Position numbers and translations under genes: made by a program. A stretch of 59,433 nt of DNA, taken from positions 1-59,433 of the forward strand of contig JANYFE010000107.1 in NCBI GenBank assembly GCA_025362795.1. Direction: 5' to 3'. Origin of the DNA: Rhodobacterales bacterium (lineage in GTDB: Bacteria; Pseudomonadota; Alphaproteobacteria; Rhodobacterales; Rhodobacteraceae). Under the pieces are notes generated by a model. The model was not told the DNA's origin, did no database searches, and was given only the letters and a program-made list of their open reading frames with translations. This document shows, in pieces, positions 1-59,433 of the stretch. Positions within the stretch are counted from its first letter, which is position 1, and each line of letters opens with the position of its first letter.

Positions 1-73
1 CCACAGTCAGCCCGGCTTCCTGCTCCTTGATCATCCCAATGATCTGCGTCTCGGTGAAACGGCTCTTTCGCAT
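1..73 (-). CDS. IS3-family transposase OrfA, N-terminal fragment
   Basis: Reading the bottom strand from the ATG at 73 gives 24 residues beginning MRKSRFTETQIIGMIKEQEA, the standard opening of IS3-family OrfA proteins (helix-turn-helix, InsE/HTH_8 type). OrfA recognises the element ends and is normally joined to the OrfB catalytic part by a -1 frameshift, neither of which is visible here. The frame is open to the window edge, so whether the transposase is intact is unknown. Confidence 0.8.
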   Translation of the reverse strand, partial: MRKSRFTETQIIGMIKEQEAGLTV

Positions 74-139
74 TCGTCTGCTCCTTCAGGGTTGGGCAGA
101 CTCTACACCAGACTGAGGGAACTTCCGGGGGGCAGGTCA
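1..139 (-). mobile_element. IS3-family insertion sequence, terminal fragment
   Basis: The bottom strand from 139 reads TGACCTGCCCCCCGGAAGTT, a terminal sequence typical of IS3-family elements, and the OrfA start codon follows 66 bases later. Only this end of the element lies in the window, with the body continuing to the left. The terminus sits about 50 bases beyond the stop codon of the cupredoxin gene, so that gene is not interrupted. The exact terminal base and the target-site duplication cannot be confirmed without the other end. Confidence 0.75.
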
Positions 140-187
140 CATCGGACATTGCTTTGACATCGGGTCACGATCTTGCAGCGGTTCAGG

Positions 188-697
188 TCAGTCCGTCACG
201 GTGATGATTGTCCACATACCGTTCATGTAGTGCGCAGGAATATTGCAAAACAGGATGTATTTGCCGGGAGTCAGGTCCACCGTCAGTTTGCCCGTCTTGC
301 CCGGATTCAATTCGGACACTTCGCCCAAATGTTTGGCTTTATCTTCGTCAACCTTATAGTCCGCCGTGACGTAGGGCATCGTCGTGCTATCGGCTGGGAC
401 GGGCGACAGGATCATCTCATGCACGATGTCTTTGGAGCTGTTTGCGACTGCGAAGGTCACGGTACCAGCGTGGACGGTGGCCACATCGGTCTTAACCCCG
501 AGCATGGCCATTGTCATGTCGGCCCCCGCTGACCCCAAGCCCATCGGATGCGCGTCATCGGGCGTGCCCGAATCCGGCCCCTTGTCCCACAAGGTGACAT
601 TGACATTGGATACCTGTGCGGCAAACGCCGTTCCCGAAAGGGCGAGGTACAAACCGGCGATCAGCGCGGTTGTTTTGAGTGGTAGCAAAGTCATCAT
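188..697 (-). CDS. Secreted cupredoxin (sulfocyanin/plastocyanin-like blue copper protein)
   Basis: This 169-residue protein starts with a signal peptide (hydrophobic residues 10-20, probable cleavage after TAFA near residue 26), so it should act in the periplasm. The rest looks like a single cupredoxin fold. The type-1 copper ligands are His93 in VHEM and the C-terminal set Cys151-x4-His156-x4-Met161 in [12 protein letters not shown]. The family shuttles electrons or binds copper; the partner is not evident. Two adjacent ATGs (697 and 694) fit the signal peptide, whereas the longer frame from 766 would put 23 polar residues ahead of it. It is divergent from acpS and lies next to an IS3 terminus. 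The specific electron donor or acceptor is unknown. Confidence 0.8.
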
Positions 698-949
698 TTG
701 ATCCAGTGCTGGCTCGGGCATTGTTGCCCAGCCCCTTACCTGTGCCGTATTGCCGCTGGATTCCATAGGCTTAGGGTTGCGCTGCCTGAGTCTTCAGGCC
801 AACTGCAACCAAAGTTGCACGCGGCTTTCCGCTGCTCGGGCGCAGTCAGGGCAGCAGACCGCCGCTGGACAGGCAAGGGCTTGGTGACTAGCGTCACGCG
901 GGTCATTGCAACGGCTGTTCCGGGGCAGAATTCCAGCGAGCTATACGGC

Positions 950-1375
950 ATGATTCTTGGTATCGGTACAGATCTTTGCAATATCGAGCGGATCGAGCGC
1001 ACCCTTGCGCGGTTTGGCGACAGGTTCCGCGACCGGGTCTTTACCGAACGGGAGCAAGCAAAGGCAGCGTCGCGGCCGCGCGCTGTGGCTGCGACCTATG
1101 CCAAAAGGTGGGCCGCAAAAGAGGCGTGTTCCAAAGCGCTGGGCACCGGGCTGCGGATGGGGATTTCTTGGAAGGACATGGCCGTCAGCAATCTGCGGAC
1201 CGGGCAGCCAGTGATGCAAGTCACAGGCTGGGCGGCGGAACGGCTGGCAGCCATGACGCCGCCGGGTCACACAGCCTTGATCTATGTCACCTTGACCGAT
1301 GACCATCCGTGGGCGCAGGCCTTTGTGGTGATCGAGGCGGTGCCGATAGCCGCCCTGAATCCCAAGGAAACTTGA
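950..1375 (+). CDS. acpS: Holo-[acyl-carrier-protein] synthase AcpS
   Basis: This 141-residue enzyme transfers the 4'-phosphopantetheine arm of CoA to the active-site Ser of acyl carrier protein, switching on fatty-acid synthesis. It shows the family N-terminus [13 protein letters not shown], with metal-binding Asp8, and the second motif [14 protein letters not shown] with Glu58 as the other metal ligand. Length matches single-domain AcpS. The ATG at 950 places MILGIGTD at the very start; the open frame reaches back to 698 but the added sequence has no family character. It precedes lepB, a common alphaproteobacterial arrangement. Confidence 0.95.
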
Positions 1376-1462
1376 TCCCTGCGGCACGCGGAAGCGTGCA
1401 AACCTTGACTCCCCTGCCCCGCCCGCGCATGTAGCGCCGCGAAACCTATGGAAAGATCAGAC

Positions 1463-2263
1463 ATGGCCAGCCGGACCGCGCCCGAAAACGGCATCCTTGA
1501 GACCATCAAGACCGTCGTTTACGCACTGCTGATCGCTGGTATTTTTCGCACGTTGTTGTTCCAGCCATTCTGGATCCCGTCGGAATCGATGAAAGACACC
1601 CTGCTGATCGGGGACTTCCTGTTCGTCAACAAGATGGCTTACGGCTACTCGCGCTATTCATGCCCCTATGCGCTGTGCCCGATTTCCGGCCGGATAAAAG
1701 TGCCTGGCATAAGTGGCGATCCGCAGCGTGGCGATGTCGTGGTATTCCGGCATCCGGTGAATGGCGAAGATTACATCAAGCGGCTGATTGGCTTGCCCGG
1801 CGACAAGATTCAGGTCAAGGACGGTATGCTATACATCAACGGCACGGAGGCGCCGCAGGTGCCGGCCGGGCAGTTTGAAGAGATCTACGAACCGCAAGGC
1901 TCGATGGGGAATTCGCCACGTTGCGAAAATGCCCCCGTTGGCGAGGGCGGAATATGCACGCGCAGCCGGTCGGTCGAGACGTTGCCGAATGGCGTCAAGC
2001 ATGACGTGCTGAACATCGACAAGAACGGCTATGCTGACAACACCGACATTTTCACGGTGCCTGAGGGCAACTATTTCTTCATGGGCGACAACCGCGACAA
2101 TTCGATGGACAGCCGGTACAGCCAGAACGCGGGCGGCGTGGGCTTCGTGCCTGCGGCGAACCTGATTGGCCGGGCGGACCGGATCATCTTTTCGTCCGGC
2201 GGCAAATCGCTGTTCTTTTTCTGGACCTGGCGTTCGGACCGTTTCTTCAAGGCGGTGGAGTGA
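1463..2263 (+). CDS. lepB: Signal peptidase I
   Basis: LepB removes signal peptides from Sec- and Tat-exported proteins at the periplasmic face of the inner membrane. This 266-residue copy has an N-terminal transmembrane anchor (about residues 12-34), the catalytic Ser42 in IPSESMKDTLL, and the general base Lys106 in [12 protein letters not shown]. Box E is present as [12 protein letters not shown]. The ATG at 1463 is preferred over the one at 1448 because GGAAAGA lies six bases upstream. A Cys pair (YSCPYALCP) sits in the beta-loop. Its stop is followed 32 bases later by a paralogous gene that lacks the Lys. Confidence 0.95.
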   Translation: MASRTAPENGILETIKTVVYALLIAGIFRTLLFQPFWIPSESMKDTLLIGDFLFVNKMAYGYSRYSCPYALCPISGRIKVPGISGDPQRGDVVVFRHPVNGEDYIKRLIGLPGDKIQVKDGMLYINGTEAPQVPAGQFEEIYEPQGSMGNSPRCENAPVGEGGICTRSRSVETLPNGVKHDVLNIDKNGYADNTDIFTVPEGNYFFMGDNRDNSMDSRYSQNAGGVGFVPAANLIGRADRIIFSSGGKSLFFFWTWRSDRFFKAVE

Positions 2264-2295
2264 GCGGGTCTTCTGCCACAAGGACGACCAGCGCG

Positions 2296-3066
2296 ATGCG
2301 CCGTTGTCTGCTGGTGTTTGGCCTGGTCGCACTGATGCCTCTTCCTGCCATGGCCGAGGTTCGTCTTGACCGTCTGGTCTGGCGCACAACCGCACTGTTA
2401 TTAGAGATGACTCTTGGGCCAGCAGGTTATCGGCTGGTCTATCATCCCTACACGATCCCGTCGGAAAGTATGAAGCCGACACTGCTGGTTGGTGACTTTG
2501 TGCTGGTGCAATGGTTGGGACAGTCTTGCCGACGCGGGGATGTGGTGGTGTTCCGTCATCCGGTCAACGGGCTGGATTACATAGAGCGGCTGATCGGTCT
2601 GCCGGGTGACACGGTGCAAATGAAGGATGGGTTGCTGTACATCAACGGTGCTGTCGCCCCGCAAAAGCCTGAAGGTCAATTCGAAGAAATCTACGAACCA
2701 CAGGGGCCGTTGGGTAACAAGCCGCGCTGCCAGAATGCCCCAATCGGTCTGGGCGGAACCTGCACCAAATCGCGCGCGACCGAGACGCTGCCGAATGGGA
2801 TCCGACATGACGTGCTGAACATCGACGAGAACGGTTATACCGACAACACCGATGTGTTTACAGTGCCGCCGGCGATGTATTTCTTCATGGGTGACAACCG
2901 CGACAATTCGATGGACAGCCGGTATAGCCAGAACGCGGGCGGTGTGGGCTTTGTGCCTGCCGAAAACCTGAAGGGTCGGGCGGACTTCGTGCTGTTGTCG
3001 GCCGAAGGTAAGGGTTTGCCAGAGTCGCCGTGGCGTCCGGGCCGCTACTTTCAGGTCATCGAATGA
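2296..3066 (+). CDS. LepB-like protein lacking the catalytic lysine (probable pseudo-signal peptidase)
   Basis: This 256-residue protein is a tandem paralogue of the preceding LepB and is nearly collinear with it over the last 160 residues. It keeps the nucleophile Ser58 ([11 protein letters not shown]) and box E ([12 protein letters not shown]). The general-base position reads [12 protein letters not shown], so the Lys is Glu97 (GAG at 2584-2586; the paralogue has AAG). A Sec signal ending PAMA-EV (residues 1 to about 20) replaces the membrane anchor, and about 25 residues of the beta-loop before RRGDVVVF are missing. The ATG at 2296 gives that clean signal; a GTG at 2260 overlapping the lepB stop is the alternative. 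Its stop overlaps the rnc start (ATGA), so it is probably co-transcribed. Peptidase activity by the normal Ser/Lys mechanism is unlikely; the role is unknown. Confidence 0.85.
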
Positions 3067-3746
3067 AGTTGTCCGCCGACCTTGCCGCGTTTACGGCCCG
3101 GATCGGGCATGAATTTGCGCGTCCCGAACTGCTGGTGCAGGCGGTCACGCATGCGTCACTATCGTCGGCGACAAGGCCCGACAATCAGCGGCTGGAGTTT
3201 CTGGGCGACAGGGTGCTGGGATTGGTGATGGCCGAAGCCTTGCTGGGTGCCGACGGTACGGCGGCAGAAGGGTTACTCGCACCACGGTTCAATGCGCTGG
3301 TGCGCAAGGAAACCTGTGCCGATGTCGCCCGCGACATGGGATTGGGCGAAGTCATGAAGCTCGGCCGGTCAGAGATGATGTCGGGCGGTCGGCGGAAAGA
3401 GGCATTGCTGGGCGACGCATTGGAGGCGCTGATTGCCGCCGTTTACCTGGATGGCGGCTTCGGCGCGGCGCGCTCCATGATACTGCGGATGTGGGGCGGG
3501 CGGATCGCGGCGGTCGAACAGGACAGCCGCGACGCCAAGACCGCCTTGCAGGAATGGGCGCAGGCGCGGGGGATGGCTCCGCCGTCCTATGTGGAGGCGG
3601 CACGCGAGGGGCCGGATCATCAGCCGGTGTTCACGGTGCGGGTTGAGTTGGCCGACGGAACAGCGGCAACGTCAACAGCCGGGGCCAAGCGGCAGGCAGA
3701 GCAGATGGCGGCGCGGGCGCTACTTGATCGACTTACAGAGTCGTAG
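3063..3746 (+). CDS. rnc: Ribonuclease III
   Basis: RNase III cleaves double-stranded RNA in rRNA precursors, mRNAs and antisense duplexes. The protein is 227 residues. Its catalytic domain carries the signature [12 protein letters not shown] with Glu45 and Asp49, and the second acidic pair Asp118/Glu121 in [20 protein letters not shown] double-stranded-RNA-binding domain follows from about residue 157 ([14 protein letters not shown]). The ATG at 3063 overlaps the stop of the LepB-like gene by four bases. The last 14 bases overlap the convergent nuclease gene on the other strand. Rhodobacterales normally have era directly downstream; here it is separated by that inserted gene. Confidence 0.95.
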
Positions 3747-4296
3747 TCCCAGAAGCCGAGGGAGGCGGGAAACGTCCTTTATGCTTCGCGTCCACTCGCC
3801 AGAGTTTCTTGCGTATTCCAGCAGGCTCATACATCCGATACTTTCCACCGGAGAGTTTTCTCCAGTCTAAGGCAAGTCCCATTTTGACCATTTCAGCAGA
3901 AAGGTCGCGCCCATCCGGCAAGTAGCAGGTCGCTACGGTACGATCATAGCTGAGCGAACCATCTACGATGGCCCGAACTGACGATCCCCTGCACAATTCG
4001 GCCAATGCCCATTTTGCCTTGTTTCCCCATGGCTGGTCTAGTTCTGGGGCGTCGATACCAGCCAAACGTATCATGGTGTTAGCAATGACCAAAGTATCCC
4101 CGTCGATAACGTAGCAGCGTCCGACGATTGCTCTGTCAACTGTCGGTAACACTGTGGCAGGGTTGGAAATTGCGGTTGCAACCTGAACTAGTCTCGCGGC
4201 GACTACCGGTTCAAGATACCTGCTTGTTGCTTGCCGCGAGTTTCTCCGTCCGGGAGATGACCCGATCAGCCACGTCAACAGTCGAAAAATCGGCAT
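3733..4296 (-). CDS. Thermonuclease (SNase-like) family protein
   Basis: This 187-residue protein contains a staphylococcal-nuclease-like OB fold. Visible motifs are [25 protein letters not shown] with the family Arg and Glu, and [16 protein letters not shown] with the second Arg, followed by [11 protein letters not shown]. The family hydrolyses DNA or RNA with Ca2+. The first 55 residues hold a short hydrophobic stretch (FRLLTWLIG) but no convincing signal peptide, so export is uncertain. The gene is opposite in orientation to its neighbours and overlaps the rnc end by 14 bases. It also looks less GC-rich, which suggests later insertion into the rnc-era block. Confidence 0.8.
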
Positions 4297-4465
4297 GCAA
4301 AGACCATGAATCTACCGCTCTCCATACCATCTGTTCAATAGCGGTGGCATTTCAAGTTCAAATTTCGGCCTGTGGACAGGTTGTGGTACGGAGGCGACCT
4401 TTCAATAGGCTGGCCAAGACACTCTGACTGGACTATGCGGCTGGCAACCAACCTAAGAGGAAATC

Positions 4466-5410
4466 ATGATCGAGGCCACGCTGCCCGGACAAGGCGAAGA
4501 CACCCGTGCGGGGTTTGTGGCGCTGATCGGGGAACCCAACGCGGGAAAATCGACGCTGTTGAACCGGATGGTGGGGGCCAAGGTTTCCATCGTCACCCAC
4601 AAGGTGCAGACGACGCGGACCCGTATTCGCGGCGTGGCGATGGAGGGCATGTGCCAGATCGTGTTTGTCGATACTCCGGGCCTGTTCAGGCCGCGCAGGC
4701 GGCTGGACCGGGCGATGGTGGCGGCGGCCTGGGGTGGGGCTGCGGATGCGGATGTGATCGTGCTGCTGATCGAGGCGCACCGGGGGCTGACCGGAGGGGT
4801 GGCGGCGATCATCGACACGATGAAGGATCGCATCCCGCAGGGGCAGCAGGTGGCGCTGGCGATCAACAAGATCGACCGGGTCAAGGCCGAGGTTCTGCTG
4901 GCGCTGGCGGCCAAGCTGAACGAGGCGTTTCCGTTTGCGGAGACGTTCATGATTTCGGCCGAAAAGGGCTATGGCGTAGACAAGCTGAAGGCTTGGCTGG
5001 CGGAGCAGTTGCCGCTGGCGGCGTGGTATTACCCCGAGGATCAGATTGCCGATCTGCCGATGCGGATGATTGCGGCGGAGATGACGCGGGAAAAGCTGAC
5101 GCTGCGGCTGCACGAGGAATTGCCGTATCAGTTGACGGTGGAAACCGAGGCCTGGGAAGATCAGCCGGACGGATCAGCGCGGATCAACCAGATCATCTAT
5201 GTGATGCGGGACGGCCACAAGGGCATCGTTCTGGGGAACAAGGGTGAGACGATCAAGTCGATCGGAACCGCCGCAAGGGCGGAGATTTCGGCGTTTCTGG
5301 AACGGACCGTGCATCTGTTCCTTGAAGTCAAGGTCCGCCCCGGTTGGCTGGAGGAGCCGGAGCGTTACAGGGAGATGGGGCTCGATTTCAAGGACGGCAA
5401 TGTGAGTTGA
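4466..5410 (+). CDS. era: GTPase Era
   Basis: Era is an essential GTPase that binds the 3' end of 16S rRNA and assists 30S maturation at the membrane. The 314-residue protein has the G1 P-loop GEPNAGKST (22-30), G3 DTPG (69-72), G4 NKID (134-137), and a C-terminal KH domain with VLGNKGETIKSIG. A ribosome-binding AGAGGAA precedes the ATG. Upstream lie about 170 bases without a gene, so it may have its own promoter now that rnc is separated from it. Confidence 0.96.
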   Translation: MIEATLPGQGEDTRAGFVALIGEPNAGKSTLLNRMVGAKVSIVTHKVQTTRTRIRGVAMEGMCQIVFVDTPGLFRPRRRLDRAMVAAAWGGAADADVIVLLIEAHRGLTGGVAAIIDTMKDRIPQGQQVALAINKIDRVKAEVLLALAAKLNEAFPFAETFMISAEKGYGVDKLKAWLAEQLPLAAWYYPEDQIADLPMRMIAAEMTREKLTLRLHEELPYQLTVETEAWEDQPDGSARINQIIYVMRDGHKGIVLGNKGETIKSIGTAARAEISAFLERTVHLFLEVKVRPGWLEEPERYREMGLDFKDGNVS

Positions 5411-5417
5411 CGTCAGG

Positions 5418-5435
5418 GTGTCCACATGTGGACAC
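5418..5435. repeat. Perfect 18-bp palindrome downstream of era
   Basis: GTGTCCACATGTGGACAC is a perfect palindrome that begins eight bases after the era stop codon. It has no loop and no T-tract, so it is not a classic terminator and could instead be a protein-binding site. Between it and the DUF1491 start codon lies AT-richer sequence that could hold a promoter. Function is not known. Confidence 0.6.
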
Positions 5436-5569
5436 TTGTGATAGTCCATCTATGTCAGTGGGTTAATTGTCAGAATTAACCTGATATTTAGAGATTTTTG
5501 GCGAAATGCTGCGCGAAGTACCTGTCCCGAAACAAAGCGCATTCGGCGGGGGTGTTTGGAAAGGTGCAG

Positions 5570-5905
5570 ATGGCAGAGGCGCGGCTGGCAACTGGAATTT
5601 GGGTATCAGCCTATCTCACGCGGCTGCGGCTGGCGGAGATTGCTGCCTATGTGACGGCGAAGGGCGATGCGACGTCGGGGGCTGTGATCGTCAAGGTGGC
5701 GACTTTGGACGGTCGCGCCCGAGCATTTCAGCGGTCGTTTGATCTGGCGGCAGACAGCCGGGTTTGGGTCGTGCTGGCGGAGGGGGCCGAGGTGGAAGTA
5801 GACGCCGCCCTGACCCGCCAGAAGGCGCGGGACCGGGATTTGTGGGTGATCGAGCTGGAGGACCGCAGGGGGCGTACTTTGCTGGATGAAGATGGCTTAA
5901 GCTGA
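5570..5905 (+). CDS. DUF1491 family protein
   Basis: This 111-residue protein matches the small DUF1491 family of alphaproteobacteria as I remember it: RLATGIWVSAYLTRLRL near the start, KGDATSGAVIVKVATLDG in the middle, and DLWVIELEDRRGRTLLDE at the end. The function is unknown. No signal peptide or membrane segment is visible, so it should be cytoplasmic. The ATG at 5570 is chosen because family similarity starts at once; an upstream ATG at 5498 adds 24 non-conserved residues. The position after era is conserved in Rhodobacterales. It overlaps the convergent Pr6Pr gene by nine bases. Confidence 0.8.
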   Translation: MAEARLATGIWVSAYLTRLRLAEIAAYVTAKGDATSGAVIVKVATLDGRARAFQRSFDLAADSRVWVVLAEGAEVEVDAALTRQKARDRDLWVIELEDRRGRTLLDEDGLS

Positions 5906-6496
5906 GCGGTTCAGGCGACGGGCAAGGGTCAGGACGGCTAGGCACATCAGTGCGACGAAAGCGAACATGCCGATGACGGCGAAAGTTAGCTGCAGCATCC
6001 CTACAGCGTCGGCATTCAGGAACGGATAGGGCCAGAAGCCGGTCAGCTTGCCCCGGATCAGCGAATAGATGAAATAGGCGGCGGGATAGATGAACCAGTA
6101 GGGCATATCGGCCCGCGTGATACCTTTGGGCGCAAAGACCAGCCACCACACCAGATAGGCCAGCGGGACAGCAGTGTGCAGGCCCTGGTTTGCCCACCAG
6201 GCAAGGCCCTCGGGCTGCATCAGACCGGCCAGCAGCGTGTGGTAGATCAGGGCGACCAGCAGGATCGACACCAACTGGTTGGCGGCGCGGGAGGCTGGGA
6301 TTTGCCAGTTGCGGGCGACAGCGAACAGGTGTGCTGCAGTTGACAGGTTGGTAAGGATTGTGAAGAAACCCGCCATGAACCACAGTTTATCGGCAAGCGA
6401 CCGGCTGGCGACCGGTTCGAGCAGGGTGTCGAACTGGGCGCGCAACGATGCGAGGGCGAGGGTGGCAATCAGTAATGCTGTGATGCGGCGAAACAT
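5897..6496 (-). CDS. Pr6Pr family integral membrane protein
   Basis: This protein of about 199 residues has around six hydrophobic segments. It carries the motifs FFTILTNL, HTAVPLAYLVWWLVFAPKG and YPAAYFIYSLIRGKLTGFWPYPFL that I associate with the Pr6Pr membrane family (function unknown). It should sit in the inner membrane. The frame is open upstream to 6622 and beyond, but that part is the tail of a decayed tandem copy. The ATG at 6496 (MFRRITALLIATLALASL) aligns with the start of the copy at 7126 (MTLRRLSALLIAALALTG), which fixes the start. It overlaps the convergent DUF1491 end by nine bases. Confidence 0.7.
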   Translation of the reverse strand: MFRRITALLIATLALASLRAQFDTLLEPVASRSLADKLWFMAGFFTILTNLSTAAHLFAVARNWQIPASRAANQLVSILLVALIYHTLLAGLMQPEGLAWWANQGLHTAVPLAYLVWWLVFAPKGITRADMPYWFIYPAAYFIYSLIRGKLTGFWPYPFLNADAVGMLQLTFAVIGMFAFVALMCLAVLTLARRLNRSA

Positions 6497-7126
6497 GCGC
6501 GCAGGATGGTGGGGTCCGAGGCCAGTGGCAAGGGGTTGCACTTGGCGGATCACTTGGGCGACCAGCCACAATACGGAACCGCAGATGGTAAATATGGCCA
6601 TGATGTCGATGCAGTTCAGCAAGACCGCCCCGATGCCAAGGTTTGCGACGCTCAGAAAGTAATAAGGTTAGATGCCCGTGACAGCGCCTCTGATCAGTGC
6701 GCAGGGGCAGAATAGAGCGGGCGGGATAAGCCTGAATGGCAAAGCAGACAGGCGCAGGGACTTGTGGCCCCAGACCAGCCACAAGACAGGCCCAAGGATC
6801 GGCACGACGCGGTGGAGCAGGAAATCGGGCTACCAGTGGGGCGCTGGCGTAGCCTCCGGCAGGACAAGAAACAACTGGTAGATCAGGCCGACCATGATGA
6901 TGGACGGGGTGGCGGTGGCATTTGCTCCCGGCGGGCGGATCGCGGCCCGCATCATCACCGCTGCCACCATCAGGTTGGCGAGTTTCGTATCGCAGCGCAG
7001 CATCAGCCAGACGCAGATGCCCCAGCCCGACAAGCCCGGTTTGCTGCCGTTGATCTGAAATTGCCACATCAGCCCGGTCAGGGCGAGTGCGGCAATCAGC
7101 AATGCGGACAAACGGCGCAGCGTCAT
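6497..7126 (-). pseudogene. Pr6Pr family membrane protein, decayed tandem duplicate
   Basis: The bottom strand from 7126 encodes a paralogue of the neighbouring Pr6Pr protein: MTLRRLSALLIAALALTG, then LANLMVAAVM, then LLHRVVPILGPVLWLVWGHK, then CALIRGAVTGI-stop-PYYFL. All pieces are in one frame, broken by two stop codons only: TAG at 6832-6830 after residue 99, and TAA at 6670-6668. The TAA lies where the intact copy has TGFWPYPFL. There is no stop codon between the end of this copy and the ATG of the intact one, so the two run in frame. This looks like a tandem duplication in which the upstream copy acquired nonsense mutations. Confidence 0.75.
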
Positions 7127-7202
7127 GCTGGCATCAAGATCGGGGTGGCTGCGGTTTCAACTGATTCCTTGCGTCAGTACGGTGAGGCGGGGATAAAGCG
7201 GT

Positions 7203-7922
7203 ATGGAATGGCGGGACGAAGGGGCGCTGCTCTCCATGCGCTTGCATGGCGAGAGTGCGGCGATCATCGAGGTGTTTTGCGCGGCGCATGGGCGGCACGC
7301 CGGGGTGGTGCGCGGTGGCGGGTCGCGGCGGATGGCGGCCATGTTGCAGCCGGGCAGCCAAGTACAGGTGACGTGGTCGGCGCGGCTGGACGAGTATCTG
7401 GGTGTGTTCGTGGTGGAGCCTTTGGCGTCGCGGGCGGCTGTTTTGAGTGATCGGCTGGCGCTGGCGGGGTTGAACGCGATTTGTGCGCTGCTGCATGTCG
7501 CCCTGGCCGAGCGTGATCCGCATCCGGTGTTGTGGGGCAAGACGGTGGCGCTTTTGGATCTTTTGGCGGTGGGGGCGGATTGGCCGCAGGACTACTTGCG
7601 TTGGGAACTGGACCTGCTGGAAGAGCTGGGGTTCGGGCTTGATCTGACGTCATGTGCCGTGACGGGGTCGCGGGACGATCTGGCTTTTGTCAGCCCGAAA
7701 TCGGGACGGGCGGTGTCACGCGACGCGGCGGGGGAATGGGAAGCGCGGCTGCTGCCACTGCCACCCGTGTTGCTGGGTCAGGGGTCGGCGTCGGGCGCGG
7801 AGATGGTGCAAGGGTTGGCGTTGACCGGTCATTTCCTGAACCGGGGGTTGCAGGCGGTGCTGGGCGACAAGGGCTTGCCCGAGGCGCGGGCGCGGTTGAT
7901 CGGGATGCTGGAGCGGGTGTAG
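7203..7922 (+). CDS. recO: DNA repair protein RecO
   Basis: RecO works with RecF and RecR to load RecA onto SSB-coated single-stranded DNA. The 239-residue protein has the N-terminal OB-fold region starting MEWRDEGALLSMRLHGES with GRHAGVVRGG, and the helical C-terminal part with HPVLWGKTVALLDLL and LRWELDLLEELGFGLDL. The Cys cluster that binds zinc in some RecO proteins is absent; only one Cys is seen there (TSCAVTG). The gene ends in the lepB-rnc-era-recO neighbourhood typical of the group. It is followed by a run of nine C residues outside the coding region. Confidence 0.93.
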   Translation: MEWRDEGALLSMRLHGESAAIIEVFCAAHGRHAGVVRGGGSRRMAAMLQPGSQVQVTWSARLDEYLGVFVVEPLASRAAVLSDRLALAGLNAICALLHVALAERDPHPVLWGKTVALLDLLAVGADWPQDYLRWELDLLEELGFGLDLTSCAVTGSRDDLAFVSPKSGRAVSRDAAGEWEARLLPLPPVLLGQGSASGAEMVQGLALTGHFLNRGLQAVLGDKGLPEARARLIGMLERV

Positions 7923-8084
7923 GGGCGCCCCCCCCCTCCCCATCCGTCCCATGAAGAACGGCGCGGTGGATGGCAATGCTGGCGGGGTCCATCCAGAATT
8001 GGCGGCTTGTCACAATAGTCGCGGACAGAATCCTTTTGTCGCCACTGGCACTGCATGCCGGCTCAAACACGCGGCACATGGGGC

Positions 8085-9311
8085 ATGGCCATTGATGATT
8101 ACCCGATTGCGCTGCCACGGAGCAGAACGCCGAAACTGAAGCATTTTGCCCTGCTGGCGGGGCTGGAGGCGGCGGTGCGCGGATCACTGATTTCGGTGAT
8201 GCCTCTGGTGGTGCGCGATGCGATGGGTTCGACGGTTGGTTCGTCGAAGGTCTACTTTTTCGTCGGGATCATTTCTTTGACCTGGGGGCTGATGGTGCCT
8301 TGGGCCAACCGCAAGGTGCCGCGGCGCTGGATGTATACTGCGGGGTGTGGGCTGTATCTGGTGGGGATGGTGCTGGCGCTGATGGGCACGCCAGCCAGCG
8401 TGGCGCTTGCGCTCATGTGCAATGCTATGGCGACGGCGACCACATTTGTCTGTTTTAACGCTTATGTGCTGGATTATGTCGACCGGGCCAATCTGGGGCG
8501 TGGGCAGAGCATGCAGATGTTTTACGCGGCGACGCCTTGGGCTTTGGGGCCGGTGCTGGGGGTATGGCTGCATGATTACTGGCGACCCTTGCCGTTTCTG
8601 ATTGCAGGCGGGTTTGCGGTGACGCTCTTGTGCGTGTTCTGGATTTTGCGGCTGGGCAATGGCAAGCAGATCAGCAAGGCCAAGCGTCCGCCGATCAATC
8701 CGCTGGCCTATCTGGGGCGGTTCGCCGCCCAGCCGAGGCTGATCGCCGGCTGGAGTTTTGCGGTGATCCGCTCGACCGGCTGGTGGGTCTATGTGGTGTA
8801 TCTGCCCTATTTCTGCATCGAGCAGGGCCTGGGCAACAAGGTAGGTGGCGTGGCTTTGTCGCTGTCAAACGCACTGCTGTTTCTGGCGCCGACCCTGCTG
8901 CGGCTGGCGCGGAAGCGGTCGGTGCGGGTGTCGGTGCGGATGGCATTCGGGTTTTGCGCGGGCTTCTTTTTGCTGTCATCCTTGGTGTCCGGATTGCCGT
9001 GGCTGACCGTGCTGGCGATGATGATGGCCTCGATATTGCTGGTGACACTGGATGTGATTGGCGGTCTGCCGTTTTTGATGTCGGTCAAGCCCAGCGAGCG
9101 GACCGAGATGTCAGCAGTTTATTCCAGCTTTCGGGACGTGTCGTCAATCGTGACGCCCGGCATGGCCTGGGCCGTCCTGGCGATTGCGCCCACCGCGGCG
9201 GTTTTTACCGCAACCGCCGGGCTGATGGGGGTCGCCTGGGCGGTGGCCGGGCGGCTGCATCCACGGCTGGGAACGCTGCGCCCCTCTCGGGGTGGCAAGT
9301 TCAGGGTTTGA
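8085..9311 (+). CDS. MFS transporter
   Basis: This 408-residue inner-membrane protein has about 11-12 hydrophobic segments in two halves joined by a polar stretch (NGKQISKAKRPPINPLAYLG near residues 190-210). That layout fits the major facilitator superfamily. The start is conserved in style (LKHFALLAGLEAAVRGSLISVMPL), with a charged loop WANRKVPRRW after the second segment as in MFS loop 2-3. The substrate cannot be read from the sequence. The ATG at 8085 is preferred over 8055. Its 3' end overlaps the convergent map gene by 11 bases. Confidence 0.8.
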   Translation: MAIDDYPIALPRSRTPKLKHFALLAGLEAAVRGSLISVMPLVVRDAMGSTVGSSKVYFFVGIISLTWGLMVPWANRKVPRRWMYTAGCGLYLVGMVLALMGTPASVALALMCNAMATATTFVCFNAYVLDYVDRANLGRGQSMQMFYAATPWALGPVLGVWLHDYWRPLPFLIAGGFAVTLLCVFWILRLGNGKQISKAKRPPINPLAYLGRFAAQPRLIAGWSFAVIRSTGWWVYVVYLPYFCIEQGLGNKVGGVALSLSNALLFLAPTLLRLARKRSVRVSVRMAFGFCAGFFLLSSLVSGLPWLTVLAMMMASILLVTLDVIGGLPFLMSVKPSERTEMSAVYSSFRDVSSIVTPGMAWAVLAIAPTAAVFTATAGLMGVAWAVAGRLHPRLGTLRPSRGGKFRV

Positions 9312-10107
9312 AGAACTTGCCTGCGGGCGAGGCCGTGAAAATCTCGCAGCCGGTTGCCGTGACGCCGATCGAATGCTCGAACTGCGCCGACAGTGATTTG
9401 TCACGCGTGACGGCGGTCCAGTCGTCCGCGAGGACTTTGGTTTCCGGGCGGCCAAGGTTGACCATGGGTTCGACGGTGAAGAACATGCCTTCTTCCAGCA
9501 CGGCGCCGCTGCCGGGGCGGCCGTAGTGCAAGACGTTGGGCGAGGCGTGAAAAACGCGACCGAGGCCGTGGCCGCAGAAATCGCGCACGACGGACATGCG
9601 GTTGGATTCGACATAGGCTTGGATCGCGTGGCCGATGTCGCCGAAAGTGTTGCCGGGCTTGACGGCGGCAATTCCGCGCATCAACCCCTCATGCGTCACC
9701 TCGATCAGGCGTTCGGCCTTGCGGTTGGCTTGCCCAGCCACATACATGCGGCTGGTGTCGCCGAACCAGCCGCCCACGATGACGGTGACGTCGATGTTCA
9801 GTATATCGCCATCCATCAGCACCTTGGCCCCCGGAATGCCGTGGCAGACCACATGGTTGACCGAAATGCACGAGGCGTGCTGATAGCCTTTGTAGCCGAT
9901 GGTGGCAGACACCGCGCCATGACGGGCCACTTCGGAGCGGATGAAATCGTCAAGGGCACCAGTCGTCACACCCGGGACCACAAGGGCGCCCACATCATCC
10001 AGAATGCTCGCGGCGACGCGGCCCGCTTCACGCATGCCCGCGAAATCCGCGTCTTCATAGATGCGAATACCATCCCGTGTCATGCGTCCGCGTATCTCTT
10101 CCAACAT
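9301..10107 (-). CDS. map: Methionine aminopeptidase, type I
   Basis: MetAP removes the initiator Met from nascent proteins. This 268-residue protein shows the full set of catalytic and metal residues: His89 (VCHGIP), Asp106 (NIDVTV), Asp117 (GDTSRM), His180 (CGHGLG), Glu213 (TVEPMV) and Glu244 (FEHSIGVT). Type I is indicated by the absence of the type II insert. It ends AGKFFKP. The ATG at 10107 gives a normal-length N-terminus. The 3' end overlaps the MFS gene by 11 bases. It is read away from the tautomerase gene. Confidence 0.96.
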   Translation of the reverse strand: MLEEIRGRMTRDGIRIYEDADFAGMREAGRVAASILDDVGALVVPGVTTGALDDFIRSEVARHGAVSATIGYKGYQHASCISVNHVVCHGIPGAKVLMDGDILNIDVTVIVGGWFGDTSRMYVAGQANRKAERLIEVTHEGLMRGIAAVKPGNTFGDIGHAIQAYVESNRMSVVRDFCGHGLGRVFHASPNVLHYGRPGSGAVLEEGMFFTVEPMVNLGRPETKVLADDWTAVTRDKSLSAQFEHSIGVTATGCEIFTASPAGKFFKP

Positions 10108-10261
10108 CGCTCACTCCGTTCCGCGCTATAAATAAGCCAAAGCAATGGGGTTTGCCAGTGGGGGCGGGGTTTGCGGCAGCGGGCGCTTGCGAATTTAGAT
10201 TCTTGTCAGCCCTGTGCGGCCATGCGAGCCTTGGCCCACCCGCCAAGTCTGGAGAGTTCCA

Positions 10262-10486
10262 TTGCCCTATGTGAAGGTCGAAATTGCCAAGGGGGTTGCG
10301 ACTGTTGAACAGAAGAAGGCCGTCATTCGAGGCGTGACGGATGTTCTGGTTAAGGAACTGGGGCGAAACCCAGAATACATCTTTGTCGTGATCGACGAGA
10401 TCGACACCGACAACTGGGGGCGCAAGGGCCGGTCGCTGACCGAGCTTTGGCAGGAAGCATCGCGAAAAGAGGACGGGACGTCGTAG
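10262..10486 (+). CDS. 4-oxalocrotonate tautomerase family protein (TTG start)
   Basis: This 74-residue protein begins (M)PYVKVEIAKG, the form of 4-oxalocrotonate tautomerase family members, whose catalytic base is the N-terminal Pro exposed after removal of the initiator Met. To place Pro at position 2 the start must be the TTG at 10262; GGAGAG lies six bases upstream. The longer frame from an ATG at 10214 would bury the Pro and remove activity. The tail DTDNWGRKGRSLTELW contains the Trp and Gly-Arg region common in the family. The natural substrate is unknown. The upstream neighbour map, which cuts before small residues such as Pro, is divergent. Confidence 0.85.
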   Translation: MPYVKVEIAKGVATVEQKKAVIRGVTDVLVKELGRNPEYIFVVIDEIDTDNWGRKGRSLTELWQEASRKEDGTS

Positions 10487-10666
10487 GCTTGGCCAGGCAG
10501 GTCTTTGTCAGAAATCACCGTTCCGGGTCTGGCACGCGAAAGCTGGCTTGCGGGCAGGGCGGGGCCGGCTGCCGCCGGAAGGTACCGCTGTTCAAACTGC
10601 GCGATTGCCGGGTTTGAAAAACCAGGACTGCGGCCTATAGCTGACAGGGCGAACAAGGAGAGCACG

Positions 10667-11389
10667 ATGACGAACCAGACAGCGGCGATGCTGGTGATTG
10701 GCGATGAGATTTTGTCGGGCCGGACGCGGGACAGCAACATGCACCATCTGGCCCAGCAACTGACCGGGCATGGCATCGAGCTGCTGGAAGTGCGGGTGGT
10801 GGCGGATGATCCACTGGCGATCGCACGCGCGGTAAATGCATTGAGGGGGGCGTATGACCATGTGTTCACCAGCGGGGGGATTGGCCCGACCCATGACGAT
10901 ATCACGGCGGATGCGATTGCCGCAGCGTTTGGGGTGCCGATCGGCCATCGGGCGGACGCCATGGACCTGCTGGGGGCGCATTATGCGCGGCAGGGGCTGG
11001 ACTTCAACGACGCGCGGCAGCGGATGGCGCGCATTCCCGATGGGGCGCGCCTGATTGACAATCCGGTGTCGGTCGCTCCGGGGTTTTCAGTGGAAAACGT
11101 GCATGTGATGGCCGGCGTGCCGCGGATATTCGAGGCGATGCTGGCAGGGGTGTTGAGCCAGATCGCGCATGGCAAACCGTTGCTGTCCCGGAATTTGCGA
11201 CTGTTGCGGGGCGAAGGCGAGATAGCGACCGCCTTTGGAAACTTTGCGGCGGAATATCCCGATCTGGCGATGGGGTCTTATCCGTTCAATCAAGACGGCG
11301 TGTTCGGCACAAATCTGGTCCTGCGCGGGGAGGATGCGACGCGGCTGGATGTGGCACTGGCGGCGTTGTCAGACCTGCTGGCGAAATGA
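10667..11389 (+). CDS. Molybdopterin-binding domain protein (CinA N-domain/MoaB-like)
   Basis: This 240-residue protein is a stand-alone MoCF-type (molybdopterin-binding) domain. Visible motifs are AAMLVIGDEILSGRTRDSN at the start, VFTSGGIGPTHDDITADAIAAAFG, and VAPGFSVENVHVMAGVP. It corresponds to the N-terminal half of CinA without the nicotinamide deamidase half. Proteins of this sort are often annotated as competence/damage-inducible or molybdopterin-binding, and the true substrate is unclear. The ATG at 10667 is preceded by AAGGAG. Its stop overlaps the GNAT start by four bases (ATGA), so the two are probably one operon. Confidence 0.85.
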   Translation: MTNQTAAMLVIGDEILSGRTRDSNMHHLAQQLTGHGIELLEVRVVADDPLAIARAVNALRGAYDHVFTSGGIGPTHDDITADAIAAAFGVPIGHRADAMDLLGAHYARQGLDFNDARQRMARIPDGARLIDNPVSVAPGFSVENVHVMAGVPRIFEAMLAGVLSQIAHGKPLLSRNLRLLRGEGEIATAFGNFAAEYPDLAMGSYPFNQDGVFGTNLVLRGEDATRLDVALAALSDLLAK

Positions 11390-12072
11390 CCGGCTGGGCC
11401 GCAGCGTTGGAGGCGACATGGCCTGCCGCTGCGGTGCGCGACCTTGGCCCGTGGCGGTTGCGCGACGGGGCGGGTGGTGGCAAGCGAGTGTCGGCAGCGA
11501 CGGCACAGGCTCCCTGGACCGAGGATGATATCGCGCGGGCCGAACATGCGATGACGCAGCCTTTGTTTCAAATCAGGACGGAAGAAACTGCTCTGGACAT
11601 GGCTCTAGCGGTGCGGGGCTACCGGTTGATTGATCCGGTGGTGGTCTATCAGGCCCCGGTGGCCGAGTTTGACCTGCCACCCCATATGACAACTTTTCCA
11701 CACTGGCCACCGCTGGAGATTGCGGTGGACCTGTGGGCCGAGGGCGGAATCGGCGCGGCGCGTCTGGCGGTAATGAACCGCGCCAAGGGGCCGAAAGTGG
11801 CGATTTTGGCGCGCGGATCGGACCGAGCGGCGGGGGTGGCATTTGTGGCGCTGCACGACACCACCGCCATGCTGCATGCGCTGGAGGTGACACCCGAGCT
11901 GCGCAGGCGGGGTTCCGCACAACATATCTTGCTGGCGGCGGCGCACTGGGCGCAGGATATGGGCGCAGATAGCTTGTCCCTGGTCGTGACAGAGGCGAAT
12001 ATGGCGGCAAGGAACCTGTATGCTTCCCTAAGCATGCAGGTTGTGGGACACTACCACTATCGAGAGAAATGA
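11386..12072 (+). CDS. GNAT family N-acetyltransferase
   Basis: This 228-residue protein has a recognisable GCN5-type acetyltransferase core in its second half: ALEVTPELRRRGSAQHILLAAAHWAQDMG is acetyl-CoA-binding motif A with the R-R-x-G pattern, followed by SLVVTEANMAARNLYASLSM and a terminal VGHYHYREK. The first 110 residues are less conserved and may be a degenerate second GNAT domain, as in fused double-GNAT proteins. The substrate is unknown. The start overlaps the upstream molybdopterin-domain gene by ATGA. Confidence 0.82.
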   Translation: MTGWAAALEATWPAAAVRDLGPWRLRDGAGGGKRVSAATAQAPWTEDDIARAEHAMTQPLFQIRTEETALDMALAVRGYRLIDPVVVYQAPVAEFDLPPHMTTFPHWPPLEIAVDLWAEGGIGAARLAVMNRAKGPKVAILARGSDRAAGVAFVALHDTTAMLHALEVTPELRRRGSAQHILLAAAHWAQDMGADSLSLVVTEANMAARNLYASLSMQVVGHYHYREK

Positions 12073-12093
12073 GCCGAAAAAGGCCGTGAGCAG

Positions 12094-13074
12094 ATGATAC
12101 AGATTAGAACAACAGCGCTTGCCGTCATGCTTTCAATGGCGGCGGCGACGGTTTCAGCGCGCAGCCTTGTGCTGGAGATGCCTGCACCTGCTTCGGTGAT
12201 CGGCGGACGTGCCGAAAGCCCCGGCAGCTATCCTTTGCCGATCGGGCCCTATGCTGCCGAAGCTTTGCCGGTGCAACGGGTTGAAGGCGCGCTGGATCAG
12301 CGAGCTTACCGGCTGGATTCTCGGGGCCAGACCACCTTGCAGCTGTTGGTGCCATTGCGCGACCAGTTGGCGCGGGCCGGTTACGACATCATCTATGAAT
12401 GCGACACCACAGAGTGTGGCGGTTTTGACTTTCGCTATGGCATGGACGTGTTGCCCGAGCCGCAGATGCACGTCGATCTGGGCGATTTCCGTTATCTGGC
12501 AGCCAAGCACGACGACAGCGCGGGCCCGAGTTTTATCGGGCTGTTGGTCAGCCGGTCCGCCGAACAGGGCTATGTGCAAGTCACCTCGGTCGGTGCAGCG
12601 GTCGCGGTGCTGCCTGCCGCCAGTGTAGAGACGGCCACGGTCGCGACACCGGACTTGCCGGTCCTTCAAGCGTCCGCCGCGCCGCTGACACAGCCGGTCG
12701 TGGGTGGCCTGGCCGACCAATTGACGCAAACGGGGACGCAAGCGCTGGACGATTTGATCTTTGCCAGCGGCAAAGCGGCGCTGGAGGACAAGGATTATGC
12801 CTCGCTGGCGGAATTGGCGCAGTGGCTGGCGGCAAATCCCGTCGCGCGGGTGACGCTGGTGGGCCATACGGATGCGTCGGGCGGGTTGGCAGGCAATATT
12901 GCGCTGTCCAAGCTGCGGGCCCAAAGTGTGCGGGCCTGGCTGATCACGCATTACAGCGTGGCGGCGGCGCAGCTCGACGCGCAGGGCGCCGGTTATCTGG
13001 CACCACGCGACACGAATTTGACCGATGCAGGGCGCACCCGGAACCGCCGTGTCGAGGTCATGCTGCTGCCGTAG
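12094..13074 (+). CDS. OmpA family protein
   Basis: This 326-residue protein starts with a signal peptide (residues 1-22, cleavage after VSA). A central region of about 180 residues without recognised motifs but with a Cys pair (YECDTTECGGFDF) follows. The C-terminal OmpA-like peptidoglycan-binding domain covers about residues 220-326: DLIFASGKAAL, VTLVGHTDASGG with the Asp, LSKLRAQSVRAWL and GRTRNRRVEVML with the Arg. These two residues contact diaminopimelate in the family. There is no beta-barrel, so it should be periplasmic and tether to the cell wall. It starts 21 bases after the GNAT gene. Confidence 0.85.
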   Translation: MIQIRTTALAVMLSMAAATVSARSLVLEMPAPASVIGGRAESPGSYPLPIGPYAAEALPVQRVEGALDQRAYRLDSRGQTTLQLLVPLRDQLARAGYDIIYECDTTECGGFDFRYGMDVLPEPQMHVDLGDFRYLAAKHDDSAGPSFIGLLVSRSAEQGYVQVTSVGAAVAVLPAASVETATVATPDLPVLQASAAPLTQPVVGGLADQLTQTGTQALDDLIFASGKAALEDKDYASLAELAQWLAANPVARVTLVGHTDASGGLAGNIALSKLRAQSVRAWLITHYSVAAAQLDAQGAGYLAPRDTNLTDAGRTRNRRVEVMLLP

Positions 13075-13100
13075 ACAAGCCGTCACGGAGCGGCCCTGGA

Positions 13101-13122
13101 AGGTGCGCCAGATGACGCACCT
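13101..13122. terminator. Hairpin between convergent OmpA and LysR genes
   Basis: AGGTGCG-CCAGATGA-CGCACCT forms a 7-bp stem between the convergent ends of the OmpA-like and LysR genes. It resembles the hairpin after dapA at 26496-26519, from which it differs mainly by one mismatch at the loop base. There is no T-run, so Rho-independent termination is plausible but not certain. Confidence 0.5.
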
Positions 13123-13131
13123 CAGGTCCGC

Positions 13132-14037
13132 TCACCAGTTGTCCGGCCCTTTGTCCATGTAGCGGCGCGCCAGGAAGTCGATGAAGGCACGGACCTTGGG
13201 CTGGGTAAAGCGGCCTGGCGGATAGACGGCATAGATGCCCTGAACCTCGACTGGCAGGCCGGGGATCGCCTCTTCGACCTGACCGTGCTTCATTGCATCG
13301 GCGTAGAGGAATGACGGCAGATAGGCGATGCCAAGTCCGGAAACGGCGGCGTTGAGCAGGCTTTGCCCGTCATTGACCGTCAGCCAGCCGGCGGTACGAA
13401 CCTGGCGTTTCTCGCCCGAGGGGGCGGTGACCTTCCAGACGTTGCCATTGGCTTGATTGGAGTAGTGCAGCAGTTTGTGGTCGTTCAAATCGTCGATCTT
13501 CAAAGGCCGCCCGTACTTCTGGAAATACGACGGCGAACCGATCATCCGTTTAGCGGTGTCGGTCAACTTGCGGGCTCGGAGGGTGGAATCCTCCAACTCC
13601 CCTACCCGGATCGCCATGTCGAAGCCTTCGCTGATCAGTTCGACATAGCGGTTGTTCAGCACCATGTTGACGGTGATATCGGGGTATTCCAGCAGGAAAT
13701 CCCCAAGGATCGGCGACAGCAAGTTGACCCCGAAATCAGTCGCAACACTGATACGGAGCAGACCGGAAGGCGCGGATTGCATCGATGTGACCAAGGCATC
13801 CGCCTCGCCCGCATCGTTCAACACCCGCCTTGCCCGGTCGTAATAGGCCAGGCCAATCTCGGTAGGTGATACCCGGCGCGTCGTGCGGTTCAAAAGCCGC
13901 GCCCCCAAGCGCGCCTCCAGAGCCGAGACATGCTTGGACACCGCCGACTTGGAGATTCCCATCTTTTTCGCAGCATCTGTAAAGCCGCCCTGGTCTACAA
14001 CCGTGGCAAAAGCTTCCATTTCCGTCAAACGATCCAT
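13132..14037 (-). CDS. LysR family transcriptional regulator
   Basis: This 301-residue protein has a LysR winged helix-turn-helix at residues 1-60 (FTDAAKKMGISKSAVSKHVSALEARLGARLL) followed by an effector-binding domain (about 90-295) with LRISVATDFGVNLLSPILGDFL and DMAIRVGELEDSTLRARKL. The domain style is that of the CrgA/AaeR-like LysR subgroup. The ATG at 14037 is chosen because family similarity starts with MDRLTEMEAFATVVDQGGF; the longer frame adds 47 residues with no family character. No divergent target gene is adjacent, so the regulated operon is unknown. Confidence 0.9.
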   Translation of the reverse strand: MDRLTEMEAFATVVDQGGFTDAAKKMGISKSAVSKHVSALEARLGARLLNRTTRRVSPTEIGLAYYDRARRVLNDAGEADALVTSMQSAPSGLLRISVATDFGVNLLSPILGDFLLEYPDITVNMVLNNRYVELISEGFDMAIRVGELEDSTLRARKLTDTAKRMIGSPSYFQKYGRPLKIDDLNDHKLLHYSNQANGNVWKVTAPSGEKRQVRTAGWLTVNDGQSLLNAAVSGLGIAYLPSFLYADAMKHGQVEEAIPGLPVEVQGIYAVYPPGRFTQPKVRAFIDFLARRYMDKGPDNW

Positions 14038-14212
14038 TGTTTTCCCCAAGCGAGCAGTGTGGGTTGATTGGGGAGTATTGATCGTGGATTTGGGCGAGAT
14101 AGCGGCGTTCCGGCGACACATTGGGGTATTACAGGGGATCGTTGAAGGCAGGGAAACAGCCAAGGGCCTGCTGTTCACAAGTTTTCACAACAAAATCAGC
14201 ATTCCGACTGCC

Positions 14213-14587
14213 TTAATTGGCGGTTTCGACGCAATGTCGCCGGAAGGCGCGCTTCAACATGTCGAGTTCGGCCCGCAGCAGATCGACCTCGGCCCGCATG
14301 TCATCTTCCATCGCCACGCCGGTGATGATGGTGAAATGAGCCAGTGTTTCACCGGTAGGTTTGTTGCGGATCAAAAAGGTTTGCACACCATCGCCTAGGG
14401 CTGTTGCGGGTATCATCACCCGCACGGCCCAATCGCCGGGGCGGTCGGGCACCGGCGTGGCGGAAACGCCGGGCAAAACCTGTTCCAGTAGAACAACCTC
14501 CAGTTCGGGGGCGGCATCGACGCCGCTCAGGACACCTTCCCAGACGCCAGCGCGGATGCGGGTTTTGGTCAACCGGGCTTCGATCAT
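14213..14587 (-). CDS. Conserved hypothetical protein with C-terminal coiled coil
   Basis: This 124-residue protein is not recognised. It starts MIEARLTKTRIRAGVWEGVL, is rich in beta-strand-like alternation through about residue 95, and ends in an amphipathic helix, AEVDLLRAELDMLKRAF, that could form a coiled coil. There is no signal peptide and no membrane segment, so it is probably cytoplasmic. It lies 73 bases after the next gene on the same strand, which also lacks known function, and the two may be co-transcribed. Codon use matches its neighbours. Confidence 0.65.
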   Translation of the reverse strand: MIEARLTKTRIRAGVWEGVLSGVDAAPELEVVLLEQVLPGVSATPVPDRPGDWAVRVMIPATALGDGVQTFLIRNKPTGETLAHFTIITGVAMEDDMRAEVDLLRAELDMLKRAFRRHCVETAN

Positions 14588-14660
14588 CGCTGCATCCTTA
14601 TCGTTTTGGTCTTTCGCCGGTCGGGCGCCATAAATGGTGCACCGTTTTGTCTGGCCCGTT

Positions 14661-15434
14661 TCACAATTCTGCGCGGGGACGGCGCGAAAAGGTCACATCG
14701 CGCAGGATAACCTGATTCATTTCCGGGCCCTCAAAGATCAGATCGACCCACAGCCGTTCCACCCGTTTTTCGTTCATCTTGGAATAGGCGAGGTCGAATT
14801 CGACCATCACCTCTTCTTCGTTCAGCGGCAGTTCGCGCACGATCTGTTCCACGTTCGGGCCGTGTTTAATGTTCAGCCGCGCAAATATTTCCAGCGGCTT
14901 TTCCACTTCCACGATCACATCCATCCGGATCAGGTGTTTCAGTTTCAACCCGCGCGCGGCGTCTTCGGGCAAGTCGATGACAAGCGACAGGAACGAGCCG
15001 TCGAACCGGAACATGTCCATACGGAAGCCAAAGGCGGCGATATCCGCCTCGCGCGTGTTCCTGATCTGGCGGACGGTCAGTTCGCTGCGGCGGCAGTCGT
15101 GAAAGATCGTAGCGCCGTCGCAGATTGGCGCCTTGCCGGGAACAGAGGCCATGCCAGGCGCGGGCAACGGGCCTTTCCACAGCATAGGCCGCCACGACCA
15201 TTCGGTGCCCATCGGCTTGCGCATGACGTTGGACCCGATGACGGGCAGTGCCAGACGGTATTCCGCCTCGTGGATCACCACATCCAGGTTGCGGCGCAAG
15301 GCCCGCGCCCGGCCGCGCCACTTGCGCAAGGTTTCCAGATCGGCATTGCCGATGTCAGCGCCTGCCAAACCCCAGCGCCGCAAAGAGCGGCGGTGCAGAA
15401 AGCCTTCGAACAACCCCGCGATGCGCCCTGCCAT
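14661..15434 (-). CDS. Uncharacterised protein, possibly DUF6478 family
   Basis: This 257-residue protein begins MAGRIAGLFEGFLHRRSLRR, has the middle motif GTEWSWRPMLWKGPL, and continues with beta-rich segments (IFHDCRRSELTVRQIRN, LSLVIDLPEDAARGL). It ends with an acidic strand-turn region (PLNEEEVMVEFDLAY). It resembles a protein conserved in Rhodobacteraceae that I recall as DUF6478, but I am not certain of the name. No signal peptide or membrane helix is seen. The ATG at 15434 is preferred over 15470. It lies upstream of the 124-residue hypothetical on the same strand. Confidence 0.65.
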   Translation of the reverse strand: MAGRIAGLFEGFLHRRSLRRWGLAGADIGNADLETLRKWRGRARALRRNLDVVIHEAEYRLALPVIGSNVMRKPMGTEWSWRPMLWKGPLPAPGMASVPGKAPICDGATIFHDCRRSELTVRQIRNTREADIAAFGFRMDMFRFDGSFLSLVIDLPEDAARGLKLKHLIRMDVIVEVEKPLEIFARLNIKHGPNVEQIVRELPLNEEEVMVEFDLAYSKMNEKRVERLWVDLIFEGPEMNQVILRDVTFSRRPRAEL

Positions 15435-15566
15435 CCTGCCCTGTGATCCGCATCCTGTGCCCGCAGGCATTGTTGCATCTATGGAAACTATGCCTTTTAT
15501 TGCGCCAAACTCTTAAAGAAACCACCCCCAAGTCCCGTGAAACACGCGTAATTTCTGGCGGTATCG

Positions 15567-16160
15567 TCAAACGCCTTGGCGTGCCAACGGCGGATTGACC
15601 GAATTGAGCGCCCGAATGGTATCCGCCACCAGATTGCGCCCTTCTGCAGAGGTCAGCGGCGCACCGATCGCGCCTGAGGCCGACACCGTGACCAGTCGGC
15701 CGCGCAGGCCTGCGATCGCGCGCCAATAGTCGCCTGCGGTCAGGTCAATCAGGTGCAAGAACAACACTTCCTGGTCCGCCGCGGTCTCGATCACTCTGAC
15801 ATGCGCGGGATTGCCATCGCGGGCCAAGGCCCGACGACCAGGGGGCGAGGCAAAATACTGGGCCAGAATCGCAGGCCCGGCCAACATGACACCCGCAGAG
15901 GCCGACCGGCCGATGGTGACAGTGACAAGCGCCGCCGCCACCTGCCCGCCCGCGGTGCAACGCCCGATCAGTACAACGGCGGTATCCGCGGCCGCCTGCG
16001 AGGCCTGCGGATCAATGCAGTAGCCATTGGGGGCAGCGACATGAAACTGCCCGTTCAGCACTGACACCTGTTTCGGGCCAGACAGGGTTGAGGCAAGGTC
16101 GCAGGCTGCCAGCAAAAGCAAGGCCAAAAGTGCCGCGCGAAAGCCGATCCAAGACGTCAT
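15567..16160 (-). CDS. Predicted lipoprotein of unknown function
   Basis: This 197-residue protein has a lipoprotein signal: basic start, hydrophobic core RAALLALLLLAA and lipobox LAAC with Cys at residue 21. It would be lipid-anchored in the periplasm. The mature part has two further Cys residues (NGYCIDP and IGRCTAG) that could form a disulfide, and is otherwise alanine-rich with no known domain. The start at 16160 (MTSWIGFRAALL) is chosen because it produces the signal; the frame extends to 16226 but the extra residues are polar. It lies 132 bases ahead of the possible DUF6478 gene on the same strand. Confidence 0.7.
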   Translation of the reverse strand: MTSWIGFRAALLALLLLAACDLASTLSGPKQVSVLNGQFHVAAPNGYCIDPQASQAAADTAVVLIGRCTAGGQVAAALVTVTIGRSASAGVMLAGPAILAQYFASPPGRRALARDGNPAHVRVIETAADQEVLFLHLIDLTAGDYWRAIAGLRGRLVTVSASGAIGAPLTSAEGRNLVADTIRALNSVNPPLARQGV

Positions 16161-16365
16161 GCCGAATTGCCCCTGCCAAGGAATCTGCCCGGTCGCAGGG
16201 TTAAAGGCCACAGCCCCTGCGGGCAAGACGAATTGCGGAATCGGGCCATCGCGCAGACCTACTCGGCGTCAGCACGCTAAAATCGTACAAATTGGCAATG
16301 TCCTGCCACAGGCCGTTGTGCAGCGCTGTGACCAAGGCTAGCGTGGCCGCGCCGCAGGAGCCGCA

Positions 16366-17265
16366 ATGCCCGCCTTTTCACCGCGTTATGCACCGCTGAC
16401 AGATTTCGTGGCCCCGGCGCGCGGGCGAACCGAGATATGGCGGACACTGGCAGGACTGGGAATTGCCGTTGTGTTCTATTTCATCGCCCTGCAAATCATC
16501 TTGCATGCGGTGATGGTCATGCTGGGCCCGGTGCGCGGCATGTTCGCGCTGAACGAGCTGATCCGCGGTGCGACGCCGGCGGGTCTGATCGAGATTCTGT
16601 TTTCCTATCTGCCACTGACCGCCGGGCTGGCGCTGGGTATGGCCCTGATGATGAATCGCGGACTTGGCAGTCTGATCGGGCCGACGCGCAGCGCCGTGGT
16701 AACCTTTCTGTCGGTCGCACTGCCGCTGATGGCGCTGTGGGTCGTGATGATGCCGCTGTCGGTGTTAGCAGAGAACGTGGCGACGCACCTGACGTTGTGG
16801 CAGCAACTGCCGTGGCTGCCCGTGGCGCTGGCGGGATTGCTGATTCAGACCGGCACCGAGGAGTTGCTGTTTCGCGGCTATTTGCAACAGCAATTGGCGG
16901 CGCGGTTCCACGCGCCCTGGGTCTGGATGGGGGTGCCGTCGCTGGCCTTCGGGATGCTGCATTTCTCGACCGAGCAATACGGGGCCAGCGCCTGGTTTGT
17001 GGTGGTCTGGGCGGTATTCTTTGGGCTGGCCGCCGCCGATCTGACGGCGCGGACAGGCAATCTGGGGGCGGCTGTCGGCCTGCACTTCGCCAACAATGCG
17101 GCGACCCTGCTGCTGGTGGGCTTGTATGGCCGAATGGACGGGTTGGCGCTGTACACCGCGGTCGTGGATTTAAGCCAGCCGTTTGCGCAGCTGCCCTATC
17201 TGGCGATCGACTCGGTATCGCTGCTGGTCGGCTGGCTGTTGGCGCGGTTGATCCTGCGAGTGTGA
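16366..17265 (+). CDS. CPBP family intramembrane glutamic endopeptidase
   Basis: This 299-residue membrane protein has about eight hydrophobic segments and the Abi/CAAX-like signature: Glu165-Glu166 with Arg170 in TGTEELLFRGYLQQQL, His199 in FGMLHF, and His240 in VGLHFANNAATL. These residues form the intramembrane active site of the family (CaaX prenyl protease 2/Abi). Bacterial members cut membrane substrates or process peptides, with targets mostly unknown. It is a lone plus-strand gene between two minus-strand groups and has no bacteriocin cluster around it. It converges on the Moco oxidoreductase gene with about 20 bases between them. Confidence 0.88.
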   Translation: MPAFSPRYAPLTDFVAPARGRTEIWRTLAGLGIAVVFYFIALQIILHAVMVMLGPVRGMFALNELIRGATPAGLIEILFSYLPLTAGLALGMALMMNRGLGSLIGPTRSAVVTFLSVALPLMALWVVMMPLSVLAENVATHLTLWQQLPWLPVALAGLLIQTGTEELLFRGYLQQQLAARFHAPWVWMGVPSLAFGMLHFSTEQYGASAWFVVVWAVFFGLAAADLTARTGNLGAAVGLHFANNAATLLLVGLYGRMDGLALYTAVVDLSQPFAQLPYLAIDSVSLLVGWLLARLILRV

Positions 17266-17286
17266 TCGGGCTGGGCCGGCCGCTTC

Positions 17287-18051
17287 TCAGATCCCGGCGT
17301 ACCATTCATAACCCCGGTCAGCCCAATAACTGCCACGGCCCGAGCCTAGCCCGGCAAAGCTGTCGACAAGTTCGATGCTTTGCACATATTTCGCCATTTT
17401 ATAGCCCAGCTGCCGTTCAACTCGCAGCCGCAACGGCGCACCATTGGCCATCGGCAGCGGTTGGCCGTTCATGCCCCAGGCGAGGATGGTCTGCGGGTGG
17501 CGCGCGTCGACCATGTCGATGCTTTCGTAATACGTCACCTCGCCGGCCAACGTCCGTTCGATCGTGTCAAAACAATGGAACACGACATAGCGGGCCTTCA
17601 GCAGCGGTTTGGCCTGATCAAGGATCATCGACAACGGAACCCCGGTCCATTTGGCGATGCAGCTCCAGCCTTCGACACAGTCGTGGCGGGTAATCTGAGT
17701 GCGTGACTGCATTGCAGTCAGGGTGGCATAGGGAATCGACAGCGGGGTTTCGACCAGCCCGGTGACTTGCAGCCGGTAGTTCGCAAAGCCGCCTGCTTGC
17801 AGATCAAGATATTCCGGGCTGTCCACCGCGGTCGAGCCGTTGGGGTGCTGGCCCTGGCGGATGTCTGCCTCGGCAAATTCTGGTGCAAGGCTGTCGCCCA
17901 GCAGAAAGCGCTGCGCAGTCATCGTCAGATTCTCGGCCCCTTGCAAGGTGGCCCGCAACATGCTGTCGCCGGAATTCAGGCCGTCCAGCAGTTTGCAGCC
18001 TGACAGGGTCAGGGCTGCACCGCCCAGCAGAAGATTACGCCGACTGATCAT
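17287..18051 (-). CDS. Molybdopterin-dependent oxidoreductase (sulfite-oxidase/MsrP-like), Tat lipoprotein
   Basis: This 254-residue protein carries a Moco-binding oxidoreductase domain of the sulfite oxidase superfamily. Cys125 in TRHDCVEGWSC is the expected molybdenum ligand. The N-terminus MISRRNLLLGGAALTLSGC has both a Tat-type SRR motif and a lipobox with Cys19, so the folded cofactor-loaded enzyme would be exported by Tat and lipidated. It overlaps by 17 bases the upstream gene for a cytochrome b membrane protein, which should pass electrons to it as MsrQ does for MsrP. The substrate is unknown. Confidence 0.85.
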   Translation of the reverse strand: MISRRNLLLGGAALTLSGCKLLDGLNSGDSMLRATLQGAENLTMTAQRFLLGDSLAPEFAEADIRQGQHPNGSTAVDSPEYLDLQAGGFANYRLQVTGLVETPLSIPYATLTAMQSRTQITRHDCVEGWSCIAKWTGVPLSMILDQAKPLLKARYVVFHCFDTIERTLAGEVTYYESIDMVDARHPQTILAWGMNGQPLPMANGAPLRLRVERQLGYKMAKYVQSIELVDSFAGLGSGRGSYWADRGYEWYAGI

Positions 18052-18850
18052 CTTGGCCCCCTTGATCGGGATCAACCCGATACCAACCGGTCACGATCGA
18101 CCGAATTTCATTCAGCGGCCCTGCCGCAAGGATCATTACCATGTGCACGACAAAGAACAGGATCAGCGCCAGCATGGTCAGGAAATGGATCGACCGTGCC
18201 GTTTGCCGTCCGCCGAACAGATCCAGCAGCCATGGCGCAACACTGTTGAACGCCGGCGACATGGTCAACCCGGTGGCAATCATCAGCGGCAAAGCCAGGA
18301 ACAGGACCGAGGCATAGGCCAATTTTTGCAAAACATTGTAGTCACTGGTGTGGTGAAACCGCAGGCGCAGGTGGTTGGCCACATCATCGGGCAGGTTGCG
18401 CAGATCGCGGAGAGACGGGATCAGCTTGCGCAGGTGGCCGTTGATGGCCGAGAACACCAGCCACACGCAAAGCGTCGCCACCAAGATCCAGGCGAAGAAC
18501 AAATGGATCACCCGCCCGGTGGCAAGACTTTGGGTCGACGGCATAGTCAGAGCCGCCGGAATGGCGCGGACTGCCCCGCCCGAAGTGCCCAGCACGCCGC
18601 TGGTGTCAAAGTCGCGGCCCAGAATGCGGGTGACGCCCTTGACCCGATCGCCATCCTGCACCGCGCCAATCGCTACGGCGGCATTGTCATAGTCAAACCC
18701 CGACTCTTTGCCAAAATGCAACGATGGATGCGCGTTAAAGATCTGAAAGCCCGAAAACATCAGAAACAGCAGGCAAACTGCCCAGACCCAGTGCGTAAGC
18801 CGGGTGATCCGTTTCTGGCGGTAGATGAGCGGTCCCTGTTCGGGTGTCAT
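18035..18850 (-). CDS. Cytochrome b/b6-type membrane subunit for the Moco enzyme
   Basis: This 271-residue protein has four main hydrophobic helices with conserved His residues: RLTHWVWAVCLLFLMFSG, GRVIHLFFAWILVATLCVW, LAYASVLFLALPLMIATG and ARSIHFLTMLALILFFVVHMVMIL. The pattern matches the cytochrome b561/Ni-hydrogenase b-type family that binds two haems. A periplasmic loop of about 75 residues separates helices 1 and 2. It should pass electrons between the quinone pool and the downstream Tat-exported Moco protein. The ATG at 18850 is preceded by GGGGAGG; the frame from 18970 is not supported. Confidence 0.85.
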   Translation of the reverse strand: MTPEQGPLIYRQKRITRLTHWVWAVCLLFLMFSGFQIFNAHPSLHFGKESGFDYDNAAVAIGAVQDGDRVKGVTRILGRDFDTSGVLGTSGGAVRAIPAALTMPSTQSLATGRVIHLFFAWILVATLCVWLVFSAINGHLRKLIPSLRDLRNLPDDVANHLRLRFHHTSDYNVLQKLAYASVLFLALPLMIATGLTMSPAFNSVAPWLLDLFGGRQTARSIHFLTMLALILFFVVHMVMILAAGPLNEIRSIVTGWYRVDPDQGGQDDQSA

Positions 18851-19166
18851 TGCAGCCTCCCCTTTGTTGAAAAAGAAACGGTCTGATGGTGAGTAAAGTT
18901 TCAGACTGCCGACTTGAACCTGCCGAAATCGGCGTGCACCACACGATCCCGCCCCCCTAGGGTGGCGCAAGTCATCCCGCGCTGTCGAGCGGTGACATGG
19001 GCGTTGACGCTGAATTTACATTATTCAGCCATTTTCGCGAGCGGCTGTAACAAATGCCGGGCACAGCCGCATCATCAACTGTTGGCAGCGCCGCCCACCC
19101 CGATTGCATTTGCATCCTACTGGCCTTATCTCGGGTCAACCAAGCGACCGAAAGGCCAGCCATCCC
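18851..19166. other. Divergent intergenic region between the cytochrome b and accD genes
   Basis: This 316-base region must carry promoters for both directions. On the plus strand TTGCAT (19104-19109) and TTATCT (19126-19131) are spaced by 16 bases and sit 36 bases before the accD ATG, a reasonable sigma-70-type candidate. An inverted repeat CTGAAT-7 nt-ATTCAG at 19010-19028 may be an operator. No small gene is visible. These calls rest on pattern only. Confidence 0.35.
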
Positions 19167-20069
19167 ATGAACTGGATCTCCAACTACGTCCGCCCCACGA
19201 TCAACTCGCTGTTTTCGCGGCGCGAGGTGCCTGAGAATCTGTGGTCGAAATGCCCCGAATGCGGCACCATGCTGTTTCACCGGGAGTTGGCGGACAATCT
19301 GAATGTCTGCACCAACTGCGATCATCATATGGCGATCAGCCCGCGCGACCGGTTCAGACATCTGTTTGACGGCGGCGTGTTTACCGAGGTCAAGGTGCCG
19401 GATGCGGCAGTCGACCCGCTGCATTTCCGCGATCAGAAGAAATATCCAGATCGCCTGAAGGCTGCGCAAAAGGCGACCGGCGAGAAAGAGGCGATGCTGG
19501 TGGCCGAGGGCGAGATCCAACGCACGCCGGTGGTTGCTGTCGCGCAGGATTTCAGCTTTATGGCCGGGTCGATGGGCATGTATGTCGGCAACGCCATGAT
19601 CGCGGCGGCGCAGACGGCGGTGGCGCACAAGCGGCCCTTGGTGGTGTTTTCTGCCGCTGGTGGGGCCCGGATGCAGGAGGGGATATTGTCCCTGATGCAG
19701 ATGCCGCGCACCACTGTGGCCGTGCAGATGGTGAAAGAAGCGCGGTTGCCCTATGTCGTCGTTTTGACCCATCCGACGACGGGTGGCGTGACCGCCAGCT
19801 ACGCCATGCTGGGCGATGTGCAGATTGCCGAGCCCAATGCGCTGATCTGTTTTGCCGGGCCTCGGGTGATAGAACAAACCATCCGCGAGAAGCTGCCGGA
19901 AGGGTTCCAGCGCGCCGAATACCTGCTGGACCACGGCATGCTGGACCGCGTGACGCATCGCAAGCAGTTGCGCGATGAGTTGGTTACGATCCTGCGAATG
20001 TTGACCGGGGTGCCGCCCGCCATCAAGGGCGACCTGCCCGCGCCAGCAGAGTTTGCTGCCGTAAAATGA
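19167..20069 (+). CDS. accD: Acetyl-CoA carboxylase carboxyltransferase subunit beta
   Basis: AccD pairs with AccA to move CO2 from carboxybiotin to acetyl-CoA, giving malonyl-CoA for fatty-acid synthesis. The 300-residue protein has the N-terminal zinc ribbon Cys29-x2-Cys32 and Cys48-x2-Cys51 (KCPECGTMLF, CTNCDHH). The carboxyltransferase core follows, with FSAAGGARMQEGILSLMQM and THPTTGGVTASYAMLGD. The ATG at 19167 gives the usual MNWISNYVRP. It shares an ATGA overlap with folC, a pair conserved widely in proteobacteria. Confidence 0.96.
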   Translation: MNWISNYVRPTINSLFSRREVPENLWSKCPECGTMLFHRELADNLNVCTNCDHHMAISPRDRFRHLFDGGVFTEVKVPDAAVDPLHFRDQKKYPDRLKAAQKATGEKEAMLVAEGEIQRTPVVAVAQDFSFMAGSMGMYVGNAMIAAAQTAVAHKRPLVVFSAAGGARMQEGILSLMQMPRTTVAVQMVKEARLPYVVVLTHPTTGGVTASYAMLGDVQIAEPNALICFAGPRVIEQTIREKLPEGFQRAEYLLDHGMLDRVTHRKQLRDELVTILRMLTGVPPAIKGDLPAPAEFAAVK

Positions 20070-21334
20070 CCGGTTCTGACGCCGTTCTGCTACGGATGAT
20101 GACACTGCATCCCAAGGTGATTGACCTTGTGATGGACCGCGTCGAACGGCTGTTGGCCGCCCTTGGCCACCCTGAACGGTCGTTGCCGCGCGTAATACAT
20201 ATCGCGGGGACTAACGGCAAAGGCTCCACGCAGGCGATGATGGGGGCGGGCTTCGAGGCGACCGGCGCTCGTGTTCACGCCTATACTTCGCCGCATCTGG
20301 CACGGTTTCACGAGCGTATCCGCATCGCGGGCGAATTGGTGACAGAGCCCGCGCTGATCGCCTTGCTGGATGAATGCGCCGCTGCCAACGGCAGTGATCC
20401 GATCACGTTTTTCGAAATCACCACCGCAGCCGCCTTTCTGGCCTTTGCCCGTACCCCGGCGGACTGGACGCTGCTAGAAGTGGGCCTTGGTGGCGAATTT
20501 GATGCGACCAACGTGATTGACCAACCGGCGCTGACGGTGATCACCCCGGTATCGATCGACCATCAGCAATATCTGGGCGATACTTTGGCAGAGATTGCGG
20601 TGGCCAAGGCCGGGATCATCAAACGCGGCGTAACCTGCGTGGTTGGCCCGCAGGAGGATGCCGCTTTGGCGGTTATCGAACGCAAGGCGGCCCGTCTGGG
20701 TGCGCCCCTGCTGGTTTTTGGTCAGCACTGGCAGGTGGCGGAGGATCGCGGGCGGCTGGTGTTTCAGGACGAGAACGGGCTTTTGGACCTGCCGCTGCCA
20801 AACCTGCCCGGCCCGCATCAGATCCAGAACGCCGGGGCGGCGCTGATGGGCTTGCGGTTTTTGGGCTTTGGCGAGGCGGCCTGCGAGGCGGCGGTCAGCC
20901 GCGCGGTCTGGCCTGCCCGGATGCAGCGCCTGCGAACCGGTCCTTTGGTTGAAAGTGCGCCGAAGGTCGAACTGTGGCTGGACGGCGGGCACAACCCGGC
21001 AGGCGGCGCTGCGGTGGCCGCCACCTTGGCGCGGATGCCGAAACGCGAGACCCATCTTATCTGCGGAATGCTGAACACAAAGGACGTGCAAGGGTATATG
21101 CAGCCGCTGGCCGGTCAGGTGACGCAGCTGCAGGCGGTCACGATCCCCGGCGAGGCGAATACGCTGCCGGCCGAAGTGACGCGGGATGTGGCTCTGTCGG
21201 TGGGGATCAAGGCTGTGACAGCTGGGTCCGTGGCCGCGGCATTGTCCGAAATTGCGGCGGCCTCGCCCGAGGCAAGGGTCTTGATCTGCGGCTCGCTATA
21301 TCTGGCCGGTTCAGTCTTGCGCGAGAACGGGTAA
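20066..21334 (+). CDS. folC: Bifunctional dihydrofolate synthase / folylpolyglutamate synthase
   Basis: FolC adds glutamate to dihydropteroate and extends the polyglutamate tail of folates using ATP. The 422-residue protein has the P-loop GTNGKGST (48-55), the folate-loop region YTSPHLARFHERIRI, FEITTAAAFLAF, LLEVGLGGEFDATN and DGGHNPAGG. All are typical of the Mur-ligase-like FolC family, and the length is normal. Its start codon overlaps the accD stop (ATGA), so translation is probably coupled. Confidence 0.96.
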   Translation: MTGSDAVLLRMMTLHPKVIDLVMDRVERLLAALGHPERSLPRVIHIAGTNGKGSTQAMMGAGFEATGARVHAYTSPHLARFHERIRIAGELVTEPALIALLDECAAANGSDPITFFEITTAAAFLAFARTPADWTLLEVGLGGEFDATNVIDQPALTVITPVSIDHQQYLGDTLAEIAVAKAGIIKRGVTCVVGPQEDAALAVIERKAARLGAPLLVFGQHWQVAEDRGRLVFQDENGLLDLPLPNLPGPHQIQNAGAALMGLRFLGFGEAACEAAVSRAVWPARMQRLRTGPLVESAPKVELWLDGGHNPAGGAAVAATLARMPKRETHLICGMLNTKDVQGYMQPLAGQVTQLQAVTIPGEANTLPAEVTRDVALSVGIKAVTAGSVAAALSEIAAASPEARVLICGSLYLAGSVLRENG

Positions 21335-21399
21335 GCTCCATCAGTTGGCCGCAATCGTCGGGGAGGGTGCAGGGGATTGCACCAAGCCGTGATTGCGTG

Positions 21400-21768
21400 A
21401 TGAATGAACTTTGCCATATCGCAGCCAACCCCAATCGTCGCGTTGCCCTGCCGGTAGATGGTGAGAATCTGGCCGCCTATTTCGCCGACGAAATTCTGTT
21501 GAAGGCGCGAGAGTTTGGTGAGCCGAACATCCGCAGGGTCTATGGCAAAATAGATGACTTAAAAAAAAGCTGGGCGACATCGCATGGGTTTCGCCTGATG
21601 GCGGCTTCTAATGCAAAGAACTCTGCCGATCTCTTGTTGTCGGTCGACGCGATGGAACTGGCGTTGGACCAGCAAACCGATGCCATCGTGATCGCCGCGT
21701 CAGACGAAGAGGGTTCAGGCGGATTTTTTCGGTTACGGGAGAAAACGCCGATGTCTAGCAAGTCCTAA
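21400..21768 (+). CDS. NYN domain protein, C-terminally truncated
   Basis: This 122-residue protein is the first part of a NYN (PIN-like, LabA/DUF88) ribonuclease domain: Asp20 in LPVDGENLAAYF, RRVYGKIDD, SHGFRLM, Asp77 and Asp83 in AKNSADLLLSVDAMEL, and Asp102 in AIVIAASDEE. These acids would bind metal. Family members normally continue with a glycine-rich strand and about 60-100 further residues. Here similarity fades after FRLRE and the frame ends with KTPMSSKS. One extra base in the AAAA tract near 21745 would restore a family-like NADV before a TAG. It may be a remnant. Codon use looks less GC-biased than in its neighbours. Confidence 0.65.
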   Translation: MNELCHIAANPNRRVALPVDGENLAAYFADEILLKAREFGEPNIRRVYGKIDDLKKSWATSHGFRLMAASNAKNSADLLLSVDAMELALDQQTDAIVIAASDEEGSGGFFRLREKTPMSSKS

Positions 21769-21821
21769 CCCCGTTCCCCTGCCCGCGCTTCCGCGCTATC
21801 CCTCGCGAAACGGAGGCGCAG

Positions 21822-23420
21822 ATGCTGGAGCGGATCACCAATGGAAGAAACGGTCTCTGGCTGTCGCTGGCTCTGATGCTGCTGCTGGCGATGCCCGGCT
21901 TTTTCAGCTTGCCACCCGTCGACCGCGATGAAGTCCTGTTTTCTCAGGCCTCGCGCCAGATGCTGGCCTCAGGTGACTTTGTCGATATCCGCTTTGCCGA
22001 TGGACCGCGCTACAAGAAACCCGTCGGGATTTACTGGTTGCAAGCCGCATCGTCGGCGATCTCCGGGCAGCCGGATCAGATCTGGTCCTATCGGTTGGTC
22101 AGCCTGTTGGGGGCGATGATTGCGGTGGGGTTTACCTGGGGCATTGCACGGCTGGTAATGCCCGCAGAATTCGCGGTGCTGGCGGCGGTAACGCTGGCCG
22201 CGAGCCTGCTGATGGGCGCGGAGGCGCGACTGGCGACAACGGATGCGATGTTGTTGGCCGCCACGATGGCCGGGCAATATGTACTGGCGCGTGGGTTTTT
22301 GCCATTGGGACGCGGGCAAAAGCCTGACCTGAGCCTGTCGCTCGCCGTGGGATTCTGGGTGGCTCAGGCGGGCGCGATCCTGATCAAGGGGCCCATTGGA
22401 CCGATGGTTGCACTATTCACGCTGGCCGGGATCTGTGCGACACGGCGCGATTTTGCAGTGCTGCGGGCCCTACGGCCGATTTGGGGCGTGATGCTGCTGC
22501 TGGCTTTGGTGGTGCCGTGGTTTGCAGCCATTTCGGTCAAAAGCGACGGCGCGTTCTGGGCGGCATCGCTGGGGCGCGACATGATTGAAAAGATCGGCAG
22601 CGCGAAGGAAAACCACGGCGCCCCGCCCGGCACCTATCTGGCGCTGGTCTGGATCACGTTCTGGCCGGGGTCGATGCTGCTGGCGGCGGGCCTGCCTGCC
22701 CTTTGGCGCGGCAGGCGCGAGGCGGTACTGCAGTTTGCGGCAAACTGGATCATTCCAACCTGGATCGTATTCGAACTGACGGCGACCAAATTGGTGCATT
22801 ACGTTCTGCCGACCTATCCGATGCTGGCCATCCTGGTGGTCTGGGCGTTTTGGAAACTACGCGGTCGGGGGTGGCTGGCGGCCTTGCCGGGGGCGCTGCC
22901 CCTGGTGTTGCTGGCAGCGGTCTGGGTCGAGGCAGGCAAACTGGGGGCGGTGTTGCCGATGGGGTTCTGGGCGGGTGCCCTGACTCTGGTCGCCGCGCTG
23001 GGACTGATCTTGTGGGCGTATCGGCGGGGTGCGCCTATGCCGCTGGCATTCGCGCTGGCGGCAGGCGGGATGACGCTGTCGGGCACGGTTTATCCGACGC
23101 TGGCACGGCTTGACCTGTTGTGGCCCGCCAAACCGATTGCAGCTATAGCAGCGGCACATCCGGGTTGCGGGTTGACCGTCGCAGGCTATTCGGAACCTTC
23201 GCTGGTGTTTCTGACTGCAAACCGCGTGAAGTTTGTCAGTTCCGCAGAGGCGTTTCAGGCCTTCCAGCTACCCGGGTGCCAAGTGATCGTGGCACCCAAG
23301 GCAGACCTCACCAATGCGAACAAGCCGGTGGGGCCGTTCGGCGTTTCGATAAACCGGGTCATGGGTCTGGACCTTGGCAGCGGCAGGCCGGTCGATTTAT
23401 ACGTCTACCTCAAGGAGTGA
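21822..23420 (+). CDS. Glycosyltransferase family 39 (ArnT-like) membrane protein
   Basis: This 532-residue protein has about 12 hydrophobic segments. It carries the GT39/GT83 motif after the first helix, PPVDRDEVLFSQASRQM, with the acidic pair Asp34/Glu37 that binds the lipid-phosphate sugar donor, then RFADGPRYKKPVGIYWLQ. Such enzymes move a sugar from a polyprenyl-phosphate donor to an acceptor (lipid A, lipid or protein) on the periplasmic side. The acceptor is unknown. A small soluble-looking C-terminal domain of about 90 residues starts near GCGLTVAGYSEPSLVF. It converges on the lytic transglycosylase gene. Confidence 0.88.
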   Translation: MLERITNGRNGLWLSLALMLLLAMPGFFSLPPVDRDEVLFSQASRQMLASGDFVDIRFADGPRYKKPVGIYWLQAASSAISGQPDQIWSYRLVSLLGAMIAVGFTWGIARLVMPAEFAVLAAVTLAASLLMGAEARLATTDAMLLAATMAGQYVLARGFLPLGRGQKPDLSLSLAVGFWVAQAGAILIKGPIGPMVALFTLAGICATRRDFAVLRALRPIWGVMLLLALVVPWFAAISVKSDGAFWAASLGRDMIEKIGSAKENHGAPPGTYLALVWITFWPGSMLLAAGLPALWRGRREAVLQFAANWIIPTWIVFELTATKLVHYVLPTYPMLAILVVWAFWKLRGRGWLAALPGALPLVLLAAVWVEAGKLGAVLPMGFWAGALTLVAALGLILWAYRRGAPMPLAFALAAGGMTLSGTVYPTLARLDLLWPAKPIAAIAAAHPGCGLTVAGYSEPSLVFLTANRVKFVSSAEAFQAFQLPGCQVIVAPKADLTNANKPVGPFGVSINRVMGLDLGSGRPVDLYVYLKE

Positions 23421-23493
23421 CGCGCTCGTGGGCCCTGACAGACCGCCTCGCTGGCGCCAGCGATGAAAGCTGGAAGGCTTCAAAAGTGGTTTG

Positions 23494-25455
23494 TCAGCGT
23501 CCGCGAAGTTCTGCGCTGATCCGCACCGGGCCGCTGACCCCTTTCAACTTGGCCCGGTAGATCACCACGCCTTCCGCCACCCGCATCACATAGGTCCGCG
23601 TTTCGGCGAACGGGATGCTCTCGACCCAATCGACCACATCGACCGACGCCAGTCTGGGGTCACCATAGGCGGCGATCCATTCGCGGGGTCGGCGCGGTCC
23701 GGCATTATAGCCAGAGGCGATCAGCGCCACGGAGGGCCCGAATTCATCCACCATCTGACGCAGGTAAGCCGAGCCGAGTTGCACATTATAGGCGGGACTG
23801 GTTGTCAATTTAGCGGGCGAATAGGCCAATCCCATCTCTTTGGACAGCTTCTCGGCTGTGGCCGGCATCAACTGCATAAGGCCCAAAGCGCCGGCTGAAC
23901 TGCGTGCCTCAGGGTCGAACTCGCTTTCGCGGCGCGAAATGGACAGGGCCAATGCCCGGCTGACCTCAAGATTGTCGGGCACCATGTCGGGCACCGGGAA
24001 ATAGGGGCGCGGCAGGATCACGCCACGGTCTGCTGCCGCCTTGGCGATCAGAACCGCAGCGCGGTATTGGCCGGCCTGCATGGCAACATCGGCGAGTTGC
24101 GCCAGTTCGCCTTCCAACAGCCCTTTGCCCAGTTGCAGAAAGAACCGCGCCGACAGTTGCGCTTCATCGGCGCGGGCCAGACGCAGGGCGGCATCAAGCA
24201 CCGACGACCGGGCAAAGCTGGCGTTGCGCCAGTCGCCGGCAGGGCGGCTGTTGGCCAGCAGCGCCGGGTCAAGGTTCAGCCCCAGCTTTTCTGCGGCCAG
24301 AAGCCCGTAATACGAGGTCTGATATTGCGCCGCCCTCTGATAGGCGGCCTTGGCCCTGGCCTTGTCGCCCGCAGCCGCCTGTGCCCGCCCGGTCCAGTAC
24401 CAGGCGCGGGACAGGCTGATCGGGGTGGCGGACGCCTTTTGCAACCGATCGAAATGTTTCAGCGCTGTGGCGGGATCGTTCAGTTTGCGCAAGGCAATAT
24501 ACCCCGCAAGAAACTCCAGATCGGCGTAGTCGGTGCCCGGGCTGAGGTGGTTGTCGGCGGCGACCCTGTAGGCGTCACGCGGGCTGCCGGTTCGCATCAG
24601 ATAGCGCGCCAGCAGAATGCGCCGTTCGGCCCAGGCTTGAGGGTCGCCCAGCCGGGCAGAACTGGTTGACCGATCCAGGATCAGCGTGGCGGCGTCGGTG
24701 TAATTGTTGGCCCGCATCCGATACAAAAATCGCTCGTAGGCAAGCCCAGCGTCATCTTTGAGGCCTTTTGGCACCGCGGCGACCAGACTGGTTACCCCAC
24801 CCGCCCCCGCCCGCAGCGCCAGCCGCGCATTGGCGAGCGCGGCCCAATCCCGGGTCACCCGTGGCAGCATACGCTGGGCCTCGGCCACCCGGTCGCCATC
24901 CCACAGGATGCGGTCAAGGCGGACCTCGTCGGCAACGTTCAGTGCGGGTCCGTGCAACGCCAGAAGCTGGCTTTCTTCATCCGCTGTGAAGCTTAGGCTG
25001 GTCCAGGCCCGCAATGCCTCTGCCTCTGCATCCCGGCTGCGGCCGGTGGCGTCATAGGCTTTGATCAGCGCCAGCGCCCCGGCGCCGGTGCGCGGGAGGT
25101 CGGCGCCAAAATACGCGATGACACGGGCCGGGTCGCTGGAACGCGCCACCGCAACCTCGCCTTTTTCCTTTAGCAGCGGCATGCCGGGCCAATCGGGGTG
25201 CCTGACGAGGAATGCCTCATAGTCACCAAGCAGGCCGTCGCCCGCGCGCAACCGGCTCCATTCCACCAAATCAAGGCCAATCGGCCCTGCGGCAAAGGCA
25301 GCGGCCTTGGCGCTTTCGAAATCCTGCTGATCCACGAGCTTCATTGCCGTGGCGAGCGCGGCATTTTCCTGCGCCGTGCCTGCCATCGCGCCGGACGGCA
25401 GCAACAGGGCAAGGCACAGCAGGGCAAGACGGGGGAAAATCGCAAATCGGGTCAT
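23494..25455 (-). CDS. Soluble lytic murein transglycosylase (Slt70-like)
   Basis: This 653-residue protein starts with a signal peptide (cleavage after AMA near residue 25), followed by an alpha-helical superhelix of TPR-like repeats to about residue 460. The C-terminal Slt domain has the catalytic Glu510 in SRRESEFDPEARSSAGALG, then LMQLMPATA and SGYNAGPRRP. It cleaves the MurNAc-GlcNAc bond with formation of 1,6-anhydroMurNAc in the periplasm. The ATG at 25455 is used since it gives the signal peptide; the frame from 25569 does not. It diverges from dapA across a 155-base gap. Confidence 0.92.
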   Translation of the reverse strand: MTRFAIFPRLALLCLALLLPSGAMAGTAQENAALATAMKLVDQQDFESAKAAAFAAGPIGLDLVEWSRLRAGDGLLGDYEAFLVRHPDWPGMPLLKEKGEVAVARSSDPARVIAYFGADLPRTGAGALALIKAYDATGRSRDAEAEALRAWTSLSFTADEESQLLALHGPALNVADEVRLDRILWDGDRVAEAQRMLPRVTRDWAALANARLALRAGAGGVTSLVAAVPKGLKDDAGLAYERFLYRMRANNYTDAATLILDRSTSSARLGDPQAWAERRILLARYLMRTGSPRDAYRVAADNHLSPGTDYADLEFLAGYIALRKLNDPATALKHFDRLQKASATPISLSRAWYWTGRAQAAAGDKARAKAAYQRAAQYQTSYYGLLAAEKLGLNLDPALLANSRPAGDWRNASFARSSVLDAALRLARADEAQLSARFFLQLGKGLLEGELAQLADVAMQAGQYRAAVLIAKAAADRGVILPRPYFPVPDMVPDNLEVSRALALSISRRESEFDPEARSSAGALGLMQLMPATAEKLSKEMGLAYSPAKLTTSPAYNVQLGSAYLRQMVDEFGPSVALIASGYNAGPRRPREWIAAYGDPRLASVDVVDWVESIPFAETRTYVMRVAEGVVIYRAKLKGVSGPVRISAELRGR

Positions 25456-25610
25456 GCGGCGAAAATGCCCTAGTCGGCGCGGCGGGACAACCCATCTTGC
25501 CGTGATCGGCGGTGGCTTGCGCTGCTTGGCAAAACCGGCAAGCGCGATTAGAAGCGCGGCTGCGGCCATGGGCGATTCAGCCCGGGCCCGCCAACAGAGG
25601 AGACGCTGCC

Positions 25611-26486
25611 ATGATCAGAGGGTCCATTCCCGCATTGGTAACGCCGTTCAAAAACGGCGCAGTGGATCTGGTGGCGTTGAAAAAACAGATCGAATGGCAG
25701 ATTGCCGAAGGCTCTACCGGCCTGGTGCCGGTGGGCACGACCGGCGAAAGCCCAACGCTTAGCCATGAAGAGCATCGGCTGGTGGTGGCAGAGGTGGTCA
25801 AAATCGCTGCCGGCCGGGTGCCGGTGATTGCCGGGGCCGGGTCGAACAATACGGCCGAAGGTATCAGCCTGATCCAGCACGCCGAAAAGGTCGGGGCCAC
25901 GGCGGCGCTGATCGTTACCCCCTACTACAACAAACCGACCCAAGCCGGGATGGTTGCGCATTTCACGGCCTTGCATGACTGCTGCAACCTGCCGATCATC
26001 ATCTACAACATCCCGGGCCGGTCTATCGTCGATATGACGCCCGAGACGATGGGCAAGCTGGCCGAATTGCCGCGGATCATCGGAGTCAAGGATGCGACCG
26101 GCAAAATCGAGCGGGTCTCGATGCAGCGCATCACCTGCGGTGCCGATTTCATCCAGCTGTCGGGCGAGGATGCCACGGCGCTGGGCTTTAACGCGCATGG
26201 CGGGGTGGGCTGCATTTCGGTGACGGCCAACGTCGCGCCGCGCCTGTGTGCCGAATTGCAGTCTGCGACCTTGGCGGGCGATTACGCCAAGGCTCTGACC
26301 CTTCAGGACAAACTGATGCCCCTGCACGAGGCGATTTTTATCGAGCCGGGGTTGGCCGGGGCGAAATACGGGTTGTCGCTGCTGGGCATGTGCAGCGAAG
26401 AGGTCCGCCTGCCGCTGGTCACGCTGACCGATGGCACCAAGATGCGCATCAAGGCCGCCATGCAGCACGCGGGCATTCTGTCTTAG
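25611..26486 (+). CDS. dapA: 4-hydroxy-tetrahydrodipicolinate synthase
   Basis: DapA condenses pyruvate with aspartate semialdehyde, the first step committed to lysine and diaminopimelate. The 291-residue protein shows Thr44 (GTTGESPTL), Tyr132 (IYNIPGR) and the Schiff-base Lys160 (IGVKDATGK), the full catalytic set. AGAGGAGA precedes the ATG. No lysine riboswitch structure is visible in the 155 bases shared with the divergent transglycosylase gene. A hairpin follows ten bases after the stop. Confidence 0.97.
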
Positions 26487-26495
26487 ACCGAAAGC

Positions 26496-26519
26496 AAGGT
26501 GCGTCCTGCGACGCACCTT
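26496..26519. terminator. Hairpin downstream of dapA, between convergent genes
   Basis: AAGGTGCGTC-CTGC-GACGCACCTT is a perfect 10-bp stem with a 4-base loop lying ten bases after the dapA stop and eleven bases before the stop of the convergent RTX gene. It probably ends transcription from both sides. There is no long T-tract. A near copy occurs at 13101-13122. Confidence 0.7.
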
Positions 26520-26529
26520 ACCCACCGGT

Positions 26530-27027
26530 TCAGAAAATGAAGTCGGTCGCGACAAGTGTGGTGTGATTGGCCAGCGTGATCGTAAATTCCGCCGTACCAT
26601 CGCCATTCATATCGCCAGACAGGACACCCGTCGCGGCATTATAGCTGACCTGCGCACCGGCACCTGGCACATAATGTGCGCCGACGAAATGAGCGCCCGC
26701 CATGAACGCATGCAGGTCCAGTTTGTCCTGACCAGAGCGGAAATCGGTGATCACATCGCTGCTATCCGGACGCCCGGCCTCTGCCGCGGTGTTGTAGATG
26801 AACGTATCGTTGCCATTGCCACCGGTCAGCCAGTCCTGTCCGTTGCCGCCGGTCAGCTGATCCTTGCCGCTGTAGCCAAACAGCCGGTCACTGCCGTCGC
26901 CACCGTACATGAAGTCGGTGCCCTTCAGACCATAGAACGTGTCGGCAATCTCGGTTCCGATGAAGGTGTTGGCATGGTCGGTGCCATCCACCGGAGTTTG
27001 TGCGGCGTGATGTCTGCCGGTTTTCAT
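26530..27027 (-). CDS. Small RTX calcium-binding secreted protein
   Basis: This 165-residue protein consists largely of RTX nonapeptide repeats: GTEIADTFYGLKGTD, MYGGDGSDRLFGYSGKD, LTGGNGQDWLTGGNGNDTF. Each turn binds Ca2+ and folds outside the cell. The C-terminal half looks like the serralysin C-terminal region (DVITDFRSGQDKLDL), which usually carries the type I secretion signal; it ends with the hydrophobic tail ATDFIF. No Sec signal is present, consistent with type I export. No catalytic domain is attached. The ATG at 27027 is preceded by GAGGGG. The transporter genes are not in this window. Confidence 0.8.
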   Translation of the reverse strand: MKTGRHHAAQTPVDGTDHANTFIGTEIADTFYGLKGTDFMYGGDGSDRLFGYSGKDQLTGGNGQDWLTGGNGNDTFIYNTAAEAGRPDSSDVITDFRSGQDKLDLHAFMAGAHFVGAHYVPGAGAQVSYNAATGVLSGDMNGDGTAEFTITLANHTTLVATDFIF

Positions 27028-27423
27028 AAAATACCCCTCGCTGTTGGTTTGCGGACCCCTTGGCCCGTGCCCAGGCGCTTCTCGCCCTTGCATTGGAAAT
27101 TAGGCCACGCCTCCCCGCCTCGGGCAAGGCGCGTTTCGGTAATTGCGGCGAATAAATGGCAAAGCTGTGGAAACAATGTGTTTCGTAACTTTGGCCAATG
27201 AGGGAATTGCTGCGCCATTGTTCCAAAACTGACAAATCGGTAACTCTGGGTTGCGCGATGCAATAATTCTAAATCCGAGGGTGATTTTAACCTTTGGGCG
27301 GCGACTCAAGGCTTCGCCCGATTTTTGCTGCAAGGGCGCCCGAACAAACCCGGCACCGGAGAACCAGCCCTTGCACCTGTCGCGCCAGCTTGCCATCAGC
27401 ATCACACCGAACGAGGGACGATC
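27028..27423. other. Intergenic region between the RTX and EamA genes
   Basis: This 396-base stretch separates divergent genes and is noticeably AT-richer in its middle (about 27125-27300) than the flanking coding DNA. It presumably holds both promoters. I see no tRNA, hairpin with T-run or credible small gene. Open frames through it on either strand lack a ribosome-binding site and family character. Confidence 0.5.
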
Positions 27424-28299
27424 ATGGCATCCGACAATCTGCGCGGCTCGATCTGGATGGTTGCTGCGATGGCTGGTTTTGCGGTGGAGGATGCGTTCCT
27501 GAAATCCGCCTCTAAAGCCATACCAGTGGGCGAGGCGATGGCGCTGATGGGTCTGGCCGGTATGCTGGTCTTTGCCGCACTGGCCCGGCGAGCCCGCGAG
27601 CCGGTGTTTCCCGCGACACTCCTTTCGGGCACAATGGCCGTGCGGTCCGGGTTCGAGGTGGTCGGGCGGTTGTTCTACGCGCTGGCCATCGCCCTGACGC
27701 CGATCTCGGTTGCCTCTGCAATCTTGCAGGCAACACCGCTGGTGGTTGTGTTGGGGGCGGCGTTGGTGTTCGGCGAAAAGGTCGGCTGGCAAAGGTGGCT
27801 GGTGATTGCGGTGGGTTTTGTGGGCGTTCTGGTGATCTTGCGGCCCGGTCTGGCAGGATTTGATGCGCTGTCGCTGCTGGCCGTTGTTGGGTTGATCGGC
27901 TTTGCCGGGCGCGATTTGGCCACGCGGGCCGCGCCGCCCGCCCTGTCGAATGCGCAGCTGGGCGTCGCGGGCTTTGCCATGCTGGGCCTGTCGGGCGTGA
28001 TCATTCTGGCTGTGACCAGCGGCATCGTGGTGCCGGCTGGCATGGTTCTGGTCAAGGTCGCCGGCGCCGCGGTCTTTGGCATTCTGGGTTATGCGGCGCT
28101 TACCACTGCCATGCGGACCGGCGAGGTTTCCGCCGTCACCCCGTTTCGCTATTCTCGGCTGTTATTCGCAATGGGGTTGGGTGTGCTGGCCTTTGGCGAG
28201 CGGCCCGGTACGGCCACGCTGGCGGGTTCTGCCATAATTGTGGCCTGCGGGTTGTTCATTCTGGCCCAGCAGCGACGAATCGGGCCCGCCTCTCCCTGA
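27424..28299 (+). CDS. EamA-family (DMT superfamily) transporter
   Basis: This 291-residue inner-membrane protein has about ten hydrophobic helices arranged as two repeated EamA halves. Family marks are LTPISVASAILQATPLVVVLGAALVFGEKVG in the first half and YSRLLFAMGLGVLAFGERPG in the second. DMT members export metabolites such as amino acids or nucleotide precursors, but the substrate cannot be deduced. The ATG at 27424 follows GAGGGACG. It is read divergently from the RTX gene and is a different lineage from the two EamA proteins at 55463-57450. Confidence 0.85.
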   Translation: MASDNLRGSIWMVAAMAGFAVEDAFLKSASKAIPVGEAMALMGLAGMLVFAALARRAREPVFPATLLSGTMAVRSGFEVVGRLFYALAIALTPISVASAILQATPLVVVLGAALVFGEKVGWQRWLVIAVGFVGVLVILRPGLAGFDALSLLAVVGLIGFAGRDLATRAAPPALSNAQLGVAGFAMLGLSGVIILAVTSGIVVPAGMVLVKVAGAAVFGILGYAALTTAMRTGEVSAVTPFRYSRLLFAMGLGVLAFGERPGTATLAGSAIIVACGLFILAQQRRIGPASP

Positions 28300-28406
28300 A
28301 CTCGGGCGGGATTGTTGCTTAATAAAACGCTAATCTGCACATGGTCTGGCGATTTCCGTCGGGTTTGGCGAGTCTTTGTTGACTGTGGCGAAACAATGCC
28401 GTGATC

Positions 28407-28424
28407 TTGTCGCAAGCGCGACAA
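28407..28424. repeat. Short inverted repeat upstream of the Hint gene
   Basis: TTGTCGC-AAGC-GCGACAA is a perfect 7-bp stem with a 4-base loop, about 80 bases before the Hint-protein ATG. It lies 108 bases beyond the EamA stop, so it could be an operator or a weak terminator. No further support is visible. Confidence 0.35.
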
Positions 28425-28502
28425 AAGAATGGCGAAATTCAGGTGCTGATTGGGCACATGGCCAGCGCGGCCGCCATACAGATTAACACGGAGGATAAGC
28501 CC

Positions 28503-29108
28503 ATGTTTATGAATGACTTTACCAACTTTTCCACGGAAATCGCCTTGGTTGCGCCACGTATAACCGCCGTTATTCCCGCGCCTGTCATCACCGGAATTGT
28601 GGCGGGGACGCTGGTGGAAACCGCCCTTGGCTGGCGCGACGTGGCCAACTTGTGGATTGGCGACCGGGTGCAGACGCTGGATGGCGGACTGGCCCGCATC
28701 CACGGGCTGGACCGCCGCATATTGCAGCCCGCCGCCGAAACTGCGCTGATCCATGTGCCGGGCGGCTGCCATGATGCGTGCAGCGACTTGTGGCTGGTGC
28801 CAGGCCAGCACTTGCTGATCGACACGCTGGAGGATGCCGGCATCGGTGCCCCCTTTGCGCTGGTGCCGGCGCTGGCGCTTACTGTTGACGGTTTTGTGCG
28901 GCACCAGTTCCCGAACAGGCCGGTCGAAGTCATCACGCCGCTCTTTGCCGATGAAGAAGTGGTCTTTGCCAATTCCGGTGTGCTGATCCATTGCCCTGGC
29001 GTGATGGACGGTGCCGGGCGCTATCCTGAAAACAGTTTCTTTCCCCGGCTGGACACACAGGCCGCCCGCGCCTTTCTGAAAAGCCGCGCGGCGCGACTTG
29101 TGGTGTGA
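28503..29108 (+). CDS. Stand-alone Hint-domain protein
   Basis: This 201-residue protein matches the Hint (hedgehog/intein) domain family abundant in Rhodobacterales: [29 protein letters not shown] at residues 35-65 and the second block [12 protein letters not shown]. In these families the Hint part is normally fused to RTX repeats and may self-process. Here it stands alone, and the usual nucleophilic Cys just before the G-T-L/I motif is absent (sequence ITGIVAGT), so autoprocessing by that residue is not expected. The ATG at 28503 is preceded by GGAGGATA. A stand-alone RTX protein lies 1.5 kb away. Confidence 0.75.
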
Positions 29109-29206
29109 TGGTCAGACGCCAAGGCCCGGCCTTGCGGACTTGGCGCCTGCCCCTTCCCTCTGCACGACTGGACTTTGACCATACGCTCCCCTATCTCGGG
29201 CGGATC

Positions 29207-29686
29207 ATGGTAGAAAAATCCGACCCCAATTCCAAACTGATCGCCGAGAACCGTCGGGCGAGGTTCGATTATTTCATCGAATCCGATCTGGAAGCCGGCA
29301 TCATGCTACTGGGGTCAGAGGTCAAATCGCTGCGGCTGGGTGGCAGCAACATCGCGGAAAGCTATGCCTCGGTCGAGGGCGGCGAGCTGTGGCTGATCAA
29401 CTCTTACGTTGCCCCGTATCTGCAGGCAAAACTGTTCCCGCATGACGAACGCCGCCGCCGCAAGCTGCTGGTGAACAAGAAAGAGTTGTCGCGCCTGTGG
29501 AATGCAGTTGGGCGCGAAGGTATGACGCTGGTGCCGATCAAGTTGTATTTCAACGAAAAAGGCACGGTCAAGCTGAAGCTGGGCGTCGCCAAGGGAAAAA
29601 AGCAGGGCGACAAACGCGAAACCAGCGCCAAGCGCGATTGGGATATTCAGAGGGCCCGCATCATGAAACATGGCGCCCGCGAGTAG
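29207..29686 (+). CDS. smpB: SsrA-binding protein SmpB
   Basis: SmpB binds tmRNA and fits it into the A site of stalled ribosomes for trans-translation. The 159-residue protein has [36 protein letters not shown], and [16 protein letters not shown], and ends with the basic tail [20 protein letters not shown] that mimics the codon-anticodon helix. The ATG at 29207 gives the standard start; the frame from 29105 adds 34 non-family residues. No ssrA gene is seen in the window. Confidence 0.95.
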
Positions 29687-29800
29687 CCCGACCCCCAACA
29701 ACAATGCCACACCTGTCAGTTTTCTGTGCCAAGCGGGTAAAAAAATAGCACTTTTCCCACTATCCAAAGCGGTTTTTCATGCTCCTATGACCTGACTGAA

Positions 29801-29821
29801 GCCCGAAACTGAATTTCGGGC
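29801..29821. repeat. Inverted repeat between smpB and the glycine-rich gene
   Basis: GCCCGAAA-CTGAA-TTTCGGGC is a perfect 8-bp stem with a 5-base loop, placed 24 bases before the next ATG. It would fold in the leader of that mRNA and could hinder or regulate ribosome access, or act as the smpB terminator; there is no T-tract right after it. Confidence 0.5.
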
Positions 29822-29844
29822 GCGAGAGTGGGAAGGGTACGATT

Positions 29845-30141
29845 ATGATGCCACTTATCATCCAGTTGGTCTGCGGACTGATTGGCGGCAATGCGGCGGG
29901 TGCGGTTCTGAAAAACCAAAGCCTGGGTACGCTTGGCAATTCGATCGCGGGTGTTCTGGGTGGAGGCCTTGGCGGGCAGATTATCGCCATGCTCGGCGGG
30001 GCAAGTGCTGCCGGTGCGACAGCGGCCGGGTCAGGCATGGACATCGGTTCGATCATTTCCTCGGTCGCCTCAGGCGGTGTTGGCGGTGGCGCGCTGATGG
30101 CGATCATCGGCGTAGTCAAAGGCATGATGGCCAAATCCTAA
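29845..30141 (+). CDS. Small glycine-rich hydrophobic protein
   Basis: This 98-residue protein is almost wholly Gly, Ala and hydrophobic residues: LIIQLVCGLIGGNAAGAVLK, GNSIAGVLGGGLGGQIIAML, then GGVGGGALMAIIGVVKGMM. It looks like two or three membrane-spanning glycine-zipper segments, similar to small proteins of unknown function seen in Rhodobacterales. A conserved-looking polar pair (LKNQSLG) lies between the first segments. A weak ribosome-binding sequence (GGGAAGGG) precedes the ATG. The function is unknown; envelope location is inferred from hydrophobicity. Confidence 0.7.
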   Translation: MMPLIIQLVCGLIGGNAAGAVLKNQSLGTLGNSIAGVLGGGLGGQIIAMLGGASAAGATAAGSGMDIGSIISSVASGGVGGGALMAIIGVVKGMMAKS

Positions 30142-30234
30142 TCAACCAGATCGGGCGCGGCAGCGGGTGCCGCGCTCACTTGCTTCGACGGGTCGCTTGG
30201 GGGTAGGTCAGACCTGACCTTTCAGGAGCCGACG

Positions 30235-31089
30235 ATGGCCTTTCAGGATGACCCCAAGACGCTGGTTTCCACGCAGTGGCTGGCGCAGCATCTGAAAGAC
30301 CCCGATCTGCGGGTGTTGGATGCCTCGTGGTATCTGCCCGGTGCGGGGCGGGATGCAAAGGCAGAATTTGCGTCAGGCCACATCCCCGGCACCCGGTTCT
30401 TCGATATAGACACGATTGCTGACACCAGTTCAAACCTGCCACACATGGCACCGACACCCGAGATGTTCGTGGCGCGGCTCAGGGCTATGGGGGTGGGCGA
30501 TGGCCATCAGGTTGTGGTCTATGACGGCTCCGGCGTGTTTTCGGCGGCCCGCGTCTGGTGGACGTTCCGGCTGATGGGCAAGACCGACGTGGCCGTGCTG
30601 GATGGCGGTTATCCCAAATGGCGGACCGAGGGGCGCTTGGTCGAGAACCAGCCCCTTCCGCCCCGGGACCGCCATTTGACGGTGTCGCGGCAGGCCCATC
30701 TGGTGAAAAACGTGACGCAGGTTGCCCATGCCGCCAAGCTGGCCCGGGCGCAAATCATTGACGCCCGGTCTGCCGCGCGGTTCAAGGGTGATGCACCCGA
30801 ACCGCGCGCCGGGCTGCGGTCAGGGCACATTCCGGGGTCAAAAAACGTGCCCTTCACCAGCCTTTTGAATAGCGACGGTACAATGAAACCCGTGGCGGAA
30901 CTCGCTGCCGTCTTTGCGGCGGCCGGCGTGGATTTGACCAGGCCCGCGATCACCACCTGTGGCTCCGGCGTGACGGCCGCGATTGTCAGTCTGGCGCTGG
31001 AACGGCTTGGCCACCGCGATCATGCGCTTTATGACGGGTCATGGGCCGAATGGGGCATGTATGACGATCTGGCCGTGGAACGAGGATAA
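30235..31089 (+). CDS. sseA: Two-domain sulfurtransferase (3-mercaptopyruvate sulfurtransferase type)
   Basis: This 284-residue protein has two rhodanese domains. The first is inactive (VVVYDGSGVFSAARVWWTF, no Cys in the loop) and the second holds the active-site loop Cys242-Gly-Ser-Gly-Val-Thr-Ala. The CGSGVTA loop, rather than CRxGxT, marks mercaptopyruvate sulfurtransferases, which move sulfur from 3-mercaptopyruvate to thiols or cyanide. AGGAG precedes the ATG. The aminotransferase gene follows after seven bases, so the two are probably one operon; such an aminotransferase could make 3-mercaptopyruvate from cysteine. Confidence 0.9.
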   Translation: MAFQDDPKTLVSTQWLAQHLKDPDLRVLDASWYLPGAGRDAKAEFASGHIPGTRFFDIDTIADTSSNLPHMAPTPEMFVARLRAMGVGDGHQVVVYDGSGVFSAARVWWTFRLMGKTDVAVLDGGYPKWRTEGRLVENQPLPPRDRHLTVSRQAHLVKNVTQVAHAAKLARAQIIDARSAARFKGDAPEPRAGLRSGHIPGSKNVPFTSLLNSDGTMKPVAELAAVFAAAGVDLTRPAITTCGSGVTAAIVSLALERLGHRDHALYDGSWAEWGMYDDLAVERG

Positions 31090-31096
31090 CTGGACG

Positions 31097-32275
31097 ATGC
31101 TTGAATCCCTAAAGCCGCAACCGCAGGACAAGATCCTGCAACTGATCTCGTTGTACCGCGATGACCCGCGTCCCGCAAAGATCGACCTGGGGGTCGGTGT
31201 CTACAAGGATGCCACCGGCCTGACCCCGGTGATGCGGGCGGTCAAGGCGGCCGAGAAAAAGCTGTGGGAGGTCGAGACGACCAAGACTTACACCGGTCTG
31301 GCGGGCGAGCTCGCGTATAACGCCGCCATGTTGACGATGATCCTCGGGCAGGGCCATGCCGACCGCGCCGCCTCGGTTGCCACGCCCGGCGGTACCGGCG
31401 CAATCCGGCAGGCCCTGGAACTGATCAAGCTGTCGGCACCCGATGCAACCGTCTGGATCAGCAATCCGACCTGGCCGAACCACCCTTCGATCATCAAATA
31501 CCTTGGCATGAAGATGGCCGAGTACCGCTATTTTGACGCCGCCAGCCGGGGCGTTGATTTTGCGGGATTGTTGGAGGACTTGGGGCGCGTCAAGCCGGGT
31601 GATGTCGTGTTGCTGCATGGCTGCTGCCACAACCCGACCGGTGCCAATCTGGATTTGGCGCAGTGGGCGCAGGTTGTGGAGGTGCTGCTGGCGCGGCGGG
31701 CGGTTCCGTTTGTCGACCTCGCCTATCAAGGCTTTGGTGATGGGCTGGATGCCGATGCGACCGCGACCCGTCTGATTGCGTCACAGTTCCCGGAGGTGTT
31801 GATTGCGGCGTCATGTTCCAAGAACTTCGGCATCTACCGCGAGCGGGCAGGGATATTGATCGCGCTGGGCGATGCCTCGCACAAATCGGTCACGCAGGGC
31901 AACCTGAACTTCCTGAACCGCCAGAACTACAGCTTTCCGCCCGATCATGGCGCCCGGCTGGTTACGATGATTTTGGAGGATGCCGCCCTGACTGCGGAAT
32001 GGAAGGCGGAACTGGAGGAGGTGCGCCAGAACATGCTGGGGCTGCGGCAGGCTTTGGCGGACGAATTGCGCCGCATGACCAATTCGGACCGCTATGATTT
32101 CATCGCCAAACATCGCGGCATGTTCAGCCGGATCGGGTTGTCGGAGGCGCAGGTCATCGAGCTGCGCGACAGGCACGCGATCTACATGGTCGGTGACAGC
32201 CGGATCAACATTGCCGGGCTGAACGCCAAGACTGTGCCAATCCTGGCGGCGGCGATTGCGGCGGTGGGCGGTTGA
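31097..32275 (+). CDS. tyrB: Aromatic/aspartate aminotransferase (class I, PLP)
   Basis: This 392-residue fold-type I aminotransferase belongs to the AspC/TyrB group: SLKPQPQDKILQLISLYRDD, TKTYTGLAGE, HGCCHNPTGANL, and the PLP Lys242 in AASCSKNFGIYRERAG. It also has NLNFLNRQNYSFPPDHGA and the terminal SRINIAGLN with the substrate-binding Arg. It transfers amino groups between aromatic or dicarboxylic amino acids and 2-oxoacids. Whether tyrosine or aspartate is preferred cannot be told. It follows the sulfurtransferase by seven bases. A strong hairpin lies 155 bases downstream. Confidence 0.88.
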   Translation: MLESLKPQPQDKILQLISLYRDDPRPAKIDLGVGVYKDATGLTPVMRAVKAAEKKLWEVETTKTYTGLAGELAYNAAMLTMILGQGHADRAASVATPGGTGAIRQALELIKLSAPDATVWISNPTWPNHPSIIKYLGMKMAEYRYFDAASRGVDFAGLLEDLGRVKPGDVVLLHGCCHNPTGANLDLAQWAQVVEVLLARRAVPFVDLAYQGFGDGLDADATATRLIASQFPEVLIAASCSKNFGIYRERAGILIALGDASHKSVTQGNLNFLNRQNYSFPPDHGARLVTMILEDAALTAEWKAELEEVRQNMLGLRQALADELRRMTNSDRYDFIAKHRGMFSRIGLSEAQVIELRDRHAIYMVGDSRINIAGLNAKTVPILAAAIAAVGG

Positions 32276-32429
32276 CTACCGGACTTCGCAGGCGTCCCAT
32301 TCTGGACGCTTGCAGAAAGTAAATTAAATCAATGGGTTGATTCTTCGATTTTAACCAGCCGTAAAGATGTGTCGTATTTGACCAAGTCCCGCAGAGCCGC
32401 GCCAGCTTCGCTTCGGCCTTTCAACGCGT

Positions 32430-32455
32430 AAGGGCAGAGCCTGCGCTCTGCCCTT
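32430..32455. terminator. Bidirectional terminator between convergent genes
   Basis: AAGGGCAGAGC-CTGC-GCTCTGCCCTT is a perfect 11-bp stem with a 4-base loop. With AAGG and CCTTTT ends it can work on both strands, serving the aminotransferase operon and the convergent polyglycine gene. Confidence 0.85.
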
Positions 32456-32483
32456 TTCAATGTGTCAGGCGGCTGACGCCACC

Positions 32484-32915
32484 TTACGCTTCGGAATCGT
32501 CGTCTTCGTCTCCCGCGGCGTCCTGCTTTGCGGCAGCAGTTTCCGAGAGGGTCATAGTGACGCCCTGACGATGCAGGCTTCCCAGAATTCTGCGAGCGGA
32601 CTTCATATTCTCTTCCATGCGCACTTGACGCACTTCTTTCCAGGCCGCTTTGCGGTCAGCCTGTTCGCCTTCCGGGTTGGCTGCGGACCATTCCTGATGC
32701 CATTGCGCCCGCACGATCATCCGGGCGATCAGCACTTCGCTGTTCTTCGGACCACCGCCGCCACCGCCGCCGCCACCGCCCGCATTCTTCGGACCCGCAT
32801 CAGCGGCGGCTTTGCGGCCACCACCTGCTGCCTTGGCCCCACCACCACCCTTGCCACCCGCCGTGCGGCCGCCCTTGACTTTGGGTTCGGCAATGGCGTC
32901 GGTATCGTCCTGCAT
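32484..32915 (-). CDS. Polyglycine/alanine-rich acidic-tailed hypothetical protein
   Basis: This 143-residue protein is not recognised. Residues 14-56 are low-complexity Gly, Ala and Lys/Arg, ending in a run of ten Gly. Residues 57-120 look folded and helical (EVLIARMIVRAQWHQEWSAA, RKAAWKEVRQVRMEENMKSA). The last ten are acidic (DEDDDSEA). The basic Gly-rich arm might bind nucleic acid, which is only inference. The ribosome-binding sequence AAGGAG precedes the ATG, and a strong terminator follows, both supporting a real gene. The Gly run is encoded by near-perfect GGT/GGC codon repeats and may vary in length. Confidence 0.6.
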   Translation of the reverse strand: MQDDTDAIAEPKVKGGRTAGGKGGGGAKAAGGGRKAAADAGPKNAGGGGGGGGGGPKNSEVLIARMIVRAQWHQEWSAANPEGEQADRKAAWKEVRQVRMEENMKSARRILGSLHRQGVTMTLSETAAAKQDAAGDEDDDSEA

Positions 32916-33123
32916 GATAAAACTCCTTGTTGCGCTGGGGTTGAGGGATATGCTTTTTCACTCGCCTGTCAATGAAACTTGCGGTGCAGGAAGGCCCGAA
33001 AGCGCAAAGTGATGAAATATCCGATCGCCGAAAGGAGCTTGCGCGACAAGACAGGATAATCGGGCGCAGTTGCCGCTTTGCCAAGCCGGTCAATAGGCGG
33101 ACAACTGCGGTTTTCCTGCATGA

Positions 33124-35399
<2,276 letters not shown>

Positions 35400-35634
35400 A
35401 CCCAAACCCCACAGCGCAGAAGGCGGGCAGTGACCGGTATATACCTTGTTTTTTTTGACGCTCCATGTCACCCACGCTCAGTTTTTCTGACTGTCGGCGA
35501 CAAGGTGGAACCAACGCGGTGTCTATGGAAGGCCCAGCCAAGCAACCTGGACCGAAGGAACGGGATGCCACGCCAAGAGGCTGCCTGTCAGATTCCGTTT
35601 CACCAAACACGACACAGGCCTCCGGGGTGACTGA

Positions 35635-38600
35635 ATGAACACGACCATAAAGACTTCCGCCCAGGCCGACGCGGTTGCCGGGTTAAAGGCGCAGCGACAG
35701 GACCTGAACGCGGCCAAGGCGGCCATGTTGGCACCGGCGCACGTGGTGGGATGGCAGACGTTGCAGCATCTGACCCTGTCACAGCCCGGGGTCTGCACTG
35801 AACCTGAAATGTTCTATCGCACCGCGGGCGCCGTGCTGGTGTCGGAATCGAATGGCCGGGTGCTGCTGGAACCGCAGTCGACGATCCGGTTCAACACCGC
35901 GTTCAACGTGCTGGGGCTGGAGGCGTTGCAAAGTGCCTGCACGCTCGGCCGTCTGGCGCTGGGTCTGCTGGGCTCGGGGCAGGTAGAAGTGCGTGTCCTT
36001 CAGGGCTTGTCAGGGCGGTCGTGGGAACGGCTGATCTGTGACATTGTCATGCTGGACCCGATGCACGAGGTGCTGTTTGACCTGTCAGAGAAGGTGGCGG
36101 GCACCCGCGAAGGGGCGCTGTGGGTCGAACTGCGGGCCTGCGACGCGACGGAGGGTGTGCGGCTGGACGCGGGGCGGTTCTTGACCTCGACCCCGGCCGA
36201 TACCAGGTTGCGGCTGGCCATCTGTCGCCCCGCGCGGGCCAACGTGGCCGGTGCAGCCCGGGCTGACCGCTGCCTGCCCCGGCTTTTGGACTGGGCGGCT
36301 GGCAAGGGCGAACAGGTGACGGTGCTGCAAGGCATCGCTGGGGCCGACGCATTGGCCGCCTATGCCGGGATGCTGACCACGGCGCGGGCGCAGGGTTTCA
36401 GCCATGCGCTGCTGATCGACCCGGACGGAGCGGTAGCGCCAGAAACGCTGGACCGGACGCTGGCCTATCTGGCGATCCAGGGCGCCGAAACCGTCGCACT
36501 TGGCGCGTCGGTCATGGACGTGTCCGAGGCATGGCTGCTTGCCGATAACGGACTTGTCCGTAACAGCGATGGCAAACCGGTGCCGCTGTTTGGCGGTGCC
36601 GATCTGCGCGATATCCACAGCGTTCTGGATGCCGGATTCGAGGCGGTAACGGATACAGAAGCCGGTCGCATCCTGGCACAGTCGCGATTTCTGGCGTTGA
36701 AACTTTCGGTCTTCGGGACAGACATCGCCGCCGATTTGGTAAGCGAACGGTTTGGCGTGGGCAACCTGACAGTGGTGCAGGATGCCCTCCTGACGGTCCA
36801 TCAAATGCCGGGGTTGATGGTCCGGCGCGACACCTATGGCCACAAGGTTAGTGGCCTTATCACCTTGCAGAACCTGATTTTCCCCGAACAGGGCATCTGC
36901 ACCGAAGCCGCGATGTTTTATCACGCCAATGGCGCAGTGACATTTGAAGAACGCGCCGAAGAAATTCTGATCGGAAACGGTTCAACGGCGCTGTTTGACA
37001 GTTATTTCAATGCGCTCAGCCTTGGGAAATGGCACCAGTCCTGTGCCCTGGACGGGTTGTGGTTGGGCATCTCCGGCCGGGGCCGGGTCGAGATCAAGGT
37101 GTTCCACGCGATTCCAGACCGGTCCTGGGAACTGATGGCCACCGAAGTGGTCAGCCTGTCCAAGGGCAATGAAGCGCTGGTTGATCTGTCGCACTACCCG
37201 CAGAATGCCGTGACCGGCGTGATTTTTTTCGAGGTTCGCGCGATGGGCGCCGGAGTGGCGGTGTCAGCCGCGCGCTATCTGACCCATGGCGCCCCCAACC
37301 CCGACCGCAAGCTGGCGCTCAGCATCACCACGTTCAAGCGTGAGGCGCAGGTCGAAAACACCGCCCGGCGTCTGGCGCATTATCTGGAGCGGGCCGAGTT
37401 TTCCGATTTTCTGACCGTTTTCATCGTCGACAACGGCAATTCGGCAGCCATCGCCGCACATCCGCAGATCCGGCGGATCACCAATGCCAATCTGGGCGGC
37501 GCGGGCGGCTTTACCCGCGGCCTGCTGGAGGCTACTGCAGCAGGCTACAGCCATGTGCTGTTCATGGACGACGACGCCTCGATCCCGATGGAGGCGCTGC
37601 ACCGGACCTATGCCTTTCTGACTTTGGCAAAAGACCCCAAGGCGGCGATTGCCGGGGCGATGATCAACAACACCGACAAATGGCGGATGTGGGAAAATGG
37701 CGCGGTGTTCGACCGCAAATGCAAGCCCTTGTACACCGGCACCGACCTGCGCACCCGCGAAGGCGTGTTCGGGATGGAGTTCGATTCCGCCCGCAACCGT
37801 TCGACCAAAATGTACGGCGGCTGGTGGTTCTTTGCCTTTCCGGTGGCCGAAATCAAACGCCACCCCTTCCCCTTCTTCGTGCGCGGGGATGATGTGAACT
37901 TCAGCCTGGTCAACGAATTCGCCATCACCACCTTGAATGGCGTCGTGTCCTTTGCCGATGACTTCATCGACAAAGAATCGCCGCTGACCTGGTATCTGGA
38001 CCTGCGCAGCCACATGGTCCACCATCTGACGCTGGACAAGATGGAGGTTGGCGGCCGGCAGGTCGCCGGCATTGGCGTCAGGTTTTTCCTGCGCAATCTG
38101 GTCAAGTTTCAATACGAAACCATCGAAGCAATTCTGATGGCTTGGAGCCATGTGCTACAAGGACCGGATTTCTTTGTGAAAAACGCCGACGCCGCCGCGC
38201 CGCGCGCCGCAATCCGGAAGCTGACCGTCACCGAGGCCTGGCAGCCGGTTGCCGACCTGGATCTGATCGAAGTGGCGGGCTTCCTTGACCATCGGCTGCG
38301 GACGCGGCGCAGGTTCTACCTGCTGTCGATGAACGGGCATTTCATGCCGCTCTACCGGTTCTGGGGCGGCCGCCGCGTCATCCCGGCCTGGCAGCGTGGC
38401 CATATCGACGCGCTTTGGGGCGCGAACCAACTGACCTTTATCAACTCGACCCGCGACAAGGGCTATGTCACCCGGCGGTCAAACTGGAAGGCATTGACGC
38501 TGACGCTGCGGATGATCTGGCTTTGGCTGCGGCTGGTTCTGGGCTATCGGTCGCTGAGGGCGCTGTATCATCGTCGCTATCCCGAAATCACCACGCCGGA

Positions 38601-38673
38601 CTACTGGAAAGGCGCACTGGCCCTGCCCGATGCCACGGTGCCTCAGCCTCAGCCTCAGCCTCAGGCCAGATAG
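35635..38673 (+). CDS. GlfT2-like galactofuranosyltransferase with a duplicated, degenerate N-terminal half
   Basis: This 1012-residue protein resembles the polymerising galactofuranosyltransferase GlfT2 (beta-sandwich, GT-A domain, C-terminal helical part) but has the first two units twice. Unit B (403 to about 770) starts [15 protein letters not shown] and has [20 protein letters not shown], Asp645-647 (FMDDDAS) and Asp752-753 ([11 protein letters not shown]). Unit A (36 to about 400) starts [13 protein letters not shown] and aligns with it along its length ([11 protein letters not shown] against [21 protein letters not shown] against [10 protein letters not shown]). Unit A has lost the GGAGGF motif and one Asp of the GDD motif (Thr362). 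The C-terminal part ([14 protein letters not shown]) matches GlfT2. It ends in a QP repeat. The active transferase is expected to be unit B. Confidence 0.82.
38641..38664 (+). repeat. CCTCAG hexanucleotide repeat, four copies
   Basis: Four exact copies of CCTCAG encode the Pro-Gln repeat at the C-terminus of the GlfT2-like protein and touch the 3' end of the convergent rppH gene. Since the unit is six bases, copy-number change alters tail length without shifting frame. Confidence 0.9.
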
Positions 38674-39140
38674 GCGCGGAACGCCGCGATCACCTGCCCG
38701 TAAACCACGCGTTTGAAGGGCACGATGGCCGCCAGCATGTTGTCGGCGTCAATCCAGCGCCATGCGGAGAATTCTGGATGGTCGCGGCTGATGTCGATCA
38801 GATCGTCAGTGCCGTTAAAGCGGTACAGAAACCACTTCTGGCGCTGACCGCGGTATTTGCCGCCCCACACTTTGCCCAGCAATTCCGGCGGCAGGTCATA
38901 GTTCAGCCAGTGATGGGTTTTGGCGATAAAACTAACCGCTTCCGGTTTGACGCCGGTTTCCTCCGCCAATTCGCGCAAGGCCGCCTCGCGTGGTTTTTCG
39001 CCCGCGTCAATGCCACCTTGCGGCATTTGCCAGGCGCCAGCGGTGCTGTCCAGACGACGACCGGCAAAGATCAGGCCTTCGGCGTTGATCAGTGTCACGC
39101 CAACGCAGGGACGATAAGGCAGGCTGTCCGGATCGATCAT
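38661..39140 (-). CDS. rppH: RNA pyrophosphohydrolase (Nudix)
   Basis: RppH removes pyrophosphate from the 5' end of mRNAs and starts their decay. The 159-residue protein begins [23 protein letters not shown] and has the Nudix box [22 protein letters not shown] (metal-binding Glu in [11 protein letters not shown]). It also has [19 protein letters not shown], typical of RppH, and [10 protein letters not shown] near the end. It overlaps the convergent galactofuranosyltransferase gene by 13 bases. The ATG at 39140 is used; the longer frame to 39596 overlaps ctpA and has no family character. It follows ctpA on the same strand after a palindromic spacer. Confidence 0.94.
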
Positions 39141-39235
39141 CGCGTGGCCACTTCCTTGCCTATGCAAATTGGCGCAAATATTCCCTTCGAAGACTCGGGC
39201 AGTCGCGGCATTCCCAACAGGGCCCGGGGCGCAAT

Positions 39236-39257
39236 CAAATTCCTTCGAAGGAATTTG
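39236..39257. repeat. Perfect 22-bp palindrome between ctpA and rppH
   Basis: CAAATTCCTTC and GAAGGAATTTG form a perfect palindrome of 22 bases with no spacer. It directly abuts a second inverted repeat at 39258-39279, so the two make a 44-base double palindrome in the 196-base gap between ctpA and rppH. It may be an operator or an intergenic palindromic repeat of the genome. Confidence 0.8.
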
Positions 39258-39279
39258 CAAATCTTTTAGAAAAGATTTG
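39258..39279. repeat. Inverted repeat, CAAATCTTTT half-sites
   Basis: CAAATCTTTT-AG-AAAAGATTTG is a perfect 10-bp inverted repeat with a 2-base spacer, adjoining the palindrome at 39236-39257. The half CAAATCTTTT recurs upstream of gpmI at 43415-43424, which suggests a repeated intergenic element. Confidence 0.75.
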
Positions 39280-39299
39280 GTCTTGATTGTCACAATGCG

Positions 39300-39327
39300 G
39301 CCCCGGACCCAAAGCAAGGTCCGGGGC
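39300..39327. terminator. Hairpin downstream of ctpA
   Basis: GCCCCGGACC-CAAAGCAA-GGTCCGGGGC is a perfect 10-bp GC-rich stem lying just beyond the ctpA stop codon. No T-run follows on the bottom strand, so termination may be partial. Confidence 0.65.
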
Positions 39328-39336
39328 GGCTTTGGC

Positions 39337-40683
39337 TTAGGGTTTGGCCGACACTGCAGCGAGGCCGCGCAATATGTCGATGGCATAGGCCAGCTGGTAA
39401 TCGTCGTCACGCAACTTGGCGGCCTCTTCGGTGCGGGCGCGATCGGCCTCCAGCTGTTTCTTCTCGTCTTCGGACATGCTGTCATTCGACAGAATGCCGC
39501 GCAGATGGGCTTCGGACCGTGCTGTGTCTTCCTTGGCCACGGCACTCGCCTCGGTCCCGGTTTTGGCCGGGTCAACCGCAGGTTGGTTGACGACAATGTC
39601 AGGCATTACCCCCAGCGCCTGGATCGAACGGCCCGACGGGGTGTAATAGCGCGCAGTGGTCAGGCGCATCGCACCGTCGCCGCGCACCGGGATGATCGTC
39701 TGAACCGAACCTTTGCCAAAGCTTTTGGTGCCGACCACGATGGCGCGGCGATGATCCTGCAACGCACCCGTCACGATTTCCGACGCCGAAGCCGAACCTC
39801 CGTTGATCAACACGACGACCGGCTTGCCATCGGCCAGATCGCCCGGCGTCGCGTTGAAACGTTCGTTGTCCTGTGGGTTGCGGCCGCGGGTTGACACGAT
39901 TTCTCCTTCGGTCAGAAACGCATCCGACACGTCAATCGCCTGGGTCAACAGCCCGCCGGGATTGTTGCGCAGGTCGATGACAAAGCCGTTGACCTTGTCC
40001 ATGCCCCCGGCTGCGTCCACGGCCTTTTTCAACTCGGTTTGCAGGCCCGAAAATGTCTGATCGGTGAAAGAAGTGATCCGCAGCACGACCGTATCGCCTT
40101 CCACACGCCCCTTTACGGCGGCAACCTTGATCGTGTCGCGGATGATCGAGACGTCAAACGGGTCTTTTACCCCGTCGCGCACCACGGTGATCACAACCTC
40201 TGACCCGATCGGCCCGCGCATCAGGTCGACCGCCTGATCCATCGTCAAGCCGACCACGGTGGCCGCATTGACCTGGGTGATGATGTCGCCGGTCTTGATG
40301 CCCGCCTTGTCCGCAGGGGTGCCGTCGATCGGCGAGACGACTTTGATATACCCGTCTTCCTGCGTCACCTCGATTCCCAGACCGCCAAACTGGCCCTTGG
40401 TCTGGACCTGCATGTCGGCAAAGTCCTTGGCGTTCATAAAGCTGGAATGCGGATCAAGCGACGTCAGCATTCCGTTGATCGCCGCTTCCATCAACTTTTG
40501 GCTGTCAGGTGCCTCGACATACTGGCTGCGGATGCGTTCAAACACATCGCCGAACATATCCAGCTGTTCATAGACCGAAGAGGTTTTGCCAGCGGTTTCG
40601 GCAATCAGCGGCCCGGCGAATTGCGTGGTGATCAGCGCCCCAGCCAGCGTTCCGCCCAGAGCGGCCATCAGAAGTTTTTTCAT
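39337..40683 (-). CDS. ctpA: Carboxy-terminal processing protease, S41 family
   Basis: This 448-residue periplasmic protease has a signal peptide (residues 1 to about 28), a PDZ domain around residues 95-175 ([23 protein letters not shown]), and the S41 catalytic domain. The catalytic Ser lies in GGSASASEI and the Lys in [11 protein letters not shown], the family dyad. Such enzymes degrade or trim murein hydrolases and other envelope proteins at their C-terminus. It is read with the EnvC-like gene (six bases upstream) and gpmI, so a role in controlling cell-wall cleavage is likely. A charged tail ([14 protein letters not shown]) follows the protease domain. Confidence 0.93.
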
Positions 40684-40689
40684 ACGTCG

Positions 40690-41823
40690 TTATTCCTCGA
40701 TTGCCGCGAACCATGAAAGCGGGTCGATCGGCTCGGCCCCTTGCCTTAATTCCAAGTAAAGCGTTTCCGAACCGTCAGTACCACTGGCATCTGCGGTATC
40801 GGACAGGATATCGGCCCCCGTCAGTGCCGTTCCGCCCATCAACCCCAAAGGGGCGCCGCTTGCAACCACGTCACCAACTTCGCCGTAGACAGTCTGTAGC
40901 CCGGCCAAGATCAGAAGATAGCCCCCGCCGGGTTCAAGGATCATCACATTTCCGTAGTCCAGAAGCGGCCCGCGATACCGGATGGTGGCAGCCCACGGCG
41001 ATGTGACCAGCGCCAAAGGCCGCGTGGCAAGCGTGACCCCGGGGCGGGTGACACCTTTGGCATCGGTTTCGCCCGGTTGCAGGATAAGACGGCCCAGCGC
41101 GGGCCACGGCAGCGATCCCTTTGCCTCGGCAAAGCCCTGCACCGAATTTTCCTGTGGCGACAGCCCGGTGGCAAAGGCATCCAGCGTGTCCGCGCTTTTA
41201 AGCAGGGCCTTCAGCGCCTCGGGGTCTTCGGTGAAGCGTTTCGGCAAGGTGGTGCGATCCGATATCGCCTGGCTCAGCGCGGCACGCGCCTCTTGCGCCG
41301 CCGTCAGTCCCTGCCCCAGTGTATCGCCCGCCGCCTTTTGCAGGCTGCGCAAGTCGTGCAGTTCTTGCAGGTCATGGCGCAGATTTTGCGCCTCGGCCTG
41401 CAGGGCCGGGGTAACATCCGCCAGCATCATGCCTGATCGCGCTGTGCCCAACGGGCCGCCGGGGTGCAGCAGCAGCAACGGGCCCTGATCAGCGTCGAAG
41501 CTGCCGAGAACCCCCAACAGCTGTGACAGCCGGTCGCGTTTTGCGTCGAATTGCAGGGTCAGCATAGTTTCCCGCAATTCGGCCTGCCGCAGCGCCTCAC
41601 GCAGGGCGGCCAGCCCGGCTTCATAGGCCTTGATCGTCACGGTCAGCGCCGCAACCCGGTCCTTTGCGCCATCGGCATCCTGCAATGCCGTGACCGAAGC
41701 TTGTAGCGCGGCAGAGGCTGTGGCCGCTGCCTTGGCCACATCGCCCGTCACCTCTTGCGCGGCGGCAGGCAAGGCCAATAGCGCGGCAAGGCCGATCGCG
41801 GCAAAGGCTGTGGCGCGGGTCAT
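40690..41823 (-). CDS. EnvC-like murein hydrolase activator (degenerate LytM domain)
   Basis: This 377-residue protein has a signal peptide (cleavage after AAA near residue 22), a long coiled-coil region (about residues 25-240) and a C-terminal LytM-type domain (ATIRYRGPLLDYGNVMILEPGGGYLLIL, then VVASGAPLGLMGG and LYLELRQGAEPIDPLSW). The His residues that bind zinc in active M23 peptidases are missing: the region reads YGNVMILEPGGGY where HG..D/H is expected. EnvC proteins use this inactive fold to switch on amidases at the division site. The ATG at 41823 overlaps the gpmI stop by four bases; ctpA follows six bases after its stop. Confidence 0.85.
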   Translation of the reverse strand: MTRATAFAAIGLAALLALPAAAQEVTGDVAKAAATASAALQASVTALQDADGAKDRVAALTVTIKAYEAGLAALREALRQAELRETMLTLQFDAKRDRLSQLLGVLGSFDADQGPLLLLHPGGPLGTARSGMMLADVTPALQAEAQNLRHDLQELHDLRSLQKAAGDTLGQGLTAAQEARAALSQAISDRTTLPKRFTEDPEALKALLKSADTLDAFATGLSPQENSVQGFAEAKGSLPWPALGRLILQPGETDAKGVTRPGVTLATRPLALVTSPWAATIRYRGPLLDYGNVMILEPGGGYLLILAGLQTVYGEVGDVVASGAPLGLMGGTALTGADILSDTADASGTDGSETLYLELRQGAEPIDPLSWFAAIEE

Positions 41824-43343
41824 GCCAGCAGCAGGCTCCGGCCGGTCATCTCTGGCGGAAGGGGCAGGTTCATCAGGGACAGGAGCGTGGGCGCAAGATC
41901 GGCCAGACGGCCTTTGGTGCGCAGAGTGGCATCGGCAGGGCCGCCAACAAGGATCACCGGAACCGGGTTCACGGTGTGGGACGTGTGGGGGCCGCCCGTC
42001 ACTGGGTCCACCATCAGTTCGCAATTGCCGTGGTCCGCCGTGACGATCATCGCGCCACCCACCTTCTCCAGTGCGGCCAAAGCGCGGCCAAGACCGATAT
42101 CCACTGCCTCGCAGGCTTTGATGGCGGCGGGCAGCGAGCCGGTATGTCCGACCATGTCGGGGTTCGCATAGTTGACTACGATCAGGTCATAACCCTGTTC
42201 GATGGCGGCCACGAAATGATCCGACACCTCGACCGACGACATTTCCGGTTGCAAATCATAGGTGGCGACCTTGGGCGATTTCGGCATGAAACGATCTTCA
42301 CCTGCAAACGGCACCTCGCGGCCACCGTTCAGGAAAAAGGTGACATGCGGATATTTTTCGGTTTCAGCCAGACGGAACTGGGTCAGGCCATGCGCCGCGA
42401 CCCATTCGCCAATGGTATTGGGCAGATGACGCTTGGGGTAGGCTGACTGCATGTAGGTGTTATGAGTGTCGGAATATTCGACCATACCCAACAGGGCGGA
42501 CCAGACCGGGCGCTTACCGGCGTCAAAGGCGTTGAAACCTGGGTCGGCCAGCGCGGCCAGAATTTCGCGGGCGCGGTCTGACCGGAAATTGAGGCAGAAG
42601 AACCCGTCGCCGTCACGGGCGCCGCGGTATCCGCCAATCACGGTCGGGGCCACGAATTCATCCATCTCAGTCTTGGCATAGGATGCGGCAATTGCGGCTT
42701 GCGGTGTCGGTGCCGTCTCGCCTGTTGCATGGGCGATTGCCTGATAAGCCCGCGCCACCCGTTCCCAGCGGTTGTCACGGTCCATCGCCCAATAGCGGCC
42801 GATTACGGTCGCAACCGTCGCGCCCGGCGGCAGCGACGTCATCAGGCGGTCAATGAATTCACCCGCCGAATTGGGCGCGACATCGCGGCCATCGGTGATG
42901 GCATGCAGCAGCACCGGCACGCCGTGCGCTGTCAGGGCGCGGCAGGCGGCAAGGACATGGTTCAGATGGCCATGCACGCCGCCGTCCGACACGACGCCCA
43001 TCAGATGCGCGGTGCCTTTGCTGGCGCGCAGCTTGGCGACAAAAGCCAGCAGCGCCGCGTTGGTTGCAAATGTGCCGTCCTCGATCGCCAGATCAATCGC
43101 GCCCAGATCCATCGCCACCACCCGGCCCGCGCCAATGTTGGTGTGGCCGACCTCGGAATTGCCCATCTGGCCGGTCGGCAGGCCGACATCGGGGCCAAAG
43201 GTGGTCAGCGTGGCATGCGGGCAGGTGGCCCACAGCCGGTTGAAATTGGGCACATGCGCCAAGGCCGGGGCCGAAACGGCGGGATTGGCGCCGATGCCCC
43301 AACCGTCAAGGATGCACAGGACAACGGGTTTCGGCATGGTCAT
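41820..43343 (-). CDS. gpmI: 2,3-bisphosphoglycerate-independent phosphoglycerate mutase
   Basis: GpmI interconverts 3- and 2-phosphoglycerate in glycolysis and gluconeogenesis through a Mn2+-bound phosphoserine. The 507-residue protein shows Asp13 (CILDGWGIG), the nucleophile Ser63 (GQMGNSEVGHTNIGAG), HAITDGRDVAP, and TADHGNCELM. The ATG at 43343 gives the standard start TMPKPVVLCILDGWG; the longer frame to 43514 adds no family sequence. It overlaps the EnvC-like gene by ATGA. In Rhodobacterales this cluster order is usual. Confidence 0.96.
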   Translation of the reverse strand: MTMPKPVVLCILDGWGIGANPAVSAPALAHVPNFNRLWATCPHATLTTFGPDVGLPTGQMGNSEVGHTNIGAGRVVAMDLGAIDLAIEDGTFATNAALLAFVAKLRASKGTAHLMGVVSDGGVHGHLNHVLAACRALTAHGVPVLLHAITDGRDVAPNSAGEFIDRLMTSLPPGATVATVIGRYWAMDRDNRWERVARAYQAIAHATGETAPTPQAAIAASYAKTEMDEFVAPTVIGGYRGARDGDGFFCLNFRSDRAREILAALADPGFNAFDAGKRPVWSALLGMVEYSDTHNTYMQSAYPKRHLPNTIGEWVAAHGLTQFRLAETEKYPHVTFFLNGGREVPFAGEDRFMPKSPKVATYDLQPEMSSVEVSDHFVAAIEQGYDLIVVNYANPDMVGHTGSLPAAIKACEAVDIGLGRALAALEKVGGAMIVTADHGNCELMVDPVTGGPHTSHTVNPVPVILVGGPADATLRTKGRLADLAPTLLSLMNLPLPPEMTGRSLLLA

Positions 43344-43410
43344 CGGCGGCCCTTTCGCGTGTTGTAGTGGTCTTACCCGGTTGTCGTCGCGCGGGCAACG
43401 CCGGGGGCAA

Positions 43411-43440
43411 GGGCCAAATCTTTTCAAAGAAACCTGGCCC
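43411..43440. repeat. Imperfect inverted repeat upstream of gpmI
   Basis: GGGCCA and TGGCCC flank AATCTTTTCAAAGAAACC, giving a 30-base imperfect hairpin. Its left part CAAATCTTTT is identical to the half-site at 39258-39267, so this may be a decayed copy of the same intergenic element. It lies about 70 bases before the gpmI ATG on the bottom strand. Confidence 0.5.
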
Positions 43441-43512
43441 GGGATGCGCAGCTGGATCGGGAACCAATCGGCTGGGCAGCGGGTTCTTTCTGCACAGCCT
43501 AAGGAGATTGCC

Positions 43513-43683
43513 ATGAACCCGGAAATGACCTACGGAAACTGGGCGGAAATGACACTATGGCTGCAGGGCGACCTGCCTGAACCGACCTATCCGGGTAATC
43601 CCGCCCCCGGCGATCCGGTGGAAATTCCGCCGGGCGATCTGCCCCCGCCGCCGCCGATGCCGAACCCTTTGCCAGGCAAGTGA
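43513..43683 (+). CDS. Small proline-rich acidic protein
   Basis: This 56-residue protein starts MNPEMTYGNWAEMTLWLQG and continues as a Pro-rich acidic tail (LPEPTYPGNPAPGDPVEIPP, then PPPPPMPNP). It is not recognised. AAGGAGAT lies a good distance before the ATG, and the frame stays open in a region otherwise empty of genes, which supports expression. It is opposite in orientation to gpmI and rlmH on either side and stops three bases before the rlmH stop. There is no signal or membrane segment; the Pro-rich tail should be unstructured. Confidence 0.5.
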   Translation: MNPEMTYGNWAEMTLWLQGDLPEPTYPGNPAPGDPVEIPPGDLPPPPPMPNPLPGK

Positions 43684-43686
43684 CCG

Positions 43687-44157
43687 TCACGCCCGGTGAT
43701 ACGGCCCGCCCGCCAGAATTGTCGTGGCGCGGTACAACTGTTCTGCCAGCATCACCCGAACCAGCATATGCGGCCAGACCATCGCGCCGAAGCTGACCGA
43801 AAACTCTGCCCGGGTTCGCAAGTCTTGCGCAATGCCGTCCGCACCGCCAATGACAAAGGCCGCATCCTGCCGGCCGGCATCGCGCCATCTGGCCAGCAGC
43901 GCGGCAAATTCGGGCGAGGACAACAGCTTGCCGCGTTCATCCAGCGTGACCAGCAGTGCGCCCGCCGGGACTGCACGGGCCAGCAGATCAGCCTCTGCCG
44001 CCATGCCGCCGCCCTTTTTATCCTCGACCTCATGCTCTGCCAACGGTCCAAGCCCCAAAGGCCGCCCGGTCCGGGTAAAACGGTCATAATAGTCATTCGC
44101 CAGGTCGCGCTCTGGGCCGGGTCGCAACCGGCCCACTGCGCAGACGTGCAGGCGCAT
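43687..44157 (-). CDS. rlmH: 23S rRNA (pseudouridine1915-N3)-methyltransferase RlmH
   Basis: RlmH is a SPOUT methyltransferase that methylates pseudouridine 1915 of 23S rRNA on the assembled 70S ribosome. The 156-residue protein begins MRLHVCAVGRLRPGPERDL and has the cofactor knot ALLVTLDERGKLLSSPEFAALL and AAFVIGGADGIAQDL. It ends LVRVMLAEQLYRATTILAGGPYHRA, the family C-terminus. The ATG at 44157 is chosen by this N-terminus. It follows rsfS, 13 bases away, as in many bacteria. Confidence 0.96.
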   Translation of the reverse strand: MRLHVCAVGRLRPGPERDLANDYYDRFTRTGRPLGLGPLAEHEVEDKKGGGMAAEADLLARAVPAGALLVTLDERGKLLSSPEFAALLARWRDAGRQDAAFVIGGADGIAQDLRTRAEFSVSFGAMVWPHMLVRVMLAEQLYRATTILAGGPYHRA

Positions 44158-44170
44158 CAGCCCACCATGG

Positions 44171-44620
44171 TCAGAGTGATGGCGTCCGGTGGGCACCCGA
44201 CGGCATCCACATCTTTTCCAGCTGGTAGAAATCGCGGACTTCGGGACGGAAGACGTGGACAATGACATCGCCGCCGTCGATCAGCACCCAGTCGCCGGTT
44301 TCTTTGCCTTCCATCTTGGCTGGAATCTTGAACTCGCCGCGCAGCCGGTCGGCCAGCTTTTCCGAAATCGAGGCGACTTGCCGGGTTGAACGGCCCGAAC
44401 AGATCACCATGTAGTCGGCCACATCGGACCGCCCGCGCAGGTCGATCTGCACGACATCTTCGGCCTTGTCGTCATCCACAGAGGCGAGAACGGCGGCCAG
44501 CACCTGTTCGGCAGTGTAATCAGCGGGAATAACGGCGCCCAAACGGGTGGCACGCGGCCCGACCGGCAAACCGGTCGCAGGGTCAGAGTGGGACAGGACA
44601 TTGTCCTCCAGGTAGCGCAC
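44171..44620 (-). CDS. rsfS: Ribosomal silencing factor RsfS
   Basis: RsfS binds ribosomal protein uL14 and blocks joining of the subunits under starvation. The protein is 149 residues from a GTG at 44620. The conserved part is residues 35-140: EQVLAAVLASVDDDKAEDVVQIDL, SDVADYMVICSGRSTRQVASI, GDWVLIDGGDVIVHVF, and REFY-type RDFYQLEKMW at the end. The N-terminal 30 residues (LSHSDPATGLPVGPRATRLG) are not conserved and the exact start is uncertain; no strong ribosome-binding site precedes the GTG. Confidence 0.93.
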   Translation of the reverse strand: MRYLEDNVLSHSDPATGLPVGPRATRLGAVIPADYTAEQVLAAVLASVDDDKAEDVVQIDLRGRSDVADYMVICSGRSTRQVASISEKLADRLRGEFKIPAKMEGKETGDWVLIDGGDVIVHVFRPEVRDFYQLEKMWMPSGAHRTPSL

Positions 44621-44859
44621 CGTTGGGCCCCGGCGCGAGGCTTGTTGCTCAAACTAGCATTACGGGCGTGAAACCTCAATGAATGCGGGCAGGTGGGGCA
44701 GAAGGACGCGCCGATAGCGGGAATTCCCGCGGCTTGCAAGGGCCGACGCTGTGGCTCACCGCCATGCACGGGCCGCAATCCGCCGTCCCACTCTTGGTAC
44801 TGGTGCCTTTTGCTGCTCTGCGCCATGTTTGTAGCGGGGAGGAAATTGGAGTGTATCTG

Positions 44860-45012
44860 ATGCCCGCATTGTATCGTTTGTTTGGCCGCTGGTTCCCCGC
44901 CACCGCCAGCCGCGCCGCCCGCGAAATGGCGTACCTCAACGCCTCGGTCAGTCTGTATGACCTGGAATGCCGCGAACGCGAAATCAGCCGCGGCCTGTTC
45001 GCCGCGTTCTAG
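44860..45012 (+). CDS. Small DUF3563-like protein
   Basis: This 50-residue protein reads MPALYRLFGRWFPATASRAA and then REMAYLNASVSLYDLECRER, ending in ISRGLFAAF. The AYL-x2-S-x-S-x-YDLE-x-R-x-RE pattern resembles the small DUF3563 family (function unknown). GGAG lies nine bases before the ATG. It lies alone between rsfS (divergent) and leuC. It should be cytoplasmic and helical. Confidence 0.55.
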   Translation: MPALYRLFGRWFPATASRAAREMAYLNASVSLYDLECREREISRGLFAAF

Positions 45013-45072
45013 GACTGGCCGCCCCGTTATGGTGGCTTGCCTGAACACTGATATCGGCGTATCACGCGGCCC

Positions 45073-45159
45073 ATGTACCGTTTCTTTGACATGGCTGATC
45101 ACGCCCGCCTGCCTTGGCGCTTTACCCAGCGTCTGCGGTCGATTCTCGCGCGTCATTGA
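45073..45159 (+). CDS. Possible leader peptide upstream of leuC
   Basis: A 28-codon frame, MYRFFDMADHARLPWRFTQR then LRSILARH, runs through the gap between the DUF3563-like gene and leuC. Its stop codon falls inside the first of two hairpins, the second of which ends in a T-run 34 bases before leuC. It has three Leu codons, not in a run. The layout resembles an attenuator, but the ribosome-binding site is weak and the frame could be chance. Confidence 0.3.
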   Translation: MYRFFDMADHARLPWRFTQRLRSILARH

Positions 45160-45186
45160 CGCGCCTAGCGCTTTCGCGCGCTTTTT
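45148..45186 (+). terminator. Two stacked hairpins with T-tail upstream of leuC
   Basis: GCGCGTC-ATT-GACGCGC (45148-45164) is followed by AGCGC-TTTCGC-GCGCT and TTTT (45167-45186). The second is an intrinsic terminator in form. It may end the DUF3563-like transcript or act as an attenuator for leuC, which starts 34 bases further on. Confidence 0.6.
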
Positions 45187-45219
45187 AGCCAAAACTCCCC
45201 ATAGCTGAATGAGAGAGCC

Positions 45220-46629
45220 ATGACCGCTCGCACCCTGTACGACAAAATCTGGGACGACCATATGGTCCATCAGGCCGAGGACGGCACCTGCCTTCTGTAT
45301 ATCGACCGCCATCTGGTCCACGAAGTTACGTCGCCGCAGGCATTTGAAGGCCTGCGGATGACCGGTCGCCGCGTGCGTGCGCCCGAAAAGACCATCGCGG
45401 TGCCCGACCATAACGTCCCGACCACACTGGACCGCGCCAATGCTGCGACGATGACCGAAGACAGCCGCATACAGGTCGAGGCGCTGGACAAGAACGCCCG
45501 CGATTTCGGGATCAACTACTATCCGGTCAGCGACGTGCGGCAAGGCATTGTCCATATCATCGGCCCGGAACAGGGCTGGACCCTGCCCGGCATGACCATC
45601 GTATGCGGCGATTCGCACACCGCGACGCACGGCGCGTTTGGGGCACTGGCGCATGGCATTGGCACGTCAGAGGTGGAACATGTGCTGGCAACCCAGACGC
45701 TGATCCAGCGCAAGGCCAAGAATATGAAGGTGGAAATCACCGGGTCACTGATGCCGGGCGTCACTGCCAAGGACATCACCCTGTCGGTAATTGGTGCGAC
45801 CGGCACCGCGGGCGGCACCGGCTATGTCATCGAATACTGCGGTCAGGCGATCCGCGAACTGTCGATGGAAGGCCGGATGACAGTCTGCAACATGGCGATC
45901 GAGGGTGGCGCACGCGCCGGTCTGATCGCCCCGGACGAGAAAACCTACGCCTATTGCAATGGTCGCCCCCATGCGCCGAAGGGCGCGGACTGGGATGCAG
46001 CCTTGGGTTATTGGAAGACCATGTTCACCGACGAAGGCGCGCATTTCGACAAGGTCGTGACGCTGCGGGCCGAGAATATCGCGCCCGTCGTGACCTGGGG
46101 CACCTCGCCCGAAGACGTGCTGCCGATCACCGGGGTCGTGCCGTCGCCCAGCGACTTTTCGGGTGGCAAGGTCGAGGCCGTGCAGCGGTCCCTGGACTAT
46201 ATGGGTCTTGTGCCGGGACAAAAGCTGTCAGAGATCAAGATCGACACCGTGTTTATCGGGTCTTGCACCAATGGCCGGATCGAAGACCTGCGGGCTGCTG
46301 CGGCGATTCTGAAGGGCCGCAAGAAAAAAGACGGTTTGCGCGCGATGGTCGTGCCGGGATCGGGTCTGGTGCGTGCGCAAGCAGAGCAAGAAGGTCTGGC
46401 GCAGATCTTCATCGACGCCGGGTTTGAATGGCGACTGGCAGGGTGCTCCATGTGTCTGGCGATGAACCCCGACCAGCTGGCACCGGGCGAGCGTTGTGCG
46501 GCCACATCGAATCGCAATTTCGAAGGGCGTCAGGGCCGCGGCGGCCGCACCCATCTTTTGTCACCGCAAATGGCGGCGGCGGCGGCGATCACCGGGCATC
46601 TGACCGACGTGCGCGACTTGATGGTTTGA
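45220..46629 (+). CDS. leuC: 3-isopropylmalate dehydratase large subunit
   Basis: LeuC with LeuD isomerises 2- to 3-isopropylmalate in leucine synthesis through a [4Fe-4S] cluster. The 469-residue protein has [46 protein letters not shown], and the cluster Cys residues in [13 protein letters not shown] and in [12 protein letters not shown]. The length is normal for the bacterial LeuC type. The ATG at 45220 follows GAGAG. leuD is not adjacent but lies 2.8 kb away, behind a PEP-CTERM-like gene and a glycosyltransferase. Confidence 0.97.
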
Positions 46630-47051
46630 ACTTACAACTTTTGATTGATTACAGAAATTTTACTATACTGGCGCGATGTGTCAACCATCGCGCCAGCGTT
46701 AAAACACCGCGCTCGCTGACCTGAACCGACTGCGCCAAAGGTTCACCGCGATTCGCAGGCTACTCCGCCAACGCACCGTTGCAGCGCATGTCCAATCCCG
46801 TAAATTCCTCCCTGATGGATACAAGACGGAAACTACCGCAATCACGGGTTGCAAAATTGCGGCAACATCATGTAAAAAATGCCTTATTTTAGCCACCATC
46901 TTGCGGGGCAGGGGATGTCGTTCTAAGTATCCAAATAGGGCTTGGGATTTACTCAGTTCGCGCTCCGGCGCGGCAGAACATAGCCGAAAGAAGCAAACTT
47001 GATCTGTAGGTCGCGTTAACAATTTAGAGTTGTAAAAAGTAGGGGAATTCA
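46630..47051. other. AT-rich intergenic region between leuC and the PEP-CTERM gene
   Basis: This 422-base stretch has clearly lower GC than the surrounding genes and no credible protein frame. It contains the strong inverted repeat at 46668-46696 near its start, and probably the promoter of the downstream gene. AT-rich tracts such as CATGTAAAAAATGCC near 46872 and TTTAGAGTTGTAAAAAG just before the GTG are the likely promoter area. Nothing else is recognised. Confidence 0.5.
46668..46696. terminator. 11-bp inverted repeat downstream of leuC
   Basis: CTGGCGCGATG-TGTCAAC-CATCGCGCCAG is a perfect 11-bp stem with a 7-base loop starting 39 bases after the leuC stop. It is the probable leuC terminator, although no T-run follows. 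It could also be an operator for the next gene. Confidence 0.6.
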
Positions 47052-47828
47052 GTGAAAAAGATTTTAGGGACTGCAGCAGCGATTTGCTTCATGGCGTTCT
47101 CGGCGGACGCTGCGGTTGTTAAATTGACCGGCATTTCCGCACAATGGACCACGACTAACCCCCTGATCACTGACGGCCTGGGTACCAACAGCATCAAGTG
47201 GGGCGATCCGGCAACTGCCGCAGGCAAAAGCGGCTATGATTTCAACGCTGCCGCTGCGCCGTCGAATGACATCGCCCCGGGGTCGCGTTTTGCGCTGGGC
47301 GATTTCGTCCACCAGAACAATCCAATCTTTGGTCAGTCGATTTCGCAAGCCACGCTGGTGGTTGCCATCAAATTGATGATCGGCGCAACCGAGCAACTTG
47401 TGAACACCTCCTATGTCTTCAGCCATTGGGAAACCCCCAATATCCCGGCGACCGGCGCGAATTGCGCGAACGGCGCAGCCTATGGCACGGGCGTTAACTC
47501 AGCGGGCTGTGCCGACCGAGTCACCGCGCTGGTCAATCTGGGATCGTCCTCCAGCTTCCTGATTGGCACTGACGAATATGTGTTCACCTTCGAAGGATTC
47601 AAGGTTGGCACGGAAACGTTCAACCAATTCTGGACCATCGAACAGGCCGACAACATGGCATCCCTCAGCGGCAGCTATGTTCTCAAGTCCTGCGTGGTCA
47701 GCGGGATCGGTTGTGGGACCGGCGGTGTCGATCCGGTTTCAGAAGTGCCGGTGCCGGCCGCGGGCTTGATGCTGGTTGCGGGCATCGGCGGCCTGATTGC
47801 AGCCAAGCGCAGACGTCGCGCCGCCTGA
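47052..47828 (+). CDS. PEP-CTERM-type secreted protein, THxN-like family
   Basis: This 258-residue protein has a Sec signal (cleavage after SADA near residue 20) and ends with a protein-sorting tail: VPVPAAGLMLVAGIGGLIAAK followed by RRRRAA. The VPxPAAG motif plus helix plus basic tail is the VPLPA/PEP-CTERM type recognised by exosortase-like enzymes. The central FVHQNNPI and TLVV resemble the THxN family of such proteins. It would be exported and anchored or released at the surface. No exosortase gene is seen here. It starts with GTG at 47052 after AGGGGAATTC. The neighbouring GT4 could modify such proteins, which is inference. Confidence 0.8.
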   Translation: MKKILGTAAAICFMAFSADAAVVKLTGISAQWTTTNPLITDGLGTNSIKWGDPATAAGKSGYDFNAAAAPSNDIAPGSRFALGDFVHQNNPIFGQSISQATLVVAIKLMIGATEQLVNTSYVFSHWETPNIPATGANCANGAAYGTGVNSAGCADRVTALVNLGSSSSFLIGTDEYVFTFEGFKVGTETFNQFWTIEQADNMASLSGSYVLKSCVVSGIGCGTGGVDPVSEVPVPAAGLMLVAGIGGLIAAKRRRRAA

Positions 47829-47850
47829 AGTTCGATGACCCCAACACCCG

Positions 47851-47880
47851 ACGGCAGCGCAGAAATGACGCTGCCGTTTT
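47851..47880 (+). terminator. Intrinsic terminator after the PEP-CTERM gene
   Basis: ACGGCAGCG-CAGAAATGA-CGCTGCCGT followed by TTT is a 9-bp stem with a T-tail, 23 bases after the PEP-CTERM stop codon. Confidence 0.85.
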
Positions 47881-48003
47881 GCATGAGACACGCAGTTGCG
47901 ACTCGGCGGCCCGTTGGCAATTTGTGCTAGGCTTTGTGCCGGGCAATGCAGTAAGGGGTCTGATGCCGCATGTCCCGGCAAGGAAGGGCTTGATTTAAGA
48001 CAG

Positions 48004-48025
48004 GGGCACCGCGATTGAGGTGCCC
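48004..48025. repeat. Inverted repeat upstream of the GT4 gene
   Basis: GGGCACC-GCGATTGA-GGTGCCC is a perfect 7-bp stem located 35 bases before the GT4 ATG, so it lies in the likely mRNA leader or promoter. It could be a regulatory hairpin. Confidence 0.4.
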
Positions 48026-48060
48026 GATTTGACATTTCACCGAAACAGGAAACCGACGCA

Positions 48061-49359
48061 ATGGCAGCCATCCGGCCAAAAGTCTTGATCATCGCAGAGG
48101 CCGCCAATCCGCAATGGACCTCGGTTCCCCTGGTCGGCTGGTCCTTGGCCGCTGCCTTGCGCGACGTGGCGGATGTGCATCTTGTCACCCAGATCCGCAA
48201 CCGCGCGGCGATCCTTGCCGAAGGCTGGGTTGAAGGCCTCGACTTCACAGCCATCGATTCCGAAGCCCTGATGCGCCCGGCGTGGAAACTTGCGACCCTG
48301 CTGCGGATGGGCAAGGGCAAGGGGTGGTCAACCCTGTCTGCCATCACTGCTGCTACCTATCCCTATTTTGAATATCTGGTGTGGAAACAGTTTGGCACCC
48401 GGATCTGCGCCAAAGAATTCGACATCGTGCACCGCGTCACACCTTTGTCGCCCACCTCGGTCAGCAGTCTGGCCAGGAAATGCAAAGCCGCAGGTGTCCC
48501 CTTTGTGCTGGGGCCGCTGAATGGTGGGGTGCCCTGGCCGAAAGGCTTTGACGCGGCGCGGCGGCGCGAGAGAGAATGGCTGTCTTATGTGCGGGGCGCT
48601 TACAAGTCGCTGCCCGGGCTGCGGCGGATGCACAAGGATGCGGCGGCGATCCTTGTGGCCTCTGAACACACCATGACCGAGATTCCGCAGGAATATCGCT
48701 CGAAAGCCGTCTACATCCCTGAAAACGCGATTGACCCGGCCCGTTTCAACCTGAGTGCCCCGCAAGACCTGACCGCACCGCTGCGGGCGGTTTTTGTCGG
48801 TCGGTTGGTGCCATACAAAGGCCCCGACATGCTGTTGGAGGCGATGGCCCCCCTGCTGGCAGAGGGTCGCATGGTGCTCGACATCATTGGCTCAGGTCCG
48901 CTGGAGCCCACTTTGCGCGACTTGGCCCGCGACCTGCCCGGCGTCACCTTTCACGGCTGGCTTGACCACAAGGACGTGCAGGCCGTCATGGCGCAGGCCA
49001 ACCTGCTCAGCTTTCCGTCGATCCGCGAATTTGGCGGCGGTGTTGTGCTGGAGGCGATGGCACTTGGTGTCGTTCCCGTGGTATGCGCCTATGGAGGTCC
49101 GGCGGAACTTGTGTCACCCGACACCGGCTATGCCCTGCCCATCGGTACCCGCGCCCAGATTGTCGAACGGTTCGGCGCAAGCCTCCGGTCGATTTGTGAC
49201 AACCCTGCCGCACTGCCCGCCCTTGGCAAAACGGCGCAGACCCGCATTGCTCAGAACTTCACCTGGGCCCAGAAAGCCTGCCAGATCGCCAGTGTTTACG
49301 AATGGGTTACAGGCAACCGCAGCGAGCGTCCCAATCCATTCGGACGCAACCCAACCTGA
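48061..49359 (+). CDS. Glycosyltransferase family 4 protein
   Basis: This 432-residue protein has a GT-B fold with the GT4 signature: [50 protein letters not shown], and [17 protein letters not shown] carrying the E-x7-E nucleotide-sugar motif. The N-terminal half has a variable acceptor domain ([20 protein letters not shown]). It probably builds a cell-surface glycan from a nucleotide sugar at the cytoplasmic side. The acceptor is unknown. It is between a PEP-CTERM gene and leuD. The C-terminal basic tail [14 protein letters not shown] is unusual but short. Confidence 0.87.
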
Positions 49360-49397
49360 ACGTCATCGTCAATTCGACCCTACGAAAGCCAGATACC

Positions 49398-50003
49398 ATG
49401 GACAAATTCACCACTCTGACCGGCATCGCGGCGCCCATGCCCCTGGTCAATATCGACACAGACATGATCATCCCCAAGCAGTTCCTGAAGACCATCGCCC
49501 GCACTGGCCTTGGCAAGAACCTGTTTGACGAGATGCGCTTTACCCAGGACGGCGCAGAGATTCCGGGTTTCGTACTGAACCAGCCGGCGTATCGCCATGC
49601 CGAGCTGATCATCGCGGGCGACAATTTCGGCTGCGGTTCGTCGCGTGAACATGCGCCCTGGGCTCTCCTCGATTTCGGGATTCGCTGCGTCATCAGCACC
49701 TCTTTCGCCGACATTTTCTACAACAACTGTTTCAAGAACGGCATTCTGCCGATCATCATGCCGCAAGACGCTGTGGATGTGCTGATGGCCGATGCCAAAA
49801 AGGGTGCCAACGCCCGGCAGACCGTGGACCTTGCCGGCCAGACCGTCACCACCTCAGACGGGCAGGTCTTTGGGTTCGAAATTGACCCCTTCCGCAAGCA
49901 CTGCCTGATGAATGGTCTGGACGATATTGGCCTGACGCTGGAAAAAGTCAGTGCCATCGACACATTCGAATCCCGGCTCGCCACCCTGCGTCCTTGGGCG
50001 TAA
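49398..50003 (+). CDS. leuD: 3-isopropylmalate dehydratase small subunit
   Basis: LeuD is the swivelling domain partner of LeuC in leucine synthesis. The 201-residue protein has [38 protein letters not shown] and [17 protein letters not shown], all LeuD marks. The ATG at 49398 gives the usual [16 protein letters not shown]. It starts 38 bases after the GT4 gene and ends in a strong terminator, so it may share transcription with the GT4 gene. Confidence 0.96.
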
Positions 50004-50028
50004 ACCCGTCAAAATCACCACATCTTGT

Positions 50029-50066
50029 GCCGCCCTGGGCGTTAACCCAGAGGCGGCCTTTTTTTC
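50029..50066 (+). terminator. Intrinsic terminator after leuD
   Basis: GCCGCC-CTGGG-CGTTAA-CCCAG-A-GGCGGC forms an 11-bp stem with one bulged A, followed by CTTTTTTT. It is the strongest terminator in the window and lies 25 bases after the leuD stop. Confidence 0.92.
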
Positions 50067-50270
50067 ACCATTGTAATGATTCAATCCTGCAACACCACGT
50101 CCCTCAAAGTGCCACACAGATTGCGTGTTGTTTACCAAAGGGTTGCAGCACTGGATGAAAGAAGGCACAATTTGGGCAAGATTGAGGCGGCCCGCCATAA
50201 TGTGCGGGAGTTCATCGGAACAAGGGCCTGGCAGAGCATCAGGTTCGTCCGGACGAAGGGTACAGGGGCG

Positions 50271-51110
50271 GTGTTTTCCCGACTGACAGGTGCGGCCACA
50301 CGCGCGGTACTGGTGATGCTTGTCATCGCCACGCCGACCGTGTTGCTGATCGACGTGCGGCCTGACAGCCAGCAGATGGTCGCGCTGGTCGCACTGTTTG
50401 CGGCGGCGCTGACCTTTGTCGAATACAACGCAGTCTACCCCGGTCTGGTCGAGTTTCGCGACGCGCCGCCGTTCAACCGCATCCGCTTTCTGATGCTGTT
50501 CGCCACCGTGTTTTGCCTGTCTGCCATCGAACGTGGCCGGATACAGCCTTCGACCATGACCGAACTGATCCACGCCGTCGGTGCGCTGATCGGCTTGTCG
50601 ATGGATTTCCCCTACAGCCCGGTGCGGCTGGCCACGCTGATGATGGCATCAGACTCGACCGATCAGCAAATTGCCGCAGTGCGGACGGCAGCGGGCATGT
50701 CCTACCTGATCTCGCTGGTGTCTTTGGCAATCTTCGCGATCCAGCTGCGGGTCGGGTCTTGGCCGAACCGCGATCGCGCTTTCAACGTCTGGGTCAATTT
50801 GCCGACCTTCGACCCAACCTCGGGCGGCGATGTTGTTGCACGGCTGACCCGGGACGCCCGCGTTAACATTGCGTTAGGGTTTCTGCTGCCATTCTTGAGC
50901 CCAGCTGTGGTCGCGGTGGCTTCAGCAGGATTTCAACCGCTGGAGCTGACTTCGGCGCAAACCCTGGTCTGGACGATGACGGCATGGGCCTTTCTCCCCG
51001 CCAGCCTGTTCATGCGCGGCATCGCGATGGGCCGGGTGGCCGATATGATCAGCGAACGCCGCAAAGCCGAAAGCGGGCTGGCTGGTTCCGGGCAGTACGC
51101 GCCGGTCTGA
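50271..51110 (+). CDS. Integral membrane protein of unknown function
   Basis: This 279-residue protein has about seven hydrophobic segments: ATRAVLVMLVIATPTVLLID, MVALVALFAAALTFVEYNA, FLMLFATVFCLSAIE, and others, ending with the conserved-looking WAFLPASLFMRGIAMGRVADM. I do not recognise a named family. The GTG at 50271 preceded by AGGGGC is chosen because it begins MFSRLTGAATRAVL; the frame is open back to an ATG at 50076 with a less hydrophobic N-terminus, so the start is uncertain. Its stop overlaps the possible CTG start of the next gene. Confidence 0.65.
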   Translation: MFSRLTGAATRAVLVMLVIATPTVLLIDVRPDSQQMVALVALFAAALTFVEYNAVYPGLVEFRDAPPFNRIRFLMLFATVFCLSAIERGRIQPSTMTELIHAVGALIGLSMDFPYSPVRLATLMMASDSTDQQIAAVRTAAGMSYLISLVSLAIFAIQLRVGSWPNRDRAFNVWVNLPTFDPTSGGDVVARLTRDARVNIALGFLLPFLSPAVVAVASAGFQPLELTSAQTLVWTMTAWAFLPASLFMRGIAMGRVADMISERRKAESGLAGSGQYAPV

Positions 51111-52141
51111 TTTCCCTGTATCTGCTGACCCTGCCCTGCACCGCCGAAGTCGTGCGGCTGGCGACGTGGAATGCCGAACTGACCCGGCCCGGTCCGGGGT
51201 TGCTGTTGCAGGCGATTGGCCGGGGCAATGACCCCCAGATTGCGGCGGCAGAGGCGGTTCTGGTCCGGCTGAACGCCGATACCCTGCTGCTGACCGGGGT
51301 AGACTACGACTTTGGGCAGGCCGCTATAACCGCTCTGGCCGCGGATTTGAAACGGGCCGGGCTCGACTATCCTTATCTTCTCGCGCTGCGGCCCAACACT
51401 GGCGTGCCGACCGGGCTGGATCTGGACGGCAATGGCAATTTGGGCGAGGCGCGGGATGCGCAGGGCTTTGGCCGTTTTGCCGGATCGGCCGGCATGGCGG
51501 TTCTGTCGCACTTTCCCATTGGCGCGCCACGCGACTTTTCGCAACTGCTGTGGCGCGACCTGCCAGGTGCAGATTTGCCGCCCGATATAACCGAGGCGGC
51601 AAAGGCGGTGCAACGGCTGTCCACTGCCGGACATTACGAGGTGCCCGTCGCCGTGGCTGGCGGGTTGCGCCTGCTGGTCTGGTACGCAACCCCGCCAGTG
51701 TTCGATGGCCCGGAAGACCGCAACGGGCGGCGCAATCAGGATGAAACCGCATTCTGGTTGCGGCTGCTGGACGGCAGCCTGCCCTTCGCCCCGCCGCAAG
51801 CGCCGTTCGTGATTCTGGGCCAGCCCAACCTTGACCCGGTCGATGGCGATGGGCGGCACGCTGCGATCCGGGCTTTGTTGGCCAGTCCCGCCATCCAAGA
51901 CCCCCGGCCCGAAGGTGCGCGGGGCCGCAGCGATCCCGGTCAAAGTGGCGATCCGGGGTTGGATACCGCATTCTATCCCAAGGGCGTCGGCGGGCTGCGG
52001 GTGGATATGATCCTGCCCTCGGCGGGGCTTCAGGTGACGGCGGCGGGCGTGATGTGGCCCACCGATAGCGATGCTTTTGCGGCAACCCTCGCCGCCGCCT
52101 CGCGTCACCGGCCGGTCTGGGTAGAGATAGAAGTGCCGTAA
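50984..52141 (+). CDS. Endonuclease/exonuclease/phosphatase-family protein, uncertain start
   Basis: The protein has EEP-family features: VVRLATWNAEL at the start of the domain, VLSHFPIG in the middle, FVILGQPNLDPVDGDGRHAA, and VDMILPSAGLQVTAAGVMWP near the end. The usual metal-binding Asn of GDFN appears as GQPN, so catalysis is not certain. It has a secretion-like segment LISLYLLTLPCTA. From the only ATG upstream (50984) the segment lies behind 40 residues and the frame overlaps the upstream gene by 127 bases. An in-frame CTG at 51107 forms a CTGA overlap with that gene's stop and would give a normal signal peptide. It would be periplasmic. Confidence 0.65.
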   Translation: MGLSPRQPVHARHRDGPGGRYDQRTPQSRKRAGWFRAVRAGLISLYLLTLPCTAEVVRLATWNAELTRPGPGLLLQAIGRGNDPQIAAAEAVLVRLNADTLLLTGVDYDFGQAAITALAADLKRAGLDYPYLLALRPNTGVPTGLDLDGNGNLGEARDAQGFGRFAGSAGMAVLSHFPIGAPRDFSQLLWRDLPGADLPPDITEAAKAVQRLSTAGHYEVPVAVAGGLRLLVWYATPPVFDGPEDRNGRRNQDETAFWLRLLDGSLPFAPPQAPFVILGQPNLDPVDGDGRHAAIRALLASPAIQDPRPEGARGRSDPGQSGDPGLDTAFYPKGVGGLRVDMILPSAGLQVTAAGVMWPTDSDAFAATLAAASRHRPVWVEIEVP

Positions 52142-53025
52142 GCGGCCAGCAGCCGCGGGGCCAACACCGCCAGTTCGGCGCGCAGAACATCGTCAAGCGA
52201 CGTCAAACGGAAGTCCGGCAGCAACGCGGCCAAAGGTGCCGCGTCAAGGCTGTGCGAGGTCCGCCACAGATAACGCATCTCAACCAGTTCCCGCGCCAGT
52301 TCCCACAGCGGTGCAGTCAATCGCATCAGCCACCACGGATAGCCCCACAGCACCATACGCCGACCCGTCAGACGTTGCAGGCTGTTGGCAACCTCCTGCA
52401 TGGCCAGGGTAAGGCCAACAAAGGGGATATCGGCATAGGCCGGCAGGCTGGCGCGGCGATCTGCCAGCGCCACGAAAGCGCGGGCAAGGTCGGGCAGATA
52501 GGCATAGGCGCGTTTGGTGTCGCGGTCGGCCAGACTAATGACCCGACCCGATCCCACGTATTTCAGCGCGATCATGTTCCACAGGCTGCGCGGCGCCTCG
52601 GGGTCGATGAAATCGCCCGCCCGCAGGATGATCACGCGCAGACCTTTAGCGGTGGCGGCCTGAAAGTCGCTGTCCATCCGCGCCCGGATGCCGCCTTTAC
52701 GCGACAGCGGCCTGTGCGGCTTGTCGGCGTTCCACGGGCCGGGCTGGTCGCCGTAGACATAGACGTTGCCGGGTTGCAAAATGGTGGCCCCCGACGCCAG
52801 ACCCGCAGCAATCACGTCGCGGGTGATCGCCGGGATGATGTTGTCCCAGTCGTGATAGTTGGGCGGGTTCAGTCCGTTGAAGATCACGTCGGCACCCGTG
52901 GCAGCGACGGCCATGTCGGTGCCGCGCTGATACCTGCGAACCTGCCAGCCCGCCGCCGCAAAGGCTCTGGCCGCCTGCCCCCCCACCAAACCGTTTGCGC
53001 CAAGGATAAGAACCGTGTTTGCCAT
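52105..53025 (-). CDS. NAD-dependent epimerase/dehydratase-like protein
   Basis: This 306-residue protein has the Rossmann motif VLILGANGLVGGQAARAF at its N-terminus, then GATILQPGNVYVYGDQ (the S/T-Y-x3-K region is reduced to a Tyr in NVYVYG), and DTKRAYAYLPDLARAFVAL. This is the extended SDR/NAD(P)-binding family, with the substrate unknown. The ATG at 53025 is followed directly by the family start MANTVLILGANG; the longer frame to 53280 is antisense to the LysR gene. It overlaps the EEP-family gene end by 37 bases and diverges from a LysR gene 91 bases away, which may regulate it. Confidence 0.8.
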   Translation of the reverse strand: MANTVLILGANGLVGGQAARAFAAAGWQVRRYQRGTDMAVAATGADVIFNGLNPPNYHDWDNIIPAITRDVIAAGLASGATILQPGNVYVYGDQPGPWNADKPHRPLSRKGGIRARMDSDFQAATAKGLRVIILRAGDFIDPEAPRSLWNMIALKYVGSGRVISLADRDTKRAYAYLPDLARAFVALADRRASLPAYADIPFVGLTLAMQEVANSLQRLTGRRMVLWGYPWWLMRLTAPLWELARELVEMRYLWRTSHSLDAAPLAALLPDFRLTSLDDVLRAELAVLAPRLLAAYGTSISTQTGR

Positions 53026-53116
53026 GATGTTTCCTTTCAGGCTGATGGGACGACTATCGCCTCTTTGCGATTGAATGGGCATTGGCCGAAAGCCTTGATG
53101 TGCTATACATATCTGC

Positions 53117-54001
53117 ATGGATAATTCCCCAGACTGGACCCTGTACCGTTCTTTCTTGGCCGTGGCCGAAACCGGCTCGCTGTCCGCCGCCGCCCGCGCC
53201 TTGCACCTGAGCCAGCCCACCCTCGGCCGCCATATCACCGATCTGGCAGCCGCATTGCAGGTCACGCTGTTCACCCGCACAGCGCGGGGGCTGATGCTGA
53301 CCGACGCCGGGGCCGCGATGGTGCCTCCGGCATGTCAGATGCGGGATGCGGCGGCGGCGCTGGCGCTGCTGGCGGCGGGCCATGAAGGGTCTCTGCAAGG
53401 CACTGTGCGCCTGACCGCCAGCCGCGCCGTGTCGCATTATCTGCTACCACGGATGCTCGCCGATTTGCGGCTGCAGGAACCGGGAATCGAGATTGAACTG
53501 GTGCCCTCTGACAGCACCGAAAACCTGCTGTTCCGCGAGGCGGATATCGCCCTGCGCATGTATCGCCCGACCCAGCCCGACGTGGTGACGCGGCATCTGT
53601 GCGATCTGCCGATCGCGATATATGGCGCGAAGACGTTTCTGGACCGGCATGGCCGCCCACAGGATGCGGCGGCGCTGCTGGCGCTGGATTTTGTCGGGTT
53701 TGACCGCGACGATCTCCTGTTGCGGATGATGGCGATGCTGGGGGTCACGCGGCGCCGCGAAGATTTCAAGACACGCTGCGATGATCAGCTGGTGTACTGG
53801 AACCTGGTGCGGGCGGGCTGTGGCATAGGTGCAGCGCAACGTGTGATCGGGGATGGCGACCCCCTGTTGGAAAGGATCGCGGACTTCGTGACCCTCCCGC
53901 CCTTGCCGGTCTGGCTGACTGCCCCCGAGGCGCTGCGCCAGAACCCGCGCATCCGCCGGGTGCTGGATCATCTGGCGGCGGAGTTCCGGGCACTGGGATA
54001 G
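53117..54001 (+). CDS. LysR family transcriptional regulator
   Basis: This 294-residue protein has the LysR DNA-binding domain (LSAAARALHLSQPTLGRHITDLAAAL, residues 20-60) and an effector domain with VRLTASRAVSHYLLPRMLADL, EADIALRMYRPTQPDVV and VRAGCGIGAAQRVIGD. It is divergent from the epimerase-like gene with 91 bases between, the usual LysR/target layout, so that gene is the likely target. A hydrophobic effector pocket is suggested but no ligand can be named. Confidence 0.9.
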   Translation: MDNSPDWTLYRSFLAVAETGSLSAAARALHLSQPTLGRHITDLAAALQVTLFTRTARGLMLTDAGAAMVPPACQMRDAAAALALLAAGHEGSLQGTVRLTASRAVSHYLLPRMLADLRLQEPGIEIELVPSDSTENLLFREADIALRMYRPTQPDVVTRHLCDLPIAIYGAKTFLDRHGRPQDAAALLALDFVGFDRDDLLLRMMAMLGVTRRREDFKTRCDDQLVYWNLVRAGCGIGAAQRVIGDGDPLLERIADFVTLPPLPVWLTAPEALRQNPRIRRVLDHLAAEFRALG

Positions 54002-54149
54002 CGGCTTTGCGCCCTCGCTGTTCCGCAGACCGAACGGTGTTCGGCATCCGCGCGAGGCACGCTTATTCTGAAAGCAGCGGCAGCTTGCCTTGACCAACCC
54101 GCCCCCATTGGCTAGGCCACGCCAACCATTCGCATCAAGGAAAACGCCC

Positions 54150-55265
54150 GTGGCAAACCCATCGCTTCTTATCTTGGCCGGTGACGGTATCGGCCCCGAA
54201 GTCATGGCCGAGGTCAAAAAGATCATCGGCTGGTATGAGACCCGGCGCGGCATCACCTTTGATGTCAGCGAAGGGCTGGTCGGCGGCTGTTCCTATGACG
54301 CGCATGGCACGCCTTTGACCGATGTGGTGATGGCGCAGGCGCAGGCTGTGGATGCGGTTTTGCTGGGCGCGGTGGGCGGGCCGAAATATGACAAGCTGGA
54401 CTTTTCGCTGAAGCCTGAACGCGGCTTGCTGCGATTGCGCAAGGAAATGGATCTGTTTTCCAACCTGCGCCCGGCGCAATGCTTTGACGCCCTCGCCGAT
54501 TTCTCCTCGCTCAAGAAGGAAGTCGTGGCGGGTCTCGATATCGTCATCGTCCGCGAGCTGACCTCTGGCGTCTATTTCGGCGAGCCGCGCGGGATTTTCG
54601 TTGAAGGCAACGAACGGGTCGGCATCAACACCCAGCGCTATACCGAAAGCGAAATCGCCCGAGTGGCGCGCTCGGCCTTTGAACTGGCCCGCAAGCGCAG
54701 CAACAAGGTCTGTTCGATGGAAAAGGCCAATGTGATGGAATCGGGCGTGCTATGGCGCGAAGTCGTGCAAGAGGTGCATGACAAGGAATATCCGGATGTC
54801 GAACTGTCCCACATGTACGCCGACGCCGGTGCGATGCAGCTGTGCCGCTGGCCCAAGCAGTTCGATGTCATCGTCACCGACAATCTGTTTGGCGACCTGT
54901 TGTCGGACATGGCCGCGATGCTGACCGGCTCGCTTGGCATGCTGCCCTCGGCCAGTCTGGGGCTGCCGATGGCCAATGGCCGGCCAAAGGCGCTGTACGA
55001 ACCGGTGCATGGCTCCGCACCCGACATTGCCGGCACGGGCAAAGCCAACCCGATCGCCTGCATCCTGTCGTTCGCGATGGCGCTGCGCTACTCCTTCAGT
55101 CTGGGTGATGAAGCGACTCGGGTGGAAAAGGCGGTTGAACAGGTGCTGGCTGACGGCGCCCGCACTGCCGACCTGATGGGTCCGGAAGGCGGCACGCCGA
55201 TCTCGACCAGCCAGATGGGCGATGCAGTTGTCGCAGCCCTGACCGCCAGCCTCAAGGCTGCCTGA
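54150..55265 (+). CDS. leuB: 3-isopropylmalate dehydrogenase
   Basis: LeuB oxidises 3-isopropylmalate to 2-oxoisocaproate with NAD+, the step after LeuCD. The 371-residue protein starts [19 protein letters not shown] from the GTG at 54150, preceded by CAAGGAAAA. It has [39 protein letters not shown] with the catalytic Lys, and [11 protein letters not shown] and [21 protein letters not shown] with the metal-binding Asp residues. The upstream in-frame TTG at 54090 adds 20 non-conserved residues and is rejected. A 197-base gap precedes the next gene. Confidence 0.96.
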
Positions 55266-55462
55266 GCCGGCAGACCTGTCCGTGCCATCACGGGCAGGCC
55301 CTCTGCGGGCACGGGGCCGGCCTGCCCGTCTTTCATGTGGCGGCGCCCCCTCAGGAACGGCGCCGGTCCGCTCATCTGATCGCACCGCCGGGGCTTGTGC
55401 CTGACTGCGTTCCGGGCGACATCAGAGCATCCGTAAATCGTTACCCATTCTGAAAGCCCGTC

Positions 55463-56341
55463 ATGCCTGTCCGCTCGTCCCCGCTGCTTGGCGCATTGTG
55501 TTCGCTGGCGGCTTTCGCCCTGTATTCTCTAAGCGATATCACCATCAAATTCCTCGGCAGCAGCTATAGCCCGGCGCAGATCCTGTTCTTTTCCGGCATG
55601 GCGGGCTTTCCGTTGATCTTTCTGCAAATGATGGCCGACAAGCAGGGCGGCAGCCTGCGCCCGGTACTGCCCAAATGGACGGTGGCGCGGATGGTGATCG
55701 TCATCCTGAACGGCCTGATGGTGGCCTATGCCTTTACCGCACTGCCGCTGTCACAGGCCTATGCGATCTTCTTCATGATGCCACTTTTCATCTGCGTTCT
55801 GGCAGTGCCGATCCTGGGCGAGCCGATCGACCTGCCGCGCGGTCTGGCGGTTCTGGTCGGTCTGGTCGGCGTGATCATCGTGCTGCGGCCGGGGCAACTG
55901 GGCCTGACCTGGGCCCATCTGTCGGCCCTGGGCGGCGCGTCCCTTGGGGCGCTCTACTACATCATTATCCGCAAAACCGGTGGGGTCGAACGGGCCGCCG
56001 TGATCATGGTCTATCCGATGCTGGGTCAGGTGGTGTCGGTGGCGCTGCTGTTGCCGCTGGTCTACCAACCGATGAGCGCCGCCCACCTTGGCCTGACCGG
56101 CCTGATGGCGTTGCAGAGCTTTGTGGGTTCGTTGCTGATCATCCTGGCCTACCGGATTGCCCCGGCCATCGTCGTGGCCCCCATGCAATACGTGCAAATC
56201 ATCGTCGCCACCCTGTTCAGCGTGTTCTACTTTGGCGAACCGATGGACCTGCCGACCGTCGCAGGCATCGCCGTGATCATTGCGGCAGGGCTGTTCATCA
56301 TGCTGCGGTCTAACAAAGGGCAGGCCACGCTGCCGGCCTGA
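55463..56341 (+). CDS. EamA-family (DMT) transporter, first of a tandem pair
   Basis: This 292-residue inner-membrane protein has ten helices in two EamA halves. Notable parts are LAAFALYSLSDITIKFLGSS, LNGLMVAYAFTALPLSQAYA, PILGEPIDLPRGLAVLVGLVG and PMQYVQIIVATLFSVFYFGEP. The terminal PMQY-x2-I motif is shared with the next gene. Export of a small metabolite is the usual role; the substrate is unknown. It lies 122 bases before its paralogue, with which it shares order of motifs throughout. Confidence 0.85.
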   Translation: MPVRSSPLLGALCSLAAFALYSLSDITIKFLGSSYSPAQILFFSGMAGFPLIFLQMMADKQGGSLRPVLPKWTVARMVIVILNGLMVAYAFTALPLSQAYAIFFMMPLFICVLAVPILGEPIDLPRGLAVLVGLVGVIIVLRPGQLGLTWAHLSALGGASLGALYYIIIRKTGGVERAAVIMVYPMLGQVVSVALLLPLVYQPMSAAHLGLTGLMALQSFVGSLLIILAYRIAPAIVVAPMQYVQIIVATLFSVFYFGEPMDLPTVAGIAVIIAAGLFIMLRSNKGQATLPA

Positions 56342-56463
56342 CACCGTGGCGAAACACGCGAATGTTCCGGTTTTCCCCTTGAACTTTCCGCCCCAAGGCG
56401 CGATTCACCGAGGCAGGTCCGCGACCATTCCGCTGCGGCCCTTATCCCTCGGACCCAAGCCCA

Positions 56464-57450
56464 ATGACCGTTCCCCAATCGAACCTGCGCGGCGCGCTTT
56501 TGTCGCTGCTGGCGTTTGCCATTTATGCGTCGAATGACGTGATCGTCAAATACCTCGGCTCCAACGCCCAGTATCACCCGTTCCAGACCATCTTCTTTTC
56601 CGGCCTGCTCAGCTTTCCGCTGATGACGATCATGATGATGAGCGATCGCAGCGACGGCAACTTGCGGCCCAAAATGCCGGGCTGGACGGCGCTGCGGTCG
56701 GTCTTGACAGTGCTGAACGGCCTGACCGGGTTCTATGCGTTTTCCGTGCTGCCGCTGTCAGAGGCCTATCCGATCTTTTTCGCCATGCCGATGCTGGTGA
56801 CGCTGATTGCAATTCCGATGCTGGGCGAAAGGGTGGGGATCCATCGCGGCTTGGCGGTGGTCGTCGGCCTGCTGGGCGTCTTGGTGGTGTTGCGGCCCGG
56901 TTCAGGCAGCTTCGGGCTGGGCCATATTGCTGCGCTGTCGGCGGCGACTTTGGGTGCGATAAACTCGGTTCTGGTGCGCAAGACCGGGCACACCGAACGC
57001 GCGGCGGTGATCATGCTGTATCCGATGATTGCCAACTTCATCGTCTCGGGCCTGGCGATGCCCTTTGTCTACAAACCGATGCCCATCGAACATCTGGGGC
57101 TGGTGGCGGCCATGGCGGTGCTGGGCCTGACCGCATCGCTGATCGCCATCGCAGCCTACCGCCGCGCCCCAGCCGTGATCGTCGCCCCGATGCAATACTC
57201 GCAGATCATCTGGGCCACGATCTTTGGCACGCTGATCTTTCACGAAAGCCACGATTTCTGGACGGCCGTCGGCACCGTGATCATCATCGTCTCGGGTATC
57301 TATATCGTCTTGCGCGAGGACAAGCCGCGCGTGTCCCGCAACCGCCCCGTGCTGGAAACCCGCAGCCGGTTCGACATCGGTCTGACGCCGCGCCTGTCGC
57401 AATGGCTGCGGATTTTCGACAACCGCAAGAGCCAGAAAGACAGCCCCTGA
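56464..57450 (+). CDS. EamA-family (DMT) transporter, second of a tandem pair
   Basis: This 328-residue paralogue of the preceding gene has LLAFAIYASNDVIVKYLGSN, LNGLTGFYAFSVLPLSEAYP, PMLGERVGIHRGLAVVVGLLG and PMQYSQIIWATIFGTLIFHE. It also has a cytoplasmic extension of about 35 residues after the last helix (EDKPRVSRNRPVLETRSRFD) that the first copy lacks. The tandem suggests gene duplication and division of substrates, or a heterodimer. The tRNA-Pro gene follows 52 bases on. Confidence 0.85.
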   Translation: MTVPQSNLRGALLSLLAFAIYASNDVIVKYLGSNAQYHPFQTIFFSGLLSFPLMTIMMMSDRSDGNLRPKMPGWTALRSVLTVLNGLTGFYAFSVLPLSEAYPIFFAMPMLVTLIAIPMLGERVGIHRGLAVVVGLLGVLVVLRPGSGSFGLGHIAALSAATLGAINSVLVRKTGHTERAAVIMLYPMIANFIVSGLAMPFVYKPMPIEHLGLVAAMAVLGLTASLIAIAAYRRAPAVIVAPMQYSQIIWATIFGTLIFHESHDFWTAVGTVIIIVSGIYIVLREDKPRVSRNRPVLETRSRFDIGLTPRLSQWLRIFDNRKSQKDSP

Positions 57451-57502
57451 CGCGGCCCACCCCTTGCCAATCGCCACGCAAGCGGATAACCCCCGCCTCA
57501 GT

Positions 57503-57579
57503 CGGAGCGTAGCGCAGTCTGGTAGCGCACCTGCTTCGGGAGCAGGGGGTCGGAGGTTCGAATCCTCTCGCTCCGACCA
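57503..57579 (+). tRNA. tRNA-Pro (anticodon CGG)
   Basis: The 77-base gene folds as a cloverleaf: acceptor CGGAGCG pairs with CGCTCCG (57569-57575), the anticodon stem CCTGC pairs with GCAGG around the loop TTCGGGA with anticodon CGG, and the T arm GGAGGTTCGAATCCTC is normal. The CCA end is encoded. The D arm has AGCGCAGTCTGGTAGCGCA. It reads CCG codons. A phage-like gene group starts beyond the 3' end, so this may be an integration site. Confidence 0.97.
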
Positions 57580-57698
57580 ATTTCCCGATAGATAACAGCC
57601 ACTTAGCAGCACATCCAGCGGCACGAGGGTAGCGGCGCCTGAGCCGTCATAGCGGCATAATAGCAGATCCGATTCTCGCTGAATGCTAAAGGTCGGTC

Positions 57699-57736
57699 GC
57701 GCTCCCCCGAAGGGCATGGGTTCCCCGAGGGAGCGC
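57699..57736. repeat. Inverted repeat between the tRNA and the phage-like genes
   Basis: GCGCTCCC and GGGAGCGC flank a 22-base loop. It may be the terminator for the minus-strand phage-like genes that run toward the tRNA. The rest of 57580-57852 contains no gene I can support. Confidence 0.45.
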
Positions 57737-57852
57737 AACCTCAACGCTGTGACAGGACGACACCCGTTGTTGAGCCCGATGGTTTAACGTCCGTCGGATT
57801 CCCTCTAGGACGGCGGGGGGCAATGGACCCCGCACCTCTACGGCCTCTTGGA

Positions 57853-58230
57853 CTAAAGCCGCAGCGGTTTTCTCAATTCGGGCGCAGCTTTGCACCCGTT
57901 ACACATTCGGACCCGCTTCCCGTCCTCACTGAAGTAAGGTCGGGCGCAGGTGATGCAGATGCGCCAGCCGACATATCGGACGGGCATCGGCGGATTGCGG
58001 TCAAGGTCCAGCACAGGTTCCCGCCGTGCCCCACCATCCCATGACCACGGAACGGGTTCGCTGAACCCGGCCTCGAAACGCTGCGCTGTGGTGCGCTTGT
58101 CGCTACCGCTGCCATTACCCCGGCGCTCACCCTGGGATCGCGGCTGCTGCCCCGGCTGCGCTGGCTGTGCTGGTGCATGTGCAGCCCGCCATCGCTGTAG
58201 CCATGCGGGTTCATCGTCATCTTGCACCAT
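57853..58230 (-). CDS. Hypothetical phage-like protein with a zinc-ribbon motif
   Basis: This 125-residue protein begins MVQDDDEPAWLQRWRAAHA, has a Gln/Pro/Arg-rich linker, and ends with a likely zinc ribbon: ICITCARPYF then RVRMCNGCKAAPELRKPLRL, giving Cys-x2-Cys and Cys-x2-Cys. It could bind DNA or RNA. The family is not recognised. The ATG at 58230 overlaps the preceding gene by 14 bases; an earlier ATG at 58302 is possible. It is the last of a tight five-gene minus-strand group next to tRNA-Pro. Confidence 0.55.
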   Translation of the reverse strand: MVQDDDEPAWLQRWRAAHAPAQPAQPGQQPRSQGERRGNGSGSDKRTTAQRFEAGFSEPVPWSWDGGARREPVLDLDRNPPMPVRYVGWRICITCARPYFSEDGKRVRMCNGCKAAPELRKPLRL

Positions 58231-58474
58231 GCTCCCACGCACCATTGCGCTGATATTGCCAGTTGCCCCAGACCTGATCGCGGTGCCATTTCCTGATGGC
58301 ACTCAACACGAGCGGCATGTCGCGTGAATTATATCTCCCGGTGTCAATGCCCGCGTTCACCTCATCCTCGTAAGCCTCAAGCGACCCATAGGCCTGCTCG
58401 ATGGGCGAGCGGGGTGCAGCGCGGCTGTGTTCCAGTTTGGCCACACGGCTCAACAGGGCGCGGACGGTCGCCAT
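58217..58474 (-). CDS. Hypothetical phage-like protein
   Basis: This 85-residue protein starts MATVRALLSRVAKLEHSRAA, a short helical heptad-like region, then SPIEQAYGSLEAYEDEVN and a basic tail (AIRKWHRDQVWGNWQYQRN). The N-terminus resembles small phage-encoded proteins with a RVAKLE coiled coil, which I cannot name. It overlaps its downstream neighbour by 14 bases and is five bases from its upstream neighbour, as expected for phage operons. Confidence 0.5.
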   Translation of the reverse strand: MATVRALLSRVAKLEHSRAAPRSPIEQAYGSLEAYEDEVNAGIDTGRYNSRDMPLVLSAIRKWHRDQVWGNWQYQRNGAWEHGAR

Positions 58475-58478
58475 GTGG

Positions 58479-58757
58479 TCAGCCCTTCAGCTTCGCCGCA
58501 ATGTCCGCATCAGCGACGAGGATCATTGTGTTCAGCGTTGCATCAAACTGCCGCCGTTCCACATCGACGCGGTGGGTGGCTTCAAGATCGGCCGGGGTCG
58601 GCATCGTGGGCAACGCCCCGCCAGCGCTGTGAACGCGGGGTTCGTCGATGCGCCGCTGCGCTTCCCCCGCCACGCTGGCGGTGTCGCGTTCGGTCTGGCG
58701 GTCCAGCAGCATCGCCTGCAGCTCCACCGGGTTCGTCGGTTCATCAGTCGTCGTCAT
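58479..58757 (-). CDS. Hypothetical phage-like protein
   Basis: This 92-residue protein is mostly charged and helical: NPVELQAMLLDRQTERDTAS, a Pro-rich bend (GGALPTMPTPADLE), then THRVDVERRQFDATLNTMIL and VADADIAAKLKG. It overlaps the upstream gene by 14 bases. No family is recognised. Codon use and tight packing suggest phage or plasmid origin. Confidence 0.5.
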   Translation of the reverse strand: MTTTDEPTNPVELQAMLLDRQTERDTASVAGEAQRRIDEPRVHSAGGALPTMPTPADLEATHRVDVERRQFDATLNTMILVADADIAAKLKG

Positions 58758-59145
58758 GTGTCACCTCCAATTCCTGTAAAACCCCGTAGCCCTGCTGGCG
58801 CAGCGCGGGGTCGTCGCTGTCACGCATCACCTCAAGCATCTTGTTGATCAGGTCTTGCCGCAGCCTGCCGCGCTCCTGAACACTGAGCAGGGCAAGCCCG
58901 CGTTCGATCTGCTCTTGGTTGGCGGCAATGTGTTCAGCGGCGGTGACGGGCATGACCACGATGGTTCCCGCCATAACGTCCGCCATACTGACCGCCCAAG
59001 CCACTGCCGCGTCATACTTGTCGATTCCCTGCACGCCGAGCAGATACCGTTCGGTCGGGCTGCGGAGGTAGGTCCGCACAAAGCAGTCCTCAGGCAACGG
59101 GTCGTATGCGCAGACCATGTTGCGCTCGGTTTTGATGACGGTCAT
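58744..59145 (-). CDS. Hypothetical phage-like protein
   Basis: This 133-residue protein begins MTVIKTERNMVCAYDPLPED and has a folded-looking part (CFVRTYLRSPTERYLLGVQG, VSMADVMAGTIVVMPV) with a helical tail (AANQEQIERGLALLSVQERG). I do not recognise it. It starts four bases inside the stop of the truncated gene upstream (ATGA overlap) and overlaps the next gene by 14 bases, so it belongs to the same operon. Confidence 0.5.
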   Translation of the reverse strand: MTVIKTERNMVCAYDPLPEDCFVRTYLRSPTERYLLGVQGIDKYDAAVAWAVSMADVMAGTIVVMPVTAAEHIAANQEQIERGLALLSVQERGRLRQDLINKMLEVMRDSDDPALRQQGYGVLQELEVTHDDD

Positions 59146-59294
59146 GGGTTCACCTGCTTCGCTTCCAGCGCGATGATGCGCTCCTCAAGGTTTTCGCTAC
59201 TCCGCACGTTGGCGAGGTTGCTCAGCAGGGCGCTGATCTGCTGCCCGGTATCGGGCGACACCAACCCGCCAGCGACCGCGACCGCCACCTGTGC
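59142..59294 (-). pseudogene. Phage-like gene truncated by an IS630 insertion
   Basis: The last 51 codons of a minus-strand gene (QVAVAVAGGLVSPDTGQQI to ALEAKQVNP) remain in frame, with the ATGA overlap to the next gene. At the TA at 59295-59296 the sequence changes to the IS630-type end. The apparent ATG-started frame to 59357 (MLNQKSFPTGIPDSEKNHP) uses IS sequence for its first 19-21 residues, so the native N-terminus is lost from view. The gene is likely inactivated or reshaped. Confidence 0.65.
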
Positions 59295-59433
59295 TAGAGC
59301 GGGATGGTTTTTTTCTGAATCGGGGATTCCCGTTGGGAATGATTTCTGATTCAACATGGAGACTGGACTGGGAGGCCAGTTTGCATGGGAAAAGCCCTTT
59401 CGATGGATATTCGGACCCGCGCGATGGCGCGGC
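59295..59433 (+). mobile_element. IS630-family insertion sequence, left end
   Basis: From the TA at 59295 the sequence reads AGAGCGGGATGGTTTTTTTC and leads into an IS630-type transposase start 90 bases further. IS630 elements insert at TA dinucleotides, in agreement with the TA at this junction. The right end is outside the window. Confidence 0.7.
59385..59433 (+). CDS. IS630-family transposase, N-terminal fragment
   Basis: The ATG at 59385 opens a frame reading MGKALSMDIRTRAMAR, the usual start of IS630-family transposases (MGKALSxDLRxR). It runs off the window end. GGGAGG precedes it at about 59371. The family uses a DDE transposase and inserts at TA. Confidence 0.8.
   Translation, partial: MGKALSMDIRTRAMAR

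What the first reader, a model, noticed from the sequence alone, without database searches (positions are those of the whole stretch)
2296..3066. Tandem LepB paralogue with the general-base Lys replaced by Glu and the membrane anchor replaced by a signal peptide
Seen: two signal peptidase I genes sit head to tail. The second keeps the nucleophile motif IPSESM but reads [12 protein letters not shown] where the first has [12 protein letters not shown]. Codon AAG at 1778-1780 is matched by GAG at 2584-2586. In E. coli LepB this Lys (146) is the general base paired with Ser91. The second copy also has a Sec-type signal ending PAMA-E in place of the N-terminal membrane anchor and misses about 25 residues of the beta-loop, while the rest is highly conserved. 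Established: Ser/Lys dyads are needed for LepB catalysis. Inference: a retained pseudo-signal peptidase that may bind signal peptides or LepB itself, or a protease using a changed mechanism. The ATGA overlap with rnc suggests it is expressed.
Basis: partly seen in the sequence, partly recalled or inferred. Interest (0 to 1): 0.82.

Follow-up and report, generated by a model that had tools for sequence, protein, structure and literature searches.

The report
Disabled second copy of signal peptidase
Next to its normal signal peptidase gene this bacterium carries a second copy whose key catalytic lysine has become a glutamate, and related bacteria show that such disabled copies arose repeatedly and, in one genus, are kept by selection, which suggests a job other than cutting.

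Summary
Copy 2 (2296-3066) is a type I signal peptidase homologue with Glu (GAG 2584-2586) where LepB1 next door and E. coli LepB have the general-base Lys; nucleophile Ser and box E are intact. It is not a one-off: at least 32 of 394 family genomes searched hold such a second copy (LepB2). Of 34 LepB2 examined, 32 lie between lepB and rnc, 26 carry an N-terminal DUF805 membrane domain, 32 lack most of the loop missing in the window copy, 15 lack the Lys (Ala, Gly, Glu, Gln, Met) and 6 of those 15 lack the Ser too; 30 of 30 partner LepB1 keep both. In one genus 5 of 5 species keep a LepB2 without Ser and Lys under purifying selection (mean dN/dS 0.12). A tree puts the 31 LepB2 it holds, the window's included, in one clade, but AU tests do not reject the window copy being a duplicate of its own LepB1. 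Best reading: a pseudo-signal-peptidase that probably binds exported proteins or their signal peptides without cutting, comparable to SipA of Streptococcus pyogenes; the binding role is inferred. Slow decay of an idle gene remains possible for the window copy itself, for which no orthologue was available.

The parts
1448..2263 (+). lepB1, type I signal peptidase with intact Ser/Lys dyad ([18 protein letters not shown])
   Evidence: Pfam Peptidase_S26 1e-49, TIGR02227 2.4e-45 above cut-off; the genome search with this protein hit only this gene and copy 2
1778..1780 (+). AAG, general-base Lys of LepB1
2296..3066 (+). lepB2, signal peptidase paralogue with Lys to Glu (alternative start GTG 2260)
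   Evidence: Pfam Peptidase_S26 8e-39, TIGR02227 3.1e-37; AlphaFold2 model pLDDT 86.3 whose best solved matches are E. coli LepB chains
2296..2355 (+). signal-peptide-like N-terminus [20 protein letters not shown], in the place of the DUF805 domain of most LepB2
   Evidence: Kyte-Doolittle 2.05, AMA-E; pLDDT under 50 for residues 1-22; signal peptide by eye only
2371..2439 (+). helix 26-48, in the place of the LepB membrane anchor, weakly hydrophobic
2467..2469 (+). AGT, nucleophile Ser58 (box B IPSESM), kept
2584..2586 (+). GAG, Glu97 in the place of the general-base Lys (box D)
2890..2922 (+). box [12 protein letters not shown] (Ser278, Asp280, Arg282 equivalents), kept
3063..3746 (+). rnc, RNase III; its ATG overlaps the lepB2 stop
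   Evidence: TIGR02191 1.7e-64

Best explanation
Copy 2 is a pseudo-signal-peptidase: a member of a Rhodobacteraceae paralogue family (called LepB2 here) that arose beside lepB, usually with a DUF805 membrane domain fused in front and without the beta-loop, and that has lost the catalytic Lys several times. In the window the DUF805 part is absent, a signal-like N-terminus takes its place, and Lys is Glu, while Ser, box E and the pocket remain. Shown: the sequence changes, the family, repeated loss of the dyad, and constraint on a doubly dead copy in one genus. Inferred: it is made by translational coupling in the lepB-rnc operon, sits on the periplasmic side, cannot cleave because nothing deprotonates the Ser, and works by binding the signal-peptide end or C-region of exported proteins (or LepB1 itself) without cutting, as a chaperone, decoy or regulator of processing.
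For: S26 match and fold. 15 of 34 LepB2 without Lys, 6 of 34 also without Ser (which includes 3 found); 30 of 30 partner LepB1 with both. Ser278 equivalent lost in 8 of 15 Lys-less and 0 of 19 Lys-bearing LepB2, Ser90 equivalent in 6 of 15 and 0 of 19 (Fisher p 0.00035 and 0.0037, not corrected for kinship). In the genus of G167, 5 of 5 species have LepB2 with Ser and Lys both replaced by Gly; ten pairs give dN/dS 0.10-0.21, mean 0.123 (S26 part 0.122), LepB1 0.02-0.07. 31 LepB2 incl. the window form one clade (100/95, all of 200 bootstrap trees) with at least 7 changes of the Lys state. The window copy keeps 52 of 72 columns conserved in 53 LepB1-type rows (mean of the 19 Lys-bearing LepB2 49.8, of the 15 Lys-less 43.3) and 9 of 10 pocket positions recalled from E. 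coli LepB work. Third codon positions of the two window copies are about 45% identical in many stretches while the proteins stay 65-90% alike there; dN 0.21, dS 1.26 over 203 codons.
Against: AU tests do not reject that the window copy is sister to its own LepB1 (p 0.27) or falls within the LepB1 of its genus (p 0.31); its middle and box E parts are most like LepB1 of its own genus. No orthologue in its genus, so constraint on this copy was not measured. The kinship-aware test of Lys against Ser278 had only 3 pairs. 19 of 34 LepB2 keep Lys, so the ancestral role may be catalytic. Lys-less copies are on average more decayed, and one relative has only a remnant. No data on expression or binding.
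Confidence: 0.6

Rival explanations
1. Redundant duplicate on the way out: LepB1 does the work, copy 2 has lost its Lys under relaxed selection and will decay.
For: Patchy: 1 of 16 genomes of its genus, at least 32 of 394 in the family; a remnant in G102 and worn copies in G380, G329, G104; LepB2 end branches are long.
Against: Intact frame overlapping rnc; 52 of 72 conserved columns kept, no fewer than the average Lys-bearing LepB2; a doubly dead LepB2 elsewhere is constrained.
Confidence: 0.25
2. Copy 2 is an in-genus duplicate of LepB1 that lost the loop and the anchor on its own and is no member of the LepB2 clade.
For: Highest identity is to its own LepB1 (67% over 217 columns); middle and box E parts nearest to LepB1 of the genus; AU p 0.27.
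Against: Starred clade with LepB2 and sister to L049 LepB2 (99/89); same place and same loop loss as the others; KPTL/LVGD as in LepB2; third positions near saturation. A mosaic by gene conversion would explain both sides (26 of 26 residues and 22 of 26 codons identical in box E, against a mean codon identity of 0.71 to LepB1 of other genera and 0.68-0.88 within the genus: suggestive only).
Confidence: 0.2
3. An active peptidase in which Glu or another group takes the place of Lys.
For: All else in the site is kept in the window copy; a second Glu in G380.
Against: The position is Ala, Gly, Gln or Met in 13 of the other 14 Lys-less copies and the Ser is gone in 6 of 15, so no new base is selected for; a carboxylate is a poor base for a Ser hydroxyl (inference); the loss of activity of E. 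coli LepB Lys145 mutants is recalled, not looked up.
Confidence: 0.05
4. Sequencing or assembly error (one base, G for A).
For: One base; one assembly; no second strain and no reads.
Against: 15 of 34 homologues lack the Lys, so loss is common in this family; frame and overlaps are intact.
Confidence: 0.03

Closest known systems
SipA of Streptococcus pyogenes (signal-peptidase-like pilus assembly protein; PMC4049620, passages read; PDB 4n31)
   Same: S26 fold without the dyad (Asp48/Gly85 for Ser90/Lys145, Ser278 equivalent also changed); the paper reports no peptidase activity, a conserved peptide-binding cleft and an essential role in pilus polymerisation. 4n31 is a match of the window protein by sequence (8.5e-5) and by fold (2.8e-6).
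   Different: SipA lies in a pilus cluster of a Gram-positive; copy 2 lies in lepB-rnc of an alphaproteobacterium, keeps the Ser, and no pilus link was looked for.
SpsA of Staphylococcus aureus (PMC12445088, passages read)
   Same: Second type I signal peptidase homologue lacking catalytic residues (two, by that review), beside an active SpsB.
   Different: Described there as dispensable; no DUF805 part is mentioned in the passages seen; the window copy lacks one residue only.
LepB, type I signal peptidase (E. coli 1b12, 3iiq)
   Same: Fold, box B Ser, box E, most pocket positions.
   Different: General-base Lys is Glu, loop of 25 residues missing, anchor weakened.
Catalytically dead paralogues that activate the live enzyme, such as trypanosomatid deoxyhypusine synthase (PMC3663545, listing and start of abstract only)
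   Same: Dead paralogue kept beside a live one.
   Different: No evidence here that LepB2 binds or activates LepB1.

Membership tests
Active type I signal peptidase (LepB) | Peptidase S26 domain and fold | tested here: met
Active type I signal peptidase (LepB) | Nucleophile Ser in box B | tested here: met
   Ser58
Active type I signal peptidase (LepB) | General-base Lys in box D | tested here: not met
   Glu97
Active type I signal peptidase (LepB) | Box E Ser/Asp/Arg | tested here: met
Active type I signal peptidase (LepB) | N-terminal membrane anchor | tested here: inconclusive
   helix present, hydrophobicity 0.74 against 1.83; new N-terminal segment 2.05
Active type I signal peptidase (LepB) | Cleaves signal peptides | not testable with these tools
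   needs an assay
LepB2 family as defined here | Lies between lepB and rnc, same strand | tested here: met
   32 of 34 incl. the window; G130 is not linked to its lepB1, G196 has no rnc in the stretch held
LepB2 family as defined here | S26 domain without the beta-loop | tested here: met
   32 of 34 lack most of it; G225 and G343 keep some
LepB2 family as defined here | N-terminal DUF805 | tested here: not met
   absent in the window; present in 26 of 34 (24 of 30, 2 of the other 4)
LepB2 family as defined here | Groups with the other LepB2 in a tree | tested here: inconclusive
   clade 100/95, but AU p 0.27 and 0.31 for a LepB1 origin
Non-catalytic signal-peptidase-like proteins (SipA type) | S26 fold with the catalytic dyad broken | tested here: met
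   Lys lost, Ser kept; 4n31 among the fold matches
Non-catalytic signal-peptidase-like proteins (SipA type) | Peptide-binding cleft conserved | tested here: met
   9 of 10 positions, recalled from E. coli LepB; by sequence only
Non-catalytic signal-peptidase-like proteins (SipA type) | Member of a pilus/sortase cluster | tested here: not met
   neighbours acpS, lepB1, rnc, era
Non-catalytic signal-peptidase-like proteins (SipA type) | No peptidase activity, assembly role | not testable with these tools
   needs experiments

The most novel reading that the evidence does not exclude
Rhodobacteraceae hold an undescribed family of DUF805-fused signal-peptidase paralogues that has turned from protease to non-cutting signal-peptide or client binder many times over, with the window copy caught just after the switch: one residue changed, pocket intact, membrane domain traded for a secretion signal, so that it would work as a soluble periplasmic pseudo-signal-peptidase.
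Probability: 0.35. Interest if true: 0.78.

Novelty: new variant of a known kind. Interest (0 to 1): 0.6.

Why it matters
Type I signal peptidase is essential and a drug target, and non-catalytic relatives are known mainly from Gram-positives (PMC4049620, PMC12445088, passages). A family in which the dyad breaks again and again beside an intact LepB1, with a dead version under clear constraint in one genus, gives a natural series to ask what a signal peptidase does apart from cutting, and gives DUF805, a domain without known function, a first partner domain to test.

Tried and rejected
Recent-duplication reading: third codon positions argue against it, AU tests do not settle it. Gene conversion in box E: only suggestive, because box E codons are alike among LepB1 in general. 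Kinship-corrected link of Lys and Ser278: too few pairs. More congeners for rate tests: genera of G127, G201, G170 and G130 hold one genome each. Literature: searches listed no report of an alphaproteobacterial pseudo-signal-peptidase or a DUF805-signal-peptidase fusion; only the held open-access library was searched, and most papers were seen as listings. PMC9427106 holds both words but not in the main text held. A first quick tree missed 5 LepB2 and 3 outgroup rows that my cutting pattern did not find; one search put the 5 LepB2 back, not the 3 outgroup rows. The three LepB2 are not in the tree. No complex was modelled.

The draw of 394 genomes is nearly one per genus.

Full report
What is there. 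The stretch holds acpS (950-1375), lepB1 (1448-2263), lepB2 (2296-3066, or from GTG 2260), rnc (3063-3746), a nuclease gene on the other strand (3733-4296) and era (4466-5410). Alignment to E. coli LepB 1b12 puts the Glu on the catalytic Lys. Box B Ser58 and box [12 protein letters not shown] are intact. The genome (3.84 Mb, 108 contigs) gave no further lepB match with LepB1 as query.

Shape. AlphaFold2 gives a signal-peptidase fold for copy 2 (pLDDT 86.3, pTM 0.80; residues 1-22 under 50), with a helix 26-48 running into the first strand; the best solved matches are E. coli LepB chains, and SipA 4n31 is among the 23 with E up to 0.001. That helix is poorly hydrophobic and a signal-like segment precedes it, so the product may be secreted or held by the first segment. 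The G204 LepB2, with DUF805, was modelled too (pLDDT 86.9).

A family, not a singleton. A search of 394 genomes of the family, repeated with a LepB2 alignment, plus 80 of them again with a broader one, and loci from a scan of public genomes, led to 34 LepB2 genes: 32 in the 394 genomes and 2 (L049, L063) from the scan. 32 of 34 lie between lepB1 and rnc on one strand; G130 has its LepB2 on another contig than LepB1 and G196 shows no rnc in the stretch held. 34 of 34 match Peptidase_S26 and 26 of 34 match DUF805 (24 of 30, 2 of 4). 32 of 34 lack most of the loop; G225 and G343 keep part. G102 has only an 81-residue remnant in this place. Other tandem lepB pairs exist in which both copies are ordinary LepB with Lys (G007, G011, L056, L057, L061, G220, G260) and are not counted as LepB2. 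One same-genus locus (L033) is identical to a public Pseudorhodobacter MAG contig (L077), so the window's genus is probably Pseudorhodobacter.

Catalytic residues. Lys is kept in 19 of 34 and replaced in 15: Ala 7, Gly 4, Glu 2, Gln 1, Met 1. Ser is replaced in 6 of 34, each also without Lys (G167 and G329 Gly, L063 Gly, G170 Thr, G343 Glu, G104 His). The Ser278 equivalent is lost in 8 of 15 Lys-less and 0 of 19 Lys-bearing copies. Fisher p values (0.00035; Ser90 0.0037) ignore kinship; a kinship-aware test had 3 pairs and says nothing. 30 of 30 partner LepB1 keep Ser and Lys. On the tree the Lys state changes at least 7 times among 31 LepB2, though LepB2 branches are long and the inner order is unsure.

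Selection. In the genus of G167, 5 of 5 species have LepB2 with Gly for Ser and Gly for Lys. From the Met, 338 codons, ten pairs give dN/dS 0.10-0.21 (mean 0.123; DUF805 half 0.128, S26 half 0.122), with 257 of 338 residues invariant; LepB1 gives 0.02-0.07. So a LepB2 that can hardly be a Ser/Lys protease is kept there. This is one genus; four other genera tried had one genome each.

The window copy. It keeps 52 of 72 columns that are at least 95% conserved in 53 LepB1-type rows, as many as Lys-bearing LepB2 (mean 49.8) and more than Lys-less ones (43.3), and 9 of 10 recalled pocket positions. Compared with its LepB1, third positions are about 45% identical in many windows while protein identity is 65-90% there. 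The tree joins it to L049 LepB2, which has DUF805 and Lys (99/89), within the LepB2 clade (100/95). Against this, AU tests do not reject a LepB1 origin (p 0.27, 0.31), and its middle and box E parts are nearest to LepB1 of its own genus while the ends are not: a mosaic is likely, its history not settled. None of the other 15 genomes of the genus showed a LepB2 (G002 had no hit, G014 a partial one).

Reading. The family facts favour a non-catalytic role that does not need the dyad, and the window copy is a mild, perhaps recent case. The mechanism proposed (binding of signal peptides or client proteins without cutting, as chaperone, decoy or regulator) rests on the kept pocket and on the SipA precedent (PMC4049620, passages read), and is inference. 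A dead LepB2 could also act on LepB1. The idle-gene rival is real for the window copy, since remnants and worn copies exist.

Novelty. Non-catalytic signal peptidase homologues are known (SipA, SpsA). In seven searches of the held papers I saw none in alphaproteobacteria and no DUF805 fusion. New variant of a known kind.

Noticed in passing
3733-4296 (-): A staphylococcal-nuclease-like gene sits between rnc and era on the other strand; homologues turn up in loci of several other genera (such as L016, L139, L063, L042, L018, L182, L056, L212).
   Followed up: partly
L016 348-1199 and 1195-2052; L015 213-1094 and 1160-1948: Two same-genus genomes (G007, G011) have a different lepB tandem: a first copy with VMVKRLIALPGE and a second ordinary one, both with Ser and Lys.
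   Followed up: partly
L262 1735-1977: G102 has an 81-residue remnant of a signal peptidase C-terminus between lepB and rnc, probably a decayed LepB2.
   Followed up: partly
L194 (G130): The one LepB2 found away from lepB1: contig 3 against contig 25 of the same genome; Lys is Ala.
   Followed up: no
L215 2599-3570: A second Lys-to-Glu LepB2 (G380), with a broken-looking N-terminus and worn box D and E.
   Followed up: no
2878-2942 against 2072-2136: Box E stretch of the two window copies: 26 of 26 residues and 22 of 26 codons identical, with a 32-base exact match, a possible short gene conversion.
   Followed up: partly
188-766 (-): A cupredoxin-like protein, below Pfam's cut-off, lies upstream of acpS on the other strand.
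   Followed up: no
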